This document shows, piece after piece, positions 1 through 58,425 of a stretch of DNA of 58,425 nucleotides. A program made the translations under genes and the position numbers. The notes beneath the pieces are model-generated. The model was not told the origin of the DNA. It saw only the letters and a program-made list of their open reading frames with translations, and did not search any database. Source of the DNA: a bacterium. GTDB taxonomy: Bacteria; CLD3; SB21. The first letter of the stretch is position 1, and each line of letters begins with the position of its first letter. The DNA is taken from positions 1 through 58,425 of the forward strand of contig JAIBAF010000017.1 in NCBI GenBank assembly GCA_019695335.1. The letters are read 5' to 3'.

Positions 1-1663
1 AAATCAACGGAGGACAATGTCCCGCGTTGGTGTAATACATGATCAACGCTTCGAAATCGATAATGCCGTAAAAAAAAGTAGCATAAGTATTTTCAGCCGT
101 ATTGGCACACAGCATGTTATTGAGAGCGGAAACGGTTTCCGATGCGCTTTTGAATTCGCGAGCAAACCCGCGATAACCGGCGTACAACAATGACATCATG
201 ATAGCGCCGGGAATTCCTTTGCCGGAAACGTCACCGATACACACACCGAGTTGATGATCGTTTAACTTAAGCAAATCAAAAAAATCTCCACCGACGGTAT
301 AGCATGGACGGCTGGTGCCGGCCAAATCGAGATTTTCAATGTGCGGTAACCGTTGAGGTAAAATGGCTTGTTGGATTTTGCCGGCAATTTGTAATTCTTT
401 TTCCAATTCTTTTTTGCGAACGGCTTCCTCATTGAGTTGCGCGTTTTTGATGGCAATGGCCGCTTCGCCTGCGAGCGCTGTTAGAATCTCAAGGTAACCT
501 TCATGATAGGCGCCTAATTTATCGCTTTCGAGATTCAAAACACCTACGACTTTCGGTCCGTCACAAATCGGAATGGTCATTTCCGATTGTGTGGCTCCTC
601 GTACGCTGACGTAATGTTCGTCAAACGTCACGTCTTTGACGATTACGGTTTTTCCGATCTTAGCTACGTGACCGATCAGCCCGGTACCTACTTTCATTTT
701 TAATTGGTCGAGCACAACTTCATCGTATCCGCGGACAACTGCACTCTCAATTTCCTGGTTCTTGTCATTGACGAGAAAAATTCCCGCCGCATCATACGGA
801 ACAATACGTTTGATCGCGTCCAAAATCGTATCGAGCAATTTTTCTAATTGAAACGTCGAATTGAATTGTTTAGCAACGTCAAGCATGAGCTCGCGTTCCA
901 TCGCATTTTTCTGCAATTGGCCGTACAGTCTCGCGCTCTCTAACGTATTGCCAACGCGCTGGAGGGAACTCCACAGGATTTTTTTATCTTCGCCGCTGAG
1001 TTCGAACGCTCCATCCGTTTCATTGCCAAGCGCTATAAATCCCGAAATACCGTCTTTTTTCAACAGCGGGACGACGTATTTTGCGCCTTCATGCTTCAAT
1101 ACCGAAAGAGTATGTACCGGCGAATAGCCGTTGCGACGGTCAAGTATTTCATCGACGTCAAAAACGCGGCGAACATTGAGCATTTGTTCATAATACGGCA
1201 CATCCGCACGAATTTTTTTGGTAAAAAGTTCGTTAGTGCCGGTCGAACTGACAAGCGAGAAGTGATCCGGAATTTTCAGATACAACGACGCGTGTTTAAC
1301 GTGGAGAATGGTTTTCAATCTTTCGGTTACCGTATCGGCGAGTTCTTTGTATGCCACGTTCGGTGAAAGCCGTGTATCCATTTCGATCAGGCGTGTCTGA
1401 CGCTTGAAATAATAATTAAACAATAATTTTTTGATATACAATTCACACAGCTTGCGAAGCGGCTCATAGATAATAACAATGATCAGCGCTTTGAAAAAAT
1501 GAACCTGGACTTCTCTCACGCGGGGGAAAAAAGCGGCAAAAATAAATTCGATCGTTATAAACAGCAAAATGAATATGAAAATAATCAGGCTGTATAATAT
1601 CGGTGTGTGAAATTGTCTCAGAAATTTCAGCATGGAATTCCGTTGCGAAGGACCAAAAAACAT
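1..1663 (-). CDS. GAF-GAF-PP2C (SpoIIE/RsbU-type) serine phosphatase, 3' end outside window
   Basis: The leftward frame is open from the ATG at 1663 to the window edge (554 codons), so the C-terminus is missing. Two hydrophobic stretches lie at about residues 15-70, with segments such as ILYSLIIFIFILLF. A first GAF-like domain follows at about 90-240 and a second at about 255-400, which has the typical TGLIGHVA and VLNLES signatures. A linker (ELQIAGKIQQAILPQ) leads into a SpoIIE phosphatase domain with the metal-binding motifs VGGDFFD and GDVSGKG. Such proteins dephosphorylate anti-sigma-factor antagonists in partner-switching pathways, or serve other signalling. The membrane anchor suggests sensing near the envelope, but no partner is visible here. 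An in-frame ATG at 1633 is an alternative start; neither has a good ribosome site. The family call is secure and the target is unknown. Confidence 0.88.
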   Translation of the reverse strand, partial: MFFGPSQRNSMLKFLRQFHTPILYSLIIFIFILLFITIEFIFAAFFPRVREVQVHFFKALIIVIIYEPLRKLCELYIKKLLFNYYFKRQTRLIEMDTRLSPNVAYKELADTVTERLKTILHVKHASLYLKIPDHFSLVSSTGTNELFTKKIRADVPYYEQMLNVRRVFDVDEILDRRNGYSPVHTLSVLKHEGAKYVVPLLKKDGISGFIALGNETDGAFELSGEDKKILWSSLQRVGNTLESARLYGQLQKNAMERELMLDVAKQFNSTFQLEKLLDTILDAIKRIVPYDAAGIFLVNDKNQEIESAVVRGYDEVVLDQLKMKVGTGLIGHVAKIGKTVIVKDVTFDEHYVSVRGATQSEMTIPICDGPKVVGVLNLESDKLGAYHEGYLEILTALAGEAAIAIKNAQLNEEAVRKKELEKELQIAGKIQQAILPQRLPHIENLDLAGTSRPCYTVGGDFFDLLKLNDHQLGVCIGDVSGKGIPGAIMMSLLYAGYRGFAREFKSASETVSALNNMLCANTAENTYATFFYGIIDFEALIMYYTNAGHCPPLI

Positions 1664-1761
1664 GATGAGAAATTAGGCCGGTAAATATATATGCGTAGTC
1701 CTAAATATTCAAGATAAATAAGGCTTTTCCGGCCTTTCTGATGTAAAAATCCGGAAATAAT

Positions 1762-1789
1762 TTGACATTGAAATAGATATGCTTATATT
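1762..1789 (+). promoter_or_regulatory. Promoter of arsR-MBL/rhodanese unit
   Basis: TTGACA (1762-1767) and TATATT (1784-1789) are separated by 16 nt. This near-consensus sigma70-type promoter predicts a transcript start near 1796. That excludes an upstream in-frame start codon at 1779 and supports translation from 1842. Confidence 0.8.
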
Positions 1790-1796
1790 GCTATGT

Positions 1797-1812
1797 ATTC
1801 ATATAATTGAAT
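1797..1812. promoter_or_regulatory. ATTC-N8-GAAT inverted repeat, probable ArsR operator
   Basis: ATTC (1797-1800), eight bases, then GAAT (1809-1812) sits on the predicted transcription start. From memory, the sulfide-responsive ArsR-family repressors SqrR/BigR bind an ATTC-N8-GAAT repeat. The match and position suggest that the downstream ArsR protein represses its own operon. Confidence 0.6.
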
Positions 1813-1841
1813 CAAAATTTTGCTTAAAGAACGGAACGTTT

Positions 1842-2171
1842 ATGAAAAAAATGTCTCCCGAACTCATGAACATGGTTGCTAACCGGTTCAAGATCATGGC
1901 TGAAGTTACACGGCTTCGGATACTTTACACGCTCCAGGAGGGGGAATTGAACGTCCAGGAGATTGTCGACCGGACCGGAGCCAATCAGGCAAATGTATCC
2001 AAACATCTGGCTATGATGCTGGAAATCGGTATTCTGAAAAAACGTAAAGAAGGTTTGAATAGTTTTTACAGCATTGCCGATAAATCAATTTTTCAGTTAT
2101 GCCAGACGGTCTGCGGAAGCATTGAAAAAAACCTCCAAAAGACGCTCGAAAATATTAAAGAAGTCGAATGA
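1842..2171 (+). CDS. ArsR-family repressor of the persulfide operon
   Basis: A 109-residue winged-helix protein begins MKKMSPELMNMV. The ATG at 1842 follows a GGA-containing ribosome site and lies downstream of the predicted transcript start. The recognition helix region reads VDRTGANQANVSKHLAMM. The C-terminal helix carries two cysteines in C-x3-C spacing (LCQTVC), while the LRILYTL helix has Tyr where BigR/SqrR-type sensors have a cysteine (recalled alignment). The gene is 34 bp upstream of the MBL-rhodanese fusion, so the likely inducer is sulfide or persulfide. The ArsR family call is secure; the ligand is inferred from the neighbour and the operator. Confidence 0.85.
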   Translation: MKKMSPELMNMVANRFKIMAEVTRLRILYTLQEGELNVQEIVDRTGANQANVSKHLAMMLEIGILKKRKEGLNSFYSIADKSIFQLCQTVCGSIEKNLQKTLENIKEVE

Positions 2172-2205
2172 TTTTTATTTTTAATTTAATTTTTAACGGA
2201 GTCTC

Positions 2206-3600
2206 ATGTTTTTTCAACACATTTATGAAAAAGGGCTTGCTCAAGCAAGCTATCTGATCGGCTGTCAAGCGAGCGGTACCGCTATCGTGATCGATCCGAA
2301 ACGCGATGTTGACACGTATCTTGAAATAGCCAAGAAAGAAAGGCTTAAAATCACGCACATAACTGAAACGCATATTCATGCCGATTTTTTAAGCGGTGCT
2401 CGCGAACTAGGCGCGGCTACGGGTGCACAAATACTTTTGTCGGAAGAAGGCGGCCCAGATTGGTTATATCAATACGATCATACCGCGCTCAAAGACGGTC
2501 AGACATTCATGGTGGGCAATCTTAAATTTCAAGTCATACATACACCCGGTCACACACCTGAACACATAAGTTTTTTATTGACCGATGTGCCGACGGGCGA
2601 TCAGCCTGTCATGATGTTTACCGGGGATTTTGTGTTTGTCGGCGATGTGGGTCGTCCTGATTTGCTCGAAAAAGCCGCCGGCATTGCCGGAACAATGGAA
2701 ATAGGCGCCCGCCAGATGTTTCACTCGCTGAAAAAATTCAAAACGCTGCCGGATTTTATTCAAGTCTGGCCGGGCCATGGCGCCGGTTCGGCTTGCGGAA
2801 AAGCGCTGGGTGCCGTTCCGAGTTCGACCGTCGGTTATCAGAAATTATTTAACTGGGCTTTAAGCATCAACGATGAAAAAGCTTTTGTCGAAACGTTGTT
2901 AGACGGGCAGCCGGAGCCGCCGAAATATTTCGCAATGATGAAAAAATTTAATAAAGCCGGCGCAAGGATTCTAAAAGAAGATCAAGGTATTAAAAAATTA
3001 ACTATTGATGAATTGCAAGCTGCGCTCATTCAACGTATACCGCTCATTGATACGCGGCACAAGACCGAATTTGCCGGTGGACATATACCCGGTTCGGTCA
3101 GTATTCCCGATAATGCGTCGTTCAGCACATGGGCCGGATGGATTTTGGAATATGAAAAACCTTTTATGCTGATTGCAGCGGAACATCGGATAGACGAAAT
3201 ACGTAAAGCACTCATCCGGATCGGATTGGATTCGGCCGTCGGCTATTTCAGCGATATCAAAGAGTGGGCAAAAGGACATGAACTCGAAACGCTCGAACAA
3301 ATAACGGCGCGCGATTTATATAATCATATTAAAGAAAAAAATATCCATATTATTGACGTTCGTGCTAAAAGCGAATTTGAGAGCGGACATTTACCCGGAG
3401 CACGTCACATACACGGTGGTCATTTGAAAGATCGTCTGAACGATATTCCGAAGGACGGGAAGCTGGTTATTCAATGTCAAAGCGGAGATCGTTCAAATAT
3501 TGCCAGCAGTGTTTTATTAGCCAATGGGTTCAAAAACGTAGCTAATCTGACCGGAGGGATTAGCGCATGGAAACAAGAAGGATTGCCGGTAGAAAAATAG
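2206..3600 (+). CDS. CstB-like persulfide dioxygenase-rhodanese fusion
   Basis: A 464-residue fusion of a metallo-beta-lactamase domain and two rhodanese domains. The MBL part (about 1-240) has H56-x-H58-x-D60, H112, D141 and H191. Phe replaces the usual His after D60, as I recall for ETHE1/CstB mononuclear-iron persulfide dioxygenases. C197 in GSACGKALG sits where CstB has its first catalytic Cys. The first rhodanese domain (about 265-355) lacks an active-site Cys and is a pseudo-domain. The second (about 370-464) has the loop CQSGDRS with C424. The domain order matches staphylococcal CstB, which converts low-molecular-weight persulfides to thiosulfate. It is co-transcribed with the ArsR gene. 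No sulfide:quinone reductase is in the window. The role is sulfide detoxification, or use of sulfane sulfur, in the cytoplasm. Confidence 0.88.
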   Translation: MFFQHIYEKGLAQASYLIGCQASGTAIVIDPKRDVDTYLEIAKKERLKITHITETHIHADFLSGARELGAATGAQILLSEEGGPDWLYQYDHTALKDGQTFMVGNLKFQVIHTPGHTPEHISFLLTDVPTGDQPVMMFTGDFVFVGDVGRPDLLEKAAGIAGTMEIGARQMFHSLKKFKTLPDFIQVWPGHGAGSACGKALGAVPSSTVGYQKLFNWALSINDEKAFVETLLDGQPEPPKYFAMMKKFNKAGARILKEDQGIKKLTIDELQAALIQRIPLIDTRHKTEFAGGHIPGSVSIPDNASFSTWAGWILEYEKPFMLIAAEHRIDEIRKALIRIGLDSAVGYFSDIKEWAKGHELETLEQITARDLYNHIKEKNIHIIDVRAKSEFESGHLPGARHIHGGHLKDRLNDIPKDGKLVIQCQSGDRSNIASSVLLANGFKNVANLTGGISAWKQEGLPVEK

Positions 3601-3665
3601 CGAAAATTACGGGCGAAATATAAATTAAAATCCTGGGCGTAAGACACTAAGATTGAGGTGAGTGT

Positions 3666-4592
3666 ATGCAAACAATTCTAGGTGCCGGTGGTGCGATCGG
3701 AAGCGAACTCGCCAAAGCTCTGACCGCGCATACTCACCATATCCGTCTTGTCAGCCGAAATCCGAAAAAAATCAATGCCAACGATGAATTGCATCCGTGG
3801 GATCTGACCGATTCACTGGGCATTTCCAATGCGATCAAAGGTTCAGAAATTGTCTACGTAACCGTGGGATTTCCTTATCAGACTAAAGCGTGGCAGGCCC
3901 TGTGGCCGTCGTTTATGCGCAGCGTTATCGAAGCTTGCAAAGCCCATCATAGCCGTCTCGTTTTTTTTGATAACGTGTACATGTACGATCCCGGCCAATT
4001 GCAAAACATGACTGAAAAAACGCGGGTTAATCCTTCAAGCGCCAAAGGTAAAGTTCGTGCGGAATTAAATCGGTTGATTTTTGAAGCGGTCGAAAAAAAC
4101 GACCTCAAAGCGATGATTGTTCGTGCGGCCGATTTTTATGGTCCGTTCAATACGACCAGTTTGTTGATCGAGACCGTTTTCAAACTTCTCAAAACCGGAA
4201 AGAAAGCGAATTGGCTCGGATCGGTCAATTGCAAGCATTCGTTTACATATACACCCGATGCAGCAAAAGCAACGGCAATTTTGGGTAACGATCCGTCGGC
4301 TTACAGGCAAATCTGGCATCTTCCAACGGCCAAAAATCCTCCGACGGGAAAAGAATGGATCGATATGATCGCTCGTGAATTGGGCGTGAAAGCACGCTAT
4401 CAGGCGGCTGGAAAAATGCTGGTAAGGCTTTTGGGGTTATTTAATCCTACGCTGAAAGAATTTGTTGAAATGATGTATCAATACGATCGAGATTATATCT
4501 TCGACTCGACAAAATTTGAAACGGCGTATAAATTCAGTCCGACCCCGTATGCCGAAGGCGTTAAAAAAATCGTAGAATTAGAATACCGCTAA
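3666..4592 (+). CDS. NAD(P)-dependent epimerase/dehydratase-like Rossmann protein
   Basis: A 308-residue protein opens with a nucleotide-binding GAGGAIGSELAKAL motif. A strong ribosome site (GAGGTG) precedes the ATG. The fold matches atypical/extended short-chain dehydrogenases: an aspartate follows strand three (WDLTD), and FFDNVYMYDP resembles the strand leading to the active-site region. The classical YxxxK is not obvious; S-S-A-K-G-K at about 122 is near the expected place. The last four bases overlap the 3' end of the convergent ilvE gene. The substrate cannot be told from the sequence. Confidence 0.75.
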   Translation: MQTILGAGGAIGSELAKALTAHTHHIRLVSRNPKKINANDELHPWDLTDSLGISNAIKGSEIVYVTVGFPYQTKAWQALWPSFMRSVIEACKAHHSRLVFFDNVYMYDPGQLQNMTEKTRVNPSSAKGKVRAELNRLIFEAVEKNDLKAMIVRAADFYGPFNTTSLLIETVFKLLKTGKKANWLGSVNCKHSFTYTPDAAKATAILGNDPSAYRQIWHLPTAKNPPTGKEWIDMIARELGVKARYQAAGKMLVRLLGLFNPTLKEFVEMMYQYDRDYIFDSTKFETAYKFSPTPYAEGVKKIVELEYR

Positions 4593-5662
4593 CCGATCCG
4601 TTCGACCCATTCGTAGGGATCTTTTTTCTCGCCGTATTGAATGCTGAGGATTTCGTCGTATAGTTTTTGTGACAATTCGCCGACCTGTCCGTTGCCGACT
4701 TTGTAAGGCGTTTCTTTGTAGAATAATTCTCCAACCGGCGAAATAACTGCTGCCGTGCCCGCGCCGAAAACTTCGATCAACCGTCCCGTTTTGAGTCCAT
4801 CGATAATTTCATCGATGCCTAATTTTCGTTCAACGGTATTCATACCCCAGTCGCGTGTCAGCCGCAAAATCGAATCGCGCGTAATGCCGGCAAGGATTGT
4901 TCCATCCAGCGGGCTGGTAACCAGTTCGTCCTTAAAGCGGAAGAAAATATTCATCGTTCCGACTTCTTCGACATTTTTCATATCGTGCGCATCAAGCCAC
5001 AAAACCTGGCTGAAACCTTTATCTTTGGCAATTTTAGCCGGGTATAAACTCGCAGCATAGTTAGCCCCGGTTTTCGCTTCGCCTAATCCGCCGCGAGCTG
5101 CGCGGGTATACTTATCCGAAACAAAAATTTTAACGGGGCTGAAACCTTCAGGGTAATAATTGCCGGCAGGACCGATGATGATATAAAATAAATATTCCGA
5201 CGACACGCGAACGCCGATCGATGCTTCGGTTGCAATCATCGTTGGGCGAATATAAATCGAAGTGCCACGGCTTTTAGGAAGCCAGTCCTGATCGAGCAAG
5301 ATCAGTTTTTTTAATGCATCGTATACGAAATCGACGTCAACTTCCGGCATGCACAAACGTTGTGCGGAGCGGTTGAGCCGTTTAAAATTATCTTTGGCAC
5401 GGAAGAGATACACGCCGTTGTCTTTGCCGCGATAGGCTTTAAGACCTTCAAAAATTTCCTGCGCATAATGAAAAACCAGGGCCGCCGGATCGATAATGAG
5501 TTGGCGATAAGGTTCGACTTTGGCGTCAAACCATCCTTTGGCCGGCGTGTATGTCATATTAAAAAAATGATCGGAAAAATATTTTCCAAAACCCAAGGTT
5601 GATTCGTCTGTCGGTTTCGTTTTTTTGGCTTTGTCATTGATTTTGATGATCTCAAGCTGCAT
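4589..5662 (-). CDS. ilvE: Branched-chain amino acid aminotransferase
   Basis: A 357-residue fold-type IV PLP transaminase of the longer (type II) branched-chain class. Characteristic segments include AQEIFEGLKAYRGKD, RLCMP, YIRPTMIATE, the PLP-lysine region GEAKTGANYAASLYPAK and the substrate-loop FGAGTAAVISPVG. It interconverts Leu, Ile and Val with their 2-oxo acids using 2-oxoglutarate. The ATG at 5662 follows GGAG. It stands alone, with no other ilv or leu gene in the window. Its 3' end overlaps the Rossmann gene on the other strand by 4 bp, so the two transcripts converge. Confidence 0.93.
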   Translation of the reverse strand: MQLEIIKINDKAKKTKPTDESTLGFGKYFSDHFFNMTYTPAKGWFDAKVEPYRQLIIDPAALVFHYAQEIFEGLKAYRGKDNGVYLFRAKDNFKRLNRSAQRLCMPEVDVDFVYDALKKLILLDQDWLPKSRGTSIYIRPTMIATEASIGVRVSSEYLFYIIIGPAGNYYPEGFSPVKIFVSDKYTRAARGGLGEAKTGANYAASLYPAKIAKDKGFSQVLWLDAHDMKNVEEVGTMNIFFRFKDELVTSPLDGTILAGITRDSILRLTRDWGMNTVERKLGIDEIIDGLKTGRLIEVFGAGTAAVISPVGELFYKETPYKVGNGQVGELSQKLYDEILSIQYGEKKDPYEWVERIG

Positions 5663-5770
5663 ATCCCTGAAACTCCTTATAGTGAAATATCGACTTTCTT
5701 TCCCTCACTCAAAAACCGCCGGAATATGTTGAAAACTTTTGTTAAAAACAATGATTGTTGTAAACTACGG

Positions 5771-5802
5771 AAAATAAAAAAGGCGGGAAAAATTCCCGCC
5801 TT
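5771..5802 (-). terminator. Rho-independent terminator of msrA
   Basis: The stem is 5780-5789 paired with 5793-5802 (AAGGCGGGAA / TTCCCGCCTT) with a 3-nt loop. Reading leftward it is followed by a T-rich tract (complement of 5771-5780). It lies 7 bp past the msrA stop. Confidence 0.88.
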
Positions 5803-5808
5803 CGGTTC

Positions 5809-6450
5809 CTAATTTTCTTTTTTCAATTTCTCTTTAAATACTTTTTTAAATTTTTCCAATTTCGGTTTGATAACATAAGAGCAATACGGTTGATTACCGT
5901 TGGCATTGAAATAGTTTTGATGATAATCTTCGGCTTTATAAAATTTTTTGAAAGCGGCGATTTCAGTGACGATCGGATTCGGATAAGCGCCGGCGGCATT
6001 GAGTTCGGTTTTTACTTTTTCGGCCAGTTGCCTTTGCTCGTCGTTGTGATAAAAAATGGCTGATCGGTATTGCGTACCATGATCGCCGCCTTGTTGATTC
6101 AGAGTTGTAGGATCATGGGTTTGAAAAAACACTTCGAGCAAATCGAGAAAGCCGATCTGTTTCGGATCGTATGTGATCTGGCAAACTTCAGCGTGGCCGG
6201 TTTGTCCCGTGCAGACTTGTTGATACGTAGGGTTATCGACGTTCCCGCCGGAATAGCCGGAAGTTACAGATTGTACACCTTTTAATCGCTGGAAAACGGC
6301 TTCAACACACCAGAAACAACCCGCGCCAAACGTCGCGGTATCCAAAGGATTGCTCATATTGACGTCCTCATTAAGTTTGTGGAATGGTACAGATGGTTCG
6401 CCATAGCTATTCAGAAGCAATGCCATCACTCCGATAATTAGTAAACGCAT
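5809..6450 (-). CDS. msrA: Peptide-methionine (S)-S-oxide reductase
   Basis: The catalytic motif GAGCFWCVEAVFQRLKGV and the downstream GGNVDNPTYQQVCTGQTGHAE, HDPTTLNQQGGDHGTQYRS and YHQNY segments identify MsrA, which reduces methionine-S-sulfoxide in proteins. The long form (start 6450, 213 residues) begins with a hydrophobic export-signal-like stretch (MRLLIIGVMALLLN) without a lipobox, implying a periplasmic enzyme. An internal ATG at 6357 has a much better ribosome site (GAGGAC, 8 nt upstream) and would give a 182-residue cytosolic form. No MsrB domain or gene is nearby. The terminator at 5771-5802 ends the transcript. Confidence 0.93.
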   Translation of the reverse strand: MRLLIIGVMALLLNSYGEPSVPFHKLNEDVNMSNPLDTATFGAGCFWCVEAVFQRLKGVQSVTSGYSGGNVDNPTYQQVCTGQTGHAEVCQITYDPKQIGFLDLLEVFFQTHDPTTLNQQGGDHGTQYRSAIFYHNDEQRQLAEKVKTELNAAGAYPNPIVTEIAAFKKFYKAEDYHQNYFNANGNQPYCSYVIKPKLEKFKKVFKEKLKKEN

Positions 6451-6537
6451 AGGTCACTCATGTTTTGTTATCAATGAATGTAGGTGTAACGATATAGTTC
6501 CCAAAAGATTCCCGGGCTCTTTATCTATTTGTTTTCA

Positions 6538-6575
6538 TTAAAAAGTAATACTTTTATAAAAGTATTACTTTTTAA
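6538..6575. repeat. 38-bp perfect palindrome upstream of vapBC
   Basis: Two 18-nt arms, the left reading TTAAAAAGTAATACTTTT, flank a 2-nt centre (6556-6557). The palindrome ends 2 bp before the -35 box of the vapBC promoter. VapBC systems are normally autorepressed through such inverted repeats, so this is a likely operator. As an RNA or cruciform it would also form a strong hairpin. Confidence 0.75.
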
Positions 6576-6577
6576 TA

Positions 6578-6606
6578 TTGACATACATTAATTATTTTGT
6601 TATACT
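6578..6606 (+). promoter_or_regulatory. vapBC promoter
   Basis: TTGACA (6578-6583), a 17-nt spacer, and TATACT (6601-6606). The predicted transcript start near 6613 leaves a leader of about 26 nt before the GTG start at 6639. Confidence 0.82.
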
Positions 6607-6638
6607 ATTAAAGTATGTTATACGAAAAGGAGTTGTGT

Positions 6639-6869
6639 GTGGAAAAGTCTATTGTGACAACAAAAGGGCAAGTTGTTATTCCTTCAAAACTTAGAAAAAA
6701 ATATGGAATCAAAAACGGTACAATGATTCACTTTATTGAATCCGAAGGGGAGATACGTTTAGTTCCAATTACCAAGGAATTGATCCATAAAAACATCGGA
6801 ATGTTAGGAACGAAAGGGCGCCTATTAAAAGCGCTTATGGAAGACAAAAAGCGGGAGCGTGAATTATGA
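6639..6869 (+). CDS. vapB: AbrB/SpoVT-type antitoxin VapB
   Basis: A 76-residue protein starts at GTG 6639, six bases after AAAGGAG; an ATG at 6615 would fall at the transcript start. The N-terminal swapped-hairpin DNA-binding domain is plain: SIVTTKGQVVIPSKLRKKYG followed by GTMIHFIESEGEIRLVP. The basic C-terminal tail (about 50-76) is the expected toxin-binding part. Its stop overlaps the toxin start (ATGA), giving translational coupling. It should neutralise VapC and repress the operon at the palindrome upstream. Confidence 0.88.
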   Translation: MEKSIVTTKGQVVIPSKLRKKYGIKNGTMIHFIESEGEIRLVPITKELIHKNIGMLGTKGRLLKALMEDKKREREL

Positions 6870-7264
6870 AGCGATATGTGCTTGATAGTTACGCTGTGTT
6901 GGCCTATTTCGACGGCGAGGCTCCCGCTCAATCCGTGGCGCAGTTGTTTGAAAAGGCGATGGAGAATCATGCCCAACTCTTCATGTGTGTAGTTAATTGG
7001 GGAGAAGTATATTATACAGCGCTTCGGGACGGTGGAAAAGATAAAGCTGAACTTTTTCGTTTAACATTTCTGCAATACCCAGTCGTAATCTTCAACGTCG
7101 ATCAAGATTTAACATTACAGGCAGCCGTTTTCAAAGCACACAACAAAATATCATATGCCGATGCTTTTGCGGCGGCATTAACTAAATTAAAAAAAGCTGA
7201 ATTAGTAACTGGTGATAAGGAATTCAAGAGCTTGGAAAAAGACATTAAAATTCAGTGGATTTAG
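6866..7264 (+). CDS. vapC: PIN-domain ribonuclease toxin VapC
   Basis: A 132-residue single PIN domain with the acidic metal-binding set D7 (YVLDSYAVL), E47 (NWGEVYY), D99 (SYADAFAAAL) and D117 (TGDKEF). All four are intact, so the toxin should be active as a Mg-dependent RNase, usually on tRNA or rRNA. The start overlaps the antitoxin stop by 4 bp. The hairpin at 7294-7323 closes the operon. The pair looks like a typical mobile or addiction cassette inserted between msrA and the M28 peptidase. Confidence 0.9.
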   Translation: MKRYVLDSYAVLAYFDGEAPAQSVAQLFEKAMENHAQLFMCVVNWGEVYYTALRDGGKDKAELFRLTFLQYPVVIFNVDQDLTLQAAVFKAHNKISYADAFAAALTKLKKAELVTGDKEFKSLEKDIKIQWI

Positions 7265-7293
7265 TTCATCTACGAAACTACTTCGAAACAAGC

Positions 7294-7330
7294 AAAACGC
7301 GGAATGAATAAATCCCGCGTTTTTTATTTT
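7294..7330. terminator. Bidirectional terminator between vapC and M28 peptidase
   Basis: The stem AAAACGCGG (7294-7302) pairs with CCGCGTTTT (7315-7323). A T run follows on the plus strand and the A-rich left arm gives a short T run on the minus strand. It serves vapC and probably the convergent peptidase gene. Confidence 0.75.
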
Positions 7331-7343
7331 CCAAAAGTTCGTT

Positions 7344-8735
7344 TTAAATCCCTTCCTGTGCTAAAACATATGCGAGAAGAGCCATTGCCGCCGCTCCAAG
7401 CTCAAGTTCGCGATCATTAACTTTATCGATAGTATCGTGATCGGAGTGATGATAATCGAAATAGCGGTGCGGGACTACGCGCAATCCAATGGCCGGAATG
7501 CCGAGTTTATAGAGCGGCTCCACATCCGTACCGCTTCCGCCTTTTTTGACATTACCCGCGTCGATGGGAATAAACAGATACGACCAGCGCGCAATTTTCG
7601 GAAGAGCCAGAGAATCGGATTCTACTTCGAAACCTCTCGGCATGGATCCGCCGCCGTCCGATTCCATTGCCGCAATATGTTTTTCACCTGGCCGGTCTTT
7701 GGCGGCGTAATCTTTCGCTCCGCGGGCGCCGTTTTCTTCGTTAGCAAACAGAACGGCACGAATGGTTCGCTTGGGTTTGATACCCAATGATTTGAGCAGC
7801 CGGATAGCTTCAATCGATTGAACGCAACCTGCGCCATCATCGTGTGCGCCTTGACCTTTATCCCAACTGTCAAGATGCCCTCCAATTACGACGACCTCAT
7901 TCGGTTTCTCAGTTCCGGTAATTTCCCCGATGACATTGAATGACTCGGCATCCTGAAGAGTGTCGCAGCTCAGTTTGAGATTAACCGTTACTTTTTTATT
8001 TTGGGCAAGCAATTGGCTTAAGAAATCGGCGCCGACAAGACTGATCGCCGCCGCCGGTACGCGCGGAACACTGTCGTTGTAACGCATGGCGCCGGTGTGC
8101 GGCACGTCATCATGAAGCATGGTCATCGAACGGACGATGGCGGCTACGCCTCCGGCGCGTGCGGCTTCGGACGCACCTTTGGAACGCTGGTCGACGGCGC
8201 CTCCGTACGCTTCAAAGGGTGTAATCAGGCTTTTATCCATCGGGCGGTTGAAGAAAATGATTTTACCGCGTGCGGTTTCGCCAAGAGCTTTTAATTCGTC
8301 AAAAGAATGGACTTCGATTACGTCCGCCGTAATGCCTTCTTTGGGAGTTGGTCTGCTGCCGCCCAGCGCCGTAATGGTCAGCCGTTTTTTTTCCGGACCG
8401 ATAACGGTTAATTCTTCCACATCGCCTCGTACCCAATGAGGAACCATCACCGGCTCTAACCAAACTTTATCAAACCCTAACGATTCCATTTGCGACTTGG
8501 CCCAAACGACGGCTTTTTCCATGCCGGGCGAACCGCTAAGACGCGATCCGATATTCGTTGTAAGATCGGTCAACATGGAATATGCTTGTCCGGAACCAAG
8601 CGCTGTGGCATACATTTTAGTGGCCAGTGAATCGTAAGCCGGATTACCACGAAAGGATTCCTGTTTTGGCGAACATGAAAAAATAAATATAATTACCAGT
8701 ATGAATCCGAAAAAAAGCCAGTGCGTTAGTTTCAT
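7344..8735 (-). CDS. M28-family zinc aminopeptidase/carboxypeptidase-like lipoprotein with PA domain
   Basis: A 463-residue exported protein. The signal peptide ends in a lipobox with Cys21 (FIFSC). A protease-associated (PA) insert at about 120-235 precedes the M28 catalytic core. All five expected co-catalytic zinc ligands are visible: His in GGHLDSWD, Asp in AHDDGAG, the Glu pair in ANEENGARG, Asp in AMESDGGG and His in YHHSDHDT. It likely trims peptides in the periplasm or at the outer membrane. A GGAG ribosome site precedes the ATG. It lies 48 bp downstream of the EamA transporter gene on the same strand and may share its transcript. Confidence 0.92.
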   Translation of the reverse strand: MKLTHWLFFGFILVIIFIFSCSPKQESFRGNPAYDSLATKMYATALGSGQAYSMLTDLTTNIGSRLSGSPGMEKAVVWAKSQMESLGFDKVWLEPVMVPHWVRGDVEELTVIGPEKKRLTITALGGSRPTPKEGITADVIEVHSFDELKALGETARGKIIFFNRPMDKSLITPFEAYGGAVDQRSKGASEAARAGGVAAIVRSMTMLHDDVPHTGAMRYNDSVPRVPAAAISLVGADFLSQLLAQNKKVTVNLKLSCDTLQDAESFNVIGEITGTEKPNEVVVIGGHLDSWDKGQGAHDDGAGCVQSIEAIRLLKSLGIKPKRTIRAVLFANEENGARGAKDYAAKDRPGEKHIAAMESDGGGSMPRGFEVESDSLALPKIARWSYLFIPIDAGNVKKGGSGTDVEPLYKLGIPAIGLRVVPHRYFDYHHSDHDTIDKVNDRELELGAAAMALLAYVLAQEGI

Positions 8736-8783
8736 TACATCAATCTCCTTGGGCTTTATGAAAATGAATGTCGTAATTGCTTT

Positions 8784-9713
8784 TTAATCTGAAATTTTAG
8801 ATTCGATCGGAACGGCAACAGTTTTTTCTTTAGGTTTGAGTGTGACAATGATAACCGCCGCAACGATGACCACGGCAGCCAGTATCGTTCGGAATGTCAA
8901 TTCCTCACCTGCAAGAAGCCAACCCAGAAATACGGCTACGACGGGATTGACATAGGCATACGTGGCAACAAGATTCGGCGACGTTTGTTTCAACAACCAC
9001 ACGTACGCGGTGAAACCAATCAAAGCGCCGACTAAAATCAAATAAACAAGCGACCAAATTGATTGTGAAGAAACGGCGGACAGGTCTACTCGTGCCAGTT
9101 CACCTGATGCCAGGCCGACCACACTTAATATCGCGCCGCCGGCGAGCATTTCCATTCCGATTGATAATAACGGGTTGGAAGGTAACGGCGCCTGGCGCGA
9201 ATACAACGAACCGAATGACCATAGAATAGATGCTGTCACCAAAACACCGGCGCCAAGTAAATCGATGCGGCCTTTACCGATCAATTCTTCCGGGCCCACG
9301 AGAATGGCCAGTCCGATAAGTCCGAGTAAAACGCTGCCGATTTCACGCACTCCCGGGCGGATACGATCGTGGTGAAGCCAATTAAGAACAGTGATCCACA
9401 ATGGAACCGTGGCGATCAGCAAAGCTGTCAGTCCCGACGGTACGAATTGCTCAGCCCACGTCACTCCTCCATTCCCGCCCATGAGCAGTAATCCCCCGAT
9501 CACGGTGGCGGAACGCCAATGAATCAATGTTGGCCGTTCGGGGGTGCGAAAACGTGCAAACGCATACATTATCGCTCCGGCAATCAGAAATCGTATCCCG
9601 GCCATCAGAAAAGGCGGCACCGTTGCGATGGCGAATTTGATCGCCAGATACGTGGAACCCCAGATGAGATAAATAGCCGCAAAGGCAAGAACAATTTTTA
9701 GTGAACGTGACAT
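8784..9713 (-). CDS. EamA/DMT-family permease
   Basis: A 309-residue, ten-helix drug/metabolite transporter with two EamA repeats (about 5-140 and 155-292). It opens with IYLIWGSTYLAIKFAIATVPP, the hallmark of the YedA/RhaT-like branch, and has a conserved LNWLHHDR region and a second-repeat WLLAGEEL motif. Such proteins export amino acids or other metabolites across the inner membrane. It follows the LysE-type exporter gene by 24 bp, suggesting a shared efflux operon under the Lrp regulator. The substrate is unknown. Confidence 0.88.
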   Translation of the reverse strand: MSRSLKIVLAFAAIYLIWGSTYLAIKFAIATVPPFLMAGIRFLIAGAIMYAFARFRTPERPTLIHWRSATVIGGLLLMGGNGGVTWAEQFVPSGLTALLIATVPLWITVLNWLHHDRIRPGVREIGSVLLGLIGLAILVGPEELIGKGRIDLLGAGVLVTASILWSFGSLYSRQAPLPSNPLLSIGMEMLAGGAILSVVGLASGELARVDLSAVSSQSIWSLVYLILVGALIGFTAYVWLLKQTSPNLVATYAYVNPVVAVFLGWLLAGEELTFRTILAAVVIVAAVIIVTLKPKEKTVAVPIESKISD

Positions 9714-9737
9714 ATGACTTTCCGGTTTTTTAAAATT

Positions 9738-10349
9738 TTAATTTTTTGTCAATATCAGTGCTACCGCAATCAGGCTTATACCGGCAATTCTTTCCTGCCA
9801 CAACACTGCTTTTGGGCCCGGTAAAAACGTCGCGCCTTTTTGAGCGAACCAACCGTATGCTGTGAGAATAATATATTCAGTTGCCATCGCTGTAGCGCCA
9901 AGAATCGTAATCTGAACGGTCACCGGTTTTTGGAGGTCGACAAATTGCGGCAGCATGGCGCTAAAATAAATAATGGCTTTCGGATTAGCCGCTTGGGTAA
10001 CGATACCGTCGACTAAAAAACGACTACCAGTCGGGCTGGCTTTAGGGATAATGTTGCCGGCTTTTGCCGACGCCAACGTACGAATCCCTGTATAAAAAAG
10101 ATATGCAATGCCAGCCCATTTTAAAATAGTGAACACCAGGGGATTCGCCGCCAAGACGGCCGACATACCCAAAGCGGATAAAATAAAATAACTCGTATTA
10201 ACTACTTCGATCCCTATTGCACCGAGCATACTTGCTCGAACGCCGTATTTCATTCCCTGGCCTAAGATCAGAAATACAGCCGGTCCGGGAGACAACGCCA
10301 TCAGAAAACTTGTAATAAAAAACCACGTGAATAAATCGTAATTAATCAT
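9738..10349 (-). CDS. LysE/RhtB-family amino acid exporter
   Basis: A 203-residue six-helix membrane protein with the family signature FLMALSPGPAVFLILGQGMKYG near the N-terminus and YLFYTGIRTL in the middle. LysE/RhtB proteins expel amino acids such as homoserine, threonine or leucine. It starts 6 bp after the stop of the Lrp/AsnC gene. The pairing of a Lrp-type regulator and LysE exporter is a recurrent self-controlled efflux unit, with the amino acid serving as co-inducer. The exact substrate cannot be read from the sequence. Confidence 0.9.
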   Translation of the reverse strand: MINYDLFTWFFITSFLMALSPGPAVFLILGQGMKYGVRASMLGAIGIEVVNTSYFILSALGMSAVLAANPLVFTILKWAGIAYLFYTGIRTLASAKAGNIIPKASPTGSRFLVDGIVTQAANPKAIIYFSAMLPQFVDLQKPVTVQITILGATAMATEYIILTAYGWFAQKGATFLPGPKAVLWQERIAGISLIAVALILTKN

Positions 10350-10355
10350 AAAAAT

Positions 10356-10814
10356 TTATTTTGTTTCGGTAACAGGTAAACACATTGTTTCTTTAACCGT
10401 ATCCATCACAATAGTCGTTCGGGTCGATTGAATCGACGGAAGGGCGCCGATTTTTTCGCGCAGAAGTTTTCCCAGCGCTTCTGTATCAGTCGTACGAACC
10501 TTCAGGAGATAACAATCCTCGCCCGCTATGTGATGCACTTCCAGAACTTCCGGAATTTTTGATAAACTGCGTGCATTTTTTAATTCACCCGCTTTATCAG
10601 CCGATCGAACAAAGATATAAGCCAGTAAGCCGAGTCCAATAGATTTAGAGTGTAAACGTGCTTCATAACTAAGTATAATCCCGCGTTCCTCCAATTTACG
10701 GATTCGCTCAAAAACACCCGATGGCGCCATGCCGACTTCCTTAGCAATATCGGCGTTGGTCGCACGAGCATTTTTTTGCAGTAACGTCAGGATTTTCTGA
10801 TCAATTTCATCCAT
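10356..10814 (-). CDS. Lrp/AsnC-family transcriptional regulator
   Basis: A 152-residue protein: N-terminal helix-turn-helix (DEIDQKILTLLQKNARATNADIAKEVGMAPSGVFERIRKLEERGII, about 1-50) and a C-terminal RAM/AsnC ligand domain (about 65-145) with the EVHHIAGEDCYLLKVR core. It overlaps the end of the ABM-like gene by 8 bp and sits 6 bp before the exporter gene. It probably senses an amino acid and controls this operon. A 15-bp Lrp-like site lies upstream of the operon at 11177-11191. Confidence 0.92.
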   Translation of the reverse strand: MDEIDQKILTLLQKNARATNADIAKEVGMAPSGVFERIRKLEERGIILSYEARLHSKSIGLGLLAYIFVRSADKAGELKNARSLSKIPEVLEVHHIAGEDCYLLKVRTTDTEALGKLLREKIGALPSIQSTRTTIVMDTVKETMCLPVTETK

Positions 10815-11133
10815 GTATTTCTACCGGTCTTTCGAAATTCAAAACGTGGTAATGCTGAACGTTCGACTCGAATTCCAATAAAAAATTTTCATCTTCAGGA
10901 TAATAATAAGCTTTGTCGACGTCTTGCCCGGCGAATTGACGGATTGATTCCATCGAATCCCATAAAGAAATCAAAAGAAAATGTGCGACATCGTTTTCTA
11001 TTCGGCGCATGACGTACACACCTGCATTGCCATGCGTCGCCAGATAATCCCGAATACCTTTTTTATCGAGAAATTCAGCGTATGCATCGGATTTTGACAG
11101 TGGCACACGCCCGTGCCATGCTCGGGCTATCAT
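10807..11133 (-). CDS. ABM-like dimeric alpha/beta-barrel protein
   Basis: A 108-residue protein begins MIARAWHGRVPLSKSDAYAEFL, followed by GVYVMRRIENDVAHFLLISLWDSMESIRQFAG, a pattern typical of antibiotic-biosynthesis-monooxygenase-like or DUF1330-style ferredoxin-fold dimers. AAGGA lies 7 nt before the ATG. It is the first gene of the efflux operon and overlaps the regulator gene by 8 bp. Such small proteins may be heme or quinone monooxygenases or stress proteins; no catalytic residue can be assigned here. Confidence 0.7.
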   Translation of the reverse strand: MIARAWHGRVPLSKSDAYAEFLDKKGIRDYLATHGNAGVYVMRRIENDVAHFLLISLWDSMESIRQFAGQDVDKAYYYPEDENFLLEFESNVQHYHVLNFERPVEIHG

Positions 11134-11511
11134 GCTTATATCCTTGTTTTAACGGATTCGATAAATATTGTATTTTATGAATATTATTCTAAAAAATATT
11201 AAAATTATTGAATAAAATTCAGTAATCAACACGGATGTTGATATATACATCAAAAAAACAACTTCGTCAAGAGCCAATTTCGGTGAATTTTAAGAGTCCA
11301 CCGTATGTGAGAATTTTAACATGCCTGCTGAAACAACTCGGTCAGAATCGTAAAATTTATTTACAAAGACCACCCGAAAATTGCTGATTTTATATTTGCT
11401 TTTCAAAATGGATTCCGTTAGTTTTAAGCACTTCAAAATCCCAATCATTCGATTTTTAGTTTTTTTACAGAATTTTCCCAAAAAAAATGCCCAAAAAATG
11501 AAGGAGAAAGT
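11134..11511. other. Divergent intergenic region between efflux operon and DinB gene
   Basis: A 378-bp stretch without a credible gene; the two overlapping antisense frames here have no ribosome site or recognisable protein. It holds the Lrp-like site (11177-11191), an inverted repeat (ATCAACA 11225-11231 and TGTTGAT 11236-11242), and AT-rich DNA that must carry both divergent promoters. No clear -35/-10 pair was found. Confidence 0.6.
11177..11191. promoter_or_regulatory. Candidate Lrp-family binding site
   Basis: ATGAATATTATTCTA matches 13 of 15 positions of the E. coli Lrp consensus YAGHAWATTWTDCTR (recalled). It contains the perfect palindrome GAATA-T-TATTC. It is 44 bp upstream of the operon that encodes a Lrp-family protein, so autoregulation is plausible. 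Confidence 0.45.
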
Positions 11512-12048
11512 ATGAAAAACGTCTGGATGTATTTTCTGATGCTTGTTGCCATGGTCAATGTCATGGTTGCACAGGACAAGAAAATGGAAGTAACTGGTAT
11601 TCGTGGCGATGTAATTGGACAGATCCAGTTCGCAGGCGGACGAGTTATGGAACTTGCCAAAGCGATTCCGGCAGAGAAATATTCCTGGCGACCGGCGGAA
11701 GGAGTTCGTTCCGTTGGCGAAGTCGTCATGCATGTTGCCGGCGGTAATTATTTTTTACTCGGGATGGCCGGAATAAAAGGTAAAGAACTTACCAAAGATT
11801 ACGAAAAAGAAAGCGATAAAGAAAAAGTCTTAGCCGCTTTAAAAGAATCGATGGAATGGACAAAGGAAAGTGTAGCCAAGATGGCCGACAGCGATCTTGA
11901 AACAAAAGTCAAGATTTTTGGAGGGCAGGAATCGACGAAGCGCAACGTCCTTATGATCCTGATCGGACATCATCATGAACATCTTGGGCAGCTTATTGCT
12001 TATGCCCGTATGAATGGCATTGCGCCACCGTGGAGTGTTAAAGAATAG
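11512..12048 (+). CDS. Exported DinB-family protein
   Basis: A 178-residue protein with an N-terminal signal peptide (about 1-20, cleaved near VMVAQ) and a DinB/YfiT four-helix fold: IGQIQFAGGRVMELAKAIP, EKYSWRPAEGVRSVGEVVMHVAGG, and GHHHEHLGQLIAYARMNGI at the end. The spaced histidines (HVAGG and HHHEH) form the usual metal site. DinB-like proteins include thiol-dependent transferases, but most are of unknown activity. AAGGAG precedes the ATG by 6 nt. The gene is monocistronic, closed by a strong terminator. Confidence 0.85.
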   Translation: MKNVWMYFLMLVAMVNVMVAQDKKMEVTGIRGDVIGQIQFAGGRVMELAKAIPAEKYSWRPAEGVRSVGEVVMHVAGGNYFLLGMAGIKGKELTKDYEKESDKEKVLAALKESMEWTKESVAKMADSDLETKVKIFGGQESTKRNVLMILIGHHHEHLGQLIAYARMNGIAPPWSVKE

Positions 12049-12068
12049 TTATAACTTGTTCTTATTAG

Positions 12069-12105
12069 AAAACCCGGAATTTGATGAATTCCGGGTTTTT
12101 TTTTG
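12069..12105 (+). terminator. Rho-independent terminator of DinB gene
   Basis: A 13-bp perfect stem, 12069-12081 (AAAACCCGGAATT) with 12087-12099, 5-nt loop, then a run of T to about 12104. It sits 20 bp after the stop codon. Confidence 0.93.
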
Positions 12106-12267
12106 AATAACCCAAATCGGTCACTTGACTTTTTATACTTTTTTTAGGAAACTCATTCACCTTTTATTGCGTAAAAAATTAACCCTTCTTTTCAAGCCGA
12201 CTTTAAAAATTATAAACTGACTGTCGATTCAATTCTTATCGTTCTAAACTTTCCTTGGAGTTTTGTC

Positions 12268-12891
12268 ATGAGCCAATCTCACGATGAAAAAAATGTATCC
12301 AAAAGATTGTCGCGTCGCAAATTTCTTAAGGGTTTTGGTCTGACGTCTATTGGAGTAGCGGCGGCTGGTGGAGGAATTCTAGGCAACGTTATTCCTGATG
12401 ACCACGCCAATGGATCCATCATGGGTCCGGAAGCCGTGCCGATCACGCTCAATGTGAATGGAAAAAATTACACCGTTAAAGTCGAACCACGTACCACATT
12501 GGTTGAAGCGTTACGAGAACAATTGCATCTCACCGGCACGAAAATCGGATGCGATCGAGGTGCATGTGGTGCGTGCACAGTAATTGTTGACGGTAAAACA
12601 TTGGCCTCGTGCCTGACATTGGCCATTGACGTTGTCGGTTTGCCAATCCAGACCATCGAAGGTCTGGAAACTAACGGACAAATGCATCCCGTTCAGCAAG
12701 CGTTTATCAATGCCGATGCATTGCAATGCGGGTTTTGTACACCGGGAATGATCATGAGTTGCAAAAATTTACTGGATCATAAAGCTAATCCGACGCTGGA
12801 CGATATCAAAACGGCAACGAGTGGCAATTTATGCCGTTGTGGCACTTATCCCAAAGTTTTCGAAGCGGTTCTTAAGTCTAAAAAGGCATGA
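12268..12891 (+). CDS. Tat-exported [2Fe-2S] subunit of aldehyde/xanthine oxidoreductase (PaoA-like)
   Basis: A 207-residue protein with a twin-arginine signal (SRRKFLKGFG, Arg16-Arg17), then a plant-ferredoxin-type domain with C95, C100, C103 and C115, and a helical second [2Fe-2S] domain with C154-x2-C157 and C189-x-C191. It passes electrons from the molybdenum site to FAD. A Tat signal on the small subunit only is the pattern of periplasmic PaoABC of E. coli, where the folded complex is exported as a unit. The ATG follows TTGGAG. It is the first gene of a five-gene operon; no clear promoter was identified in 12106-12267. Confidence 0.94.
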   Translation: MSQSHDEKNVSKRLSRRKFLKGFGLTSIGVAAAGGGILGNVIPDDHANGSIMGPEAVPITLNVNGKNYTVKVEPRTTLVEALREQLHLTGTKIGCDRGACGACTVIVDGKTLASCLTLAIDVVGLPIQTIEGLETNGQMHPVQQAFINADALQCGFCTPGMIMSCKNLLDHKANPTLDDIKTATSGNLCRCGTYPKVFEAVLKSKKA

Positions 12892-13286
12892 TCATTATGG
12901 CCAGGATATTGATGTGTTTTATTTGGAGTGGGATTGTTGTCGGATGCGCCGGCGGACAGAAAGTTTATAAATCGCAGAGCATTAATGCCGTTGTCATTGA
13001 AAAAGAAATGATCAAACCTAATGAAGTTGTTCATGTCCGCTATAGTAGCGGAGCCGGTGGTATATTTGAAGAAGACGGTTATTTCAAAGGTTTTACCGAT
13101 AGCACGCGCGTGGAATTCGAGTTTTTCAGTATGGAGTACCGCCAATATGTCAAAGCCATTATTCCGTTGCAAAATATCCAGGAAATCAGATTAAAAAAGA
13201 ACACATACAAGAAAGAACAAATGTTCAGCGCAATGGCGTTGCTGAGTATTGCTGTTCTTCTATCAATAGGTATCTGGGCGCAGTAA
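12888..13286 (+). CDS. Unknown lipoprotein inside the oxidoreductase operon
   Basis: A 132-residue protein with a signal peptide and lipobox (VVGC, Cys20), a beta-rich middle (VVHVRYSSGAGGIFEEDGYFKGF) and a C-terminal hydrophobic helix (MALLSIAVLLSIGIWA). Its start overlaps the small-subunit stop by 4 bp (ATGA), so it is translationally coupled. Another in-frame ATG lies at 12897. I recognise no family. It sits between the small and large subunit genes, where known operons have none, suggesting an anchor or accessory role for the periplasmic enzyme, but this is inference. Confidence 0.8.
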   Translation: MIIMARILMCFIWSGIVVGCAGGQKVYKSQSINAVVIEKEMIKPNEVVHVRYSSGAGGIFEEDGYFKGFTDSTRVEFEFFSMEYRQYVKAIIPLQNIQEIRLKKNTYKKEQMFSAMALLSIAVLLSIGIWAQ

Positions 13287-13313
13287 ACAGTTCATCCGCA
13301 AAGGAGTCGGATT

Positions 13314-15596
13314 ATGTCCAAACAAGTCACGCTCAAACTTGGCGTTGAAAAGAATTTAAAAGACGTTACGGTTGATATTGCCGATAATACGCCTAAACCG
13401 TGGGATGGCGCTGATCAACTTAAGTTCATCGGCGGTAAAACGACCCGCAATGACGGCATTGATAAAGTTACTGGCAAGGCAAAATATACGTTTGACATTC
13501 AATTGCCGGGCATGCTGTATGCAGCCTTTTTGCGATCTTCTCATTCGGCAGCGGTTGTTAAAAGCATCGATATTTCCAAAGCGGAAAAGTATCCCGGCGT
13601 CAAAGCTGTTATGTCGGTTACTGAACAATGGCCGATGGCCGTACGTTTTGCGGGCCAGGAAATTCTGGCGATTGCCGCTGAAACGCAACATCAAGCTGAA
13701 GAAGCTCTGAAATTGGTTAGTGTCGAATACGAACGCAAGCCGTTTGTTGTCGATATTGAAAAAGCTAAAAACGGAAAAGTTTTAGTATTCGACGAAACTG
13801 TCGAAGAGAAAACAACGGAAGGCGACGCGCCCGGCGGTGCAGCAAAAGTGTCACAGAAAGGCAATGTCCGCGGTCCGAGAGCGAATGGTAATTTGGCTCA
13901 GGTCGACGCGGCGTTGGCCGGATCCGACGTCATCGTCGAAGCGACATACACGACGCAAGTCCAGACACATTCGGCCATGGAAACGCATGGTGTTGTAGTC
14001 CGCTGGGATGCCGAAGATCAACTGACGGTTTGGGCTTCGACGCAAGGTACGTTCAGCGTACGTGATGAATTAGCCGATGTGTTTCAGCTTCCAAAAACTA
14101 ATGTACGCGTGTACACTGAATATATGGGTGGTGGTTTCGGTGCTAAGTTTGGAGCCGGTGTCTACGGCGTGATGGCGGCCAAGTTAGCCAAAAAAGCCAA
14201 AGCGCCCGTACGACTGATGCTCAATCGCAAAGAAGAACACTTGGCCGTCGGTAACCGACCGAGCTCGGTTCAGACATTCAAAATCGGTGCCGGAAAAGAC
14301 GGAAAATTGAAAGCGATTAAATTATTGTCATATGGAACTGCCGGAATAGGAACCGGTGCTGGTTCGGCTGGACCGGCACGCGTGATGTATTTTACGATCG
14401 ATAATGTTTACACGGAAGAATCCGACGTGTTTACCAATGCCGGCCCCGGAGCGGCGTTTCGGGCGCCGGGATTTCCACAAGGCACTTTTGCGCTTGAACA
14501 AACGATCGATGAACTGGCTTATAAACTGAATATGGATCCGCTGGAATTCAGAAAAATGAATTCTACGGCCGATCTTGTTCGCATGGCTGAATATGAGATT
14601 GGCGCCAAAAAATTCGGCTGGGAAAAACGTAATCCTAAAGCTGCAGCCGATAAAGGGCCTATAAAAAAAGGCTACGGCATGGCCAATTCAGTTTGGTACT
14701 ATATTACCGGCGCAGGTTTTCAAGCGGCCATTCAGGTCAATAGCGACGGTTCCGTTGAGTTGACCAACGGCGTGCAGGATATTGGAGGCGGAATCAGGAC
14801 CGTCATGGCGATGGTAACTGCGGAGGAACTCGGATTGCAGCCAAAAGATATTGTTGTCAAAATCGGCGATACACAATATGGTTTGGGTCCGGCGAGCGGT
14901 GGCAGCCAAACAACGGCCGGCATTACTCCAGCCGTACGCAATGCCGCGTATCTTGCGAAGATGAAAATGTTGGATATTGCCGCACCGCTGCTTGGTGTGA
15001 AAGCAGAAGAGCTCGGATTGGCCGACGGAAAGATTATCGTAACAGCCAATCCCTCAAAAAGCCTGACTTGGAAACAAGTTGCGTCAAAAATTCCTGGCGA
15101 TAAATTTACCGTCATCGGTGAGCGGCTTAAAGATCATTTGGAAGTAAGACCGCGATTGCTTGCAGGCGTGCAATTTGCTGAAGTAGAAGTGGACACGGAA
15201 ACCGGAGTTATTAAAGTCAAAAGGGTTGTTGCCGTGCATGACTGCGGACGGCCGATGAACCGGCTGACATTGGAAAGTCAGATTAATGGCGGCGTCATTC
15301 AGGGCATCAGTTATGCGCTGTTTGAAAACAGGCTTCTCGACCGAAACACAGGATTGATGGTGAATGCGAATTTTGATCAATACAAAATTGCCGGATCGCT
15401 CGATATGCCGGAAATCGAATCGGTTATTATCGACGTGAACAATGGACAAAGCAGTACCGGCGCGATGGGCATTGGAGAGCCGGCCACGGTACCGACTGCT
15501 GCGGCGATTGCCAATGCGTTTTATCACGCAACCGGCGTGCGCGTCCGGGAATTGCCGATGACGCCTGCGGCCGTTCTTAAAGCTTTACAAGGATAA
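13314..15596 (+). CDS. Molybdopterin-binding large subunit, xanthine dehydrogenase family (PaoC-like)
   Basis: A 760-residue catalytic subunit. The aldehyde-oxidase hammerhead domain (about 35-145) begins TRNDGIDKVTGKAKYTFD, and the Mo-cofactor domain follows with MGGGFGAKFG, AAFRAPGFPQG, VQDIGGGIRTVMAMV, GGSQTTAG and the end motif MGIGEPATVP, whose Glu is the catalytic base in this family. No signal peptide is present, so it must ride out on the Tat signal of the small subunit. AAAGGAG precedes the ATG. Substrate is probably an aldehyde or N-heterocycle; which one is open. Confidence 0.93.
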   Translation: MSKQVTLKLGVEKNLKDVTVDIADNTPKPWDGADQLKFIGGKTTRNDGIDKVTGKAKYTFDIQLPGMLYAAFLRSSHSAAVVKSIDISKAEKYPGVKAVMSVTEQWPMAVRFAGQEILAIAAETQHQAEEALKLVSVEYERKPFVVDIEKAKNGKVLVFDETVEEKTTEGDAPGGAAKVSQKGNVRGPRANGNLAQVDAALAGSDVIVEATYTTQVQTHSAMETHGVVVRWDAEDQLTVWASTQGTFSVRDELADVFQLPKTNVRVYTEYMGGGFGAKFGAGVYGVMAAKLAKKAKAPVRLMLNRKEEHLAVGNRPSSVQTFKIGAGKDGKLKAIKLLSYGTAGIGTGAGSAGPARVMYFTIDNVYTEESDVFTNAGPGAAFRAPGFPQGTFALEQTIDELAYKLNMDPLEFRKMNSTADLVRMAEYEIGAKKFGWEKRNPKAAADKGPIKKGYGMANSVWYYITGAGFQAAIQVNSDGSVELTNGVQDIGGGIRTVMAMVTAEELGLQPKDIVVKIGDTQYGLGPASGGSQTTAGITPAVRNAAYLAKMKMLDIAAPLLGVKAEELGLADGKIIVTANPSKSLTWKQVASKIPGDKFTVIGERLKDHLEVRPRLLAGVQFAEVEVDTETGVIKVKRVVAVHDCGRPMNRLTLESQINGGVIQGISYALFENRLLDRNTGLMVNANFDQYKIAGSLDMPEIESVIIDVNNGQSSTGAMGIGEPATVPTAAAIANAFYHATGVRVRELPMTPAAVLKALQG

Positions 15597-15622
15597 TAAT
15601 TTTTGTCACGAAAAGGTGAACT

Positions 15623-16612
15623 ATGAATACATTTGAATACGCCAAGCCGGAAACATTAAAAGATGTTTTTAATTTTTTAAACGATCCCGGAACAATGGTC
15701 AAAGGAAGCGGCATCGACCTTCTGGATATGATGAAGGAAGGTTTGATTGAACCCAAAAGGCTTGTTCATCTTCGTTCGTTGAAAGATTTGCATTTTGTAA
15801 ATGAAAATTCGGGTAGTATTTCCATCGGCCCTAATGTAACGTTGGATGAGTTATCGTCGCATGAGAAACTGAAGGGCAAGTATCAAGCTCTGGCGCAAGC
15901 GGCGGAAAGTGCTGCAACACCGCAGATCCGTAATGCGGCTACGCTTGGAGGCAATTTATGTCAACGTCCCCGCTGCTGGTATTTTCGAAGCCACGACTTT
16001 GATTGCAAACGTAAAGGCGGCAAAGCTTGTTTTGCGCTCGATGGTGAAAATCAATATCACGCCATTTTCGGTAACAATGGCGGCTGCGTCATTGTTCATC
16101 CCTCCGCTACGGCGACCGCATTGATGGCGCTGGGAGCTAAATTAAAAATCACATCGCCCAAAGGTGAAAAAGAAATTTTCATCGACGATTTTTTTATTAT
16201 GCCGGTCAAAGATATTTTTCATGAAAACGTTCTTGAAGCGAATGAAATTATCACCGCCGTCGTTATTCCGCCGACACCCGGAGGTTATGCCAGTTATTAT
16301 TATAAACAAAAAGAAAAACAGGCATTCGATTGGCCTGTCGCCGAAGTGGCTGTGGGTATGCAGATGAATGGTAAAACCTGCGTTGATTCACGGATTGTTC
16401 TCGGCGCCGCCGCACCGATACCGTGGCGTGCACCGAAAGCGGAGGATGTTTTAAAAAACCAAACCGTTACCCGCGAGCTTGCACGTAAAGCGGCTGAAGC
16501 GGCAATGATCGGCGCCGCACCTTTGTCTGATAATGCTTACAAAATTCCGATTTTTAAAGCAGTCATTACGAGAACAATCTGCCTTGCTGCGGGCATCAAT
16601 CCGTTTGAATGA
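15623..16612 (+). CDS. FAD-binding subunit with [4Fe-4S] loop (PaoB-like)
   Basis: A 329-residue CoxM-type flavoprotein: first FAD motif VKGSGIDLLDMM (about 26-37), second motif AATPQIRNAATLGGNLCQ (about 98-114), and a CO-dehydrogenase flavoprotein C-terminal domain (about 220-325). C113, C118, C128 and C136 form an insertion loop (CQRPRCWYFRSHDFDC) like that binding [4Fe-4S] in E. coli PaoB and related reductases. This gives a Mo, 2x[2Fe-2S], FAD, [4Fe-4S] enzyme. AAAGGTG precedes the ATG. Gene order here (small, lipoprotein, large, medium) differs from paoABC (small, medium, large). Confidence 0.92.
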   Translation: MNTFEYAKPETLKDVFNFLNDPGTMVKGSGIDLLDMMKEGLIEPKRLVHLRSLKDLHFVNENSGSISIGPNVTLDELSSHEKLKGKYQALAQAAESAATPQIRNAATLGGNLCQRPRCWYFRSHDFDCKRKGGKACFALDGENQYHAIFGNNGGCVIVHPSATATALMALGAKLKITSPKGEKEIFIDDFFIMPVKDIFHENVLEANEIITAVVIPPTPGGYASYYYKQKEKQAFDWPVAEVAVGMQMNGKTCVDSRIVLGAAAPIPWRAPKAEDVLKNQTVTRELARKAAEAAMIGAAPLSDNAYKIPIFKAVITRTICLAAGINPFE

Positions 16613-16622
16613 GGGGTGACTT

Positions 16623-16838
16623 ATGGCCTATAAATCGCAATGCCGCCATCTTCGTACGAAGATGAGTTATATTCCCGATCCTGATCAGGCGGAATCCTGG
16701 CGCAACGACGATTCAACCACGGCACAATATTGGTGTTTGTGTACGATGGGAGTTGCAGGACCCGACGGTCAACTTGTCGCGCCGGAAATGTGCCAGTCCG
16801 TACGTTCGTGCTTCGTAACGGTAGAACTGCCGGTATAG
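16623..16838 (+). CDS. Small five-cysteine protein ending the oxidoreductase operon
   Basis: A 71-residue protein starting 10 bp after the FAD-subunit stop with a good ribosome site (AGGGGTG). Cysteines fall at 7, 38, 40, 57 and 63 (CRHLRTK, YWCLCTMG, PEMCQS, RSCF); no signal peptide. The spacing is not that of a ferredoxin or rubredoxin. I do not recognise it. Position and ribosome site argue that it is real; it could be a maturation factor or a metal-binding accessory, especially as no XdhC/PaoD-type cofactor chaperone is in the window. Confidence 0.7.
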   Translation: MAYKSQCRHLRTKMSYIPDPDQAESWRNDDSTTAQYWCLCTMGVAGPDGQLVAPEMCQSVRSCFVTVELPV

Positions 16839-16929
16839 TTGTACGACTTTTTTGAGAATTGCTACGTTTGTATTGAGATATTGTCAAAAGAAATTCTAAA
16901 ATCGTAGTTCAATATTCGCTATCCAATCT

Positions 16930-17352
16930 TTATCGGCGGTCTTTTACAGGAATGACGAGCTTGAGTCCTGACCATATTTCGTCAACCGCACAAACCTTGA
17001 CATCGACCAAACCATTACGCAACGCAATATCACGGACGGTATTTTCATTGACGTCCGTAGGAATTTTGGAACTGCCTTTCGGCCAGGAAATCCATATCAT
17101 GCCGTTTTGAGCGATGGCATTTTTGAGGTCAGGCATTTCGATTTCGAGCTCGTCTTGCGATTGTGTAAAAAATTGAATGAAATCCAGACCGGATTTTATT
17201 TTTTTAAAGATCCGGACGTTCGCCGGCAAATCGCCTAAAGTGCTTGTATAGTTTTTCGGAGGATTGATCAAAGCAATCATAGAACCTTCTTTAATGCCGA
17301 GTTTTTTGATCAAAGGGGTTCCGGAATAACCTGCCGATTTTAAATTCTTCAT
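16930..17352 (-). CDS. DUF3052-family protein
   Basis: A 140-residue soluble protein: AGYSGTPLIKKLGIKEGSMIALINPP, then FIQFFTQSQDELEIEMPDLKNAIAQNGMIWISWPKGSSKIPTDVNENTVRDIALRNGLVDVKVCAVDEIWSGLKLVIP. The WxSWPK and GLVDxKVCAVDExWSGLKL blocks are typical of the DUF3052 family, whose function is unknown. It lies downstream of the WG-repeat gene on the same strand with a 56-bp gap. The 3' end faces the oxidoreductase operon. Confidence 0.85.
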   Translation of the reverse strand: MKNLKSAGYSGTPLIKKLGIKEGSMIALINPPKNYTSTLGDLPANVRIFKKIKSGLDFIQFFTQSQDELEIEMPDLKNAIAQNGMIWISWPKGSSKIPTDVNENTVRDIALRNGLVDVKVCAVDEIWSGLKLVIPVKDRR

Positions 17353-17408
17353 ACAATGAGTATAAGAATAAGAAAGCCATTTTCAAATAAATCATTTTAT
17401 GATTATTT

Positions 17409-18389
17409 CTACTTTTTCTTATACTTTTTACTATCAAAAATAATTTCAAAATTTCTGTTTATTAAAAGGCTATAATCTCCAATGTGAGCTATGGCAAACC
17501 CTTGATCATCAAACGGCAACATGCGTTCAATTTTTTTAGACAAAGGAGTTTTTTGAGTGATTTCTCCTTTCATATTCATCATGCACCATTCGCCTTTTAT
17601 TTTGGTTATTATTTCATTGTTATTCGGCACCAGCATTATCTGACTGCTGGGTTTGATTACCCAATCCCCTTTCTTATTAATGATTCCCCATTTTCCTTTT
17701 TTGGCTGGGGCATAATTTCCGTTAAATTGCTCAGCTTCATCGAACGAGCCATCAATTACTGTATTTCCGTGCTGATCAATATATTTCCAGGAAGAACCTT
17801 CAGAGGCCGGTGCCAAGCCATTACCAAAGCCCCATACAAAATCCCATTTAGCTTCAAGGGCTGTAGATCCATCGGTTTTTAAAAAACCCCATTTTTTGTT
17901 TTTTTTGAAAGCCAAAAAGCCTTCACTAAATGCTAGGGCCAATTGTTCTATACCGGCAAGTGTAAATCGAACCTTGGCGTCGTCGTCCAGAAAAACGTAT
18001 TGGCCCGATTTATCTTGTGCCCAGACTAATCCTTCTGATAAAATTCCAATTTCCTTGTAAATAGGTTGTTGTATCCATTGGCCATTTTCGCCAATTCGTC
18101 CCCATAGCTTTTTGTTTTTTGCAAAAGCCCAGTTCTTGGTGAATTGCCGAACATCATCGAATTGGGCTTTAATTTTCCAATTGCCACTACAATCGATATA
18201 TCCCCACAGCAGGTCACTAGCGTCTTCAAATTCAGGTTTTAATATTCCCGCTGGAATTAATTCAGTATCAGTGCCAAAAATAGATTCGAATTCAGGCTGA
18301 ATAACAATTTCTCCGAGAGAATTGACTGCTCCTTTGCGCGGACTTCCTTCATCAACAAAATTCAATACGTAAAGTTTGTTAGTATCCAT
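17409..18389 (-). CDS. WG-repeat protein
   Basis: A 326-residue protein from the ATG at 18389, with AAGGA upstream; a TTG at 18419 is in frame but lacks a site. At least five WG (KWG/WGYID/WGFLKTDG/WGIINKKGDW) beta-hairpin repeats cover most of the length, with the recurring pattern G-hydrophobic-I-x-x-x-G. WG-repeat proteins likely act in protein-protein binding; no enzyme motif is visible. No signal peptide, so probably cytoplasmic. Confidence 0.88.
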   Translation of the reverse strand: MDTNKLYVLNFVDEGSPRKGAVNSLGEIVIQPEFESIFGTDTELIPAGILKPEFEDASDLLWGYIDCSGNWKIKAQFDDVRQFTKNWAFAKNKKLWGRIGENGQWIQQPIYKEIGILSEGLVWAQDKSGQYVFLDDDAKVRFTLAGIEQLALAFSEGFLAFKKNKKWGFLKTDGSTALEAKWDFVWGFGNGLAPASEGSSWKYIDQHGNTVIDGSFDEAEQFNGNYAPAKKGKWGIINKKGDWVIKPSSQIMLVPNNNEIITKIKGEWCMMNMKGEITQKTPLSKKIERMLPFDDQGFAIAHIGDYSLLINRNFEIIFDSKKYKKK

Positions 18390-18629
18390 TGAAATGATCC
18401 TTTTAGAATTTTTGTCCAAACAACTTGAAAGATTTAATTAAATCTTAATTAAATCAGCCGTTGTTTTCATCTACATGAAAGTGTGGGTTCTTTGTTGATA
18501 GGAAAAGTCAGGGCTACGGGTAGAGTATTTATCTAAATAAAATTTAGTATAGACAAGGCTGATGGCATTGGAAGATTATTTCTGAAATTATAGTCTATTT
18601 TTTATAAGCGCTATTGATTGGGAGTGCGT

Positions 18630-19016
18630 TCAAACTACTAAAGCCTCAGCCTCAATTTCCACGACCATGTCGGGATTAATCAGTTTACTAATTTCGACCA
18701 TGCTGGTTGCTGGACGGATGTCTTTAAAAAATTCTCCGTGTGCTTTTCCTATTTTTTCCCAGTCGGCGATATTCGTAACGTACATACGGGTACGAACGAC
18801 GTCTTTTAAAGATGCACCGGCTTTTTTCAAGGCGGCTTCGATGTTTTTGATCGTCTGTACCGTTTGTGCGTAGGGATCGCCTTTGCCGACAATACTGCCG
18901 TCAGCTGCCGTAGCCGTGGTGCCGGAAACATGAATGATATTACCAACTTTGACTGCACGTGAATAGCCGACGACAGGTTCCCAAGGCGTCCCGCTAGAGA
19001 AATTTTCCCGTTTCAT
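18630..19016 (-). CDS. RidA/YjgF-family enamine/imine deaminase-like protein
   Basis: A 128-residue RidA-fold protein starting at ATG 19016, which follows AGGAGG closely. Family blocks: [24 protein letters not shown] near the N-terminus, [38 protein letters not shown] in the middle and [23 protein letters not shown] at the end. The Arg of VRTRMYVT is the usual active-site Arg. RidA hydrolyses reactive enamines formed by PLP enzymes; this paralogue belongs to the wider family and its substrate is uncertain. The gene is 9 bp downstream of the DUF1761 gene. Confidence 0.92.
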
Positions 19017-19025
19017 CAAGCCTCC

Positions 19026-19436
19026 TTATTTCCAAATAGTAAGAATAACGCTAACAACTAAAATTCCAACGAGCGAATGCCCCGCATTGATCAGTGTCAA
19101 TTTAAGCGGACGGCTCTCAAAAGCATCGTGCATCGCAATCGTGGAAACGACAAAGGCAATACCGGTAAAAAATCCGATCGACAATGCATCCATAATTGAC
19201 GTTGCTTGCACTGCAGAAAGAATACATGCCATTCCGTACGACACAACTAAAGACGTAGCCAGCGCGATAACGTAAGGACCGGCTCCGGCGCCTTTTTTGA
19301 CGTCATCTTCCGTGAAACCGGTGGCGGCCATCCACGGTTTGGCGAAAAGCAACGGCGAATACCATAATCCACCGATCAGAAAATTAATAACGGCCGCAAC
19401 AACGGCTGTAACGTGATTAATGTGTATTTCAGTCAT
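19026..19436 (-). CDS. DUF1761 membrane protein
   Basis: A 136-residue protein with about four transmembrane helices (near 8-28, 53-75, 80-103, 113-134). INFLIGGLWYSPLLFAKPWM and the MHDAFESRPLKLTLINAGHSL block are the DUF1761 signature. Function unknown. GAGGAGG precedes the ATG. It is probably co-transcribed with the RidA gene. Confidence 0.88.
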   Translation of the reverse strand: MTEIHINHVTAVVAAVINFLIGGLWYSPLLFAKPWMAATGFTEDDVKKGAGAGPYVIALATSLVVSYGMACILSAVQATSIMDALSIGFFTGIAFVVSTIAMHDAFESRPLKLTLINAGHSLVGILVVSVILTIWK

Positions 19437-19497
19437 AAAAAAATCCTCCTCATAAAATGATTTAATTTGCTTCAGTTTCGAATTAAATTTATACTTT

Positions 19498-19953
19498 TTA
19501 AGTGCGTTTATACCGACCCATCACTTGAGCTTCCGCGAGGATATGACTTTGCATCGCATTGAGTAAATCGGCTTTGGTCATGCCGGGTTCGTGATCCAGC
19601 ATCCTATCCAGAGCGTAAAGTTTGAAATAATAACGATGCGTACCTCCCGGTGGACACGGACCGTCATAGCCTACAGTATGGGAATCGTTGATGCCTTGTC
19701 TCGCGCCGCCGGCGATAATTTCCTGCGTTGGAATATGCTCGGGCAAAGCATGAATATTTGCCGGGAGATTGAACAGTACCCAATGAACCCACGTTCCTCG
19801 GGGCGCATCGGGATCATCGCAAATAAGAGCAAAACTTTCGGTTGTAGGCGGAGCACCTTCCCAGATTAATGGCGGTGAAAAATTGGATCCATCACAGGTA
19901 TATTTTGGCGGAATCAAATCACCTTCCGAAAAGGCAGTGCTTGCGATAACCAT
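19498..19953 (-). CDS. PEBP/YbhB-type (Raf-kinase-inhibitor-like) protein
   Basis: A 151-residue protein from ATG 19953, preceded by AGGAGA; the longer frame to 20097 lies upstream of the promoter. Hallmarks: FSPPLIWEGAPPTTESFALICDDPDAPRGTWVHWVLFNLP and YDGPCPPGGTHRYYFKLYALD, including the ligand-pocket DPDAP and PCPPxGxHRY motifs. Bacterial PEBP proteins bind phosphate-bearing ligands; their role is unclear. It is transcribed divergently from the LytS-like kinase. Confidence 0.93.
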   Translation of the reverse strand: MVIASTAFSEGDLIPPKYTCDGSNFSPPLIWEGAPPTTESFALICDDPDAPRGTWVHWVLFNLPANIHALPEHIPTQEIIAGGARQGINDSHTVGYDGPCPPGGTHRYYFKLYALDRMLDHEPGMTKADLLNAMQSHILAEAQVMGRYKRT

Positions 19954-20012
19954 GATATCTTCTCCTAAAATTGATATGGAATTATAAGGAGAAAACGAGA
20001 AAGGGTGAGCCC

Positions 20013-20041
20013 AATATAATAGACGAAAAGATATTTCGCAA
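20013..20041 (-). promoter_or_regulatory. PEBP gene promoter
   Basis: On the minus strand TTGCGA (20041-20036), 17-nt spacer, TATATT (20018-20013). Just upstream is the palindrome ACAATT-A-AATTGT (20054-20066), a possible operator in this divergent region. Confidence 0.65.
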
Positions 20042-20106
20042 AAGACTTTTGGAACAATTAAATTGTTTGAGCGTTGTTGAGTTATGACTTTATTCAATTC
20101 TCATCT

Positions 20107-21180
20107 ATGATTTTGCGGTTAGAAAATATCGCCAAGAGAATGGCGGTTTTATTCGGTGTGTGGACGTTTGTCGGATTGTTTTTTGCCAGTCAGAATTATT
20201 TGATGTATTCATACCGGCAACCGATTCATTGGAGCGATTCGCTGATGTACGCATTGCCGGAATGGTATACCTGGGGATTGCTGTCACCGGTAATTCTGGC
20301 GCTTGGCCGTCGCTTTCCAATTCAATCCGGTCTGCTTCGCCGGCTTCCTATCCATCTACTTGCTTGTGCTGGTTTGGCCGTATTACACCTGACAGTGTAT
20401 TCATTAGTTAATATCCTGTTACGTTCCGAATATTCGACGGCCGCTTATATCAAGGCCATTCAATCGACGTTGATTTTTAAATTTCATTGGAATGTTCTTG
20501 CCTATTGGGTAATACTCGGCGTTCAACAAGGCGTGAATTTTTACAAAAGTTACCGTGAAAGCGAACTTCGCTCGGCGCAATTGCAATCGCAGTTGGTGCA
20601 GGCACAGTTGCAAGCCTTGAAAACGCAACTCAACCCTCATTTTCTATTCAATACTTTGCATGCGATCACAGCGCTGATTCATACGAAACCCGATGAAGCG
20701 GAAAGAATGATTGCACAATTAAGCGATCTGTTGCGGCTGTCGTTGGATTATGTGGGTGTACAGGAAGTGGCGTTATTTCAGGAAATGGAATTTTTGAACA
20801 AGTATCTTGAAATCGAAAAAACGAGGCTCGGTGATCGGCTGCAAATTGTTACGGCTATTCAAACGGATACGTTGCAAGCGCGTGTGCCCAATCTGCTGCT
20901 TCAGCCCATTGTGGAAAATGCGATCCGCCACGGTATTGCGCCATTTACGAGAGCAGGCATATTGGAAATTAGTTCGTTCCTGGAAAATGATCGGTTGAAT
21001 CTCGTCATCAGGGACAACGGTGGCGGCCTCAACGGGAAAAAACCGACGGAGGGCATTGGTCTTTCGAATACACGGTCAAGATTGAAGCAATTATACGGTA
21101 CTCAGCAAACTTTTGAGTTAAAGTCTAATGAATCGGGCGGGGTTACGGTGACTATTACAATTCCATTTAATTCTATCTAA
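20107..21180 (+). CDS. LytS-type (HisKA_7TM-less, PF06580) sensor histidine kinase
   Basis: A 357-residue protein from ATG 20107. Four transmembrane segments (about 13-30, 55-72, 85-110, 125-148), then a coiled region (SQLVQAQLQALKTQ) and the His_kinase domain LNPHFLFNTLHAI with the phospho-acceptor H178. The ATPase part has N-box ENAIRHG and G-box DNGGGLNG / GIGLSNTRSRL. It is 4 bp from the LytTR regulator gene and surely its partner. No extracellular ligand domain is present, so the signal is probably membrane-borne. The stimulus is unknown. Confidence 0.92.
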   Translation: MILRLENIAKRMAVLFGVWTFVGLFFASQNYLMYSYRQPIHWSDSLMYALPEWYTWGLLSPVILALGRRFPIQSGLLRRLPIHLLACAGLAVLHLTVYSLVNILLRSEYSTAAYIKAIQSTLIFKFHWNVLAYWVILGVQQGVNFYKSYRESELRSAQLQSQLVQAQLQALKTQLNPHFLFNTLHAITALIHTKPDEAERMIAQLSDLLRLSLDYVGVQEVALFQEMEFLNKYLEIEKTRLGDRLQIVTAIQTDTLQARVPNLLLQPIVENAIRHGIAPFTRAGILEISSFLENDRLNLVIRDNGGGLNGKKPTEGIGLSNTRSRLKQLYGTQQTFELKSNESGGVTVTITIPFNSI

Positions 21181-21184
21181 AATT

Positions 21185-21934
21185 ATGAAAATCCGAACTC
21201 TCATTGTCGACGACGAACCGCTTGCGCGCGAGCGATTGCGGCAATTGCTGTCCAAGGAAGTGGATATGGAAATAATCGGCGAGTGTGCCGATGGCGACAG
21301 TGCCATACGTGCGATCCGGAAGATGACACCTGATCTGGTTTTTCTGGACGTCCAAATGCCGGGGCGCGATGGTTTTGCAGTTTTGGAAGCATTGGACAAA
21401 TTGCCTGCGGTGGTTTTTGTTACGGCTTACGATCATCACGCGTTGAAAGCATTTGAATTCCACGCGCTTGATTATTTACTCAAACCATTTGACAGGAAAC
21501 GATTTTTAAAAACGCTCGACCATGTCAGGCCAATGCTTAAACAACCTGAAACCCTTCGCCGGCAATTACTACAAATGCTTCAACAGCGGGATAAAGAATT
21601 TTCTGATAGAATAGTCATAAAAGCGTCAGGAAAAATTTATTTCTTAAAGACGGGCGACATCGAATGGATCGAAGCCTCAGGTAATTACGTGATCGTGCAT
21701 TCCGGGGGAGAACAGCATCTGGTGCGGGAAACAATGAATGCGATGGAAAAAAAATTGAATCCCGAGAAGATCATACGTATTCACCGGTCGCACATGGTCA
21801 ATCTTGAAAAGATCAAAGAATTGAACAGTATGTTTAACGGGGAGTACACCGTAATTTTAAAAAGCGGAACCCGGCTGACGCTCAGCAAGACGTATAAAGA
21901 TACTTTACCCGAAAACCTGCGGGAATATCTGTAA
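21185..21934 (+). CDS. LytTR-family response regulator
   Basis: A 249-residue protein: receiver domain (about 1-120) with phospho-acceptor D55 (LVFLDVQMPG), acidic pocket D9/D10, switch Thr in FVTAYD and Lys in LLKPFD; C-terminal LytTR DNA-binding domain (about 140-245) with WIEASGNYVIVHSGG, IRIHRSHMVNLEKIKEL and LKSGTRLTLSKTYKDTL. Activated by the upstream kinase. LytTR regulators often control extracellular or envelope genes; no target site pair was recognised by eye. Confidence 0.94.
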   Translation: MKIRTLIVDDEPLARERLRQLLSKEVDMEIIGECADGDSAIRAIRKMTPDLVFLDVQMPGRDGFAVLEALDKLPAVVFVTAYDHHALKAFEFHALDYLLKPFDRKRFLKTLDHVRPMLKQPETLRRQLLQMLQQRDKEFSDRIVIKASGKIYFLKTGDIEWIEASGNYVIVHSGGEQHLVRETMNAMEKKLNPEKIIRIHRSHMVNLEKIKELNSMFNGEYTVILKSGTRLTLSKTYKDTLPENLREYL

Positions 21935-21937
21935 AAT

Positions 21938-21976
21938 AGCGCACCGCTTTCACATCAATGAAAGCGGTGCGTTTCT
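21938..21976. terminator. Bidirectional terminator between LytTR and arsM genes
   Basis: A 13-bp perfect stem, 21940-21952 (CGCACCGCTTTCA) with 21959-21971, and a 6-nt loop. It follows the regulator stop by 5 bp and the convergent arsM stop by 12 bp. T tracts are short on both sides. Confidence 0.85.
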
Positions 21977-21983
21977 CAAGGCG

Positions 21984-22868
21984 CTATTTGTCGGCGTAAA
22001 CCGTAATACTCAAAATAGACGACTCGGAGTTTTTGTAGTCGATTAATTCCTTGTCGGAAAGAAATTGCGATAAAATTTCATCCGGAATGATGATTTTCTT
22101 CTCTTTGACCACGCTGACATTTTTGAATCCCTGCTCGTGAACGATTCCAAGATATTCACCCATTTGTAAAGCTCCTGCGACGCAACCGGCATACATTTCT
22201 GCCGCGTTTTGAAGACGTTTGGGTAATTGGCCTTTCAATACGATATCGGAAACCGTGAAATGCGCGCCGGGTTTTAGAACGCGGTGAATTTCAGAGAAAG
22301 CTTTGCGTTTGTCAGGAACAAGATTGAGTACACAGTTACTGATGACAACGTCGATGGTTCCTGATTCGACCGGTAATTTTTCAATGTCGCCATGGCGGAA
22401 TTCAACGTTGGAATAGCCTAATTTTTTGACGTTGATATTTGCGCGATCGATCATCGCGTCCGTCATATCCACACCGATAACGCGTCCGTTTTCGCCAACC
22501 AATGATCGCGCAACGAAAGCGTCATTACCTGCTCCGGATCCCAGATCCAACACCGTATTATTTTTGCTGATTTTTGCAAATTGCGTCGGAATACCGCAGC
22601 CCAAACCCAGGTCAGCATCCGGATTATATCCTTCAACGGCGGCATATTCATCGCTCATGATCGTGAAATCGGTTCCACAGCTACCGGTACCGCCGCAACA
22701 AGAGGATTGATTATATGTTTTGGATTGGAGAGCAATTTGTCCGTATTTTTCCTTGACCATTTTTTTGATCGATTCCGACGATGAATCAGAAACTGTTGCT
22801 GTTTTTTCATCCGAGCAGCAATCGGAGTCGCAGCATCCGGAAGTTTTATTTTTAGTAGAAGGTTCCAT
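21984..22868 (-). CDS. arsM: Arsenite S-adenosylmethionine methyltransferase
   Basis: A 294-residue methyltransferase from ATG 22868, one base after the arsR stop, with AGGA upstream. The N-terminus is cysteine-rich (C12, C13, C17, C18; then C57, C58, C64). The class I SAM domain has DLGSGAGNDAF, and the ArsM cysteines are conserved: C57/C58 region, C179 in ISNCVLNL, C229 in YAGCVAGAL. These bind As(III) in characterised ArsM. The product methylates arsenite to mono-, di- and trimethyl species, some volatile. It is transcribed with the CxC-type ArsR. Confidence 0.94.
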   Translation of the reverse strand: MEPSTKNKTSGCCDSDCCSDEKTATVSDSSSESIKKMVKEKYGQIALQSKTYNQSSCCGGTGSCGTDFTIMSDEYAAVEGYNPDADLGLGCGIPTQFAKISKNNTVLDLGSGAGNDAFVARSLVGENGRVIGVDMTDAMIDRANINVKKLGYSNVEFRHGDIEKLPVESGTIDVVISNCVLNLVPDKRKAFSEIHRVLKPGAHFTVSDIVLKGQLPKRLQNAAEMYAGCVAGALQMGEYLGIVHEQGFKNVSVVKEKKIIIPDEILSQFLSDKELIDYKNSESSILSITVYADK

Positions 22869-22869
22869 T

Positions 22870-23226
22870 TTATTTTTCCTTTTTAATAGTAATGAGTTTA
22901 GTTGGCGGACAGCAGCTGTCAAAAACTTTAAATAATTTGTCGATTAATCCCGAAAGTTGAGCAATCGTATCCGGGTTGATGCAATAACTTGATTTCGGCC
23001 CTTCGATCTCACCCCGAACAAGCCCGACGCGTTTGAGTTCTTTTAAATGCTGCGAAACAGTTGACTGTGCTAATGGCAAATCGGAAACCAATTCACCGCA
23101 AATGCATACATTGTCTTCGGCCAATTTTTTCAGAATCGCAATTCGTGCGGGATGTGACAAGGCTTTGGCTAATTCAGCTAACTTAATTTCGTCTTTTTCA
23201 AATTCATGGGCTTTACTGATCGCCAT
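22870..23226 (-). CDS. arsR: ArsR-family arsenic-responsive repressor
   Basis: A 118-residue winged-helix repressor. C41-x-C43 (NVCICGELV) lies in the DNA-binding region as in As(III)-sensing ArsR proteins, with further C82 and C105-C106 that could complete a three-thiol site. The recognition helix is LPLAQSTVSQHLKELKRVGLV. AAAGGA precedes the ATG. Four TATCGT-type half-sites (23239-23272) overlap its promoter, indicating autoregulation. It leads the arsR-arsM operon; no arsenite pump or ArsC reductase gene is in the window. Confidence 0.93.
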   Translation of the reverse strand: MAISKAHEFEKDEIKLAELAKALSHPARIAILKKLAEDNVCICGELVSDLPLAQSTVSQHLKELKRVGLVRGEIEGPKSSYCINPDTIAQLSGLIDKLFKVFDSCCPPTKLITIKKEK

Positions 23227-23238
23227 AAACGGTTCCTT

Positions 23239-23291
23239 TATCGTTTATCGTAAATATACGATAATATATCGTACAAGTTTCATTCTGTCAA
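23239..23291 (-). promoter_or_regulatory. arsR promoter with four operator half-sites
   Basis: On the minus strand TTGACA (23291-23286), 17 nt, TATATT (23268-23263). The half-site TATCGT/ACGATA occurs at 23239-23244, 23246-23251, 23258-23263 (inverted) and 23267-23272. They overlap the -10 box and the start region, so bound ArsR would block polymerase. Confidence 0.8.
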
Positions 23292-23360
23292 GCAATTTTG
23301 TTTTTTTTAATTCTGCAAATGCCTGAATACCGTTGAAAAACAAAGTCTTAAATCGTAAGG

Positions 23361-23396
23361 AAAAAGAAAAAGCCATCTGAAAAACAGATGGCTTTT
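23361..23396 (-). terminator. Terminator of fatty-acid-hydroxylase-like gene
   Basis: The stem 23368-23379 (AAAAGCCATCTG) pairs with 23385-23396, 5-nt loop, followed leftward by a T-rich tract (complement of 23358-23367). It is 22 bp past the stop codon. Confidence 0.88.
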
Positions 23397-23418
23397 AACA
23401 TGGAATATTAAAATCGCT

Positions 23419-24060
23419 CTATGAATGAACTTCGGTTTTTTGTTCTTCTTTTTCCGGAAAAGTCGTTTTCCAGATATAATCCCAAATAGGTGAACTGACG
23501 CCATAACCTTTGGTGGAGTCTTGGAAGTGATGTTTGATATGATGATTTTTGATCGCCAACCAAAATGGTGACCGCATCTGAAAATGATGAATCGCGTAGT
23601 GTGTCATGTCGTAAAATAAATATCCGGTCATAAATCCTGTCCACATTGGAACAGCGCGGTTATCGACTACTGCAACAAATAGCCAATAAAACAAAGCCGA
23701 CAATGGTATGCTTATAGCCGGAGGCATTACCAGACGACGGCTATCCATCGGGTAATCGTGGTGTACTCCATGAAACATGAAATGCATACGCTCCATAAAA
23801 GCACCATGCGGTGTGAAATGAAAAACAAAACGATGGAGAGCGTATTCCGCAAACGTCCAAAACACCAGGCCGAAAACGAACCATTCGGCGATTTGCAGAA
23901 TCGTAAATTGAAGCGTAACGGAGAGATATATCATATAAATAATTACCGGAACGAATACAATCAACGGAGTTGCAGGATGAACTCGGGAGAAGAATTCCAG
24001 AAAATCGCTCTCAAACATACGAATCGTTTCATCTTTATTTGAAACGAATTTTTTCGCCAT
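23419..24060 (-). CDS. Fatty acid hydroxylase/sterol desaturase-family membrane protein
   Basis: A 213-residue protein from ATG 24060 (AAAGG upstream; an in-frame TTG at 24075 is less likely). Four hydrophobic segments alternate with histidine boxes: EYALHRFVFHF, HFMFHGVHHDYP, THYAIHHFQ and KNHHIKHHF. These chelate a di-iron centre in this family (FA2H/Scs7-like, where the 2-hydroxylation of fatty acyl chains is known). Likely it hydroxylates an acyl chain of membrane lipid, and the product is not certain. A near-perfect promoter is upstream and a terminator follows. Confidence 0.9.
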   Translation of the reverse strand: MAKKFVSNKDETIRMFESDFLEFFSRVHPATPLIVFVPVIIYMIYLSVTLQFTILQIAEWFVFGLVFWTFAEYALHRFVFHFTPHGAFMERMHFMFHGVHHDYPMDSRRLVMPPAISIPLSALFYWLFVAVVDNRAVPMWTGFMTGYLFYDMTHYAIHHFQMRSPFWLAIKNHHIKHHFQDSTKGYGVSSPIWDYIWKTTFPEKEEQKTEVHS

Positions 24061-24111
24061 ATCGAAACCTTTCAAAACACAAACTTAACAATAAAATGCT
24101 ATTTTCCCGCA

Positions 24112-24140
24112 ATTATACGTAAATCAGCCATTCACAGCAA
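24112..24140 (-). promoter_or_regulatory. Promoter of fatty-acid-hydroxylase-like gene
   Basis: On the minus strand TTGCTG (24140-24135), 17-nt spacer, TATAAT (24117-24112), a consensus -10 box. It lies 18 bp past the glyQS stop. Confidence 0.72.
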
Positions 24141-24157
24141 GAAAAATTTCATCCAAA

Positions 24158-25516
24158 TCAAGCTAACAATTTTTCGGTCAGAAAGCCTAATGTTTTATCG
24201 AGAGCGATACGTTCTTGAGTCATTGTATCTCGATGACGGATTGTGACCGTCTGATTCTGTAAAGTTTCACTGTCGATGGTGATGCAATAGGGCGTTCCAA
24301 TCTCATCCTGTCTGCGATACCGTTTACCGACCGTTGCGCTTTCATCATAAAAAACTCTGAATCGTTTTTTAAGTTCGTCATGTAATTTCGTCGCAATCTC
24401 CGGCATGCCGTCTTTACGCACGAGTGGAAGAACCGCAGCTTTGACCGGCGCCAGCTGAGGATGAAATTTCATTACCGTACGAACTTCGGTTTTTCCTTCG
24501 CCGGTTGGAGCTTCTTCCTCGGCATAGGCATTACACAAAAACGCCATTAGACCACGTGACGCACCGGCCGAAGTTTCTATTACGTATGGGATATACTTTT
24601 CTTTAGTGGTATCGTCAAAATATTCGAGATTTTTGCCGCTGAATTCCTGGTGCCGGCGCAAATCGTAATCCGTACGATTATGAATGCCTTCGATCTCCCC
24701 CCAACCGAAAGGAAATAAAAATTCAATATCAAACGCTGCCGACGCATAATGAGCGAGTTTTTCATGTTCATGAAAATTCAGTTTATCCGGCGACATGCCC
24801 AGATCGATGTACCATTGTTTTCTGGTTTCTTTCCAATGACTGAACCATTCCATATCGGTTCCGGGTTTAACAAAAAACTGCATTTCCATTTGTTCGAATT
24901 CCCGTGTGCGGAATAAGAAGTTCTTCGTATTGATTTCATTGCGAAATGCTTTGCCGATTTGTGCGATCCCGAACGGAACTTTCTGGCGGGTTGAATCTTT
25001 GACATTGTAGAAATTGACGTAAATACCTTGTGCCGTTTCAGGACGCAAATAGACGACAGCGCTGGAGTCTTCCAGAGGTCCGATGTAGGTTTTAAACATT
25101 AAGTTGAATTGGCGCGCCTCGGTAAATTTTCCCTCTGCCGCACATTTGCCGGCTTTGCGGCCCTGGTAAGCTTTATTGCCACACATGGATTCTTCGATCT
25201 GATCGGCGCGGAATCGCGCTTTGCATTCTTTGCAGTCAATCATCGGATCGGTAAAATTTTCCACATGCCCGCTGGCTTCCCATACGCGCGGATGCATCAG
25301 AATTGCGGCATCCAGTCCTTCAACATCATCACGGTATGTCATCGATTTCCACCAGGCTTCTTTCAAATTTTTAAGCAATTCGACGCCGAGCGGACCATAG
25401 TCCCAGCATCCGTTGAGACCGCCGTAAATTTCACTGGACTGAAAAATAAATCCACGCCGTTTGCACAAGGAAACAATTTTATCCATCAATTCCGTACCGG
25501 AAGGTTGCTGAGCCAT
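24158..25516 (-). CDS. glyQS: Glycyl-tRNA synthetase, dimeric single-chain type
   Basis: A 452-residue class II synthetase of the alpha2 (eukaryote/archaeal-like) form: [32 protein letters not shown] at the N-terminus, class II motif 2 in [25 protein letters not shown], motif 3 near [14 protein letters not shown], and an anticodon-binding domain at about 350-450. The Cys-containing insert [20 protein letters not shown] resembles a zinc-binding knuckle. GGAG precedes the ATG. It is transcribed divergently from fmt. Confidence 0.95.
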
Positions 25517-25549
25517 AATTCTCCATAATTTTAATTCAACAATGACGAA

Positions 25550-25578
25550 ATGATATTGATATTTAGCTATAAAATCAA
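25550..25578 (-). promoter_or_regulatory. Candidate glyQS promoter
   Basis: On the minus strand TTGATT (25578-25573), 17-nt spacer, TATCAT (25555-25550). No T-box-like leader is seen in the short space before the gene. Confidence 0.5.
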
Positions 25579-25655
25579 TCCTATTTCATCTTTGCAACTC
25601 GATGGAAATTGTAATACATTCGCGTGGTTATTGCTCTAAATGTATTCAAAAAAGT

Positions 25656-26612
25656 ATGAAATCATTGAAGATCATTTTCATGGGAACGGCTGATTTTGCC
25701 GTTCCATGTTTGCAAAAATTGTATGAAAGTCATCATCAAGTTCTGGCCGTTGTTACAGCTCCGGATTTACCGCGCGGACGCGGACAAAAGGTATCGTTTA
25801 CTCCGATTAAAGAATTTGCAGTAGCCCATCATCTTCCGGTCATTCAGCCTGGCGCAGAAAAAGGCGCTTTACGCGATCCGGCATTTATCGCTGAACTTAA
25901 AAAATATAACTCCGATCTATTTGTTGTCGTTGCGTTTCGCATTTTACCTCCTGAAGTGTTTCAACTTCCTCCTCACGGCAGCATTAATCTCCATGCCTCG
26001 CTGTTACCTAAATTTCGAGGTGCGGCGCCAGTCAACTGGGCCATTATTCGTGGCGAAAAAGAAACCGGCGTGACAACTTTTTTCATTCAGCAAAAAGTTG
26101 ATACCGGTAACCTGATTCTGCAACGTTCGCTGGCAATCGGAGAACTGGAAACTGCGGGCGAGTTGCATGACCGTCTTGCCGCACTCGGCGCTGAAACTTT
26201 ATTGGAGACGGTGAGTCTTGTGGCGGAAGACCGCGTGGAACTTATAACTCAAGACGAAAGTCTGGCAACTTCGGCTCCTAAAATATTCAAAGATGATTGC
26301 CGAATTGACTGGAGCCAACCGGCACGTACTATTCAAAATTTTATACGGGGTTTATCGCCTTATCCATGCGCTTTCACTGTTTTTAACGGTGAGTCGTACA
26401 AAATTTTTCAGACTGAATTGCAGGAAGTTACTCCCGAGAAGTGTACTCCCGGAACGATTACTGAAGTTCATTCCAATAAAGGTATTGCCGTCATGTGTGG
26501 CGACCAAAAAGTTTTGTGGTTAAAAGAAATTCAGCCGCCGTCGAAGAAGAGAATGACCGTCACAGATTTTTTGCGCGGGCATACAATCGAAAAATTTCAA
26601 ATATTTAAATGA
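25656..26612 (+). CDS. fmt: Methionyl-tRNA formyltransferase
   Basis: A 318-residue enzyme from ATG 25656 (an in-frame start at 25602 would add an unusual tail). Signature segments: FMGTADFAVPCLQKLYES, PDLPRGRGQKVSFTPIKEFA, the formyl-transfer site SINLHASLLPKFRGAAPVNWAI with catalytic Asn/His, then GVTTFFIQQKVDTGNLI, and a C-terminal RNA-binding domain from about 205. It formylates Met-tRNAi with 10-formyl-THF. The usual partner def is not adjacent. Six bases separate it from the trans-sulfuration gene. Confidence 0.95.
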   Translation: MKSLKIIFMGTADFAVPCLQKLYESHHQVLAVVTAPDLPRGRGQKVSFTPIKEFAVAHHLPVIQPGAEKGALRDPAFIAELKKYNSDLFVVVAFRILPPEVFQLPPHGSINLHASLLPKFRGAAPVNWAIIRGEKETGVTTFFIQQKVDTGNLILQRSLAIGELETAGELHDRLAALGAETLLETVSLVAEDRVELITQDESLATSAPKIFKDDCRIDWSQPARTIQNFIRGLSPYPCAFTVFNGESYKIFQTELQEVTPEKCTPGTITEVHSNKGIAVMCGDQKVLWLKEIQPPSKKRMTVTDFLRGHTIEKFQIFK

Positions 26613-26618
26613 GAGGTT

Positions 26619-27809
26619 ATGAAAAGCAAAAACATTTCCGATCAGGCTGTGCATGCCGGTGAAAAACTGGATCCGGCTACGCATTCGCTAACATTGCCGA
26701 TATATCAAACGTCGGTATTTGGCTTCGAATCAGTCGATGCGATGGTTGCTGCGTTTGAAGGAAAAACGAATGAATATATTTATTCCCGTATTGCCAATCC
26801 GACTGTCGCCGCCGTTGAGAAAAAATTAGCTGCCCTGGAAGGTAGTGACAACGCTGTCTTGTTTTCGAGCGGATTGGCCGCATCGTTTGCGCTATTTTCA
26901 TCCATGCTTCAATCCGGCGATCACATGATCGCATCCAGCGATTTGTACGGCGGTACCATGACGCAGCTGAAAGAATTTGTTTCGAAAATGGGAATTCAAA
27001 TTACATTTGTAAATTTAATGGACTCGCCGGAATTGAATCTTAAACAATCAATAAAGCCTCATACACGTTTAATTTTTTTTGAAACGCCGACGAACCCAAC
27101 ATTAAGAGTTGTTGATATTGAATCCGTCGTTAAATTTGCCCAACAGCATAATCTACAAACGATGATGGATAATACGTTTGCGTCGCCGGTTAATCAGCAG
27201 CCATTGAAAATGGGAGTTGATATAGTTTACCACAGCGCAACCAAATTCCTGGGCGGACATGATGATGTGACTGCCGGCGTGGCCATGGTACCTGCACGCC
27301 TTTGGAAAACCGTCCAAAGGCATCGAACGTATATGGGCGCCACATTGGATCCGAATACGGCATGGCTTTTGGGGCGAGGAGTCAAGACTCTCGACGTCCG
27401 CATGCAACGACACAATCAGAATGCGTTATCTTTAGCTAAATTTTTGTCACAACATCCGAAAGTAAAACGCGTTTTTTATCCCGGATTGGAGTCATCGCCG
27501 TTTCATACTGTTGCTAAAAAACAAATGAGCGGATTTGGCGGAATGCTCTCATTTGAAATTGATGCTGATCGGGCGACGCTTAACCGGTTTTTAAAAAATT
27601 TAAAAATGGTAAAAATGGTTCCTTCATTAGGCGGAGTCGAGACGACTATTTTATTGCCGGCGTTCTCATCACATTTTTTTATGACGGCTGACGAGCGAAA
27701 GGCTATTGATGTTTCGGATGGTCTGGTGAGAGTTAACACAGGGATTGAAGACAGCGAAACGATAAAAGAAGATTTCGATCAGGCTTTAAATGGGTTGGCA
27801 ACGAATTAA
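26619..27809 (+). CDS. Trans-sulfuration PLP enzyme (cystathionine gamma-lyase/synthase or methionine gamma-lyase type)
   Basis: A 396-residue fold-type I Cys/Met-metabolism PLP enzyme. PLP phosphate site SSGLAAS; YSRIANPTVAAVEKKLAALEG; aspartate in DNTFASP; Schiff-base Lys in YHSATKFLGGHDDVTAG; substrate Arg near SLGGVETTILLPA. N-terminal QAVHAGEKLDPATHSLTLPIYQTSVF is typical. Residues discriminating lyase from synthase are not decisive by eye, though the overall look is gamma-lyase. GAGAGG precedes the ATG. Downstream of fmt, probably one operon. It makes or degrades cystathionine/methionine and may generate H2S, of possible relevance to the sulfur module at 2-3.6 kb. Confidence 0.9.
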   Translation: MKSKNISDQAVHAGEKLDPATHSLTLPIYQTSVFGFESVDAMVAAFEGKTNEYIYSRIANPTVAAVEKKLAALEGSDNAVLFSSGLAASFALFSSMLQSGDHMIASSDLYGGTMTQLKEFVSKMGIQITFVNLMDSPELNLKQSIKPHTRLIFFETPTNPTLRVVDIESVVKFAQQHNLQTMMDNTFASPVNQQPLKMGVDIVYHSATKFLGGHDDVTAGVAMVPARLWKTVQRHRTYMGATLDPNTAWLLGRGVKTLDVRMQRHNQNALSLAKFLSQHPKVKRVFYPGLESSPFHTVAKKQMSGFGGMLSFEIDADRATLNRFLKNLKMVKMVPSLGGVETTILLPAFSSHFFMTADERKAIDVSDGLVRVNTGIEDSETIKEDFDQALNGLATN

Positions 27810-27845
27810 AAAATTATCTGACAATTTATTCAAATGGCGAAGGAT

Positions 27846-28607
27846 TTACCGTCCGTCTTTGAGAACCGGCTGTATCGGACCTTCGACATTGCCTTCGATA
27901 AATTGACGCACGACATTATCGTTAGTGTTTTTTAATTCATCGGGCGTGCCGTTGAACCGAACGACGCCATAGTGTAGCATCGCAACGCGGTCGGAAATTT
28001 TGTAAACGCTTTTCATATCGTGCGTGACGACAATGGAAGTAATGTTCAAGTCATTATTCAGCCTTTGTATCAAGTCGTCAATAATGGCCGACATGATTGG
28101 ATCCAATCCCGTAGTGGGCTCGTCATATAAAACATATTGCGGATCCATCGCCAATGCACGCGCAAGGCTGACGCGTTTTTTCATACCGCCGGATAATTCA
28201 GACGGGCGATATTTTTCGATACCCGGTAATCCAACCATTTCTAATAATTTCGAAACTTTATTGGAAATTTCTGCATCGGACAGCTTGGTATGTTCGCGCA
28301 AGCCAAGTCCGATATTTTCTTCCACGCTCATCGAGTCAAAGAGCGCGCCATTTTGGAAAACCAATCCCATCTTTTTTCGTACATCAAAAAGTTCCTGAGT
28401 GGTCATGTCGCTCAACGCCTCACCTTCGATCAGGACTTTCCCTTCATCAGGATGCAGCAAACCGACGATATGTTTGAGCAGCACACTTTTACCGCATCCG
28501 CTTCGACCGACGATGGTTGTGATTTTTCCGGTCTCGATTTCAAGATTCACGCCGGAGAGGATGCGCTTGTCCTGAAAGTATTTGTATAAATTAACAATCT
28601 GAATCAT
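27846..28607 (-). CDS. mlaF: ABC transporter ATPase, MlaF type
   Basis: A 253-residue ATPase: Walker A GRSGCGKSVLLKHIVG, Q-loop region VFQNGALFDSMSVEEN, signature LSGGMKKRVSLARALA, Walker B YVLYDEPTTGLDP. FQNGALFDSMSVEENI and RPSELSGGMKKR are typical of MlaF/Ttg2A, driving phospholipid or sterol-like traffic between membranes. Its start overlaps the mlaE stop by 4 bp. No mlaD (MCE) gene follows: the next gene is convergent. Confidence 0.92.
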   Translation of the reverse strand: MIQIVNLYKYFQDKRILSGVNLEIETGKITTIVGRSGCGKSVLLKHIVGLLHPDEGKVLIEGEALSDMTTQELFDVRKKMGLVFQNGALFDSMSVEENIGLGLREHTKLSDAEISNKVSKLLEMVGLPGIEKYRPSELSGGMKKRVSLARALAMDPQYVLYDEPTTGLDPIMSAIIDDLIQRLNNDLNITSIVVTHDMKSVYKISDRVAMLHYGVVRFNGTPDELKNTNDNVVRQFIEGNVEGPIQPVLKDGR

Positions 28608-29416
28608 AACAATATCACCGATGCAACAATGTAATCATTAACAAGAATGGCGGCTGACGATAAAACGAATGCCCGAATGGTAGCCATACCGACGCCTTCT
28701 GCTCCGCCTTCCGTCGCAAAGCCGACATAACATCCGATTAAAGCCGTCGAACCGCCGAACATCAATGCTTTAAGCAGGCCGGACATCACATCCCGAAGCA
28801 CCATGAATTTCTCAACACTGGCGAAAAAAGCCTGAGGCGATACATCCATCGTCGTGTAGCCGATAAACAACGAACCGCTCATGGCGATGAGATCGGCAAA
28901 AATAATCAGAATCGGCATCATAACGATCCCGGCAATAATTCGTGGCGTGGCAAGATAACGGATCGGATCAATGGCCATAGTTTCGAGAGCGTCAATTTGT
29001 TCAGTAACCTTCATCGTACCAATTTCAGCGGCAATCGAAGCGCCGAAACGACCGGCTAGTACAAGCCCGGTAAGCACTGGGGCTAGTTCGATTACGATAG
29101 CCCGGCTGGTGGATGAACCCAAAAACATACTGGGCGATCCGAAATCTTCCAATTGATAACCGGCCTGGACGGCGGCTACCATCCCTGCAAACGACGCCGT
29201 TACGAGCACCAGCGGAATTGAATTCACGCCGACAATGCTCATCTGTTCGATAATGAGATGACGATCCCTCATGACATAGCGAAGATTTTTTACCGAATGA
29301 AACAACAGCATGGTTGATTCACCAAGTCCGGCAAAAAATTGGAGTACCTTGCGGCCGAATTTATCAAGGAGCAGAAACTCGGAAAGCGCAATAACAATTT
29401 GTTTAAACAGAGCCAT
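28604..29416 (-). CDS. mlaE: MlaE-family permease
   Basis: A 270-residue inner-membrane permease with about five or six helices. The conserved core is SFAGMVAAVQAGYQLEDFG, VIELAPVLTGLVLAGRFGASIAAEIGTMKVTEQIDALETMAIDPIRYLATPRIIAG, with the EIGTM-EQIDAL coupling helix used to dock the ATPase. It starts 8 bp after the lysS stop and overlaps mlaF, forming lysS-mlaE-mlaF. Its ligand is probably a phospholipid. Confidence 0.93.
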   Translation of the reverse strand: MALFKQIVIALSEFLLLDKFGRKVLQFFAGLGESTMLLFHSVKNLRYVMRDRHLIIEQMSIVGVNSIPLVLVTASFAGMVAAVQAGYQLEDFGSPSMFLGSSTSRAIVIELAPVLTGLVLAGRFGASIAAEIGTMKVTEQIDALETMAIDPIRYLATPRIIAGIVMMPILIIFADLIAMSGSLFIGYTTMDVSPQAFFASVEKFMVLRDVMSGLLKALMFGGSTALIGCYVGFATEGGAEGVGMATIRAFVLSSAAILVNDYIVASVILL

Positions 29417-29424
29417 GAATTAGT

Positions 29425-30945
29425 TTACTCCGGTCTCATCGTCGGAAAAAATAATACGTCGCGAATGGATTCTTGGTTGGTCATGATCATGACAAGACGG
29501 TCGATGCCTATACCTTCGCCGGCTGTCGGGGGCATACCATATTCAATGGCGCGGAGAAAATCTTCATCCAGCATCTGTGCCTCTTCATCGCCCCGTGCAC
29601 GTAAACCCATTTGTGCCTCAAACCGTTGCCGCTGATCGACCGGATCGTTGAGTTCACTGAATGCATTGGCTACTTCGCTTCCGAGAATAAAAAGTTCGAA
29701 TCGCTCTACGACGCCTTTTTTTGAACGGTGTTTTTTGGCCAAGGGTGAAATTTCAATCGGCTGTTCGGTAATAAATACCGGTTGAATCAAATGACTTTGA
29801 ACTTTTTCGCTGAAAAGCTCGTCGATCAACTTACCGCGATCCCAGGCGGGTTCCGTATGGATATGTAATTTTTTGCATTCATCCCGTAATTGTTCTTCGC
29901 TCATTTCAGAAACATCGATGTTGGCGTATTGTTTGATCGCATCAAACATCGACAGCCGGGCATACGGCGGTTTGAAATTTACCCGATGACCCATCGTGTC
30001 AATTTCCAGACTTCCGTTCACGGTTTGACAGACGAAACCTAGCATTTCTTCAGTCAAGGTCATCAAGTCATGGAAATCCGAATAAGCTTCGTAAAACTCC
30101 AGCATGGTGAATTCAGGATTGTGAAAACGATCCATACCTTCATTACGGAAAATTTTTGAAATTTCGTATACTTTATCGAATCCACCGACGATCAGGCGTT
30201 TCAGATACAATTCCAGTGCAATCCGCATATACAATTTCATATCCAACGTATTATGATGCGTGACAAAAGGCCGTGCCGATGCTCCGCCATATAAAGGCTG
30301 CAAAATCGGCGTTTCGACTTCCAGATATCCGCGTTGATCGAGGAACTGACGGATCGCGGAAATGATTTTACTTCGTTTGGCAAACGTTTCGCGCACTTCC
30401 GGGTGCATGATCAGATCCGCATAACGCTGGCGGTATCGAAATTCTTTATCGTCGACGTCGCTGAATCGCTGCACACTTCCGTCGTCCAGGACTTTTTCTT
30501 TTCCAACCGGAATATACCGGAGGCTTTTGGACAACAACGTTATATTTTCTGCTTTGATCGTAATTTCGCCGGTATGCGTTTTGAATAATACGCCCTTCAC
30601 TCCGATCACGTCGCCAAGATCGAACTGCTTGCTAAACGCTTCATACATCATATCGCCAAGGATATCTTTGCGCGCATAAATTTGAATTTTTCCGTGCATG
30701 TCCTGAATGTGTGCAAAAGCCGTTTTACCTTTGCTGCGTTGAGACATAATGCGTCCGGCCACTTGAACGCGCGGTGCATTGGGATCGTTAAGTTGTGAAT
30801 CATCGTTGACGCCGAGCGAATCAAACTTTTCCAGCAAATCGCTGGAGAAATATTGACGTTCAAATTTATACGGATAAGGCTCAATGCCCATCTCCCGGAG
30901 TTTCTGCAATTTTTCTCTGCGAATGCGTAATAATTCTTCTTCCAA
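29425..30945 (-). CDS. lysS: Lysyl-tRNA synthetase, class II
   Basis: A 506-residue enzyme. The start is TTG 30945 with AGGA 8 nt upstream; no in-frame ATG is close. An N-terminal OB-fold (about 60-165: RVQVAGRIMSQRSKGKTAFAHIQDM) binds the anticodon. Motif 2 is KIFRNEGMDRFHNPEFTMLEFYEAYSD and motif 3 FLRAIEYGMPPTAGEGIGIDRLVMIMT. It charges tRNA-Lys. It lies 34 bp below the lipoprotein gene and 8 bp above mlaE. Confidence 0.96.
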   Translation of the reverse strand: MEEELLRIRREKLQKLREMGIEPYPYKFERQYFSSDLLEKFDSLGVNDDSQLNDPNAPRVQVAGRIMSQRSKGKTAFAHIQDMHGKIQIYARKDILGDMMYEAFSKQFDLGDVIGVKGVLFKTHTGEITIKAENITLLSKSLRYIPVGKEKVLDDGSVQRFSDVDDKEFRYRQRYADLIMHPEVRETFAKRSKIISAIRQFLDQRGYLEVETPILQPLYGGASARPFVTHHNTLDMKLYMRIALELYLKRLIVGGFDKVYEISKIFRNEGMDRFHNPEFTMLEFYEAYSDFHDLMTLTEEMLGFVCQTVNGSLEIDTMGHRVNFKPPYARLSMFDAIKQYANIDVSEMSEEQLRDECKKLHIHTEPAWDRGKLIDELFSEKVQSHLIQPVFITEQPIEISPLAKKHRSKKGVVERFELFILGSEVANAFSELNDPVDQRQRFEAQMGLRARGDEEAQMLDEDFLRAIEYGMPPTAGEGIGIDRLVMIMTNQESIRDVLFFPTMRPE

Positions 30946-30979
30946 AGCCGATTTCCTGTTAAATGAATAATGTTATAAG

Positions 30980-31600
30980 TTATGGAGTCTGGTTAAAATA
31001 TTTTTTGAACTTGTCGTAATAGACCACGCGATAAGCCGGTGCATAATGCGTGCTGTAAAATTCCGAATGATGGATCATCGGATAATTCTGTGCGGCTATA
31101 TTATAATTAAACTCGTCTAACTTTTCAGGGTCAAATCGTAAATAACCGCTGTGGACCAAGTATACATATTCACGCCATTCCGCTGCGAAATCCTTTTTGG
31201 TTTTTTTATTGTAAATCATCGTTTCGATCATGGCTTTGAAAAGTAAATCCGGATCCAGATGTTGTCGCATAAACGGCCGCAAATTGACACGAACCATCGA
31301 ACTGTCCGTCGAAATAAATTCAATCAACGTTTCATCGGATTCGGCCGAGTTGCCTAGAGCTCCCATTTCCTGCAATAAATAATTTTTTGCGGCAACGGAA
31401 TCGGCAATCAAATGTCCGACGCCGAGCGAACTTTGAAATAATAACTTATACGCATCCTGAATTTCAAAACCGGGATATTGTTTCTGATGTTTTTCAACAA
31501 GCTGAACCAATTTTTTTTGCATTGGCGTCAACGGCTGGCTGCAATCCGCCAAAACAATCGTCAATATTATCAAGATGCTGGTTTTTTTTAAAAATAACAA
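30980..31600 (-). CDS. Unknown conserved lipoprotein or secreted protein
   Basis: A 206-residue protein with a hydrophobic N-terminus (SILIILTIVLADCSQ) and Cys20 in a lipobox-like LADC, atypical for the Asp at -1. The start is TTG 31600 with a weak GAG-like site; no ATG gives the signal. Conserved-looking blocks: IQDAYKLLFQSSLGVGHLIADSVAAKNYLLQE, MVRVNLRPFM and the end HHSEFYSTHYAPAYRVVYYDKF. I know this pattern only from hypothetical proteins. The gene lies between DUF2304 and lysS. No function can be named. Confidence 0.72.
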   Translation of the reverse strand: MLFLKKTSILIILTIVLADCSQPLTPMQKKLVQLVEKHQKQYPGFEIQDAYKLLFQSSLGVGHLIADSVAAKNYLLQEMGALGNSAESDETLIEFISTDSSMVRVNLRPFMRQHLDPDLLFKAMIETMIYNKKTKKDFAAEWREYVYLVHSGYLRFDPEKLDEFNYNIAAQNYPMIHHSEFYSTHYAPAYRVVYYDKFKKYFNQTP

Positions 31601-31634
31601 TCGCTCTTATCTTTTTGTTTTCAGAAAAACAAAT

Positions 31635-32003
31635 TTATGAATGTTTAATTTTCTTTAATTCTTGTTTCAGTAATGCGATCTCTTGCGTTAAAGTTTTATT
31701 TTTTTCACTTAACTCTGAGATCACAACGGAGAAATGGATCATCAGTACAGCGCCAAAACCAAGCGCAACCATAAACAGCAATGCGGGGGCATATCCGACA
31801 CCCAGGAGAAAGGCAATCCGGTCAAGCAAATCCCTCCATATTGAAAGAACAATCATCACAATCCCCGCGGCAAACCAGATCAACGAATATTTTTCACGTA
31901 ATTTCTTTCGCCGAATGAGTTCAAAAACCAGCAACATCATTCCGACGCTGACGGCTATAGCAACAATTTGTATCCTGAAAACCTCTACCGTTGTATTTTC
32001 CAT
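31635..32003 (-). CDS. DUF2304-family membrane protein
   Basis: A 122-residue protein with about three transmembrane helices (near 10-27, 42-58, 70-93: FRIQIVAIAVSVGMMLLVFELIRRKKLREKYSLIWF) and a C-terminal coiled coil (SEKNKTLTQEIALLKQELKKIK). DUF2304 commonly sits next to polyprenol-phosphate glycosyltransferases and is thought to be their membrane partner. Here it is one base downstream of the GT2 stop, in keeping. Confidence 0.9.
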   Translation of the reverse strand: MENTTVEVFRIQIVAIAVSVGMMLLVFELIRRKKLREKYSLIWFAAGIVMIVLSIWRDLLDRIAFLLGVGYAPALLFMVALGFGAVLMIHFSVVISELSEKNKTLTQEIALLKQELKKIKHS

Positions 32004-32004
32004 A

Positions 32005-32718
32005 TCATTGTTTCTTGAAGATATTAATGAAAATGGCCAGTAACACTTTGATCATATAATAAAGTGAACGAAACAGGGTGATCGACGAGCGTCCGCCTTC
32101 GCGTTCTTTCATGACAACCGGGATTTCCAGGATACGAAATTTTCTCAACCCTAAAATAATAACCGATTCCGGTTCCGGATAATCCGAAGGATATTCGTCA
32201 GCCAACAGTTGAATCGCTTTCGCCGAATAGGCTCGAAACCCCGATGTATTATCGGTAATTTTCTGACGAATGATCAGTGAATTAACGGCATAAAATATCC
32301 GGATTCCCAAGCGCCTAATAAAGGTTGATTGAAAGCCTTGATTGTCTATAAAGCGCGAGCCGATAACCATATCGGCATTTCCATTTAATACGGGCTCGAT
32401 CAATGCCGGTAAAAATTGAGGATCATGCTGACCGTCACCGTCGACTTGAACAGCCATATCGTAATGATTTTCTGCCGCGTATTTGAAGCCTGTCTGTACC
32501 GTGGCGCCGATTCCGACATTAAACGGAAGATCCAAAACCATCGCGCCTGTTTTTTCAGCCACTTCTTTCGTACGGTCCTTCGATCCGTCGTTAATTACGG
32601 CAATGTCCATTGATACACCGGCGGGTAATTGTGGCCCAACATTTCTCACACGTTCGATCACGCGATCGATATTTTTTTCTTCGTTAAAAGCCGGAATAAT
32701 GATCAGTAGCCTTGCCAA
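32005..32718 (-). CDS. GT2 glycosyltransferase, dolichol/polyprenol-phosphate sugar synthase type
   Basis: A 237-residue GT-A enzyme beginning at TTG 32718, which follows AGGAAAA; a longer frame to 32802 would run back into the upstream gene. Core: LIIIPAFNEEKNIDRVIERV, INDGSKDRT, DLPFNVGIGATVQTGFKYA, and the DxD site VQVDGDGQHD. SRFIDNQGFQSTFIRRLGIR and DNTSGFRAYS are typical of polyprenol-phosphate mannosyl/glucosyl transferases. It probably makes a lipid-linked donor for the GT-C-like protein encoded upstream (32729-34306). Confidence 0.9.
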   Translation of the reverse strand: MARLLIIIPAFNEEKNIDRVIERVRNVGPQLPAGVSMDIAVINDGSKDRTKEVAEKTGAMVLDLPFNVGIGATVQTGFKYAAENHYDMAVQVDGDGQHDPQFLPALIEPVLNGNADMVIGSRFIDNQGFQSTFIRRLGIRIFYAVNSLIIRQKITDNTSGFRAYSAKAIQLLADEYPSDYPEPESVIILGLRKFRILEIPVVMKEREGGRSSITLFRSLYYMIKVLLAIFINIFKKQ

Positions 32719-32728
32719 AGTTTTCCTA

Positions 32729-34306
32729 TTATGAATTGCAGAATTTTCGCCAGGTCTGCCAGCCCAGTAGTACGGTGACGATGATACCGATGACGGTTGC
32801 AATAATAATCCATGAGAGTTTGACGCCGCCGTAATAAGCGTACATGAACCAATAATCTATAAGATACGGCAATTTCGCCTGATCATTTTCCGACAAAGGA
32901 ATTCGCCTCTGGTCTGAAGTAACCGATAACGGTCCGATTTCACCATCGGCGTGTTTTTGTATAGAATTAAAAAAGAGTCGCCAATGCCCAACAACAGGGC
33001 TATAACCGGGGACGAAATGGCTTTTATACATAAATTCGGGATCGGAGAAATTTTTTGTAAAAGGATATTCGCCGATCCAACGAAGATAACTACCTAAGTA
33101 AACGCTCGTTCCGCCTCCCTGGATTCCAATGCCTAGAAAAAATAATCCGACAGCGGCTAATTTAGAAAAATTCCTCTTTTGTTCCAACGAATTTTGAAGC
33201 CCTTTTCCGGCCACAAGGATACAGAAAGGCAGAACCGGTATCAAATAACGTGGCCCCCAGCTTCCATCGCCAGCCCAGGAAAAGAACTTGGCGTGAAAAA
33301 TCAGCATGAGCAAAAACATACCGGCGAATAGACCCGTTTCCATTCGATGTTCGTTTGCGAAACGTCGGAATGAATAAAACGCCAATAGGGTAACCGGTGC
33401 ATACAGGAAAAAACTTTTACCGGAACTGAACAGCAATCCATAAATGCCGACAAAAAGCGGGTTGGTGAATGGTTGGCCTTTTTCTGTATATCCGGATGAG
33501 AGCATACTGCCGAATTGTGCGAAATTATATAAGGCCATCCCGCCAAATGCCAACAACAACCACGCGTACATAACGATATACAGCCTTGAATTCTTTTGAC
33601 TCCAAATTATGTTTGCTAAATTCTTCAGCCAATTCAATGACCATAGCAAATACGGACCGTTAACTACATATGAAAAATAAATGGCAATCAGCGGTAATAA
33701 GATTATAAAAACAAGTTTGGTGTGGATGAGGAGCGTGAAACAAACTCCTGCAGCGTGCAATGACAATGTTTTTCGAGTTAATTCAAATTGCCGCAAGAAA
33801 AAGAAAACACCGAGTAAGGATAAAGTTAAAAGCGGTTCACGCATGGCAGATTTTGCATACGGAAAAATATTGGTCGAAAAAATTAACGCTGCCGTTAAAA
33901 AAAATGACAACCGGTTGGAGTAGTTGAAACTGCGGGCAAACAAAAAAAACATTACGGCCAGCAAGGCTGTGAGGAATTGATTGGTCAGGCTGAGAGCGCC
34001 TTTGAGAATAAAAATATGGTAAGCTTCCGGAACCGGAAAAATCGTAAGAGCCAATTTTCCTATTACATAAAACGGCATGGCAACCAGGGTAAAGCCGATT
34101 CCCCCGCCTAGATAATACTGACCGTCTTTTCCGTAGACGCCGTTATTGATGATACCTTCAGGAATAGCCAGAGTTCCACGGTCTGTGAGACTTTGTACTT
34201 CAAGAAAAAAACCGTTCTCGTCGCTTGAAGCCACGCGGCCACCGGCAGCGAGCAAACAGACTGAAAGAAAAAAGCAAAAAAGAAGAAATAAACCACGTTT
34301 ATCCAT
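32729..34306 (-). CDS. GT-C-type membrane glycosyltransferase (GT39/ArnT-like)
   Basis: A 525-residue polytopic protein with at least nine to ten helices. A large first extracytoplasmic loop (SSDENGFFLEVQSLTDRGTLAIPEG, YYLGGGIGFTLVAMPFYVIG) contains acidic residues, as in GT-C transferases that use polyprenol-phosphate sugars. C-terminal loop at about 410-485 then a last helix. The acceptor is probably a surface glycan or protein. It is 9 bp downstream of wecB and 10 bp upstream of the GT2 gene. Confidence 0.75.
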   Translation of the reverse strand: MDKRGLFLLFCFFLSVCLLAAGGRVASSDENGFFLEVQSLTDRGTLAIPEGIINNGVYGKDGQYYLGGGIGFTLVAMPFYVIGKLALTIFPVPEAYHIFILKGALSLTNQFLTALLAVMFFLFARSFNYSNRLSFFLTAALIFSTNIFPYAKSAMREPLLTLSLLGVFFFLRQFELTRKTLSLHAAGVCFTLLIHTKLVFIILLPLIAIYFSYVVNGPYLLWSLNWLKNLANIIWSQKNSRLYIVMYAWLLLAFGGMALYNFAQFGSMLSSGYTEKGQPFTNPLFVGIYGLLFSSGKSFFLYAPVTLLAFYSFRRFANEHRMETGLFAGMFLLMLIFHAKFFSWAGDGSWGPRYLIPVLPFCILVAGKGLQNSLEQKRNFSKLAAVGLFFLGIGIQGGGTSVYLGSYLRWIGEYPFTKNFSDPEFMYKSHFVPGYSPVVGHWRLFFNSIQKHADGEIGPLSVTSDQRRIPLSENDQAKLPYLIDYWFMYAYYGGVKLSWIIIATVIGIIVTVLLGWQTWRKFCNS

Positions 34307-34315
34307 AATGAATTT

Positions 34316-35392
34316 TTATTTCAAGTAAGTTAATAGAGTTTTTACAATCATTTCGGCAGCATGACCGTCACCGAAATATTGATTTCCAAAAAACGGTTCC
34401 CGTTGAATATTGGCTTTATTGGTTATGGTATCAGGATCGGATCCGGCTAAAACATTGCAATCATAATCTAACGTTTCAATCCATTCCGTTTCTTCTCTGA
34501 GCGTAATACATGGAATATTAAAAAAATAGGCTTCTTTTTGGATACCGCCTGAATCTGTCAAAATCTGCATCGCATTTTTTTCAAGTACCAGCATTTCCAA
34601 ATACGACACCGGATCGGTCATTTGTATATTGACCGGTACGTGTAATTGGTGTTCATGAATTTTCTTAATCAATCGCGGGTGAGCGGGTAAAACAATGGGA
34701 TGTTTGATTCCGGAAAGTCCGTTAAAAATATTTTTGAGTTTGGAGCCGTCGTCCGTATTTTCAGCGCGGTGAATCGTTGCCAGTAAATATTTTTTCGGAG
34801 CGATATTGAGCCGAGCCATGATTTCTGTTTTTCTTTCCGCCATTCGGCCGTGCAATAAGACGGCGTCGTACATGACATCGCCGGTAAAATGAACATTTTC
34901 CGATATGCCTTCTTTTGACAACCAATCAATTGATTGACGAGTGGGACAAAACAGAACAGAACTGAGACGATCGGTGATGATTCGGTTGATTTCTTCAGGC
35001 ATCCGTCGATTGTAGCTTCGTAAACCGGCTTCAACATGTGCTAGCGGTATCTGAAGTTTGGAAGCCGTCAATGCACCTGCCAGAGTCGAATTGGTGTCAC
35101 CGTAAACGATAACCATATCAGGTTTTTCTTGGATCAATACTTTTTCAAGTTTTGTTATAATGGCCGCCGTTTGTTCAGCATGACTTCCTGAACCAACATT
35201 TAAATGATGATCTGGAACCGGCAATTCCAATTCTTGAAAAAAAATATCGGACATGGCAACATCATAATGCTGACCCGTATGGACAATAATTTCTTTTATC
35301 ATGTCCGATGTGTATTGGCGAATAGCCGCGGATACGGGAGCTAATTTGACGAATTGAGGCCTTGCGCCAACAATCGTAACGATTTTTTTCAT
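34316..35392 (-). CDS. wecB: Non-hydrolysing UDP-N-acetylglucosamine 2-epimerase
   Basis: A 358-residue enzyme: IVGARPQFVKLAPVSAAI, TGQHYDVAMSDIFF, VYGDTNSTLAGALTASK, HVEAGLRSYNRRMPEEINRIITDRLS, LLATIHRAENTDD, TDSGGIQKEAYFFNIPCITLREETEW. These are the standard WecB motifs, including the catalytic acid positions and the UDP-binding region. It makes UDP-ManNAc for surface polysaccharide. ATGA overlap with the GT4 gene upstream. Confidence 0.95.
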   Translation of the reverse strand: MKKIVTIVGARPQFVKLAPVSAAIRQYTSDMIKEIIVHTGQHYDVAMSDIFFQELELPVPDHHLNVGSGSHAEQTAAIITKLEKVLIQEKPDMVIVYGDTNSTLAGALTASKLQIPLAHVEAGLRSYNRRMPEEINRIITDRLSSVLFCPTRQSIDWLSKEGISENVHFTGDVMYDAVLLHGRMAERKTEIMARLNIAPKKYLLATIHRAENTDDGSKLKNIFNGLSGIKHPIVLPAHPRLIKKIHEHQLHVPVNIQMTDPVSYLEMLVLEKNAMQILTDSGGIQKEAYFFNIPCITLREETEWIETLDYDCNVLAGSDPDTITNKANIQREPFFGNQYFGDGHAAEMIVKTLLTYLK

Positions 35393-36513
35393 GCTAAGCG
35401 GTCTTGAATAAGTTTAGCAAAAGCTTCTGATTTTTTTTTCCAACTGTTTTCGCGGGCAATCGTTCGCAGGCTGTCCGTATTGATGTTTGAATTCAAAGCC
35501 TCGGTTGTTTTAGCAATAAATTCGTCACGTGTTGTTGCTACAAAAATGTGAGAACTCAAACTGATGATTTCATCGGAATAATCCATAACGACAATCGGTT
35601 TTCCACAAGCCAGGTATTCATAAAGTTTGTTGGGATTCAAACCTGACGTCAAATCGTTTTTTAAAAAAGGAATGATGCATACATCGGCTGAATGAACATA
35701 TCGTGGGAGTTCCGTGTATTTTTTTTCGCCCAGCCAATGAACGTTTGCCGGCAGTTTATCGTTAAGTTTGGTTCGAACGGATTGTGATAAAATTGGTCCT
35801 ACCAAAACCAAAGAAGCGTTGGGTAATACGGATGACAAAAGAAGCAAAAGATCGATATCAAACCAATTTGAAATTGCGCCGCTATAAAGTATGATAGGAT
35901 GAGACATGGCGGCCATCTCCTGTGGAGGATTTTCTGTTTTAGTTTGATCAAACAATTCGTAATCGACGCCATTTCCTATCAAAAAAACTTGTTTGGCGCT
36001 GTCTTTCGCTATAATATCGGCAATTCGTTTCGAAACGGTCACAACAATATCCGCTATCGCAAGAGTCTTTTTATAATAAGCCGGGGCCATGGATAAAGTA
36101 TCCGAAAAGCCTAGAGGATAATCATTGCAATCGTAAACAGTTAGACGTTTCTTCATCCGCTGGATAATATAGGCATAAAAAATATTGGAAGTGCATATCA
36201 CTCGATCGACGCCGTTAAATCCGGTAACCCGGCATAAAAAATTTACCCACAACATTGCTGCTAGTGTCATCAGAAAGCGTATGATCACGAAGCCCTGAAA
36301 CCGATTAACTAAAGCATAAGGAGTGGCTTTAAAAAACGGGACGGTAGCGTACGTGACCCTTCCATCACGTTTTGGAAGAAAACCATTTTTTTTGCCAACG
36401 GCAAAACTTTCAATAAACAAAACTTCCCAATCGTCAGGAAATTGCCGGATGATCTGCTGCTTTCGAGTTGTCAAATACGTCCACTTGATCTCGGAAAACC
36501 AAACAATTTTCAT
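35389..36513 (-). CDS. GT4-type glycosyltransferase
   Basis: A 374-residue GT-B enzyme. The C-terminal half has the donor-binding pattern: SNWFDIDLLLLLSSVLPNASLVLVGPI, VHWLGEKKYTELPRYVHSADVCIIPFLKNDLTSGLNPNKLYEYLACGKPIVVMDY with the EX7E-like Glu near KLYEYLACGKP. The N-terminal domain has TTRKQQIIRQFP and a DCNDYPLGFS stretch. Sugar donor unknown. Both ends overlap neighbours by 4 bp. Confidence 0.9.
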   Translation of the reverse strand: MKIVWFSEIKWTYLTTRKQQIIRQFPDDWEVLFIESFAVGKKNGFLPKRDGRVTYATVPFFKATPYALVNRFQGFVIIRFLMTLAAMLWVNFLCRVTGFNGVDRVICTSNIFYAYIIQRMKKRLTVYDCNDYPLGFSDTLSMAPAYYKKTLAIADIVVTVSKRIADIIAKDSAKQVFLIGNGVDYELFDQTKTENPPQEMAAMSHPIILYSGAISNWFDIDLLLLLSSVLPNASLVLVGPILSQSVRTKLNDKLPANVHWLGEKKYTELPRYVHSADVCIIPFLKNDLTSGLNPNKLYEYLACGKPIVVMDYSDEIISLSSHIFVATTRDEFIAKTTEALNSNINTDSLRTIARENSWKKKSEAFAKLIQDRLA

Positions 36514-38405
36514 AGGCGACCGTCAATGAATTTCCGTAGCCACATTTCCAGATGAAAACATCCCCAGAAATTGATATAACCTTTTTCGGGTCCGGATTGC
36601 GGCAAGGCTTTAAATTTTTTCCGGATAATGGCATAATCGAAATAACCGCGTTGTTCGAAACTTTTAGAATAAAACACTTCCATCATTTTATCACGGAGCG
36701 GGCCTTCTTTAAACCAGTTTTTTTCGGCCGTTGCAAAACCGATTTTATCCCGCCGCTGTAAGATCATGTCCGGAACAATACCTTGCATTGCGTTGCGCAG
36801 AACATATTTTCGCGCACCGCCGGTATGAATTTTCTGGTGATCGGGTAAAGAGAATACGAATTGAACCAATCGGTAATCTAAAAAAGGAACCCGGGCTTCG
36901 ATGGAAAACGCCATGGAATTTTTATCTTCAAACATTAAAAGCGATCGTAAGATCAAACGAAAATCGTGATACGAATTGTGTCGAAGGCTCGAGCTTGTGG
37001 TGGATACGATGCCATGCGTTCCTTTCATAGTAGAAACGAATTCACGGTGGATTCCGTTTTCAAGATTTAACAGGAGATAATTCCGGAGGAAGCTGGCTTG
37101 TTTGGATGGCAAGGCTCCGAGAGCGGCTGTTATCTTCGCTCCCCGGGAAAGCTTTTGACCGTTGGTTTCAATGGTATCTATTTCCTTCAAGAAGCGGCGC
37201 CACTCTAATCGTCGGATCATAGAAGAAAGATAAGGAAACAACGATTGGTTGTATCCTCCGAGTAATTCATCGGATCCTTGTCCGTCAAGAAGGACTTTGA
37301 TACCGCGTTCATGGGCCAGCCGCATGACGCAATACTGAGCATAAATGCTGGTCGACCCAAACGGCTCCTCATGGGCCCACACAACTTTATCTAATTCATA
37401 AGCCAACTGCCGGGCTGTGGGTAATACAGTGTTTTTTTCCGCCTTGGTCTGCTCAATGACTTTTTCAGCATAGATACTTTCATCGATCTCTTTCATATCT
37501 GAATAAGCTGAAAAAGTTTTTTGCCGGTTACCGATCATGGACTTATCAATACCGTCTTTGAGCATCAGGTGATTTAATACACACACGATTGCTGACGAAT
37601 CCTGCCCGCCGCTAAGACAACTTCCAACAGGGACATCGCTCCGAAGGCGTAAGCGAATGGAGTCTTCAAAAAGTGAATAGAATTGTTTCGCGTAAGTTTG
37701 ATCGTCGGCGAGCTCAGTTTCAGCCTCCAAGTCGATGTCAAAATAGCGGCGGATAGCAAAATTATTATTACTGATTTTTAAATAATGTCCGGGTTCGAGC
37801 TGAAAAATATTTTTGAAAAAAGTTTGATGGGAGAAGTCGCGCTTAAATTCGAAAAGAAAATTGTAAACGACTTCGTCTTCAGGCTCACGCGGAATAGACG
37901 GGTCTTGCAAAATACTTTTGATTTCGGAGGCAAAAGTGAAATGGTTTTGATTGCGATAGTAATAAAAAGGTTTGACGCCAAACCGGTCACGCGCACAGAA
38001 GAGTTCTCTTTTTTTAGCGTCCCAGATGGCCATGCCCCACATTCCATTGAACCGGGAAAGACAGTCCGCGCCCCATTCTTCGTAAGCGGACAGCACAACC
38101 TCCGTATCGCTTTGAGATCGAAAGGAATAGCCCTTTGAACGAAGCTCATCGCGTAATTCGATATAATTGTATACTTCACCGTTGAAAATAATCCACAGCG
38201 AGCCATCGTGATTCGTCATCGGTTGATGTCCGAGTGGCGAGAGGTCGATAATGCTGAGGCGGCGGAAAGCCAAACCCACCGGTCCGTCGCGGTAAGATCC
38301 CTCATCATCCGGGCCGCGGTGACGAATCGCCTGAGCCATCCTTTGAAGTTCATGCGGCAAAACAGCGCGTCCATCGAAACGATATATTCCAGCAATTCCA
38401 CACAT
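36510..38405 (-). CDS. asnB: Glutamine-dependent asparagine synthase-type amidotransferase
   Basis: A 631-residue enzyme: N-terminal Ntn glutaminase beginning MCGIAGIYRF (catalytic Cys2), RHRGPDDEG, NGEVYNYIELRDELRSKG; synthase domain with PP-loop SCLSGGQDSSAIV, GQGSDELLGGYNQSLF and EARVPFLDYRLVQFVFSLP. In a polysaccharide cluster such enzymes may amidate a sugar carboxylate rather than aspartate. No ribosome site at the ATG. It heads the leftward operon with a promoter at 38442-38470. Confidence 0.93.
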   Translation of the reverse strand: MCGIAGIYRFDGRAVLPHELQRMAQAIRHRGPDDEGSYRDGPVGLAFRRLSIIDLSPLGHQPMTNHDGSLWIIFNGEVYNYIELRDELRSKGYSFRSQSDTEVVLSAYEEWGADCLSRFNGMWGMAIWDAKKRELFCARDRFGVKPFYYYRNQNHFTFASEIKSILQDPSIPREPEDEVVYNFLFEFKRDFSHQTFFKNIFQLEPGHYLKISNNNFAIRRYFDIDLEAETELADDQTYAKQFYSLFEDSIRLRLRSDVPVGSCLSGGQDSSAIVCVLNHLMLKDGIDKSMIGNRQKTFSAYSDMKEIDESIYAEKVIEQTKAEKNTVLPTARQLAYELDKVVWAHEEPFGSTSIYAQYCVMRLAHERGIKVLLDGQGSDELLGGYNQSLFPYLSSMIRRLEWRRFLKEIDTIETNGQKLSRGAKITAALGALPSKQASFLRNYLLLNLENGIHREFVSTMKGTHGIVSTTSSSLRHNSYHDFRLILRSLLMFEDKNSMAFSIEARVPFLDYRLVQFVFSLPDHQKIHTGGARKYVLRNAMQGIVPDMILQRRDKIGFATAEKNWFKEGPLRDKMMEVFYSKSFEQRGYFDYAIIRKKFKALPQSGPEKGYINFWGCFHLEMWLRKFIDGRL

Positions 38406-38441
38406 ACATTAAATTGTAGAATAATAAAATTTGGCGCGCAC

Positions 38442-38470
38442 AACATACTTTTTTTTGCCTAAAGAATCAA
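38442..38470 (-). promoter_or_regulatory. asnB operon promoter
   Basis: On the minus strand TTGATT (38470-38465), 17-nt spacer, TATGTT (38447-38442). It sits 37 bp before the asnB start codon and is likely to drive the whole glycan run. Confidence 0.6.
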
Positions 38471-38475
38471 GGTAG

Positions 38476-38492
38476 AAGCTCTCTGAGAGCTT
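38476..38492. promoter_or_regulatory. 17-bp palindrome between divergent asnB and ubiX promoters
   Basis: AAGCTCTC (38476-38483), T, GAGAGCTT (38485-38492) is a perfect inverted repeat. It lies between the asnB -35 box and the candidate ubiX -35 box and overlaps the latter, so it could be a shared operator. Confidence 0.5.
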
Positions 38493-38519
38493 GCATTAGA
38501 TATAATTTTAGACTATTTT
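38491..38519 (+). promoter_or_regulatory. Candidate ubiX-PBP1A promoter
   Basis: TTGCAT (38491-38496), 17-nt spacer, TATTTT (38514-38519). The predicted start near 38526 precedes the GTG at 38550. Confidence 0.5.
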
Positions 38520-38549
38520 ATTTTTAACATTATTTTATGATTGATCACT

Positions 38550-39155
38550 GTGAATAAACGTATAACCATTGCGATTACCGGTGCCAGCGGGGTATTGTAT
38601 TCCATCCGGCTTTTGCGCTACCTGATGAGCAAAGAATTTGACGTTGATCTGATTATTTCCGATGCGGGAAAGATTACCTGTAAACTCGAATTGGGTTTTG
38701 ATCCTGAAAAAGAATCGATGACCGAATTTCTGGCTTCGAAATTTGGTGCGTCGGTGATACGCGGTAAAATTCGTGAGTTTGATAACGCATCGATTGCTGC
38801 GCCGATGGCGAGCGGTTCGGTAAGGCGGTTGGCGATGGTTGTTATTCCGTGTTCGATGAAAACGTTATCAGCCTTGGCGAACGGTTCGTCAAGCAATCTG
38901 ATCGAACGATCGGCGGATGTTGCTCTCAAGGAGAATTACCCGTTGATCGTAGTGCCGCGCGAAACGCCGATGAATACCATTCAAATCGAAAACATGCTCA
39001 AGCTCGCAAAAGTAGGCGCGAAAATTGTACCGGCCATGCCGGCATTTTATCAACAACCGGCAACGCTGGACGATTTGGCAGATTTTATAGCAGGCCGTGT
39101 ATTAAACCTGCTGGGTATCGACGATCACGGTTTATTTAACAACTGGGGCAATTGA
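38550..39155 (+). CDS. ubiX: Flavin prenyltransferase UbiX
   Basis: A 201-residue enzyme from GTG 38550 (an in-frame TTG is at 38541; neither has a clear ribosome site). ITIAITGASGVLYSIRLL is the FMN-binding signature; ASGSVRRLAMVVIPCSMKTLSALANG and RETPMNTIQIENMLKLAKVGAKIVPAMPAFYQQP complete the family. UbiX prenylates FMN for UbiD decarboxylases. No UbiD gene is in the window. Nine bases separate it from the PBP gene. Confidence 0.94.
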   Translation: MNKRITIAITGASGVLYSIRLLRYLMSKEFDVDLIISDAGKITCKLELGFDPEKESMTEFLASKFGASVIRGKIREFDNASIAAPMASGSVRRLAMVVIPCSMKTLSALANGSSSNLIERSADVALKENYPLIVVPRETPMNTIQIENMLKLAKVGAKIVPAMPAFYQQPATLDDLADFIAGRVLNLLGIDDHGLFNNWGN

Positions 39156-39164
39156 ATCGACTCT

Positions 39165-41480
39165 ATGCTACGACGAAAAAGAGAATCCGAAGAAGCGGAA
39201 ATTAATAATAATTCCAACCACACTAATGAACCGGAATCCGGTAACGGCGACGAATCCATCACCGTTACTCAAACTCGGATTCCTGTCAATCACCGAAAAA
39301 AAATATCCCACGATCAATTCAATCAACCGGGTGTCTGGAAGGTGGCTTTTAAAATTTTCTTGTCAATGGTCGGTATCGTGTTGCTGAGTATCATTGCGTT
39401 TGCATGGTATTTCAATTCGGACTTGCCGTCTATCGAGCAATTGGAAGTGTATGAACCTAAATTGTCCACCAAAGTGTATTCTGTTGACGGCAAAGTCATC
39501 AAAGAGTTTTACAAAGAGCGTCGAACTCGTGTACCCTTCAATGAACTTCCTAAAAATGTTGTGCATGCGCTGCTGGCGACGGAGGATAAACGGTTTTATA
39601 ATCATTGGGGCGTCGATATGATCCGTTTTGTCAAAGCGGCGATGGTTAATACGATTTCCATGAGCAGTAAAGAAGGTTTCAGTTCGCTCACACAACAATT
39701 GGCCAGAAATCTGTATTTCGATACGGAGAAGACGCTGGCGCGTAAATTTAAAGAAGTATTGACGGCTATTCAAATCGAACGGCGTTATTCGAAGCAAGAG
39801 ATTATCGAAATGTACCTGACGCACATGTATTTCGGCAATGAAGCGTTTGGTATTCAGTCGGCGGCACGTATTTTTTTCGATAAAGATGTTCAGGAATTGT
39901 CGCTGGAAGAATCGGCGTATCTCATTGGATTGCTCCAGGCTCCGTCGTATTATACGCGAAATGCCAATGCCGGTGAGCGCAGAAAAAAAATTGTTTTGCG
40001 GCGAATGTTCGATGAGGGGTTTATCAACGAGAAGGAATTTAACGAAGCCAAAGACAAATCCATTGTCATTCATCCGCGCCGGCAGGAAGATGTCGTTGGT
40101 ATTGCGCCGTATTTTACAGAATTCGTGCGTAAGCAACTGGAAGATCTGCAGGAAGAATTGCACATTAATATTTATGAAGACGGGTTGGTCGTGCACACCA
40201 CTTTAGATTCGCGCGCACAAGCGGGCGCCGAGAGCGCATACCAGGAAAGCGTAAAAGAAAAATTTTTGAATCTCGATGCCTTCGGCGCCAAAGTTATGAA
40301 AACGAATGCGCAGGCGTTTTTACCGAAATATCTTCAGCGCGACGGCGTCGATCAAAGTACGATTAAAAAGTTGCTCGCCGATCCGCACAGCGTCGATTCA
40401 CTTGCAAAGTTTTACGGCATTGTTCAATCCAGTCTTATCGCGCTTGATCCGACAAACGGCCATATTCTGGCGATGGTAGGCGGCCGCGATTTTACGAAAT
40501 ACAAACTTAACCACGTGACACAGATCAAACGGCAACCGGGATCGACGTTCAAACCTTTTCTGTACACTGCGGCCATCGATAATGGTTATTCTCCGACTTT
40601 CAAATTGCTTAATCAGGATGTGGTTCTGATCATGGATAACGGTGAGCGCTGGACGCCGCAAAATTACGATGGTAATCGCGGCGGTCCGACGTCGCTCCGT
40701 GAAGCACTGGCCCGTTCGCTGAATCTCGTAGCCGTGCGGCTGATGCAGGAAGTTGTGCCGCCGTCGCAGGTCGTGAGTTATGCCGGTAAAATGGGCATTA
40801 CGACGCCGCTGCAACCGGTCGATGCGTTGGCGCTCGGCGTGTCCGATGTGATTCCGTTGGAAATGGCGTCGGCGTACGGCGTATTTGCCAACAAAGGCAT
40901 TCGCGTAGAACCTTCGGCCATTTTGAAAATCGAAGATAAAGACGGTAACATTCTTTGGCAATACGTTCCTAAAACCAAAGAAGTCCTGAGCGCCGAGACG
41001 GCCTATATTATGAGTGAGATGATGAAATCGAGCATAGATTGGGAGCGCGGTACCGGTCGTTGGGCAAGGAAATATGGTTTCGAAAGGCCCGCCGGCGTCA
41101 AAACCGGGACGACGCAAAAATGGTCCGACGGGTGGTACATCGGCTTTACGCCGCAGATTGTAACTGCTGTGTGGGTTGGCTACGATACGTACGAACTAAA
41201 TCTCAGCAGTAAAAATCCCGGAGAAGTAATTGCGGCTCCGATGTGGGGACGATTTATGGCGCGTGCGCATGATGCGATGCAATTGCCGGTTGAAGATTTT
41301 GAAATGCCGCCGGGTGTCGTCAGGCTTGAAGTGTGCCAGGAATCAGGCTTATTGGCCAATACCGCATGTCCAACTAAAATCAAAGAAGTTTTTAATGCAA
41401 AATATCAGCCTACCGATCCGTGTAATATTCACACCGGAAAAATCAAAACTACCAAAAAGAAAAAAGGCGTGGGATTTTGA
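39165..41480 (+). CDS. mrcA: Class A penicillin-binding protein (PBP1A-like)
   Basis: A 771-residue bifunctional peptidoglycan synthase. Cytosolic tail (1-68), one transmembrane anchor (about 69-88), GT51 transglycosylase domain (about 105-285) with catalytic Glu in LLATEDKRFYNHWGVD and SLTQQLARNLYF, and a transpeptidase domain (about 410-700) with SxxK (GSTFKPFLYT), SxN (ARSLNLVAV) and KTG (GVKTGTT). It builds cell wall at the inner membrane. Confidence 0.95.
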   Translation: MLRRKRESEEAEINNNSNHTNEPESGNGDESITVTQTRIPVNHRKKISHDQFNQPGVWKVAFKIFLSMVGIVLLSIIAFAWYFNSDLPSIEQLEVYEPKLSTKVYSVDGKVIKEFYKERRTRVPFNELPKNVVHALLATEDKRFYNHWGVDMIRFVKAAMVNTISMSSKEGFSSLTQQLARNLYFDTEKTLARKFKEVLTAIQIERRYSKQEIIEMYLTHMYFGNEAFGIQSAARIFFDKDVQELSLEESAYLIGLLQAPSYYTRNANAGERRKKIVLRRMFDEGFINEKEFNEAKDKSIVIHPRRQEDVVGIAPYFTEFVRKQLEDLQEELHINIYEDGLVVHTTLDSRAQAGAESAYQESVKEKFLNLDAFGAKVMKTNAQAFLPKYLQRDGVDQSTIKKLLADPHSVDSLAKFYGIVQSSLIALDPTNGHILAMVGGRDFTKYKLNHVTQIKRQPGSTFKPFLYTAAIDNGYSPTFKLLNQDVVLIMDNGERWTPQNYDGNRGGPTSLREALARSLNLVAVRLMQEVVPPSQVVSYAGKMGITTPLQPVDALALGVSDVIPLEMASAYGVFANKGIRVEPSAILKIEDKDGNILWQYVPKTKEVLSAETAYIMSEMMKSSIDWERGTGRWARKYGFERPAGVKTGTTQKWSDGWYIGFTPQIVTAVWVGYDTYELNLSSKNPGEVIAAPMWGRFMARAHDAMQLPVEDFEMPPGVVRLEVCQESGLLANTACPTKIKEVFNAKYQPTDPCNIHTGKIKTTKKKKGVGF

Positions 41481-41537
41481 TGTAAGTTTTCAAAAAGAAT
41501 AAACACTTATCTCTGTAAGGGACATCAGGAGATAAGT

Positions 41538-42798
41538 ATGAAATTAATATCAGTCATTTTATCTCTACACGTAGTATTCATAAATCTCAGTTGTGATGAC
41601 AGTTATGTTCATTATCCCAATGCTTCCGATTTCTATCTGGATTCGATACCGGAGACAGGCGCAAGAATGGTCGATGCCAATCGTTGGCGTATGTGGCTTC
41701 AACCAGATGGGCGCTGGGGCTATGATCCAAAAGATCTGGATCATAATGAGAATACTGCAGGTGGGGAGTTTCCAAAAGGCTCCGGCCAAAATGCAATGTA
41801 CGCCGGCGGCTTGTATGTTGGAGCGCTGAAAAATGAAATTCCCACTGTTTCACAGATTGAATTTAGTTCAGAATTTTTACCGGGTCGCATTTTGAATACC
41901 GAATTGGCCGACGTTAGCCAGTTAAAAGCTTCCAATCCGAACTCTTCCGCCATCTATATTATCACTGAACCTAATATCAATATTGATTGGTAATTCTGGC
42001 CTTCGCAATGGGGAGCGCCCGTCGATGATCGCGGAGAACCGCTGCAACTCTCCATGGAAGATTCGTGGTGCGTTTTCCACGATCTCGGAGCGGATACATT
42101 AGATACGCGCGAAATGCGAACGGGCCGTTCTTTGGGTCTGGAGGTCCAACGAATGACTTATATGTTTAAATATCTTGGTACAGGTGACGCTTTTTTTTGT
42201 TCATTTTAAAATTACCAATAAAAGCTCCAATCAATATCCTGAAGCTTACGTCAGTCTTTGGTGCGACAAAGATTTGGAAGAACCTCATAACGACCTTATC
42301 GGAACCGACATACCAAGGAACATGATGGTCGTTTATAATTCAAATGACGGACACAGTGTTACAGGCCGTGAATATGCTATAGGTTATAAGTTTCTTTATT
42401 TTACCGAGGGCGGTATCCATGCGAATTTGTCCTCGACTAATTGATATGCCAACGGAACTGATCCCCGTAATGACCAGCAACGATATAATTTTTTGAAAGG
42501 ATTAAGATTTGACGGTTCGATCAATGAAGGTGTCGATTCCCTATATCCTGGTTTTGTGTATCCTGGGGATCCAATCACTGCAACTGGAATCGTCGACAAT
42601 TTAGGTGGCAACGGCCGCATCATGTTGAATGTCGGGCCATTCACAATGCAGCCGGGCACATCATATGACTTTGTATGTGTCGTAATCGGCGGTGAAGCAG
42701 ACACCAGAATGAATGCAATTTTAGATTTGCGAAAAAAAGCAGATCAAATAGAAGATTATTTTAATTTGCTGATGGTTCCTGTGATGCAACTTAAATAA
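41538..42798 (+). pseudogene. Decayed gene for a large secreted FCB-type lipoprotein
   Basis: The frame starts at ATG 41538 (AGGAG upstream) with a signal peptide and lipobox Cys19 (NLSC). It reads RWRMWLQPDGRWGYDP, YAGGLYVGALKNEI, then stops at TAA 41991-41993. Translation resumes in the same frame (FWPSQWGAPVDDRGEPLQ) to a run of eight T near 42187-42194. An extra T shifts the frame; the protein continues FVHFKITNKSSNQYPEAYVSLW in another frame until TGA at 42442, after which the same frame goes on with YANGTDPRNDQQRYNF to 42798. The whole resembles secreted proteins of FCB bacteria that open with a GxLYVGAK-type block. Two stops plus a frameshift indicate a pseudogene. Confidence 0.85.
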
Positions 42799-42805
42799 TT
42801 CTTTT

Positions 42806-45800
42806 TTACCGCACCACCGCAAATTTCCCGCGCTTCTTTTGTTTTTCCGATTCGACTATGTAATAATAAATTCCACTTGGAACTTTATTACCGCTACGGT
42901 CTTTTAAATCCCATAATACTCCGCCATCCTGATCGGTTTCTTCAAGCGTGTTAATATAAACACCGTTGAGTGAATAAATTTTGATGGTCGCCGTCGGAGT
43001 CAGATTAGCGAACATCATTCCTTGCGGCGCTTCGTCCGGACGATAAGGATTGGGATAGGTAAAAACATGATCAAGAGTGTTCTGAGTTAAAACAATCGAA
43101 GAAGTATTGCCTTCCGTTTCATCCAAGATGCTTCCGGATTCAGCCATCAGATTCTTTACTTTAATAATGTATCGAATTCCAATCGCACCGATTGGATGAC
43201 TTCCGGTAATTTTAATATGAACAGTTTTAGGATTTACCGCATCGATGGCGGCCTCGGTTGTTTGAAAATCCGGTTCGACGCTGTAGTTGATAATATTTCC
43301 GGCTGATGCCGATGTAACCGCTTCGCTAAAATAAAGATCGATGGAATTATTTCCGAGGTATATGGTTTTTTCAAGAAAAAATTTCGGAGTGGCTAGCGGT
43401 ATCGTAATCTCTATAGAATGAAGCGTAGTATCAATCGGTGTACGGTCAGTGTCGGTAATATCGTTAACCGTAAGCCAGTAATTGCCCGGTGTGATTGACG
43501 GGAATGTCAATAAAACCTCTTCGCCGTTTTTTTTCGGGAGAGCTGTCATTGGAAATCCAACCGAATTCAATTCGTACGATCCGACGGCGGTTAATTTATT
43601 GACGTCCATTTTTTCAGAAAATTTTACGATAACATGTTCACGGCCGGAAGCTTGCGCGCTCACAATATAAGGTTTTCGATTTGGGCGTACGGTTTGAACG
43701 GGACTCAGATCGCTTTCGATTCCACTAACTATGGCTGTTATACCATAATAATATAGCTGATTGATTGTCACACTGGTGTCAAGGGTATCGGTATGCACGG
43801 CAGTGACATTGAATGCAAATTCCATACTGTCCAATGCCGTTCCACGATAAATTTTGTAAAGTTCTGCCGAAGGCGATGCATTCCATGAAAGTAACACCTG
43901 AAACGTATCCAACGGAGTAGCGGCAAAAGCGGACGGAGTTTGCGCAGGATTGATCAGTCCATTAAGGCTGTAGGCAACTGTTTGATGTCCGTTATTAAAA
44001 TAAATTTCTTTGATCGAATCGCCATTCATATCATCAATTACAACGGTGTTGCTGCGCGTTTGAGTCTGCCAAATCGGTTCATAAGTTTGAAGAGTTGAGT
44101 TATAGCTGAGTACATACAAATTGGGATACAGGCTCAGAAAAATTTCCGCTTTGCCATCACCATCGATATCCGCTGCATTGACGCCGCTTTGAAAGTCGGT
44201 TAGTGAACTGAAGCCGTAAAAATTTTGCTGCCATACAGGTTCGTAGATATTATCGCCGGTTGATTTGTAAATCACAAACGTCCAATATTGCTCGGCAGCT
44301 TGCGATTCACTAAGAAACGGCAATGTGTGCGTTCCAGCAATAAATTCATCTTTTCCGTCGCCATCAAAATCAGCGGCCGCTGTAAATCCGTTAACATCGT
44401 ACAGAGGCAGAGATTCTTGCCATGTTAAATCCAGGTTCTGGCCGTTTACTTCATAAATGTAAACGTCGCCGTCAAAATCTCCGAACAACAAATCTTTTTT
44501 CCCATCGCCGTCAAAATCGCCAACAGAACAAGACGGAATAGCAATAAAATTATCGCCATTGGTAGGATTATTCAAAGTTGCGGTTAATTTCCATTCATCG
44601 CCGCCGGAGTCCCGGTAGATTTTAAAATTTTTTCCGTTTTTGACGATCATTTTGGTGTCATTATTACTAAAAACATCATCAAATCTGACGCCCCAGAAAT
44701 CATTGTTATCGCGAAACGGGATAGTATTCGGCAGTGAATCCGGATGGTTCGATGTTATAATAAATGTCTCCGCGCCGGCGCCTGTTAAAATTTTTCCAAT
44801 ACCATTTGCGCGAAAGGCATCACGAGGAATTCCGTTGAAGTCGTAGCTTTTTTTGAGTCTGAATTTTCCAGGATAAATCGGATCAAATTCAAAAATTTTG
44901 ACTTGTTCGAAACCATGATTCGTATTCAGAGCATTAACAACTAATTCTTTTTTTCCGTTACTGTCAAGATCGGTTGTATGATCGAGTAAATACGATGACG
45001 GGAGTTGTATTGAAGTATCCTGAACAAAAGTAAATTGTTCAATAGGTTGGTCATCAAGCAGAAGTTCGTAATAAGCGCCGGCATTATTGGCTAAAGTATT
45101 CATCCCTGCGGCATTGCGTGCTTCAAGAAAAATATCGAAATGACCGGACAAATACTGATCCGGAATGAATACAATGTGTTTGGTTGAAAGCGCATTGATG
45201 GGAATCGGTTTGAACGGTTCAACGGTATTGTATGAGCGATACCAAACTGTCGAGGCGCACGGGTCGTCAGTCTGAAATTCGATTAAATAACCGTGACCAT
45301 TTCCAAAAATCATTTTTTTTATGACAATTTCGGAAATTATTGGAGCCGATCGATCAATAAAAAAACGCGAACGATCTTCGACAATGCTGCCGTCTTTATT
45401 TTCAATCACAAGACGTAGACTGTATGGTCCTTCGGCGAGCGGTTGCATATGGAGTGCGGCAAGACGTGCGTTGACTATTTGATGGTTTTCTGTGGTTTGC
45501 AACAGAATCCAATTCGATGGGTTTGAGCCGACGCCGTAATAAACGGAATATCGTTTTAAAAAAGCGCCGGAAGCGGTTCCGACAATTGCAAGCGTATCGG
45601 CAGCAACGCCTTGATCGGTTGCCGGAAAATTGATGCGCGCAATCGAAGCGTAAGCAATCTGTAACGCGCGAAAAGCGTTGAGCCGTCCCGCGCCGTAATA
45701 TTGATCCCAGCCATTTTCACCGATATCATCCGCGGAAGTTTCAACGATGGATTTGATTTCTTCAGCGTTAAATTCCGGATGATGTGAAATAATCAATGCG

Positions 45801-46987
45801 GCAAGCGCAGACACCAACGGTGCACTGGCGGATGTTCCGGAAAAATAAGTATAACCGCCTCCGCGGGACGTAGAATAAACATTGACACCGGGCGCCGCGA
45901 TATTGATCGAGATACCATAATTGGAAAACGATGCGAAAAAGTCGTCCGGGCCTGTCGCGCTGACGGAAATCGTTTCATCGAAACCGGAAGGATAGTGATA
46001 AGCGGACGAAGCATCGTTCCCGGCGGATGCGACCATCACGACGTCGTGTTCGTAGGCGTATCGAATCGCATCGCGCATCAATGGGGAAAATTCTTTGTCG
46101 CCAAAACTCATATTGATGACGCGAGCACCGTTATCGACGGCATAAATAATTGCCTGCGCGACGTCGTCTTCCTGCAGAAAACCGGAAGCCGATCCCGCGC
46201 GCAGAGGCATTATGGTACATCCGTAGGCTAATCCGATGACGCCCGTATGATTATTGCCTTCCGCACCTATAATACCGGCGACGGCGGTTCCATGACCGTT
46301 ATCGTCAAGCGGATCGTTGTCGGGCTCCAAAAAATCGCCGTTGTCGGCAAATCCGGGAGCGTCCACAAAATCCCACCCCCGCCAATCATCGACATATCCA
46401 TTGCCATCATCATCGATTCCGTTCGTACGGCGGTCATGACCGTTAGGATCCATTCCCGTTTCACCGGAATTGTGCCAAATCTGATTGGATAAATCCGGAT
46501 GCTGGTAATCAATCCCAGAATCAATGATGCCAATCAAAACATCGCGGGATCCTTTTTGTAAATTCCAGGCATCCATTGCCTGCACCAACTTAATCCAATA
46601 CAAGCTATCGACGTGCGTATCATTCGGTTTAACGGCATCGGAATTAAATGAATGGTTGATTGCAACATAGTCTACGTTGGGATCGGTTTGATAACGACGT
46701 AAAGCATCATTCAATGCATCCGAATCGTCGAAATCAACGACGTATACGTTTTCAAAACGATCCTGAACAGCCGATTTTTTTAATGCGGATTGCCGCGAAG
46801 TTCCGGTAAATTTTTTCACTTTGAAAGACGTTTTGGATAAGGCTTGACTGGAATTGAACGTTGGGCGGAAGGATTCAGGAATTGCATCCGATTTGAATTT
46901 GACAATGATAGATGTGGATGGTCTCTCCTGCGAAAATCCAGTAGGGCAAATAACTGCGATTAGAAATAAGATTAAAATAAATTGCAT
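42806..46987 (-). CDS. Secreted subtilisin-family protease with FG-GAP repeats and C-terminal sorting domain
   Basis: A 1393-residue exported protein. Signal peptide (about 1-19), propeptide (about 25-120), S8 catalytic domain (about 135-440) with D156 (IIDSGID), H232 (GHGTAVAGIIG), oxyanion N324 (SAGNDAS) and S386 (SGTSASAPLVSAL). An Ig-like region precedes FG-GAP/VCBS-type repeats with calcium-binding-like motifs (DFDGDGKKDLLFGDFDGD, DFDGDGKDEF, DIDGDGKAEIF, about 780-960). A fibronectin-III-like domain follows (about 1000-1080), and the end is a FlgD-like/T9SS-type module (YPNPYRPDE, GIYYYIVES). It probably acts on the cell surface. The promoter predicts a leaderless mRNA. Confidence 0.92.
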   Translation of the reverse strand: MQFILILFLIAVICPTGFSQERPSTSIIVKFKSDAIPESFRPTFNSSQALSKTSFKVKKFTGTSRQSALKKSAVQDRFENVYVVDFDDSDALNDALRRYQTDPNVDYVAINHSFNSDAVKPNDTHVDSLYWIKLVQAMDAWNLQKGSRDVLIGIIDSGIDYQHPDLSNQIWHNSGETGMDPNGHDRRTNGIDDDGNGYVDDWRGWDFVDAPGFADNGDFLEPDNDPLDDNGHGTAVAGIIGAEGNNHTGVIGLAYGCTIMPLRAGSASGFLQEDDVAQAIIYAVDNGARVINMSFGDKEFSPLMRDAIRYAYEHDVVMVASAGNDASSAYHYPSGFDETISVSATGPDDFFASFSNYGISINIAAPGVNVYSTSRGGGYTYFSGTSASAPLVSALAALIISHHPEFNAEEIKSIVETSADDIGENGWDQYYGAGRLNAFRALQIAYASIARINFPATDQGVAADTLAIVGTASGAFLKRYSVYYGVGSNPSNWILLQTTENHQIVNARLAALHMQPLAEGPYSLRLVIENKDGSIVEDRSRFFIDRSAPIISEIVIKKMIFGNGHGYLIEFQTDDPCASTVWYRSYNTVEPFKPIPINALSTKHIVFIPDQYLSGHFDIFLEARNAAGMNTLANNAGAYYELLLDDQPIEQFTFVQDTSIQLPSSYLLDHTTDLDSNGKKELVVNALNTNHGFEQVKIFEFDPIYPGKFRLKKSYDFNGIPRDAFRANGIGKILTGAGAETFIITSNHPDSLPNTIPFRDNNDFWGVRFDDVFSNNDTKMIVKNGKNFKIYRDSGGDEWKLTATLNNPTNGDNFIAIPSCSVGDFDGDGKKDLLFGDFDGDVYIYEVNGQNLDLTWQESLPLYDVNGFTAAADFDGDGKDEFIAGTHTLPFLSESQAAEQYWTFVIYKSTGDNIYEPVWQQNFYGFSSLTDFQSGVNAADIDGDGKAEIFLSLYPNLYVLSYNSTLQTYEPIWQTQTRSNTVVIDDMNGDSIKEIYFNNGHQTVAYSLNGLINPAQTPSAFAATPLDTFQVLLSWNASPSAELYKIYRGTALDSMEFAFNVTAVHTDTLDTSVTINQLYYYGITAIVSGIESDLSPVQTVRPNRKPYIVSAQASGREHVIVKFSEKMDVNKLTAVGSYELNSVGFPMTALPKKNGEEVLLTFPSITPGNYWLTVNDITDTDRTPIDTTLHSIEITIPLATPKFFLEKTIYLGNNSIDLYFSEAVTSASAGNIINYSVEPDFQTTEAAIDAVNPKTVHIKITGSHPIGAIGIRYIIKVKNLMAESGSILDETEGNTSSIVLTQNTLDHVFTYPNPYRPDEAPQGMMFANLTPTATIKIYSLNGVYINTLEETDQDGGVLWDLKDRSGNKVPSGIYYYIVESEKQKKRGKFAVVR

Positions 46988-46996
46988 ACAACGGGC

Positions 46997-47025
46997 AAAT
47001 TACAAAAAACGTTGTCGTGAGTCAA
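46997..47025 (-). promoter_or_regulatory. Subtilase promoter, probably leaderless transcript
   Basis: On the minus strand TTGACT (47025-47020), 17-nt spacer, TAATTT (47002-46997). The ATG at 46987 lies only 9 nt below the -10 box, leaving a leader of about 0-3 nt and no room for a ribosome site, which is indeed absent. Confidence 0.6.
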
Positions 47026-47044
47026 AGGAAATCCCCGTTTTTAC

Positions 47045-47073
47045 TTGAAAAATGAGGCTTGAACCGGTATATT
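47045..47073 (+). promoter_or_regulatory. TerC-PPIase operon promoter
   Basis: TTGAAA (47045-47050), 17-nt spacer, TATATT (47068-47073). An in-frame TTG at 47072 falls inside the -10 box, which fixes the TerC start at ATG 47120. Confidence 0.7.
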
Positions 47074-47119
47074 GGTGCCCGTTTTTCAGTCGCTGTCATT
47101 GAATATTCAACGAGGTTTC

Positions 47120-47812
47120 ATGCATTTTGAATCCAGCGATCTGGTTACGATTGCGTTATTAGTTCTTTTGGAAGGTTTATTAAGCGCCGACAACGCCATC
47201 GTTTTGGCCGTATTAGTCATGCCGTTGCCGCCGGATCAACAAAAAAAAGCGTTGAAATACGGTATTATCGGTGCGTTTGTTTTTCGCGTGATTGCCGTAC
47301 TGCTGGCCGTTTACCTCCTGCACTTTCCCATTGTAAAAATTATCGGCGGAGCCTATTTGGTTTATCTCGCTGCCGATCATTTTCTTCGGAAACATCCCGA
47401 TCAACAGGAACGGCGACCTACCGCTAAGAAGTTTTTCGGACTTTCGGCATTCTGGAGCACGGTCATTGCTGTCGAATTAACCGATATTGTTTTCTCGGTC
47501 GATTCCATTCTTGCGGCTGTCGCGCTTTCAAATAAACAATGGGTGGTTATTACGGGAGGAATTATCGGAATTATTACCATGCGAATGGTTGCCGGAGTTT
47601 TTTTACAAATTATTAAAAAATTCCCGAAATTGGTTGATGGAGCTTATGTCATTGTTTTTTTTATTGGCGCGAAACTTTCGGCGGAATATTTTGATTTCGT
47701 AATGCCCAAGTGGATTACGTTTGGCGTTATCGGCGCCATCATTCTGATCAGTATAATCATGTCGATTGCTGAAGGAAAATCAGAAACGGACATTTCAAAT
47801 AACAGGAGTTAA
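47120..47812 (+). CDS. TerC-family integral membrane protein
   Basis: A 230-residue protein from ATG 47120 (GAGG upstream) with seven predicted helices. Acidic membrane residues in LLEGLLSADNAIVLAVLV and VELTDIVFSVDSILAAVAL are the TerC hallmark, likely metal-binding. Members are linked to tellurite resistance and Mn2+ export, and recently to metal loading of exported proteins (recalled from Bacillus work). Its gene carries the ribosome site of the following PPIase within its last codons. Confidence 0.93.
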   Translation: MHFESSDLVTIALLVLLEGLLSADNAIVLAVLVMPLPPDQQKKALKYGIIGAFVFRVIAVLLAVYLLHFPIVKIIGGAYLVYLAADHFLRKHPDQQERRPTAKKFFGLSAFWSTVIAVELTDIVFSVDSILAAVALSNKQWVVITGGIIGIITMRMVAGVFLQIIKKFPKLVDGAYVIVFFIGAKLSAEYFDFVMPKWITFGVIGAIILISIIMSIAEGKSETDISNNRS

Positions 47813-47814
47813 AT

Positions 47815-49509
47815 ATGTCGGCTTTTGTGCACACTATGATCGGTATGCTCGCATGGATGTGGATTTCAAGTTGCAAGCAGGGCAATGATCAGGTGCTTGT
47901 TAAAATTGGCAATAAAGATTCGATTACAATTGCAGAATTGAATGAAGCACTGAAATTTGCCTACGGCGATGATGCCAATAAACTGTCGCGTCTAGATAAA
48001 AAAAATCTCATTACGAAATTGGCTGACAACCAATTGCTTTTTATTGGCGCTTTCGACAACAACCTGATCCAGGATTCTGTATTTCAATTCGAATTGAACC
48101 GGACTAAAGAAAACATTATACGCCAGGCCGCGCTTGAAAAATATGTTTACAGTTTTTTTATCAATGATCAGTCCATTTCAACTTTAGAACACAACTATGG
48201 TACATCGATCGATGTCCAACATCTTGTTATCGGTTATGCGACTAGCAAAGATTCAAAAATCCAACGATCTAGAACATCGGCTAAATTGCTGGCGGATTCA
48301 ATTTTTTCCATTGCTTCGCTCCAAAAATTCAATGCATTGATCGAAACGTTCTCGGATAACAAAGATAACAAAACCGGTAAAGGCAATATTCGCGCTCAGC
48401 GTATATCTCCCGGCAAGGTACCGTTTATATATGAACAGACTGTTTTTAATAGCGAACCTAATACTATCACGAAACCTATTGAAGTACCCGGAGCTTTTGT
48501 TATTGCAAAAGTAGTCAACGTTTTTAAATCCGGTCAGAAAAACGAACAACTCTCCCGCAAAAAAATAGCTTTCGAATTAAGAGAAAAACTTGAAGTTTCT
48601 GAAAATTATTTACTGATCAATCGTTACACTATGTTCACCGACTCTCTTCAATTGAACAGCAATGTAAAATTCAATGATGTTCAGATTGACAGTTTTATAA
48701 ATCTCATTGGCGAAAACGACAACACCTCATCTTTACGCGGCAAAATTACTGCTGATAAGATCCTTGTCACTTTCGGAAACGATCGGGATATTACTGCGTT
48801 GCAATTATTGAATTCGTATAACGCCGATGCTCAATGGAAAAATAGTAGCCGTAATCTTATTGTCGACCGTTTGAAACAAATGGTCAAGGATGATCTTCTA
48901 AAGGCGGCCATCAGTAACGAAGGGTTTTTGGAATCGGATGAGTTTTATTTTAAAACACGCGAATGGTCAAGGCAATTTGCGATGGAGATTTTGAAGGGTA
49001 GCATATTGGCTTATACGAATAAAGTACCGGTGGAGGAATTGCGCCGTTATTTTGAAGATAACCGGGAGCAGTTTTCGTCGCCGGGCGACATGAAAGTATT
49101 GGAAGTATATTCAAGCCAATTTAATGCTCTCGATTCCGTTGCCCGATTGGTTGAAGACAAAGTCGATCTGGTCAAAGCGGCCGAACAGATCAACGGCAAA
49201 AAGAAAGACAGGATCATTATGATCAAAGATCCTTCTAACTATCCGGATAATCAGAATGATGAACTTGTGAAGAAAGCCTTGAGCTTGAAGCTGGGTGAAG
49301 TCAGTAAGATTTTTCAGCGAAAAGACGGTGGTTATTCTATGATCAGGCTGATGGAAAAAAATGAAAAAAAATCACAACCGTTTGATTTGATCAAAAATCA
49401 AGTCGAGCGTTCGTACCGTGATAATCAGCAAAAAAAATTAACAGAAAAATTTTTGCATCAGCTTAAATTAAAATATCCTGTAGTGGTTTACGAAAGTAAA
49501 TTAAAATGA
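47815..49509 (+). CDS. Lipoprotein with two parvulin-like PPIase/SurA-type domains
   Basis: A 564-residue exported protein. Lipobox ISSC with Cys20. SurA-like N-terminal helical part (about 25-125), a first parvulin-like domain (about 130-230: DVQHLVIGYATSKDS, GKGNIRAQRISPGKVPFIYEQTVFN), and a second (about 410-530: DMKVLEVYSSQFNALDSVARLVE, LKLGEVSKIFQRKDGGYSMIRLMEK). It likely assists folding of envelope proteins. AGGAG lies 4 nt before the ATG. Overlaps the next gene by 4 bp. Confidence 0.82.
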   Translation: MSAFVHTMIGMLAWMWISSCKQGNDQVLVKIGNKDSITIAELNEALKFAYGDDANKLSRLDKKNLITKLADNQLLFIGAFDNNLIQDSVFQFELNRTKENIIRQAALEKYVYSFFINDQSISTLEHNYGTSIDVQHLVIGYATSKDSKIQRSRTSAKLLADSIFSIASLQKFNALIETFSDNKDNKTGKGNIRAQRISPGKVPFIYEQTVFNSEPNTITKPIEVPGAFVIAKVVNVFKSGQKNEQLSRKKIAFELREKLEVSENYLLINRYTMFTDSLQLNSNVKFNDVQIDSFINLIGENDNTSSLRGKITADKILVTFGNDRDITALQLLNSYNADAQWKNSSRNLIVDRLKQMVKDDLLKAAISNEGFLESDEFYFKTREWSRQFAMEILKGSILAYTNKVPVEELRRYFEDNREQFSSPGDMKVLEVYSSQFNALDSVARLVEDKVDLVKAAEQINGKKKDRIIMIKDPSNYPDNQNDELVKKALSLKLGEVSKIFQRKDGGYSMIRLMEKNEKKSQPFDLIKNQVERSYRDNQQKKLTEKFLHQLKLKYPVVVYESKLK

Positions 49510-50324
49510 AACGACGGGTGGTATGGTGTTTGGCTATTGTTGTCATTGCTTGCAGTGAAGCCAAGCCGGATTACATTGTAAAAGTGGGTGAGACGCTTCT
49601 GACGGAAACGATGATCGACAGCGCGCTACGTAATGATGTGCGCGGCCAAACCAACGCACGTGATTTATATATCCAACAATGGATTCAAACGGAGACGCTT
49701 TACCAAAAAGCAAAGATGGTTGGGATGGATAAAGACCCGCGGTATCTTCAGCAAATGGCGTTGATTCAAAAAGAATTATTGGTGCAAGCCTTTGTTGAAG
49801 GTGAATTGGATAAATCGATCCAGATCACTAAACAGGAAATAGAACAATTTTATCAGGAGCATAGCAAAGAATTTGAAATTCCTGAAGATCAGGTGAAAAC
49901 GGAATATTTTTTTACGCGTGAAAAGCTGAAAGCTAAAAACCTGGAGCAACAGCTCATTCGTATGGCACGTATTCGGGTGAAGGATTTTGTCGATCTGGTG
50001 ACGCAGGCGGCTTCGGACAGCGATATTATCGGCGCGACCGAATTTCTTCCGCGCGATAAATTTGAAGAAAAAATAGCCAAATATCTGTTTGCTAAAAACG
50101 CTACGGATGAAATTATCGGACCGATCCAAAACAAAAACGGTTATTATACCCTCTGGCATGTGGAAGAAATTCGTCCGAAAGGAGCGCCAAAACCTTTAGC
50201 GCAAGTTGAAGGTGAGATCGAAGCGCGGCTCAAAGCCATCAAACGAAAACGAAAAACAGAAGAATTGGTCAAGAAGATCAAAAACGAAATCCCCATCGAA
50301 TATAATACGCCTCTTACTCCCTAA
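49506..50324 (+). CDS. Parvulin-like PPIase lipoprotein
   Basis: A 272-residue lipoprotein (VIAC, Cys16). Helical N-terminus with IQTETLYQKAKMVGMDKDPRYLQQMALIQKELL as in PpiC/PrsA chaperones, then a parvulin-like domain (about 125-225) whose tail is FAKNATDEIIGPIQNKNGYYTLWHVEEIRPKG. Its start codon overlaps the previous stop (ATGA). A second folding factor beside the larger one; they may form a pair. The 3' end is 3 bp from the convergent DUF5916 gene. Confidence 0.82.
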   Translation: MKRRVVWCLAIVVIACSEAKPDYIVKVGETLLTETMIDSALRNDVRGQTNARDLYIQQWIQTETLYQKAKMVGMDKDPRYLQQMALIQKELLVQAFVEGELDKSIQITKQEIEQFYQEHSKEFEIPEDQVKTEYFFTREKLKAKNLEQQLIRMARIRVKDFVDLVTQAASDSDIIGATEFLPRDKFEEKIAKYLFAKNATDEIIGPIQNKNGYYTLWHVEEIRPKGAPKPLAQVEGEIEARLKAIKRKRKTEELVKKIKNEIPIEYNTPLTP

Positions 50325-50327
50325 TCT

Positions 50328-52814
50328 TTAAATTCTCATAAAATACTGAAACTTCACAAACACGCTTTGTTGTGTTGGGGTCAAACCGTTGTAGTTAGGA
50401 TAAGGATCGCTCTTACCGCCGAAATGAGCTCCGATAAAAAATACCGTGAACGGATTGATTTTGTAGCTGACCAACGGATCAACGCTGTATGATTTTGATT
50501 TCGAATGATCCAGCTTGTATTTTCCGGGTCCTTCGACAATAAAATTCCCATCGTCATCAGTCGCAGATTCATTGGATTCTCTGACCGCATACTCGCCGAT
50601 AATGCGTAAAAACAAACGGCGGGTGAATTGATAGGCCAGAGTATTTCTGAAAATTTTCTGAGCCGTGATCAGACTGCCACCGTAATGCGTCCAGAGATTG
50701 AATTGCCGGTAATCAATTTGATTGGATAACTGGCTGGTCGGCTTAATGGTAATCCATGTCTGGAGATTAAATCCTTTGGCTTTAGCCAAAGGGTTACGCG
50801 GATCGTCAATACCCTGGTCGTCGATATTACCTGAACGATTAACATAATTACCATTTTCAGTCCAGACACCACCGTAAAGCTTTTTGTAAATTTTGGTACC
50901 AAATTCAAAAGAGAATCGGTGAATATGATTGAATTGACGATCTCTGAAGTTTTCATTGTTGAGTGCAGCAATGCTCATCCAGATGTACGTTTGCTTTTTA
51001 AACTGGATAAAAAGCTGCGGATTGATCCACCAGTCTTTTAACTTTCCGTCGTAGTTATATTTCCGGTTGAATTGCAAGCGGGGCTCAACCCGATCGAGCA
51101 CGGTTGATTGAGGATAATAGAAAGTATAACGCTGATACGAGCCGATTTCGCGGAGGTTGTTCGAACTGATAAAACCGTTTTCCGAACGAAATCCCGGTGA
51201 ACGGTCATTGTACCATGCAAAAAACCCCCAATGTTTTGCCGTTCTGTCCAAAGTCAGACGAAATAAATGTCCGTCAAAATTTTCACCGTCGAAGTCGCCG
51301 GTATACGTTGTGTGGCCTTCTTTAAAGGATTCAAAATCTTTATCGTCTTTGGATAAAAGCGAGTCACTCGATTCATCAGTGTGGCTCATACTTGCTAGAG
51401 CCGATAACGTGTATTTGGTACTCAATCGCACTTTAGCATCGAGAGTACCGACGGAATTCGATGCATTCGAAAGCCGGCGATCGGTACCGGTAAATCCGAT
51501 ATACGTTCCAGTGCCGAGCTCGTATTTCGTACGAAGAATATTTGAAACAGAATTTTTGTTCGTAAATAAACCCGGCCCGCTTTCCTCGAATGGGATCACA
51601 TACTGCGTGCTCTCGTCGTAACCCGAAATATAGCCGAAACTCATTTTTCCCGCTTTTCCGGAAATTTTACCCACTACCAAAGGATCGCTGATCGTGCGCG
51701 TGTAAAGTAAATTTATATCTTGATCCACATAAAAAATATCCCGGCCTTCGAGAAAGAAAGGTCGTTTTTCATTGTAAAACAGTGCAAAAGGATTATTCAC
51801 ACTGATCTGTCCGGCATCCGATTCAATTTGACTGAAATCGGGATTATAGGCCAGATCCAAAGTGACATTCGACGTCAGTCCGTATTTGAGATTAAATCCT
51901 ACATCACCGTCATAGTTTCGTTTATCCCATTTTCCATTGCCATCGTCTTTTTCGATCAATGATTTTTCAGATGTACCGACTGTGTACGGCAGAAATTCAA
52001 TATTACGGGAAGACGTTTCGGGGATTTTCATTTTAATGTGTCCGGCTTGGGCGTATTGATTGCTGATATCGCGCGACGTTGCCATCCAGGAATACACATA
52101 ACGGCTTTCGCGAGGATAGATTCTATAAAAATGAATCAGCCAGTCTTGTTCCGGTTTATTGGGAAATCGCAGGCTTTTGAATGGGATTTTAATTTCGGCC
52201 GTCCAACGGTCATCGTAAATTTTGGCGGCAGATTCCCACACCGCATCGAAGCTGTCATCCTCGTTACCCGTCACGTCAACGCTGAGATCGGCCTGAACAC
52301 CTAAAGGATTGACGAAAAACTCAAACCCGTTGAGTTGAGCGCCGAAAGGGTCGATATTGAGGCCGACAAAATCGTCTTCATACAACGCGTCACGATCGCT
52401 CAAAACCGCACGCAGTTTTCTCATGTCCGGATCATGACAAATAAACGCAATGTACAAATATTTATCGTCATGCGTAATATAACCCTCCGTTACGGCCTTC
52501 GGTTTTTGCCGCTCATTGGGATAATTCTCGGCAAAATTGCTGAAGTGCTCCAATTGTAACCATGACTCTTCGATTTCGCCATCAATGACCGGTGATATGG
52601 CCGCTGGCTGAACATTAATGGTCAAGATAGGATTCGGAGCGAAAGTTTTCGATTCATCGGAAATCTTGGCGGATGCTAATGTTCCTGCCTGAATATTGGC
52701 AAAAAGCTGAAACGGCATGACGAGCAGCAGCAAGATCAACAGACTGATCAAAATTGATATTAAAAATCTTTCGCCATAGGGCAAACGACCCAGAAACTCA
52801 TACGCATGTTTCAT
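50328..52814 (-). CDS. DUF5916 protein: CBM9-like domain and outer-membrane beta-barrel
   Basis: An 828-residue protein from ATG 52814 (GGAGAG upstream). A hydrophobic helix at about 15-45 (ISILISLLILLLLVMPFQLF) acts as an export signal. The CBM9/DOMON-like domain (about 75-265: PVIDGEIEESWLQLEHFSNF, DDKYLYIAFICHDPDM) is followed by the DUF5916 barrel region with many alternating strands, e.g. NLKYGLTSNVTLDLAYNPDFSQIESD and KRPFFLEGRDIF. It ends in FVKFQYFMRI, an aromatic-terminal outer-membrane strand. Function unknown; may bind carbohydrate at the surface. A promoter is at 52871-52899. Confidence 0.88.
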   Translation of the reverse strand: MKHAYEFLGRLPYGERFLISILISLLILLLLVMPFQLFANIQAGTLASAKISDESKTFAPNPILTINVQPAAISPVIDGEIEESWLQLEHFSNFAENYPNERQKPKAVTEGYITHDDKYLYIAFICHDPDMRKLRAVLSDRDALYEDDFVGLNIDPFGAQLNGFEFFVNPLGVQADLSVDVTGNEDDSFDAVWESAAKIYDDRWTAEIKIPFKSLRFPNKPEQDWLIHFYRIYPRESRYVYSWMATSRDISNQYAQAGHIKMKIPETSSRNIEFLPYTVGTSEKSLIEKDDGNGKWDKRNYDGDVGFNLKYGLTSNVTLDLAYNPDFSQIESDAGQISVNNPFALFYNEKRPFFLEGRDIFYVDQDINLLYTRTISDPLVVGKISGKAGKMSFGYISGYDESTQYVIPFEESGPGLFTNKNSVSNILRTKYELGTGTYIGFTGTDRRLSNASNSVGTLDAKVRLSTKYTLSALASMSHTDESSDSLLSKDDKDFESFKEGHTTYTGDFDGENFDGHLFRLTLDRTAKHWGFFAWYNDRSPGFRSENGFISSNNLREIGSYQRYTFYYPQSTVLDRVEPRLQFNRKYNYDGKLKDWWINPQLFIQFKKQTYIWMSIAALNNENFRDRQFNHIHRFSFEFGTKIYKKLYGGVWTENGNYVNRSGNIDDQGIDDPRNPLAKAKGFNLQTWITIKPTSQLSNQIDYRQFNLWTHYGGSLITAQKIFRNTLAYQFTRRLFLRIIGEYAVRESNESATDDDGNFIVEGPGKYKLDHSKSKSYSVDPLVSYKINPFTVFFIGAHFGGKSDPYPNYNGLTPTQQSVFVKFQYFMRI

Positions 52815-52870
52815 TGACAATTCTCTCCATGGTGACAATCGACGATTTCAAAAACGATAAACTATGATTG

Positions 52871-52899
52871 ATTCTAAAACAATAGCCAGTTCATGGCAA
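52871..52899 (-). promoter_or_regulatory. DUF5916 gene promoter
   Basis: On the minus strand TTGCCA (52899-52894), 17-nt spacer, TAGAAT (52876-52871), 57 bp before the start codon. The rest of the intergenic space (52900-53027) holds only an inverted repeat, TCACT (52970-52974) and AGTGA (52981-52985). Confidence 0.6.
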
Positions 52900-53027
52900 C
52901 AGGGTTGAAAATTTAAAATTTTGATCGATTAAAACAATCCGAAAATTGCCGTATTTACGCAAACTTTCGTCACTTTAGATAGTGATGATCATTTTACGCT
53001 GACTAAGAAACTAAGTTGCAATTATGG

Positions 53028-53597
53028 TTATTGAATTTTTTTCAACAAATCGTTGAGAATTTGTCCTGTTACGCCCCAGATGATATGTTCACTGTAATCA
53101 TAATAATGGATTTCATAAATTCGATTTTGAAACATCCGATAACCGATCCTGTGATTGGATTCGATCAACAAATGACGCAACGGAACTTCAATTAATTCAG
53201 CCGTTTCGTGAGGATTAATTTTAAATGAATAAGGATATGGAATAGTACCCACAAAAGGAGTGACCCGGAAGCGAGTCGGTGTAAACATATCATCCAATTC
53301 GGCCAAGATATTCACATGGGATTGGTCTAGTCCAATTTCTTCTTCCGTTTCACGCAAAGCGGTATGGCGTAAATCCGGATCATTGGGTTCGTACGCACCG
53401 CCGGGAAATGAAATTTGGCCTTTATGATGCCGTACTGTTTGCGTGCGTTTTGCAAATAGCAAAAACGGCTCGCTGTTTTTTTCATAAAAAGGGATCAGCA
53501 CGGCAGCAGGTACAAAAGAACCTAATTCCAAAGAAGCTTTATGACGGATGGATCGGATACGCGATTGATAGATTTCAAAAGAAGAATCGGACGGCAT
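53028..53597 (-). CDS. NUDIX hydrolase, CoA-pyrophosphatase (NudL) type
   Basis: A 189-residue protein: VPAAVLIPF, HKGQISFPGGAYEPNDPDLRHTALRETEEEIGLD contains the NUDIX box (GX5EX7REUXEEXGU) in the CoA-diphosphatase context (QISFPGG). It would cleave CoA to phosphopantetheine and adenosine 3',5'-bisphosphate. Three bases separate it from the debranching-enzyme gene, so it is the distal gene of that operon. Confidence 0.9.
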   Translation of the reverse strand: MPSDSSFEIYQSRIRSIRHKASLELGSFVPAAVLIPFYEKNSEPFLLFAKRTQTVRHHKGQISFPGGAYEPNDPDLRHTALRETEEEIGLDQSHVNILAELDDMFTPTRFRVTPFVGTIPYPYSFKINPHETAELIEVPLRHLLIESNHRIGYRMFQNRIYEIHYYDYSEHIIWGVTGQILNDLLKKIQ

Positions 53598-53600
53598 ACT

Positions 53601-55580
53601 TTATTTTTCTAATAATTCGATTGCACGCAGTATTTCGCCGACGCTCCAGGCTTGGGCAATACAACCTTTGGGGAAATGCGGCGGATTGCCGTCATAAATT
53701 TCAGAAATCGTTCCGATACCGGCGTCGTTGAGTTGAGTGATGAAAGGCTCAATCAGCGTGCGGGCTAATGTTTTGGCCTCGTCACAGTTTGCGTTTGTTT
53801 TTAAATAGGCTTCGATGAAAGCGCCCAATAGCCATGGCCAAACCGTTCCTTGATGATAGGCTAAGTCACGATGATGAACGTCCCCGGCATATACGCCGGT
53901 ATACGACGGATGCGATGGAGACAAAGTGCGTAATCCAAACGGTGTAAGAAGCTCTTTCTGAACTTTTTCAATGACCAATTTACTCCGGTCCGTATCGAGA
54001 AGCGTGAAGGGCAGGCTAATTGCAAAAATTTGATTGGGACGGATGTCGGTATTTTTTTCAGTGTCATTAATATAATCGTATAAATACCCGCCATCCGAAA
54101 ACCAAAACTGTTCATTAAAACTTTTTTTCGTTTTTTCAGTCATCGCTTTATATTTTTCGGCGTCGTTGCTACGGTTCAAAGCTATACTTACTTCATGCAT
54201 AATGCATAGTGCATTGAACCAAAGCGCATTGATTTCAACACATTTACCAGCACGCGGCGTTACGACCCAATCGCCGACTTTGGCATCCATCCAGGTAAGC
54301 TGCACGCCGGCTTCACCGGCGAAAAGTAATCCGTCGTCACTCATTTTAATATTGTAACGGGTGCCATGGACATGCCAGGCGATAATATCTGCGAAACGTT
54401 CGTATAAAGCCGTGCGGATCAGATCATCATCACCCGTAGCCTGCCAGTAACGATAAGCCGCAACAAAAAACCATAATGTTCCATCGACGTTATTGAATTC
54501 CGGGGTCTCATCGAGATCGGGAAATCGGTTGGGGATCATGCCTTGGGAAATGTATTCGGCAAACGATAGAAGAATCGCTTTGGCAACATCATACCGCTTA
54601 CAGGTCAATGCCAAGCCCGGCAAAGCAATCATCGTATCGCGGCCCCAGTCTCCGAACCAGTGATAACCGGCGATGATCGTATGCCGATTGCCCGAGCGTT
54701 TTACCAAAAATGAGTCCGCCGACAACGCCAGCGATTGTGCCATCGGATGCCGTAATGGGAAATGTTCGATATAGGCCTTACGTCGTTGAATTTCATAGTT
54801 CAGCAATTGTTCGATGTCTTTGGATTTCAGAGAACTTGCTCGATTGGTTTCACTGGTCACCAAAATATCCAGCGATTCTCCGCCATGCAAAGTCGCCGAT
54901 AGAATTGCGTGGCTGAAGAGATCTTCGGTAAAATCCAGACCGCGTTCATGCTCTTTCCGGTATTCAGCATTTTTGTACCAGAAAAATTTTGGTTCTACCG
55001 AACCGGTATTATAATGAAAAGACAATCGCGGCAATCCCTGATAAGGCTGGATCGAAAACTGATACGCGCCGACATCGGTATTTTTGTTAATGTTGGTGTT
55101 TTCTTTGGATAAACTGTGATAGTCACGGAAAGCGCATAACGGGCGAAGCAATAATGTAAACGGCTGATCGGCTTTGAGAACCCTGTACCGCAAGATGGTT
55201 GAATTCTCGCCATCGATCATCAGGATACTTTTTTCAATGATAATGTCGTGTACACGGTATGTAATTTTCGGACAAAGATCGTATTCGAAATAATCGATAT
55301 TCTTGTGGCCTTCAGGGAAGATGATGAACGGGTATTGATTCGTAGACAGTTCATGTGTTTTACCGTTAAAATTCAGGCTTTCTTCCATTTTAGAAAGAAG
55401 AACATACCGATGGGTTGGCGGACGGAGCGAGGCGACCAGCAGGCCGTGATAGCGCCGTGTATTAGCGCCAATCACAGTAGAGGAAGCAAATCCGCCGATG
55501 CCGTTGGTTTCAAGCCATTCCTTTTGAGTGGCATAATAATAATCGGCGCAGGTTTCCTTCGGGATTTTGAGAGGTTCCAT
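53601..55580 (-). CDS. Glycogen-debranching enzyme (amylo-alpha-1,6-glucosidase, GH133-type)
   Basis: A 659-residue protein: N-terminal domain (about 10-230) opening EWLETNGIGGFASSTVIGANTRRYHGLLVAS, and an (alpha/alpha)6 catalytic C-terminal domain (about 270-655) with GYHWFGDWGRDTMIALPGLAL, NRFPDLDETPEFNNVDGTLWFFVA and YHQGTVWPWLLGAFIEAYLK. Acidic residues in DWGRDT, NNVDGT and EIYDG are the expected catalytic region. It releases alpha-1,6-linked glucose from limit dextrins. No other glycogen gene is nearby. Confidence 0.93.
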   Translation of the reverse strand: MEPLKIPKETCADYYYATQKEWLETNGIGGFASSTVIGANTRRYHGLLVASLRPPTHRYVLLSKMEESLNFNGKTHELSTNQYPFIIFPEGHKNIDYFEYDLCPKITYRVHDIIIEKSILMIDGENSTILRYRVLKADQPFTLLLRPLCAFRDYHSLSKENTNINKNTDVGAYQFSIQPYQGLPRLSFHYNTGSVEPKFFWYKNAEYRKEHERGLDFTEDLFSHAILSATLHGGESLDILVTSETNRASSLKSKDIEQLLNYEIQRRKAYIEHFPLRHPMAQSLALSADSFLVKRSGNRHTIIAGYHWFGDWGRDTMIALPGLALTCKRYDVAKAILLSFAEYISQGMIPNRFPDLDETPEFNNVDGTLWFFVAAYRYWQATGDDDLIRTALYERFADIIAWHVHGTRYNIKMSDDGLLFAGEAGVQLTWMDAKVGDWVVTPRAGKCVEINALWFNALCIMHEVSIALNRSNDAEKYKAMTEKTKKSFNEQFWFSDGGYLYDYINDTEKNTDIRPNQIFAISLPFTLLDTDRSKLVIEKVQKELLTPFGLRTLSPSHPSYTGVYAGDVHHRDLAYHQGTVWPWLLGAFIEAYLKTNANCDEAKTLARTLIEPFITQLNDAGIGTISEIYDGNPPHFPKGCIAQAWSVGEILRAIELLEK

Positions 55581-55606
55581 AATTAAGAAAACTAATGAAA
55601 AAAGAA

Positions 55607-55701
55607 TGTCAGTTCGAGCGGAGTCGAGAACTGAATTTTAATTATTATTTTTATCAGCGATCAATTTTATATGTCACTTCTCGACAAGCTCGAAGCGACA
55701 G
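55607..55701. repeat. Inverted pair of REP-like elements
   Basis: Copy 1 (55607-55634, plus orientation) and copy 2 (55672-55701, minus orientation) share the core TTCGAGC, 2-3 bases, GTCGAGAA, then TGA. Each is nearly self-complementary and the two are in opposite directions with a 37-bp AT-rich spacer, the arrangement of a BIME. It lies between hutI and the debranching-enzyme gene. Confidence 0.7.
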
Positions 55702-55718
55702 TTATCAGTTTTTAGTGA

Positions 55719-56921
55719 TCAAAAAAACATCCGGCCATTTTTAATCACATGCTCAGCGTGATTCTGTCCGAAATTATAGGGTATATATTTAAAATTCGGC
55801 ACACGAAATAAAACTAAATCGGCTTTCAATCCCGAAGCGATATTGCCGATATCGGTTCGATCCAACGATTGCGCAGCACTGAGTGTAACGCCTTGAATAG
55901 TTTCCGCCGGAGACATTTTCATTTGCGTGCATGCAATGGACATGATCAGTTGTAAATTTTGAGTCATGGACGAGCCGGGATTAAAGTCTGTCGCCAGTGC
56001 AACCGGAATTCCTGCTTCGATCAGTTTTCGTGCCGGAGGGTATTGCATGTTCAGGAAAAACGAACATCCCGGCAAAAGTCCTGCAACTGTTTTTGAATTT
56101 TTTAAAGCGTCAATACCGCGATCGGAAATATGTTCGAGATGATCGGCTGAAACGGCGCCCATTTCGGCGCACAATTCAGCGCCGCCGGTGTTGGTCAATT
56201 GATCGGCGTGAAGCTTGAGTTTCAGTCCGTGTTTTTTGGCGGTCTCGAAAATCTTACGGGTTTCATCGATGGTGAATACGTTCGTCTCGCAAAACACGTC
56301 GCAAAATTCAGCTAATTTTTTTTCAGCGACTGTCGGGATCATGTCTTCGCAAACGAGTTTGACATAATCGTCGCGTTTGGATTTGTATTCCGGTGGAACG
56401 CTGTGTGCGCCCAAAAAAGTTGCGTGAATGTCCATCGGGGTATGTTCGCGCAGATCACGAATGACTTCAAGAATTTTGATTTCATCCGCTGGTGATAAAC
56501 CGTAGCCGCTTTTGATTTCAATCGTTGTAATGCCGAATTGCAGCGCTTGTTCGAGTCTTTTCTTTCCTAGTTGAAGCAGTTCCTCTTTCGAAGCCTTCCG
56601 TGTGGCGCCCATCGTATTTAAAATGCCGCCGCCTTTTTGAGCGATGTCGGCATACGTTGCGCCGCCGAGTTTCATTTCGAATTCATCTTCACGCGAACCT
56701 GCAAATACCGTATGCGTATGCGAATCGATCAGTCCCGGTAAAACTACGAAATCTGATGCATCAATGACGGTTGCTGTACCGGCGTCAAACTGTTTATCAT
56801 CTCCGATGCCGATGATTTGCGAGCCGCCGCAGGCAATGGAAACGTTTTCAAGGGTTCTAAATTGTCCTTTATCGAACGTAACTACCTGATGTGCATTTCG
56901 GATAAGTAAATCTGTTTTCAT
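55719..56921 (-). CDS. hutI: Imidazolonepropionase
   Basis: A 400-residue amidohydrolase from ATG 56921, with GGAAC upstream; ATG 56936 is in frame but only about 8 nt from the predicted transcript start. Zn ligands: H-x-H in LIDSHTHTVFAGSREDEFE, His in LKLHADQLTNTGGAEL, His in VSADHLEHIS and Asp in ALATDFNPGSSMT. It opens 4-imidazolone-5-propanoate to formiminoglutamate in histidine breakdown. No hutH or hutU is in the window, so the pathway genes are scattered or elsewhere. Confidence 0.95.
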   Translation of the reverse strand: MKTDLLIRNAHQVVTFDKGQFRTLENVSIACGGSQIIGIGDDKQFDAGTATVIDASDFVVLPGLIDSHTHTVFAGSREDEFEMKLGGATYADIAQKGGGILNTMGATRKASKEELLQLGKKRLEQALQFGITTIEIKSGYGLSPADEIKILEVIRDLREHTPMDIHATFLGAHSVPPEYKSKRDDYVKLVCEDMIPTVAEKKLAEFCDVFCETNVFTIDETRKIFETAKKHGLKLKLHADQLTNTGGAELCAEMGAVSADHLEHISDRGIDALKNSKTVAGLLPGCSFFLNMQYPPARKLIEAGIPVALATDFNPGSSMTQNLQLIMSIACTQMKMSPAETIQGVTLSAAQSLDRTDIGNIASGLKADLVLFRVPNFKYIPYNFGQNHAEHVIKNGRMFF

Positions 56922-56950
56922 GGAGAACCGTTCCATTGGGTTGGCTGCGC

Positions 56951-56979
56951 AAATTACACAAAAAGCTCAAGCGGCGCAA
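56951..56979 (-). promoter_or_regulatory. hutI promoter
   Basis: On the minus strand TTGCGC (56979-56974), 17-nt spacer, TAATTT (56956-56951). A start near 56944 leaves a 23-nt leader before ATG 56921 with GGAAC as the ribosome site. Confidence 0.6.
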
Positions 56980-57038
56980 TGAAGATTTTAAGGCAAAATG
57001 CTTTGCGCGAAAATTGACTATGATTTTTTTTTTCATTA

Positions 57039-57071
57039 CGCTACTGGGATGTAATTAGATAGCCAGTGGCG
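57039..57071. repeat. Imperfect inverted repeat before the AT-rich gene pair
   Basis: CGCTACTGG (57039-57047) pairs with CCAGTGGCG (57063-57071) with one T-G wobble and a 15-nt loop. It lies 23 bp before the first gene of the pair and could be a regulatory site or a boundary mark. Confidence 0.4.
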
Positions 57072-57094
57072 TTACAAATAGTGAATAAAGTAAT

Positions 57095-57703
57095 ATGAAA
57101 ATAATTGATGAGTTACTGGACAGAATTGGTATAGATAAAATCTATAATTATATAGAGCAAAGTATGCTATTTTACGTTAGTCCTACGCGGTATTATTTGA
57201 ACTTGTATTCACGCGAACGGCAAGAACAATATTTACAAATATTATTACTACTTGGGATGTTATCATTATGTGTTTTACTTTTTTCAGAGCAGATTCAGCT
57301 AAAAGAAATTACAAGAGTAGTGGTTATTGACTTAATAATAACAATCTTTTCTTTCTTACCATTGGCAATTGCGGTCAGAGTTGTAAAAAAAATATGTCAC
57401 CAACCTTTTGATTTAAGTAATGTTTTCGTATTTGTAATAACATCAAAATATCAGCTTGTTCCTATGCTCGTAATACCTCTGATATTGTATCGCAAATTAG
57501 AAAATTATAGTTTTTATTTCATTGGAGTATTAATTTTTTGGTTTATGTTGTTTTTCATATTCATTTTCTCTGGAAGAGTGTTCTTTTCTAGAATTAGGTA
57601 TATGGCGCTAAATTTCATTTTGGCATTTATTTTCTTTAATGTATCTCTTATTCTAATTGATCTAATTAACATTGATAGCCGGCCTGTATACACAGGAAGT
57701 TGA
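57095..57703 (+). CDS. Unknown polytopic membrane protein
   Basis: A 202-residue protein with a soluble N-terminus (MKIIDELLDRIGIDKIYNYIEQSM, then FYVSPTRYYLNLYSRERQ) and about five transmembrane helices (near 47-64, 72-95, 107-130, 137-160, 169-190). The arrangement vaguely recalls Yip1-type membrane proteins, but no motif allows an assignment. Codon use is clearly AT-richer than the genes to its left. No ribosome site before the ATG. It overlaps the next gene by 4 bp and may be horizontally acquired. Confidence 0.72.
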   Translation: MKIIDELLDRIGIDKIYNYIEQSMLFYVSPTRYYLNLYSRERQEQYLQILLLLGMLSLCVLLFSEQIQLKEITRVVVIDLIITIFSFLPLAIAVRVVKKICHQPFDLSNVFVFVITSKYQLVPMLVIPLILYRKLENYSFYFIGVLIFWFMLFFIFIFSGRVFFSRIRYMALNFILAFIFFNVSLILIDLINIDSRPVYTGS

Positions 57704-58251
57704 TTATTGATGATCCAATAAAAAATGAGCTTTTCTTACAAACAAAAAAAATGGTTTCGTTGAGCAAAGTACCTACATCTAAAATAGTAAGAGAAAGTGA
57801 AGGAGACAAACTTGGCTTTTATTTGTTCTATAACTTTGGTGATTCACTTTATAGAGGAAATTTTAATGAAACTCAGAATTACATACACGATGTTGACTCA
57901 AACATAATTCTTATTCGAGACAGCATTCTACCTAATATAAAATTTACCAGAGTCAAAGAAATATTCAAATCATATGAAGATTATTATCTGTCACTCAGGT
58001 TTGAACTAAGAACTTATCCAGTGACATTGGATACTGCTGGGTTATTGGAACATCATACGGAAATTGTAAAAGGATTTGTTTTTAATGATTATGTTTATAA
58101 GCCAGATACATTGCTTCTATCTAAGCGGCGAGCTATTGTGTCTAAGCAACTTGAGATATATGATTTGTCATACCGGGTGACTAAATTATATGAATTAGGC
58201 GCCATGATATTTCTTTATCCTTATTACTTATATACATTAGTAATAGAGTAA
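57700..58251 (+). CDS. Unknown soluble protein coupled to the membrane protein
   Basis: A 183-residue protein without signal peptide or known motif; mixed alpha/beta sequence with many charged residues (KKMVSLSKVPTSKIVRESEGDKLGFYLFYNFGDSLYRG). The start is TTG 57700, overlapping the previous stop (TTGA), but AGGA (57694-57697) is only 2 nt away; an ATT at 57706 would have ideal 8-nt spacing, and the first in-frame ATG is at 57751. Strongly AT-biased like its partner. Translational coupling suggests the two act together. Confidence 0.68.
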   Translation: MIIDDPIKNELFLQTKKMVSLSKVPTSKIVRESEGDKLGFYLFYNFGDSLYRGNFNETQNYIHDVDSNIILIRDSILPNIKFTRVKEIFKSYEDYYLSLRFELRTYPVTLDTAGLLEHHTEIVKGFVFNDYVYKPDTLLLSKRRAIVSKQLEIYDLSYRVTKLYELGAMIFLYPYYLYTLVIE

Positions 58252-58280
58252 ATTGAAAGGGCTAAAAACAAAAAATTTTC

Positions 58281-58309
58281 TTGCTTTTCGGCACTTCGCA
58301 CTATATATT
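58281..58309 (+). promoter_or_regulatory. Promoter-like signal at the right edge
   Basis: TTGCTT (58281-58286), 17-nt spacer, TATATT (58304-58309). The following bases to the window end hold no open frame of note, so the transcript would serve a gene or RNA beyond the edge. Confidence 0.5.
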
Positions 58310-58425
58310 TGCACGAATTTAAGCCCTAAATTAATGTTTTTAAACCCTCAAAACACACTAAGTTAAAAACCCAATTCGGTAAGGTAGGTTTGTGTGTTTG
58401 TATCCCTTATCGAAGTAACTCTAAG

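Follow-up and report, generated by a model that had tools for sequence, protein, structure and literature searches.

How the correct metal enters exported metalloproteins is an open question, and in Bacillus the contact between MeeY, a TerC-family protein, and PrsA rests on co-immunoprecipitation. PrsA is a parvulin-type lipoprotein. We analyzed a 58,425-nucleotide stretch of bacterial DNA (hereafter, the window) in which a TerC gene is followed by genes for two parvulin-like lipoproteins, and we asked whether these genes form a unit that couples metal supply to the folding of exported proteins. The initial annotation of this DNA had proposed a functional link of this kind and had extended it to an FG-GAP protease next door. 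An operon from a distant lineage in which both of these protein types are brought together, along with a related genome (G002) that carries no TerC at the identical site, provides a natural test pair.

Reading the open reading frames in the window places TerC (47120..47812), gene 2 (47815..49509), and gene 3 (49506..50324) in that order on the plus strand. The last base of the TerC stop codon is 47812 and the gene 2 ATG begins at 47815, leaving a gap of 2 bp; gene 2 terminates at 49509, beyond the gene 3 ATG at 49506, an overlap of 4 bp. These coordinates confirm the three frames, their order, and their spacing as originally described. The mechanically called TerC frame opens at a TTG at 47072; we place the start at the ATG at 47120 (MHFESSDL), giving 230 residues, because the relatives’ proteins begin at the same residues. 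The unit is closed on both sides, since its left neighbor, an S8/FG-GAP protease gene (42806-46987), is divergent from TerC and its right neighbor, a DUF5916 gene (50328-52838), is convergent with gene 3. The annotated span had started at 47045. The operon is real, but that position is the -35 element of the promoter and lies outside any gene. With these corrections, the observation of a three-gene TerC/lipoprotein operon is confirmed.

The promoter itself is sigma-70-like (TTGAAA-17-TATATT, 47045..47073 on the plus strand) and was identified by a consensus scan and by conservation in relatives. Our family sample comprised seven genomes (G000-G006) and our phylum sample nine. In all six TerC-positive family genomes, TTGA-(hexamer spacer 17-18)-TATATT precedes TerC, with hexamers that are identical or nearly so within divergent flanking DNA, and in the seventh, G002, TTGAAA-17-TATATT stands directly before gene 2. 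The promoter is thus kept in 7/7 genomes, which supports the single promoter that had been proposed. The related motif CTTGA-N19/20-TATATT was found in three copies by a scan of the window (1684-1713, 23263-23292, and 47044-47073), compared to 0.13 expected from shuffles, and one of the other two copies lies 36 bp ahead of a minus-strand frame at 22870-23226. This motif is likely the housekeeping promoter consensus of the lineage.

The first gene encodes a 230-aa integral membrane protein, and both family models and the N-termini of its relatives support this call. It matches Pfam PF03741 at 179 bits and the YkoY model TIGR03716 at 234.7 bits, against a curated cut-off of 138.5, and the YjbE and Alx models score below their own cut-offs. 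By these matches, its sequence places it in the YkoY/MeeY subfamily. Across nine aligned sequences, E18, S22, D24, N25, E119, D122, and D128 are invariant. The acidic residues among them (E18, D24, E119, D122, and D128) lie in membrane segments, and we take them to have a role in metal handling. In a quick tree of 104 TerC rows, the family’s TerC is sister to a set from Acidobacteriota (SH-aLRT 97); one row in that tree, L088_6315, is probably a spurious overlapping frame.

The best precedent comes from B. subtilis, in which YkoY is known as MeeY (PMC10550928). That study describes MeeY as serving Mn loading of exoenzymes and copurifying with the Sec machinery. In each of its three Table 1 experiments, both MeeF and MeeY co-immunoprecipitated with PrsA, and they also did so with SecDF (PMC10550928). 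A double mutant in MeeF and MeeY secreted less protein and less Mn (PMC10550928), and the PrsA-MeeY interaction is restated in a second paper (PMC11332333). Because MeeY copurifies with PrsA, a module that couples metalation and folding is plausible, though unproven. The protein studied here belongs to the same TerC family as MeeY and MeeF and scores above the YkoY cut-off. It differs in its genetic context, as it stands in an operon with parvulin-fold lipoproteins, an arrangement not described for MeeY in the open-licence PMC literature we found. It also differs in its regulation: B. subtilis meeY is under a Mn riboswitch, whereas TerC here has none anywhere in its genome. The yybP-ykoY Mn riboswitch (RF00080) was absent at the locus, in the loci of five relatives and in L068, and in the nine whole genomes of the phylum sample, so there is no sign of metal control. 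To our knowledge, this riboswitch is not a feature of every YkoY/MeeY subfamily member, and the subfamily assignment therefore stands without it.

These regulatory results bear on the idea that TerC acts chiefly as a pump for Mn efflux or detoxification, guarding Sec-exported proteins from mis-metalation, with the chaperones answering the same envelope stress. The TerC proteins of B. subtilis, YkoY among them, do show a minor activity in Mn efflux (PMC10550928), and placement in one operon would yield co-expression of pump and chaperones. However, with the riboswitch in 0/9 genomes and a promoter that looks housekeeping, we consider this explanation improbable.

The two downstream genes encode a 564-aa lipoprotein with two degenerate parvulin domains (gene 2) and a 272-aa lipoprotein with one (gene 3). 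Gene 2 matches PF00639, PF13616, and PF13145, with PF00639 and PF13145 above cut-off, and gene 3 matches PF13145 above cut-off at 44 bits. The lipobox cysteine of gene 2 (Cys20) is invariant in six genomes, and that of gene 3 (Cys16) is invariant in five, and the truncated G003 copy has it as well; the G002 copy was left out of this count because an upstream run of N hides its N-terminus. Both proteins are presumably anchored as lipoproteins in the manner of PrsA. The description of gene 2 as a two-domain parvulin-like lipoprotein holds, given its two domains and lipobox cysteine. The label of peptidyl-prolyl isomerase (PPIase), which the initial annotation had given to both proteins, is not supported. 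The parvulin PPIase active site contains two histidines, located in HI/VL and G[FY]H motifs, and none of the 19 operon parvulin domains tabulated retains both. Only domain 1 of gene 2 in G000 and G001 still has the first histidine (two rows of the active-site table are gapped at this position, where the alignment reads N). In gene 2 domain 2, the pair is replaced by E and S, and gene 3 has no histidine at either position. SurA from the same genome has HI/VL and G[FY]H in both of its parvulin domains. The PPIase label is doubtful because none of the three parvulin domains has the catalytic pair, and genes 2 and 3 are probably parvulin-fold lipoproteins rather than PPIases. Their best PDB sequence matches are the parvulin foldases HP_0175 (6bhf, 5ez1) and Cbf2 (3rfw), but the catalytic histidine pair is replaced here. 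AlphaFold2 models built from three-row alignments had mean pLDDT values of 40.7 (gene 2) and 53.2 (gene 3), which are too poor to use.

The closest counterparts of these two genes occur in a different setting. Gene-3-like proteins were present in 77/389 sampled genomes, six of them within the family, and we took 17 mostly high-scoring loci (L207-L223) from the 71 genomes outside it. A SurA-type gene lies immediately downstream of the gene 3 counterpart, B, in 16 of these 17 foreign loci, and a longer parvulin gene, A, lies upstream of B in nine (one with a 0.3-kb gap and one encoding only 456 aa). TerC was found in 0/17. This A-B-SurA cluster, comprising a ~570-aa lipoprotein A, a ~285-aa lipoprotein B, and then SurA, recurs in unrelated families. 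When compared with profiles built from other lineages’ genes only, gene 2 matched profile A end-to-end (157.5 bits, vs. 73.7 for B and 28.2 for SurA) and gene 3 matched profile B end-to-end (166.3 bits, vs. 62.0 for A and 18.7 for SurA). In the foreign A genes, every aligned copy lacks the histidine pair in domain 2, and most copies retain it in domain 1. As a caution, profile A is also matched by family paralogues that occur as singletons, and the ones in G006 and G001 outscore gene 2; in a tree, gene 2 groups with these family paralogues and not with any one foreign A.

Like the A-B-SurA clusters, the operon has A followed by B, adjacent and co-directional, but it differs in having TerC at its head and no SurA at its end. 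The host surA is on another contig (G000:C12), and the convergent DUF5916 gene stands after gene 3 instead. From these comparisons, the reading that fits the operon best is the A-B portion of such a cluster with SurA absent and TerC in front, leaving aside which of the A-like genes is its strict orthologue. The locus thereby draws notice both to this three-gene cluster and to parvulin lipoproteins that seem to have abandoned catalysis. As a separate observation, a sister family in the same class has a large parvulin lipoprotein directly before SurA and no gene B (L179 in G008, L180 in G007); neither of these two genomes has a YkoY-type TerC.

Within the family, the order TerC, gene 2, gene 3 is kept in six of seven genomes from three genera (G000, G001, G003, G004, G005, and G006), and in the five relatives the gap separating gene 2 from TerC measures 2-15 bp. 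Conservation at this level excludes chance, and the arrangement is not peculiar to this one genome, the outcome that had been named as fatal to a functional link. However, synteny in G004 and G006 extends over a seven-gene block running from TerC to HutI. The conserved order is therefore partly ordinary synteny and by itself weak evidence of function, and the tight spacing and conserved promoter carry more weight. Between genera, identity is about 75-79% for TerC, 34-52% for gene 3, and 23-27% for gene 2; within a genus, it is 93% for TerC and 70% for gene 2. Gene 2 (47815-49509; relatives in L055, L057, L058, L059, and L060) thus diverges far faster than its operon mates, and selection on client binding is a possible cause.

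The exception is G002, which has gene 2, gene 3, DUF5916, and NUDIX in the same order, with TerC missing between the promoter and gene 2. In this genome, the DNA between the promoter and gene 2 is unbroken and contains no masked bases. TerC matches elsewhere in G002, a genome that is 85% complete, were only more distant ones, and none exceeded the YkoY cut-off. Because G002 has the promoter and both lipoprotein genes with no TerC, the pair can evidently persist without it. In an RpoB tree, G002 falls with genus g4 at 82/90, a grouping that is not starred and that is no longer resolved when the alignment is trimmed to the part covered by G002. This placement favors loss of TerC in G002 over ancestral absence but does not prove it.

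The same genome is an argument that the three genes share a promoter and nothing more. Recombination could have inserted TerC behind a housekeeping promoter and ahead of a parvulin pair that is older in the locus, and synteny could then have kept the accidental co-transcription, with TerC handling the balance of Mn or another divalent metal alone and the lipoproteins serving outer-membrane protein folding. Such a history would fit the identical promoter directly ahead of the pair in G002, the syntenic block in G004 and G006, the usual company of the parvulin pair with SurA, and the restriction of the arrangement to one family. It fits less well with a trio that stays intact across three genera despite gene 2 identities of about 25% and a swap of the 5' neighbor from protease to FAD oxidase, or with the MeeY-PrsA association reported in B. 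subtilis (PMC10550928). We regard it as a serious contender whose chances are somewhat short of even.

The restriction to one family emerged from a broader survey of TerC loci. Outside the family, we examined 96 YkoY-type TerC loci, consisting of 78 of the 80 best genome-scan loci and 18 loci from 16 genomes, and found a co-directional parvulin neighbor in 0/96; 1 kb or more of sequence follows 95 of the 98 TerC frames in these loci. In two acidobacterial loci (L095 and L124), a parvulin gene whose histidines are intact lies on the opposite strand, 1.2-1.5 kb away from the YkoY-type TerC. No parvulin was detected in 29 further loci, almost all of them belonging to TerC matches of other kinds and mostly with 1.5-kb flanks. 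A wider TerC-parvulin association was accordingly rejected, and within our sample the arrangement occurs in no other family. An operon of TerC and parvulins was likewise not found in the open-licence PMC literature, including in searches on the parvulin cluster.

Returning to coupling, the proposal is that a MeeY-type TerC and the A and B lipoproteins would jointly serve the metal supply and folding of exported proteins. TerC at the Sec translocon would export Mn2+ or some other divalent ion to the inner membrane’s outer face. The two lipoproteins would receive the emerging chains as holdases without catalytic activity, comparable to PrsA or to the chaperone portion of SurA. Metal entry and folding would thereby occur together, and co-transcription from an operon of housekeeping type would hold metal supply and chaperones in step. 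TerC would be optional, having been gained by or lost from a promoter-A-B unit able to exist alone. The 2-bp spacing and 4-bp overlap, the promoter in 7/7 genomes, the TIGR03716 score above cut-off, the B. subtilis co-immunoprecipitations with PrsA and SecDF, the A and B profile matches, and the foreign A-B(-SurA) neighborhoods speak for this explanation, while G002, the 0/96 outside loci, the 0/17 A-B-SurA loci, the partial synteny, and the missing riboswitch speak against it. Weighing these together, we put the explanation as a whole, its coupling of metal supply and folding being inferred, at a little under an even chance, and coincidence of a shared promoter only slightly lower. A stronger version, in which this diderm phylum has a dedicated metalation-and-folding module whose MeeY-type TerC is physically paired with two non-catalytic parvulin lipoproteins recruited from the SurA cluster, so that the same nascent chains receive both metal and chaperone, seems rather unlikely. 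The functional link first suggested is therefore upheld in part: a single transcription unit, its conservation across the family, and a MeeY subfamily with PrsA contact favor it, but a genome without TerC and the empty survey outside the family do not. The original interpretation overall is partly supported.

The part of that interpretation concerning the protease is weak. The S8/FG-GAP protease is divergent from TerC in only three of seven genomes (G000, G001, and G003); in the other four (G002, by similarity, G004, G005, and G006), the divergent neighbor is a FAD-linked oxidase. Moreover, the FG-GAP motifs are present in the protease sequence, and we take these loops to be of the Ca2+ type. 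Loading of metal by TerC into this protease, to which the lipoproteins would be dedicated as PPIases, would match the adjacency in those three genomes, and B. subtilis lacking both MeeF and MeeY is reported to secrete more than twofold less AprE, also an S8 protease (PMC10550928). Yet the oxidase in 4/7 genomes (including g4 and G002), the Ca2+-type loops, and the degenerate parvulin active sites leave this the slimmest of the possibilities considered here.

The oxidase that takes the protease’s place in g4 and G002 (L058 9556-10941; L056 5862-6572) matches PF02913 and PF01565, and its best NCBIfam match is GlcD, below that model’s cut-off. GlcD is also included in the B. subtilis MeeF co-immunoprecipitation list (PMC10550928), which is probably a coincidence. 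The protease itself (42806-46987) ends in a weak FlgD-Ig/Por_Secre_tail-like domain, which suggests type IX-like secretion or surface anchoring.
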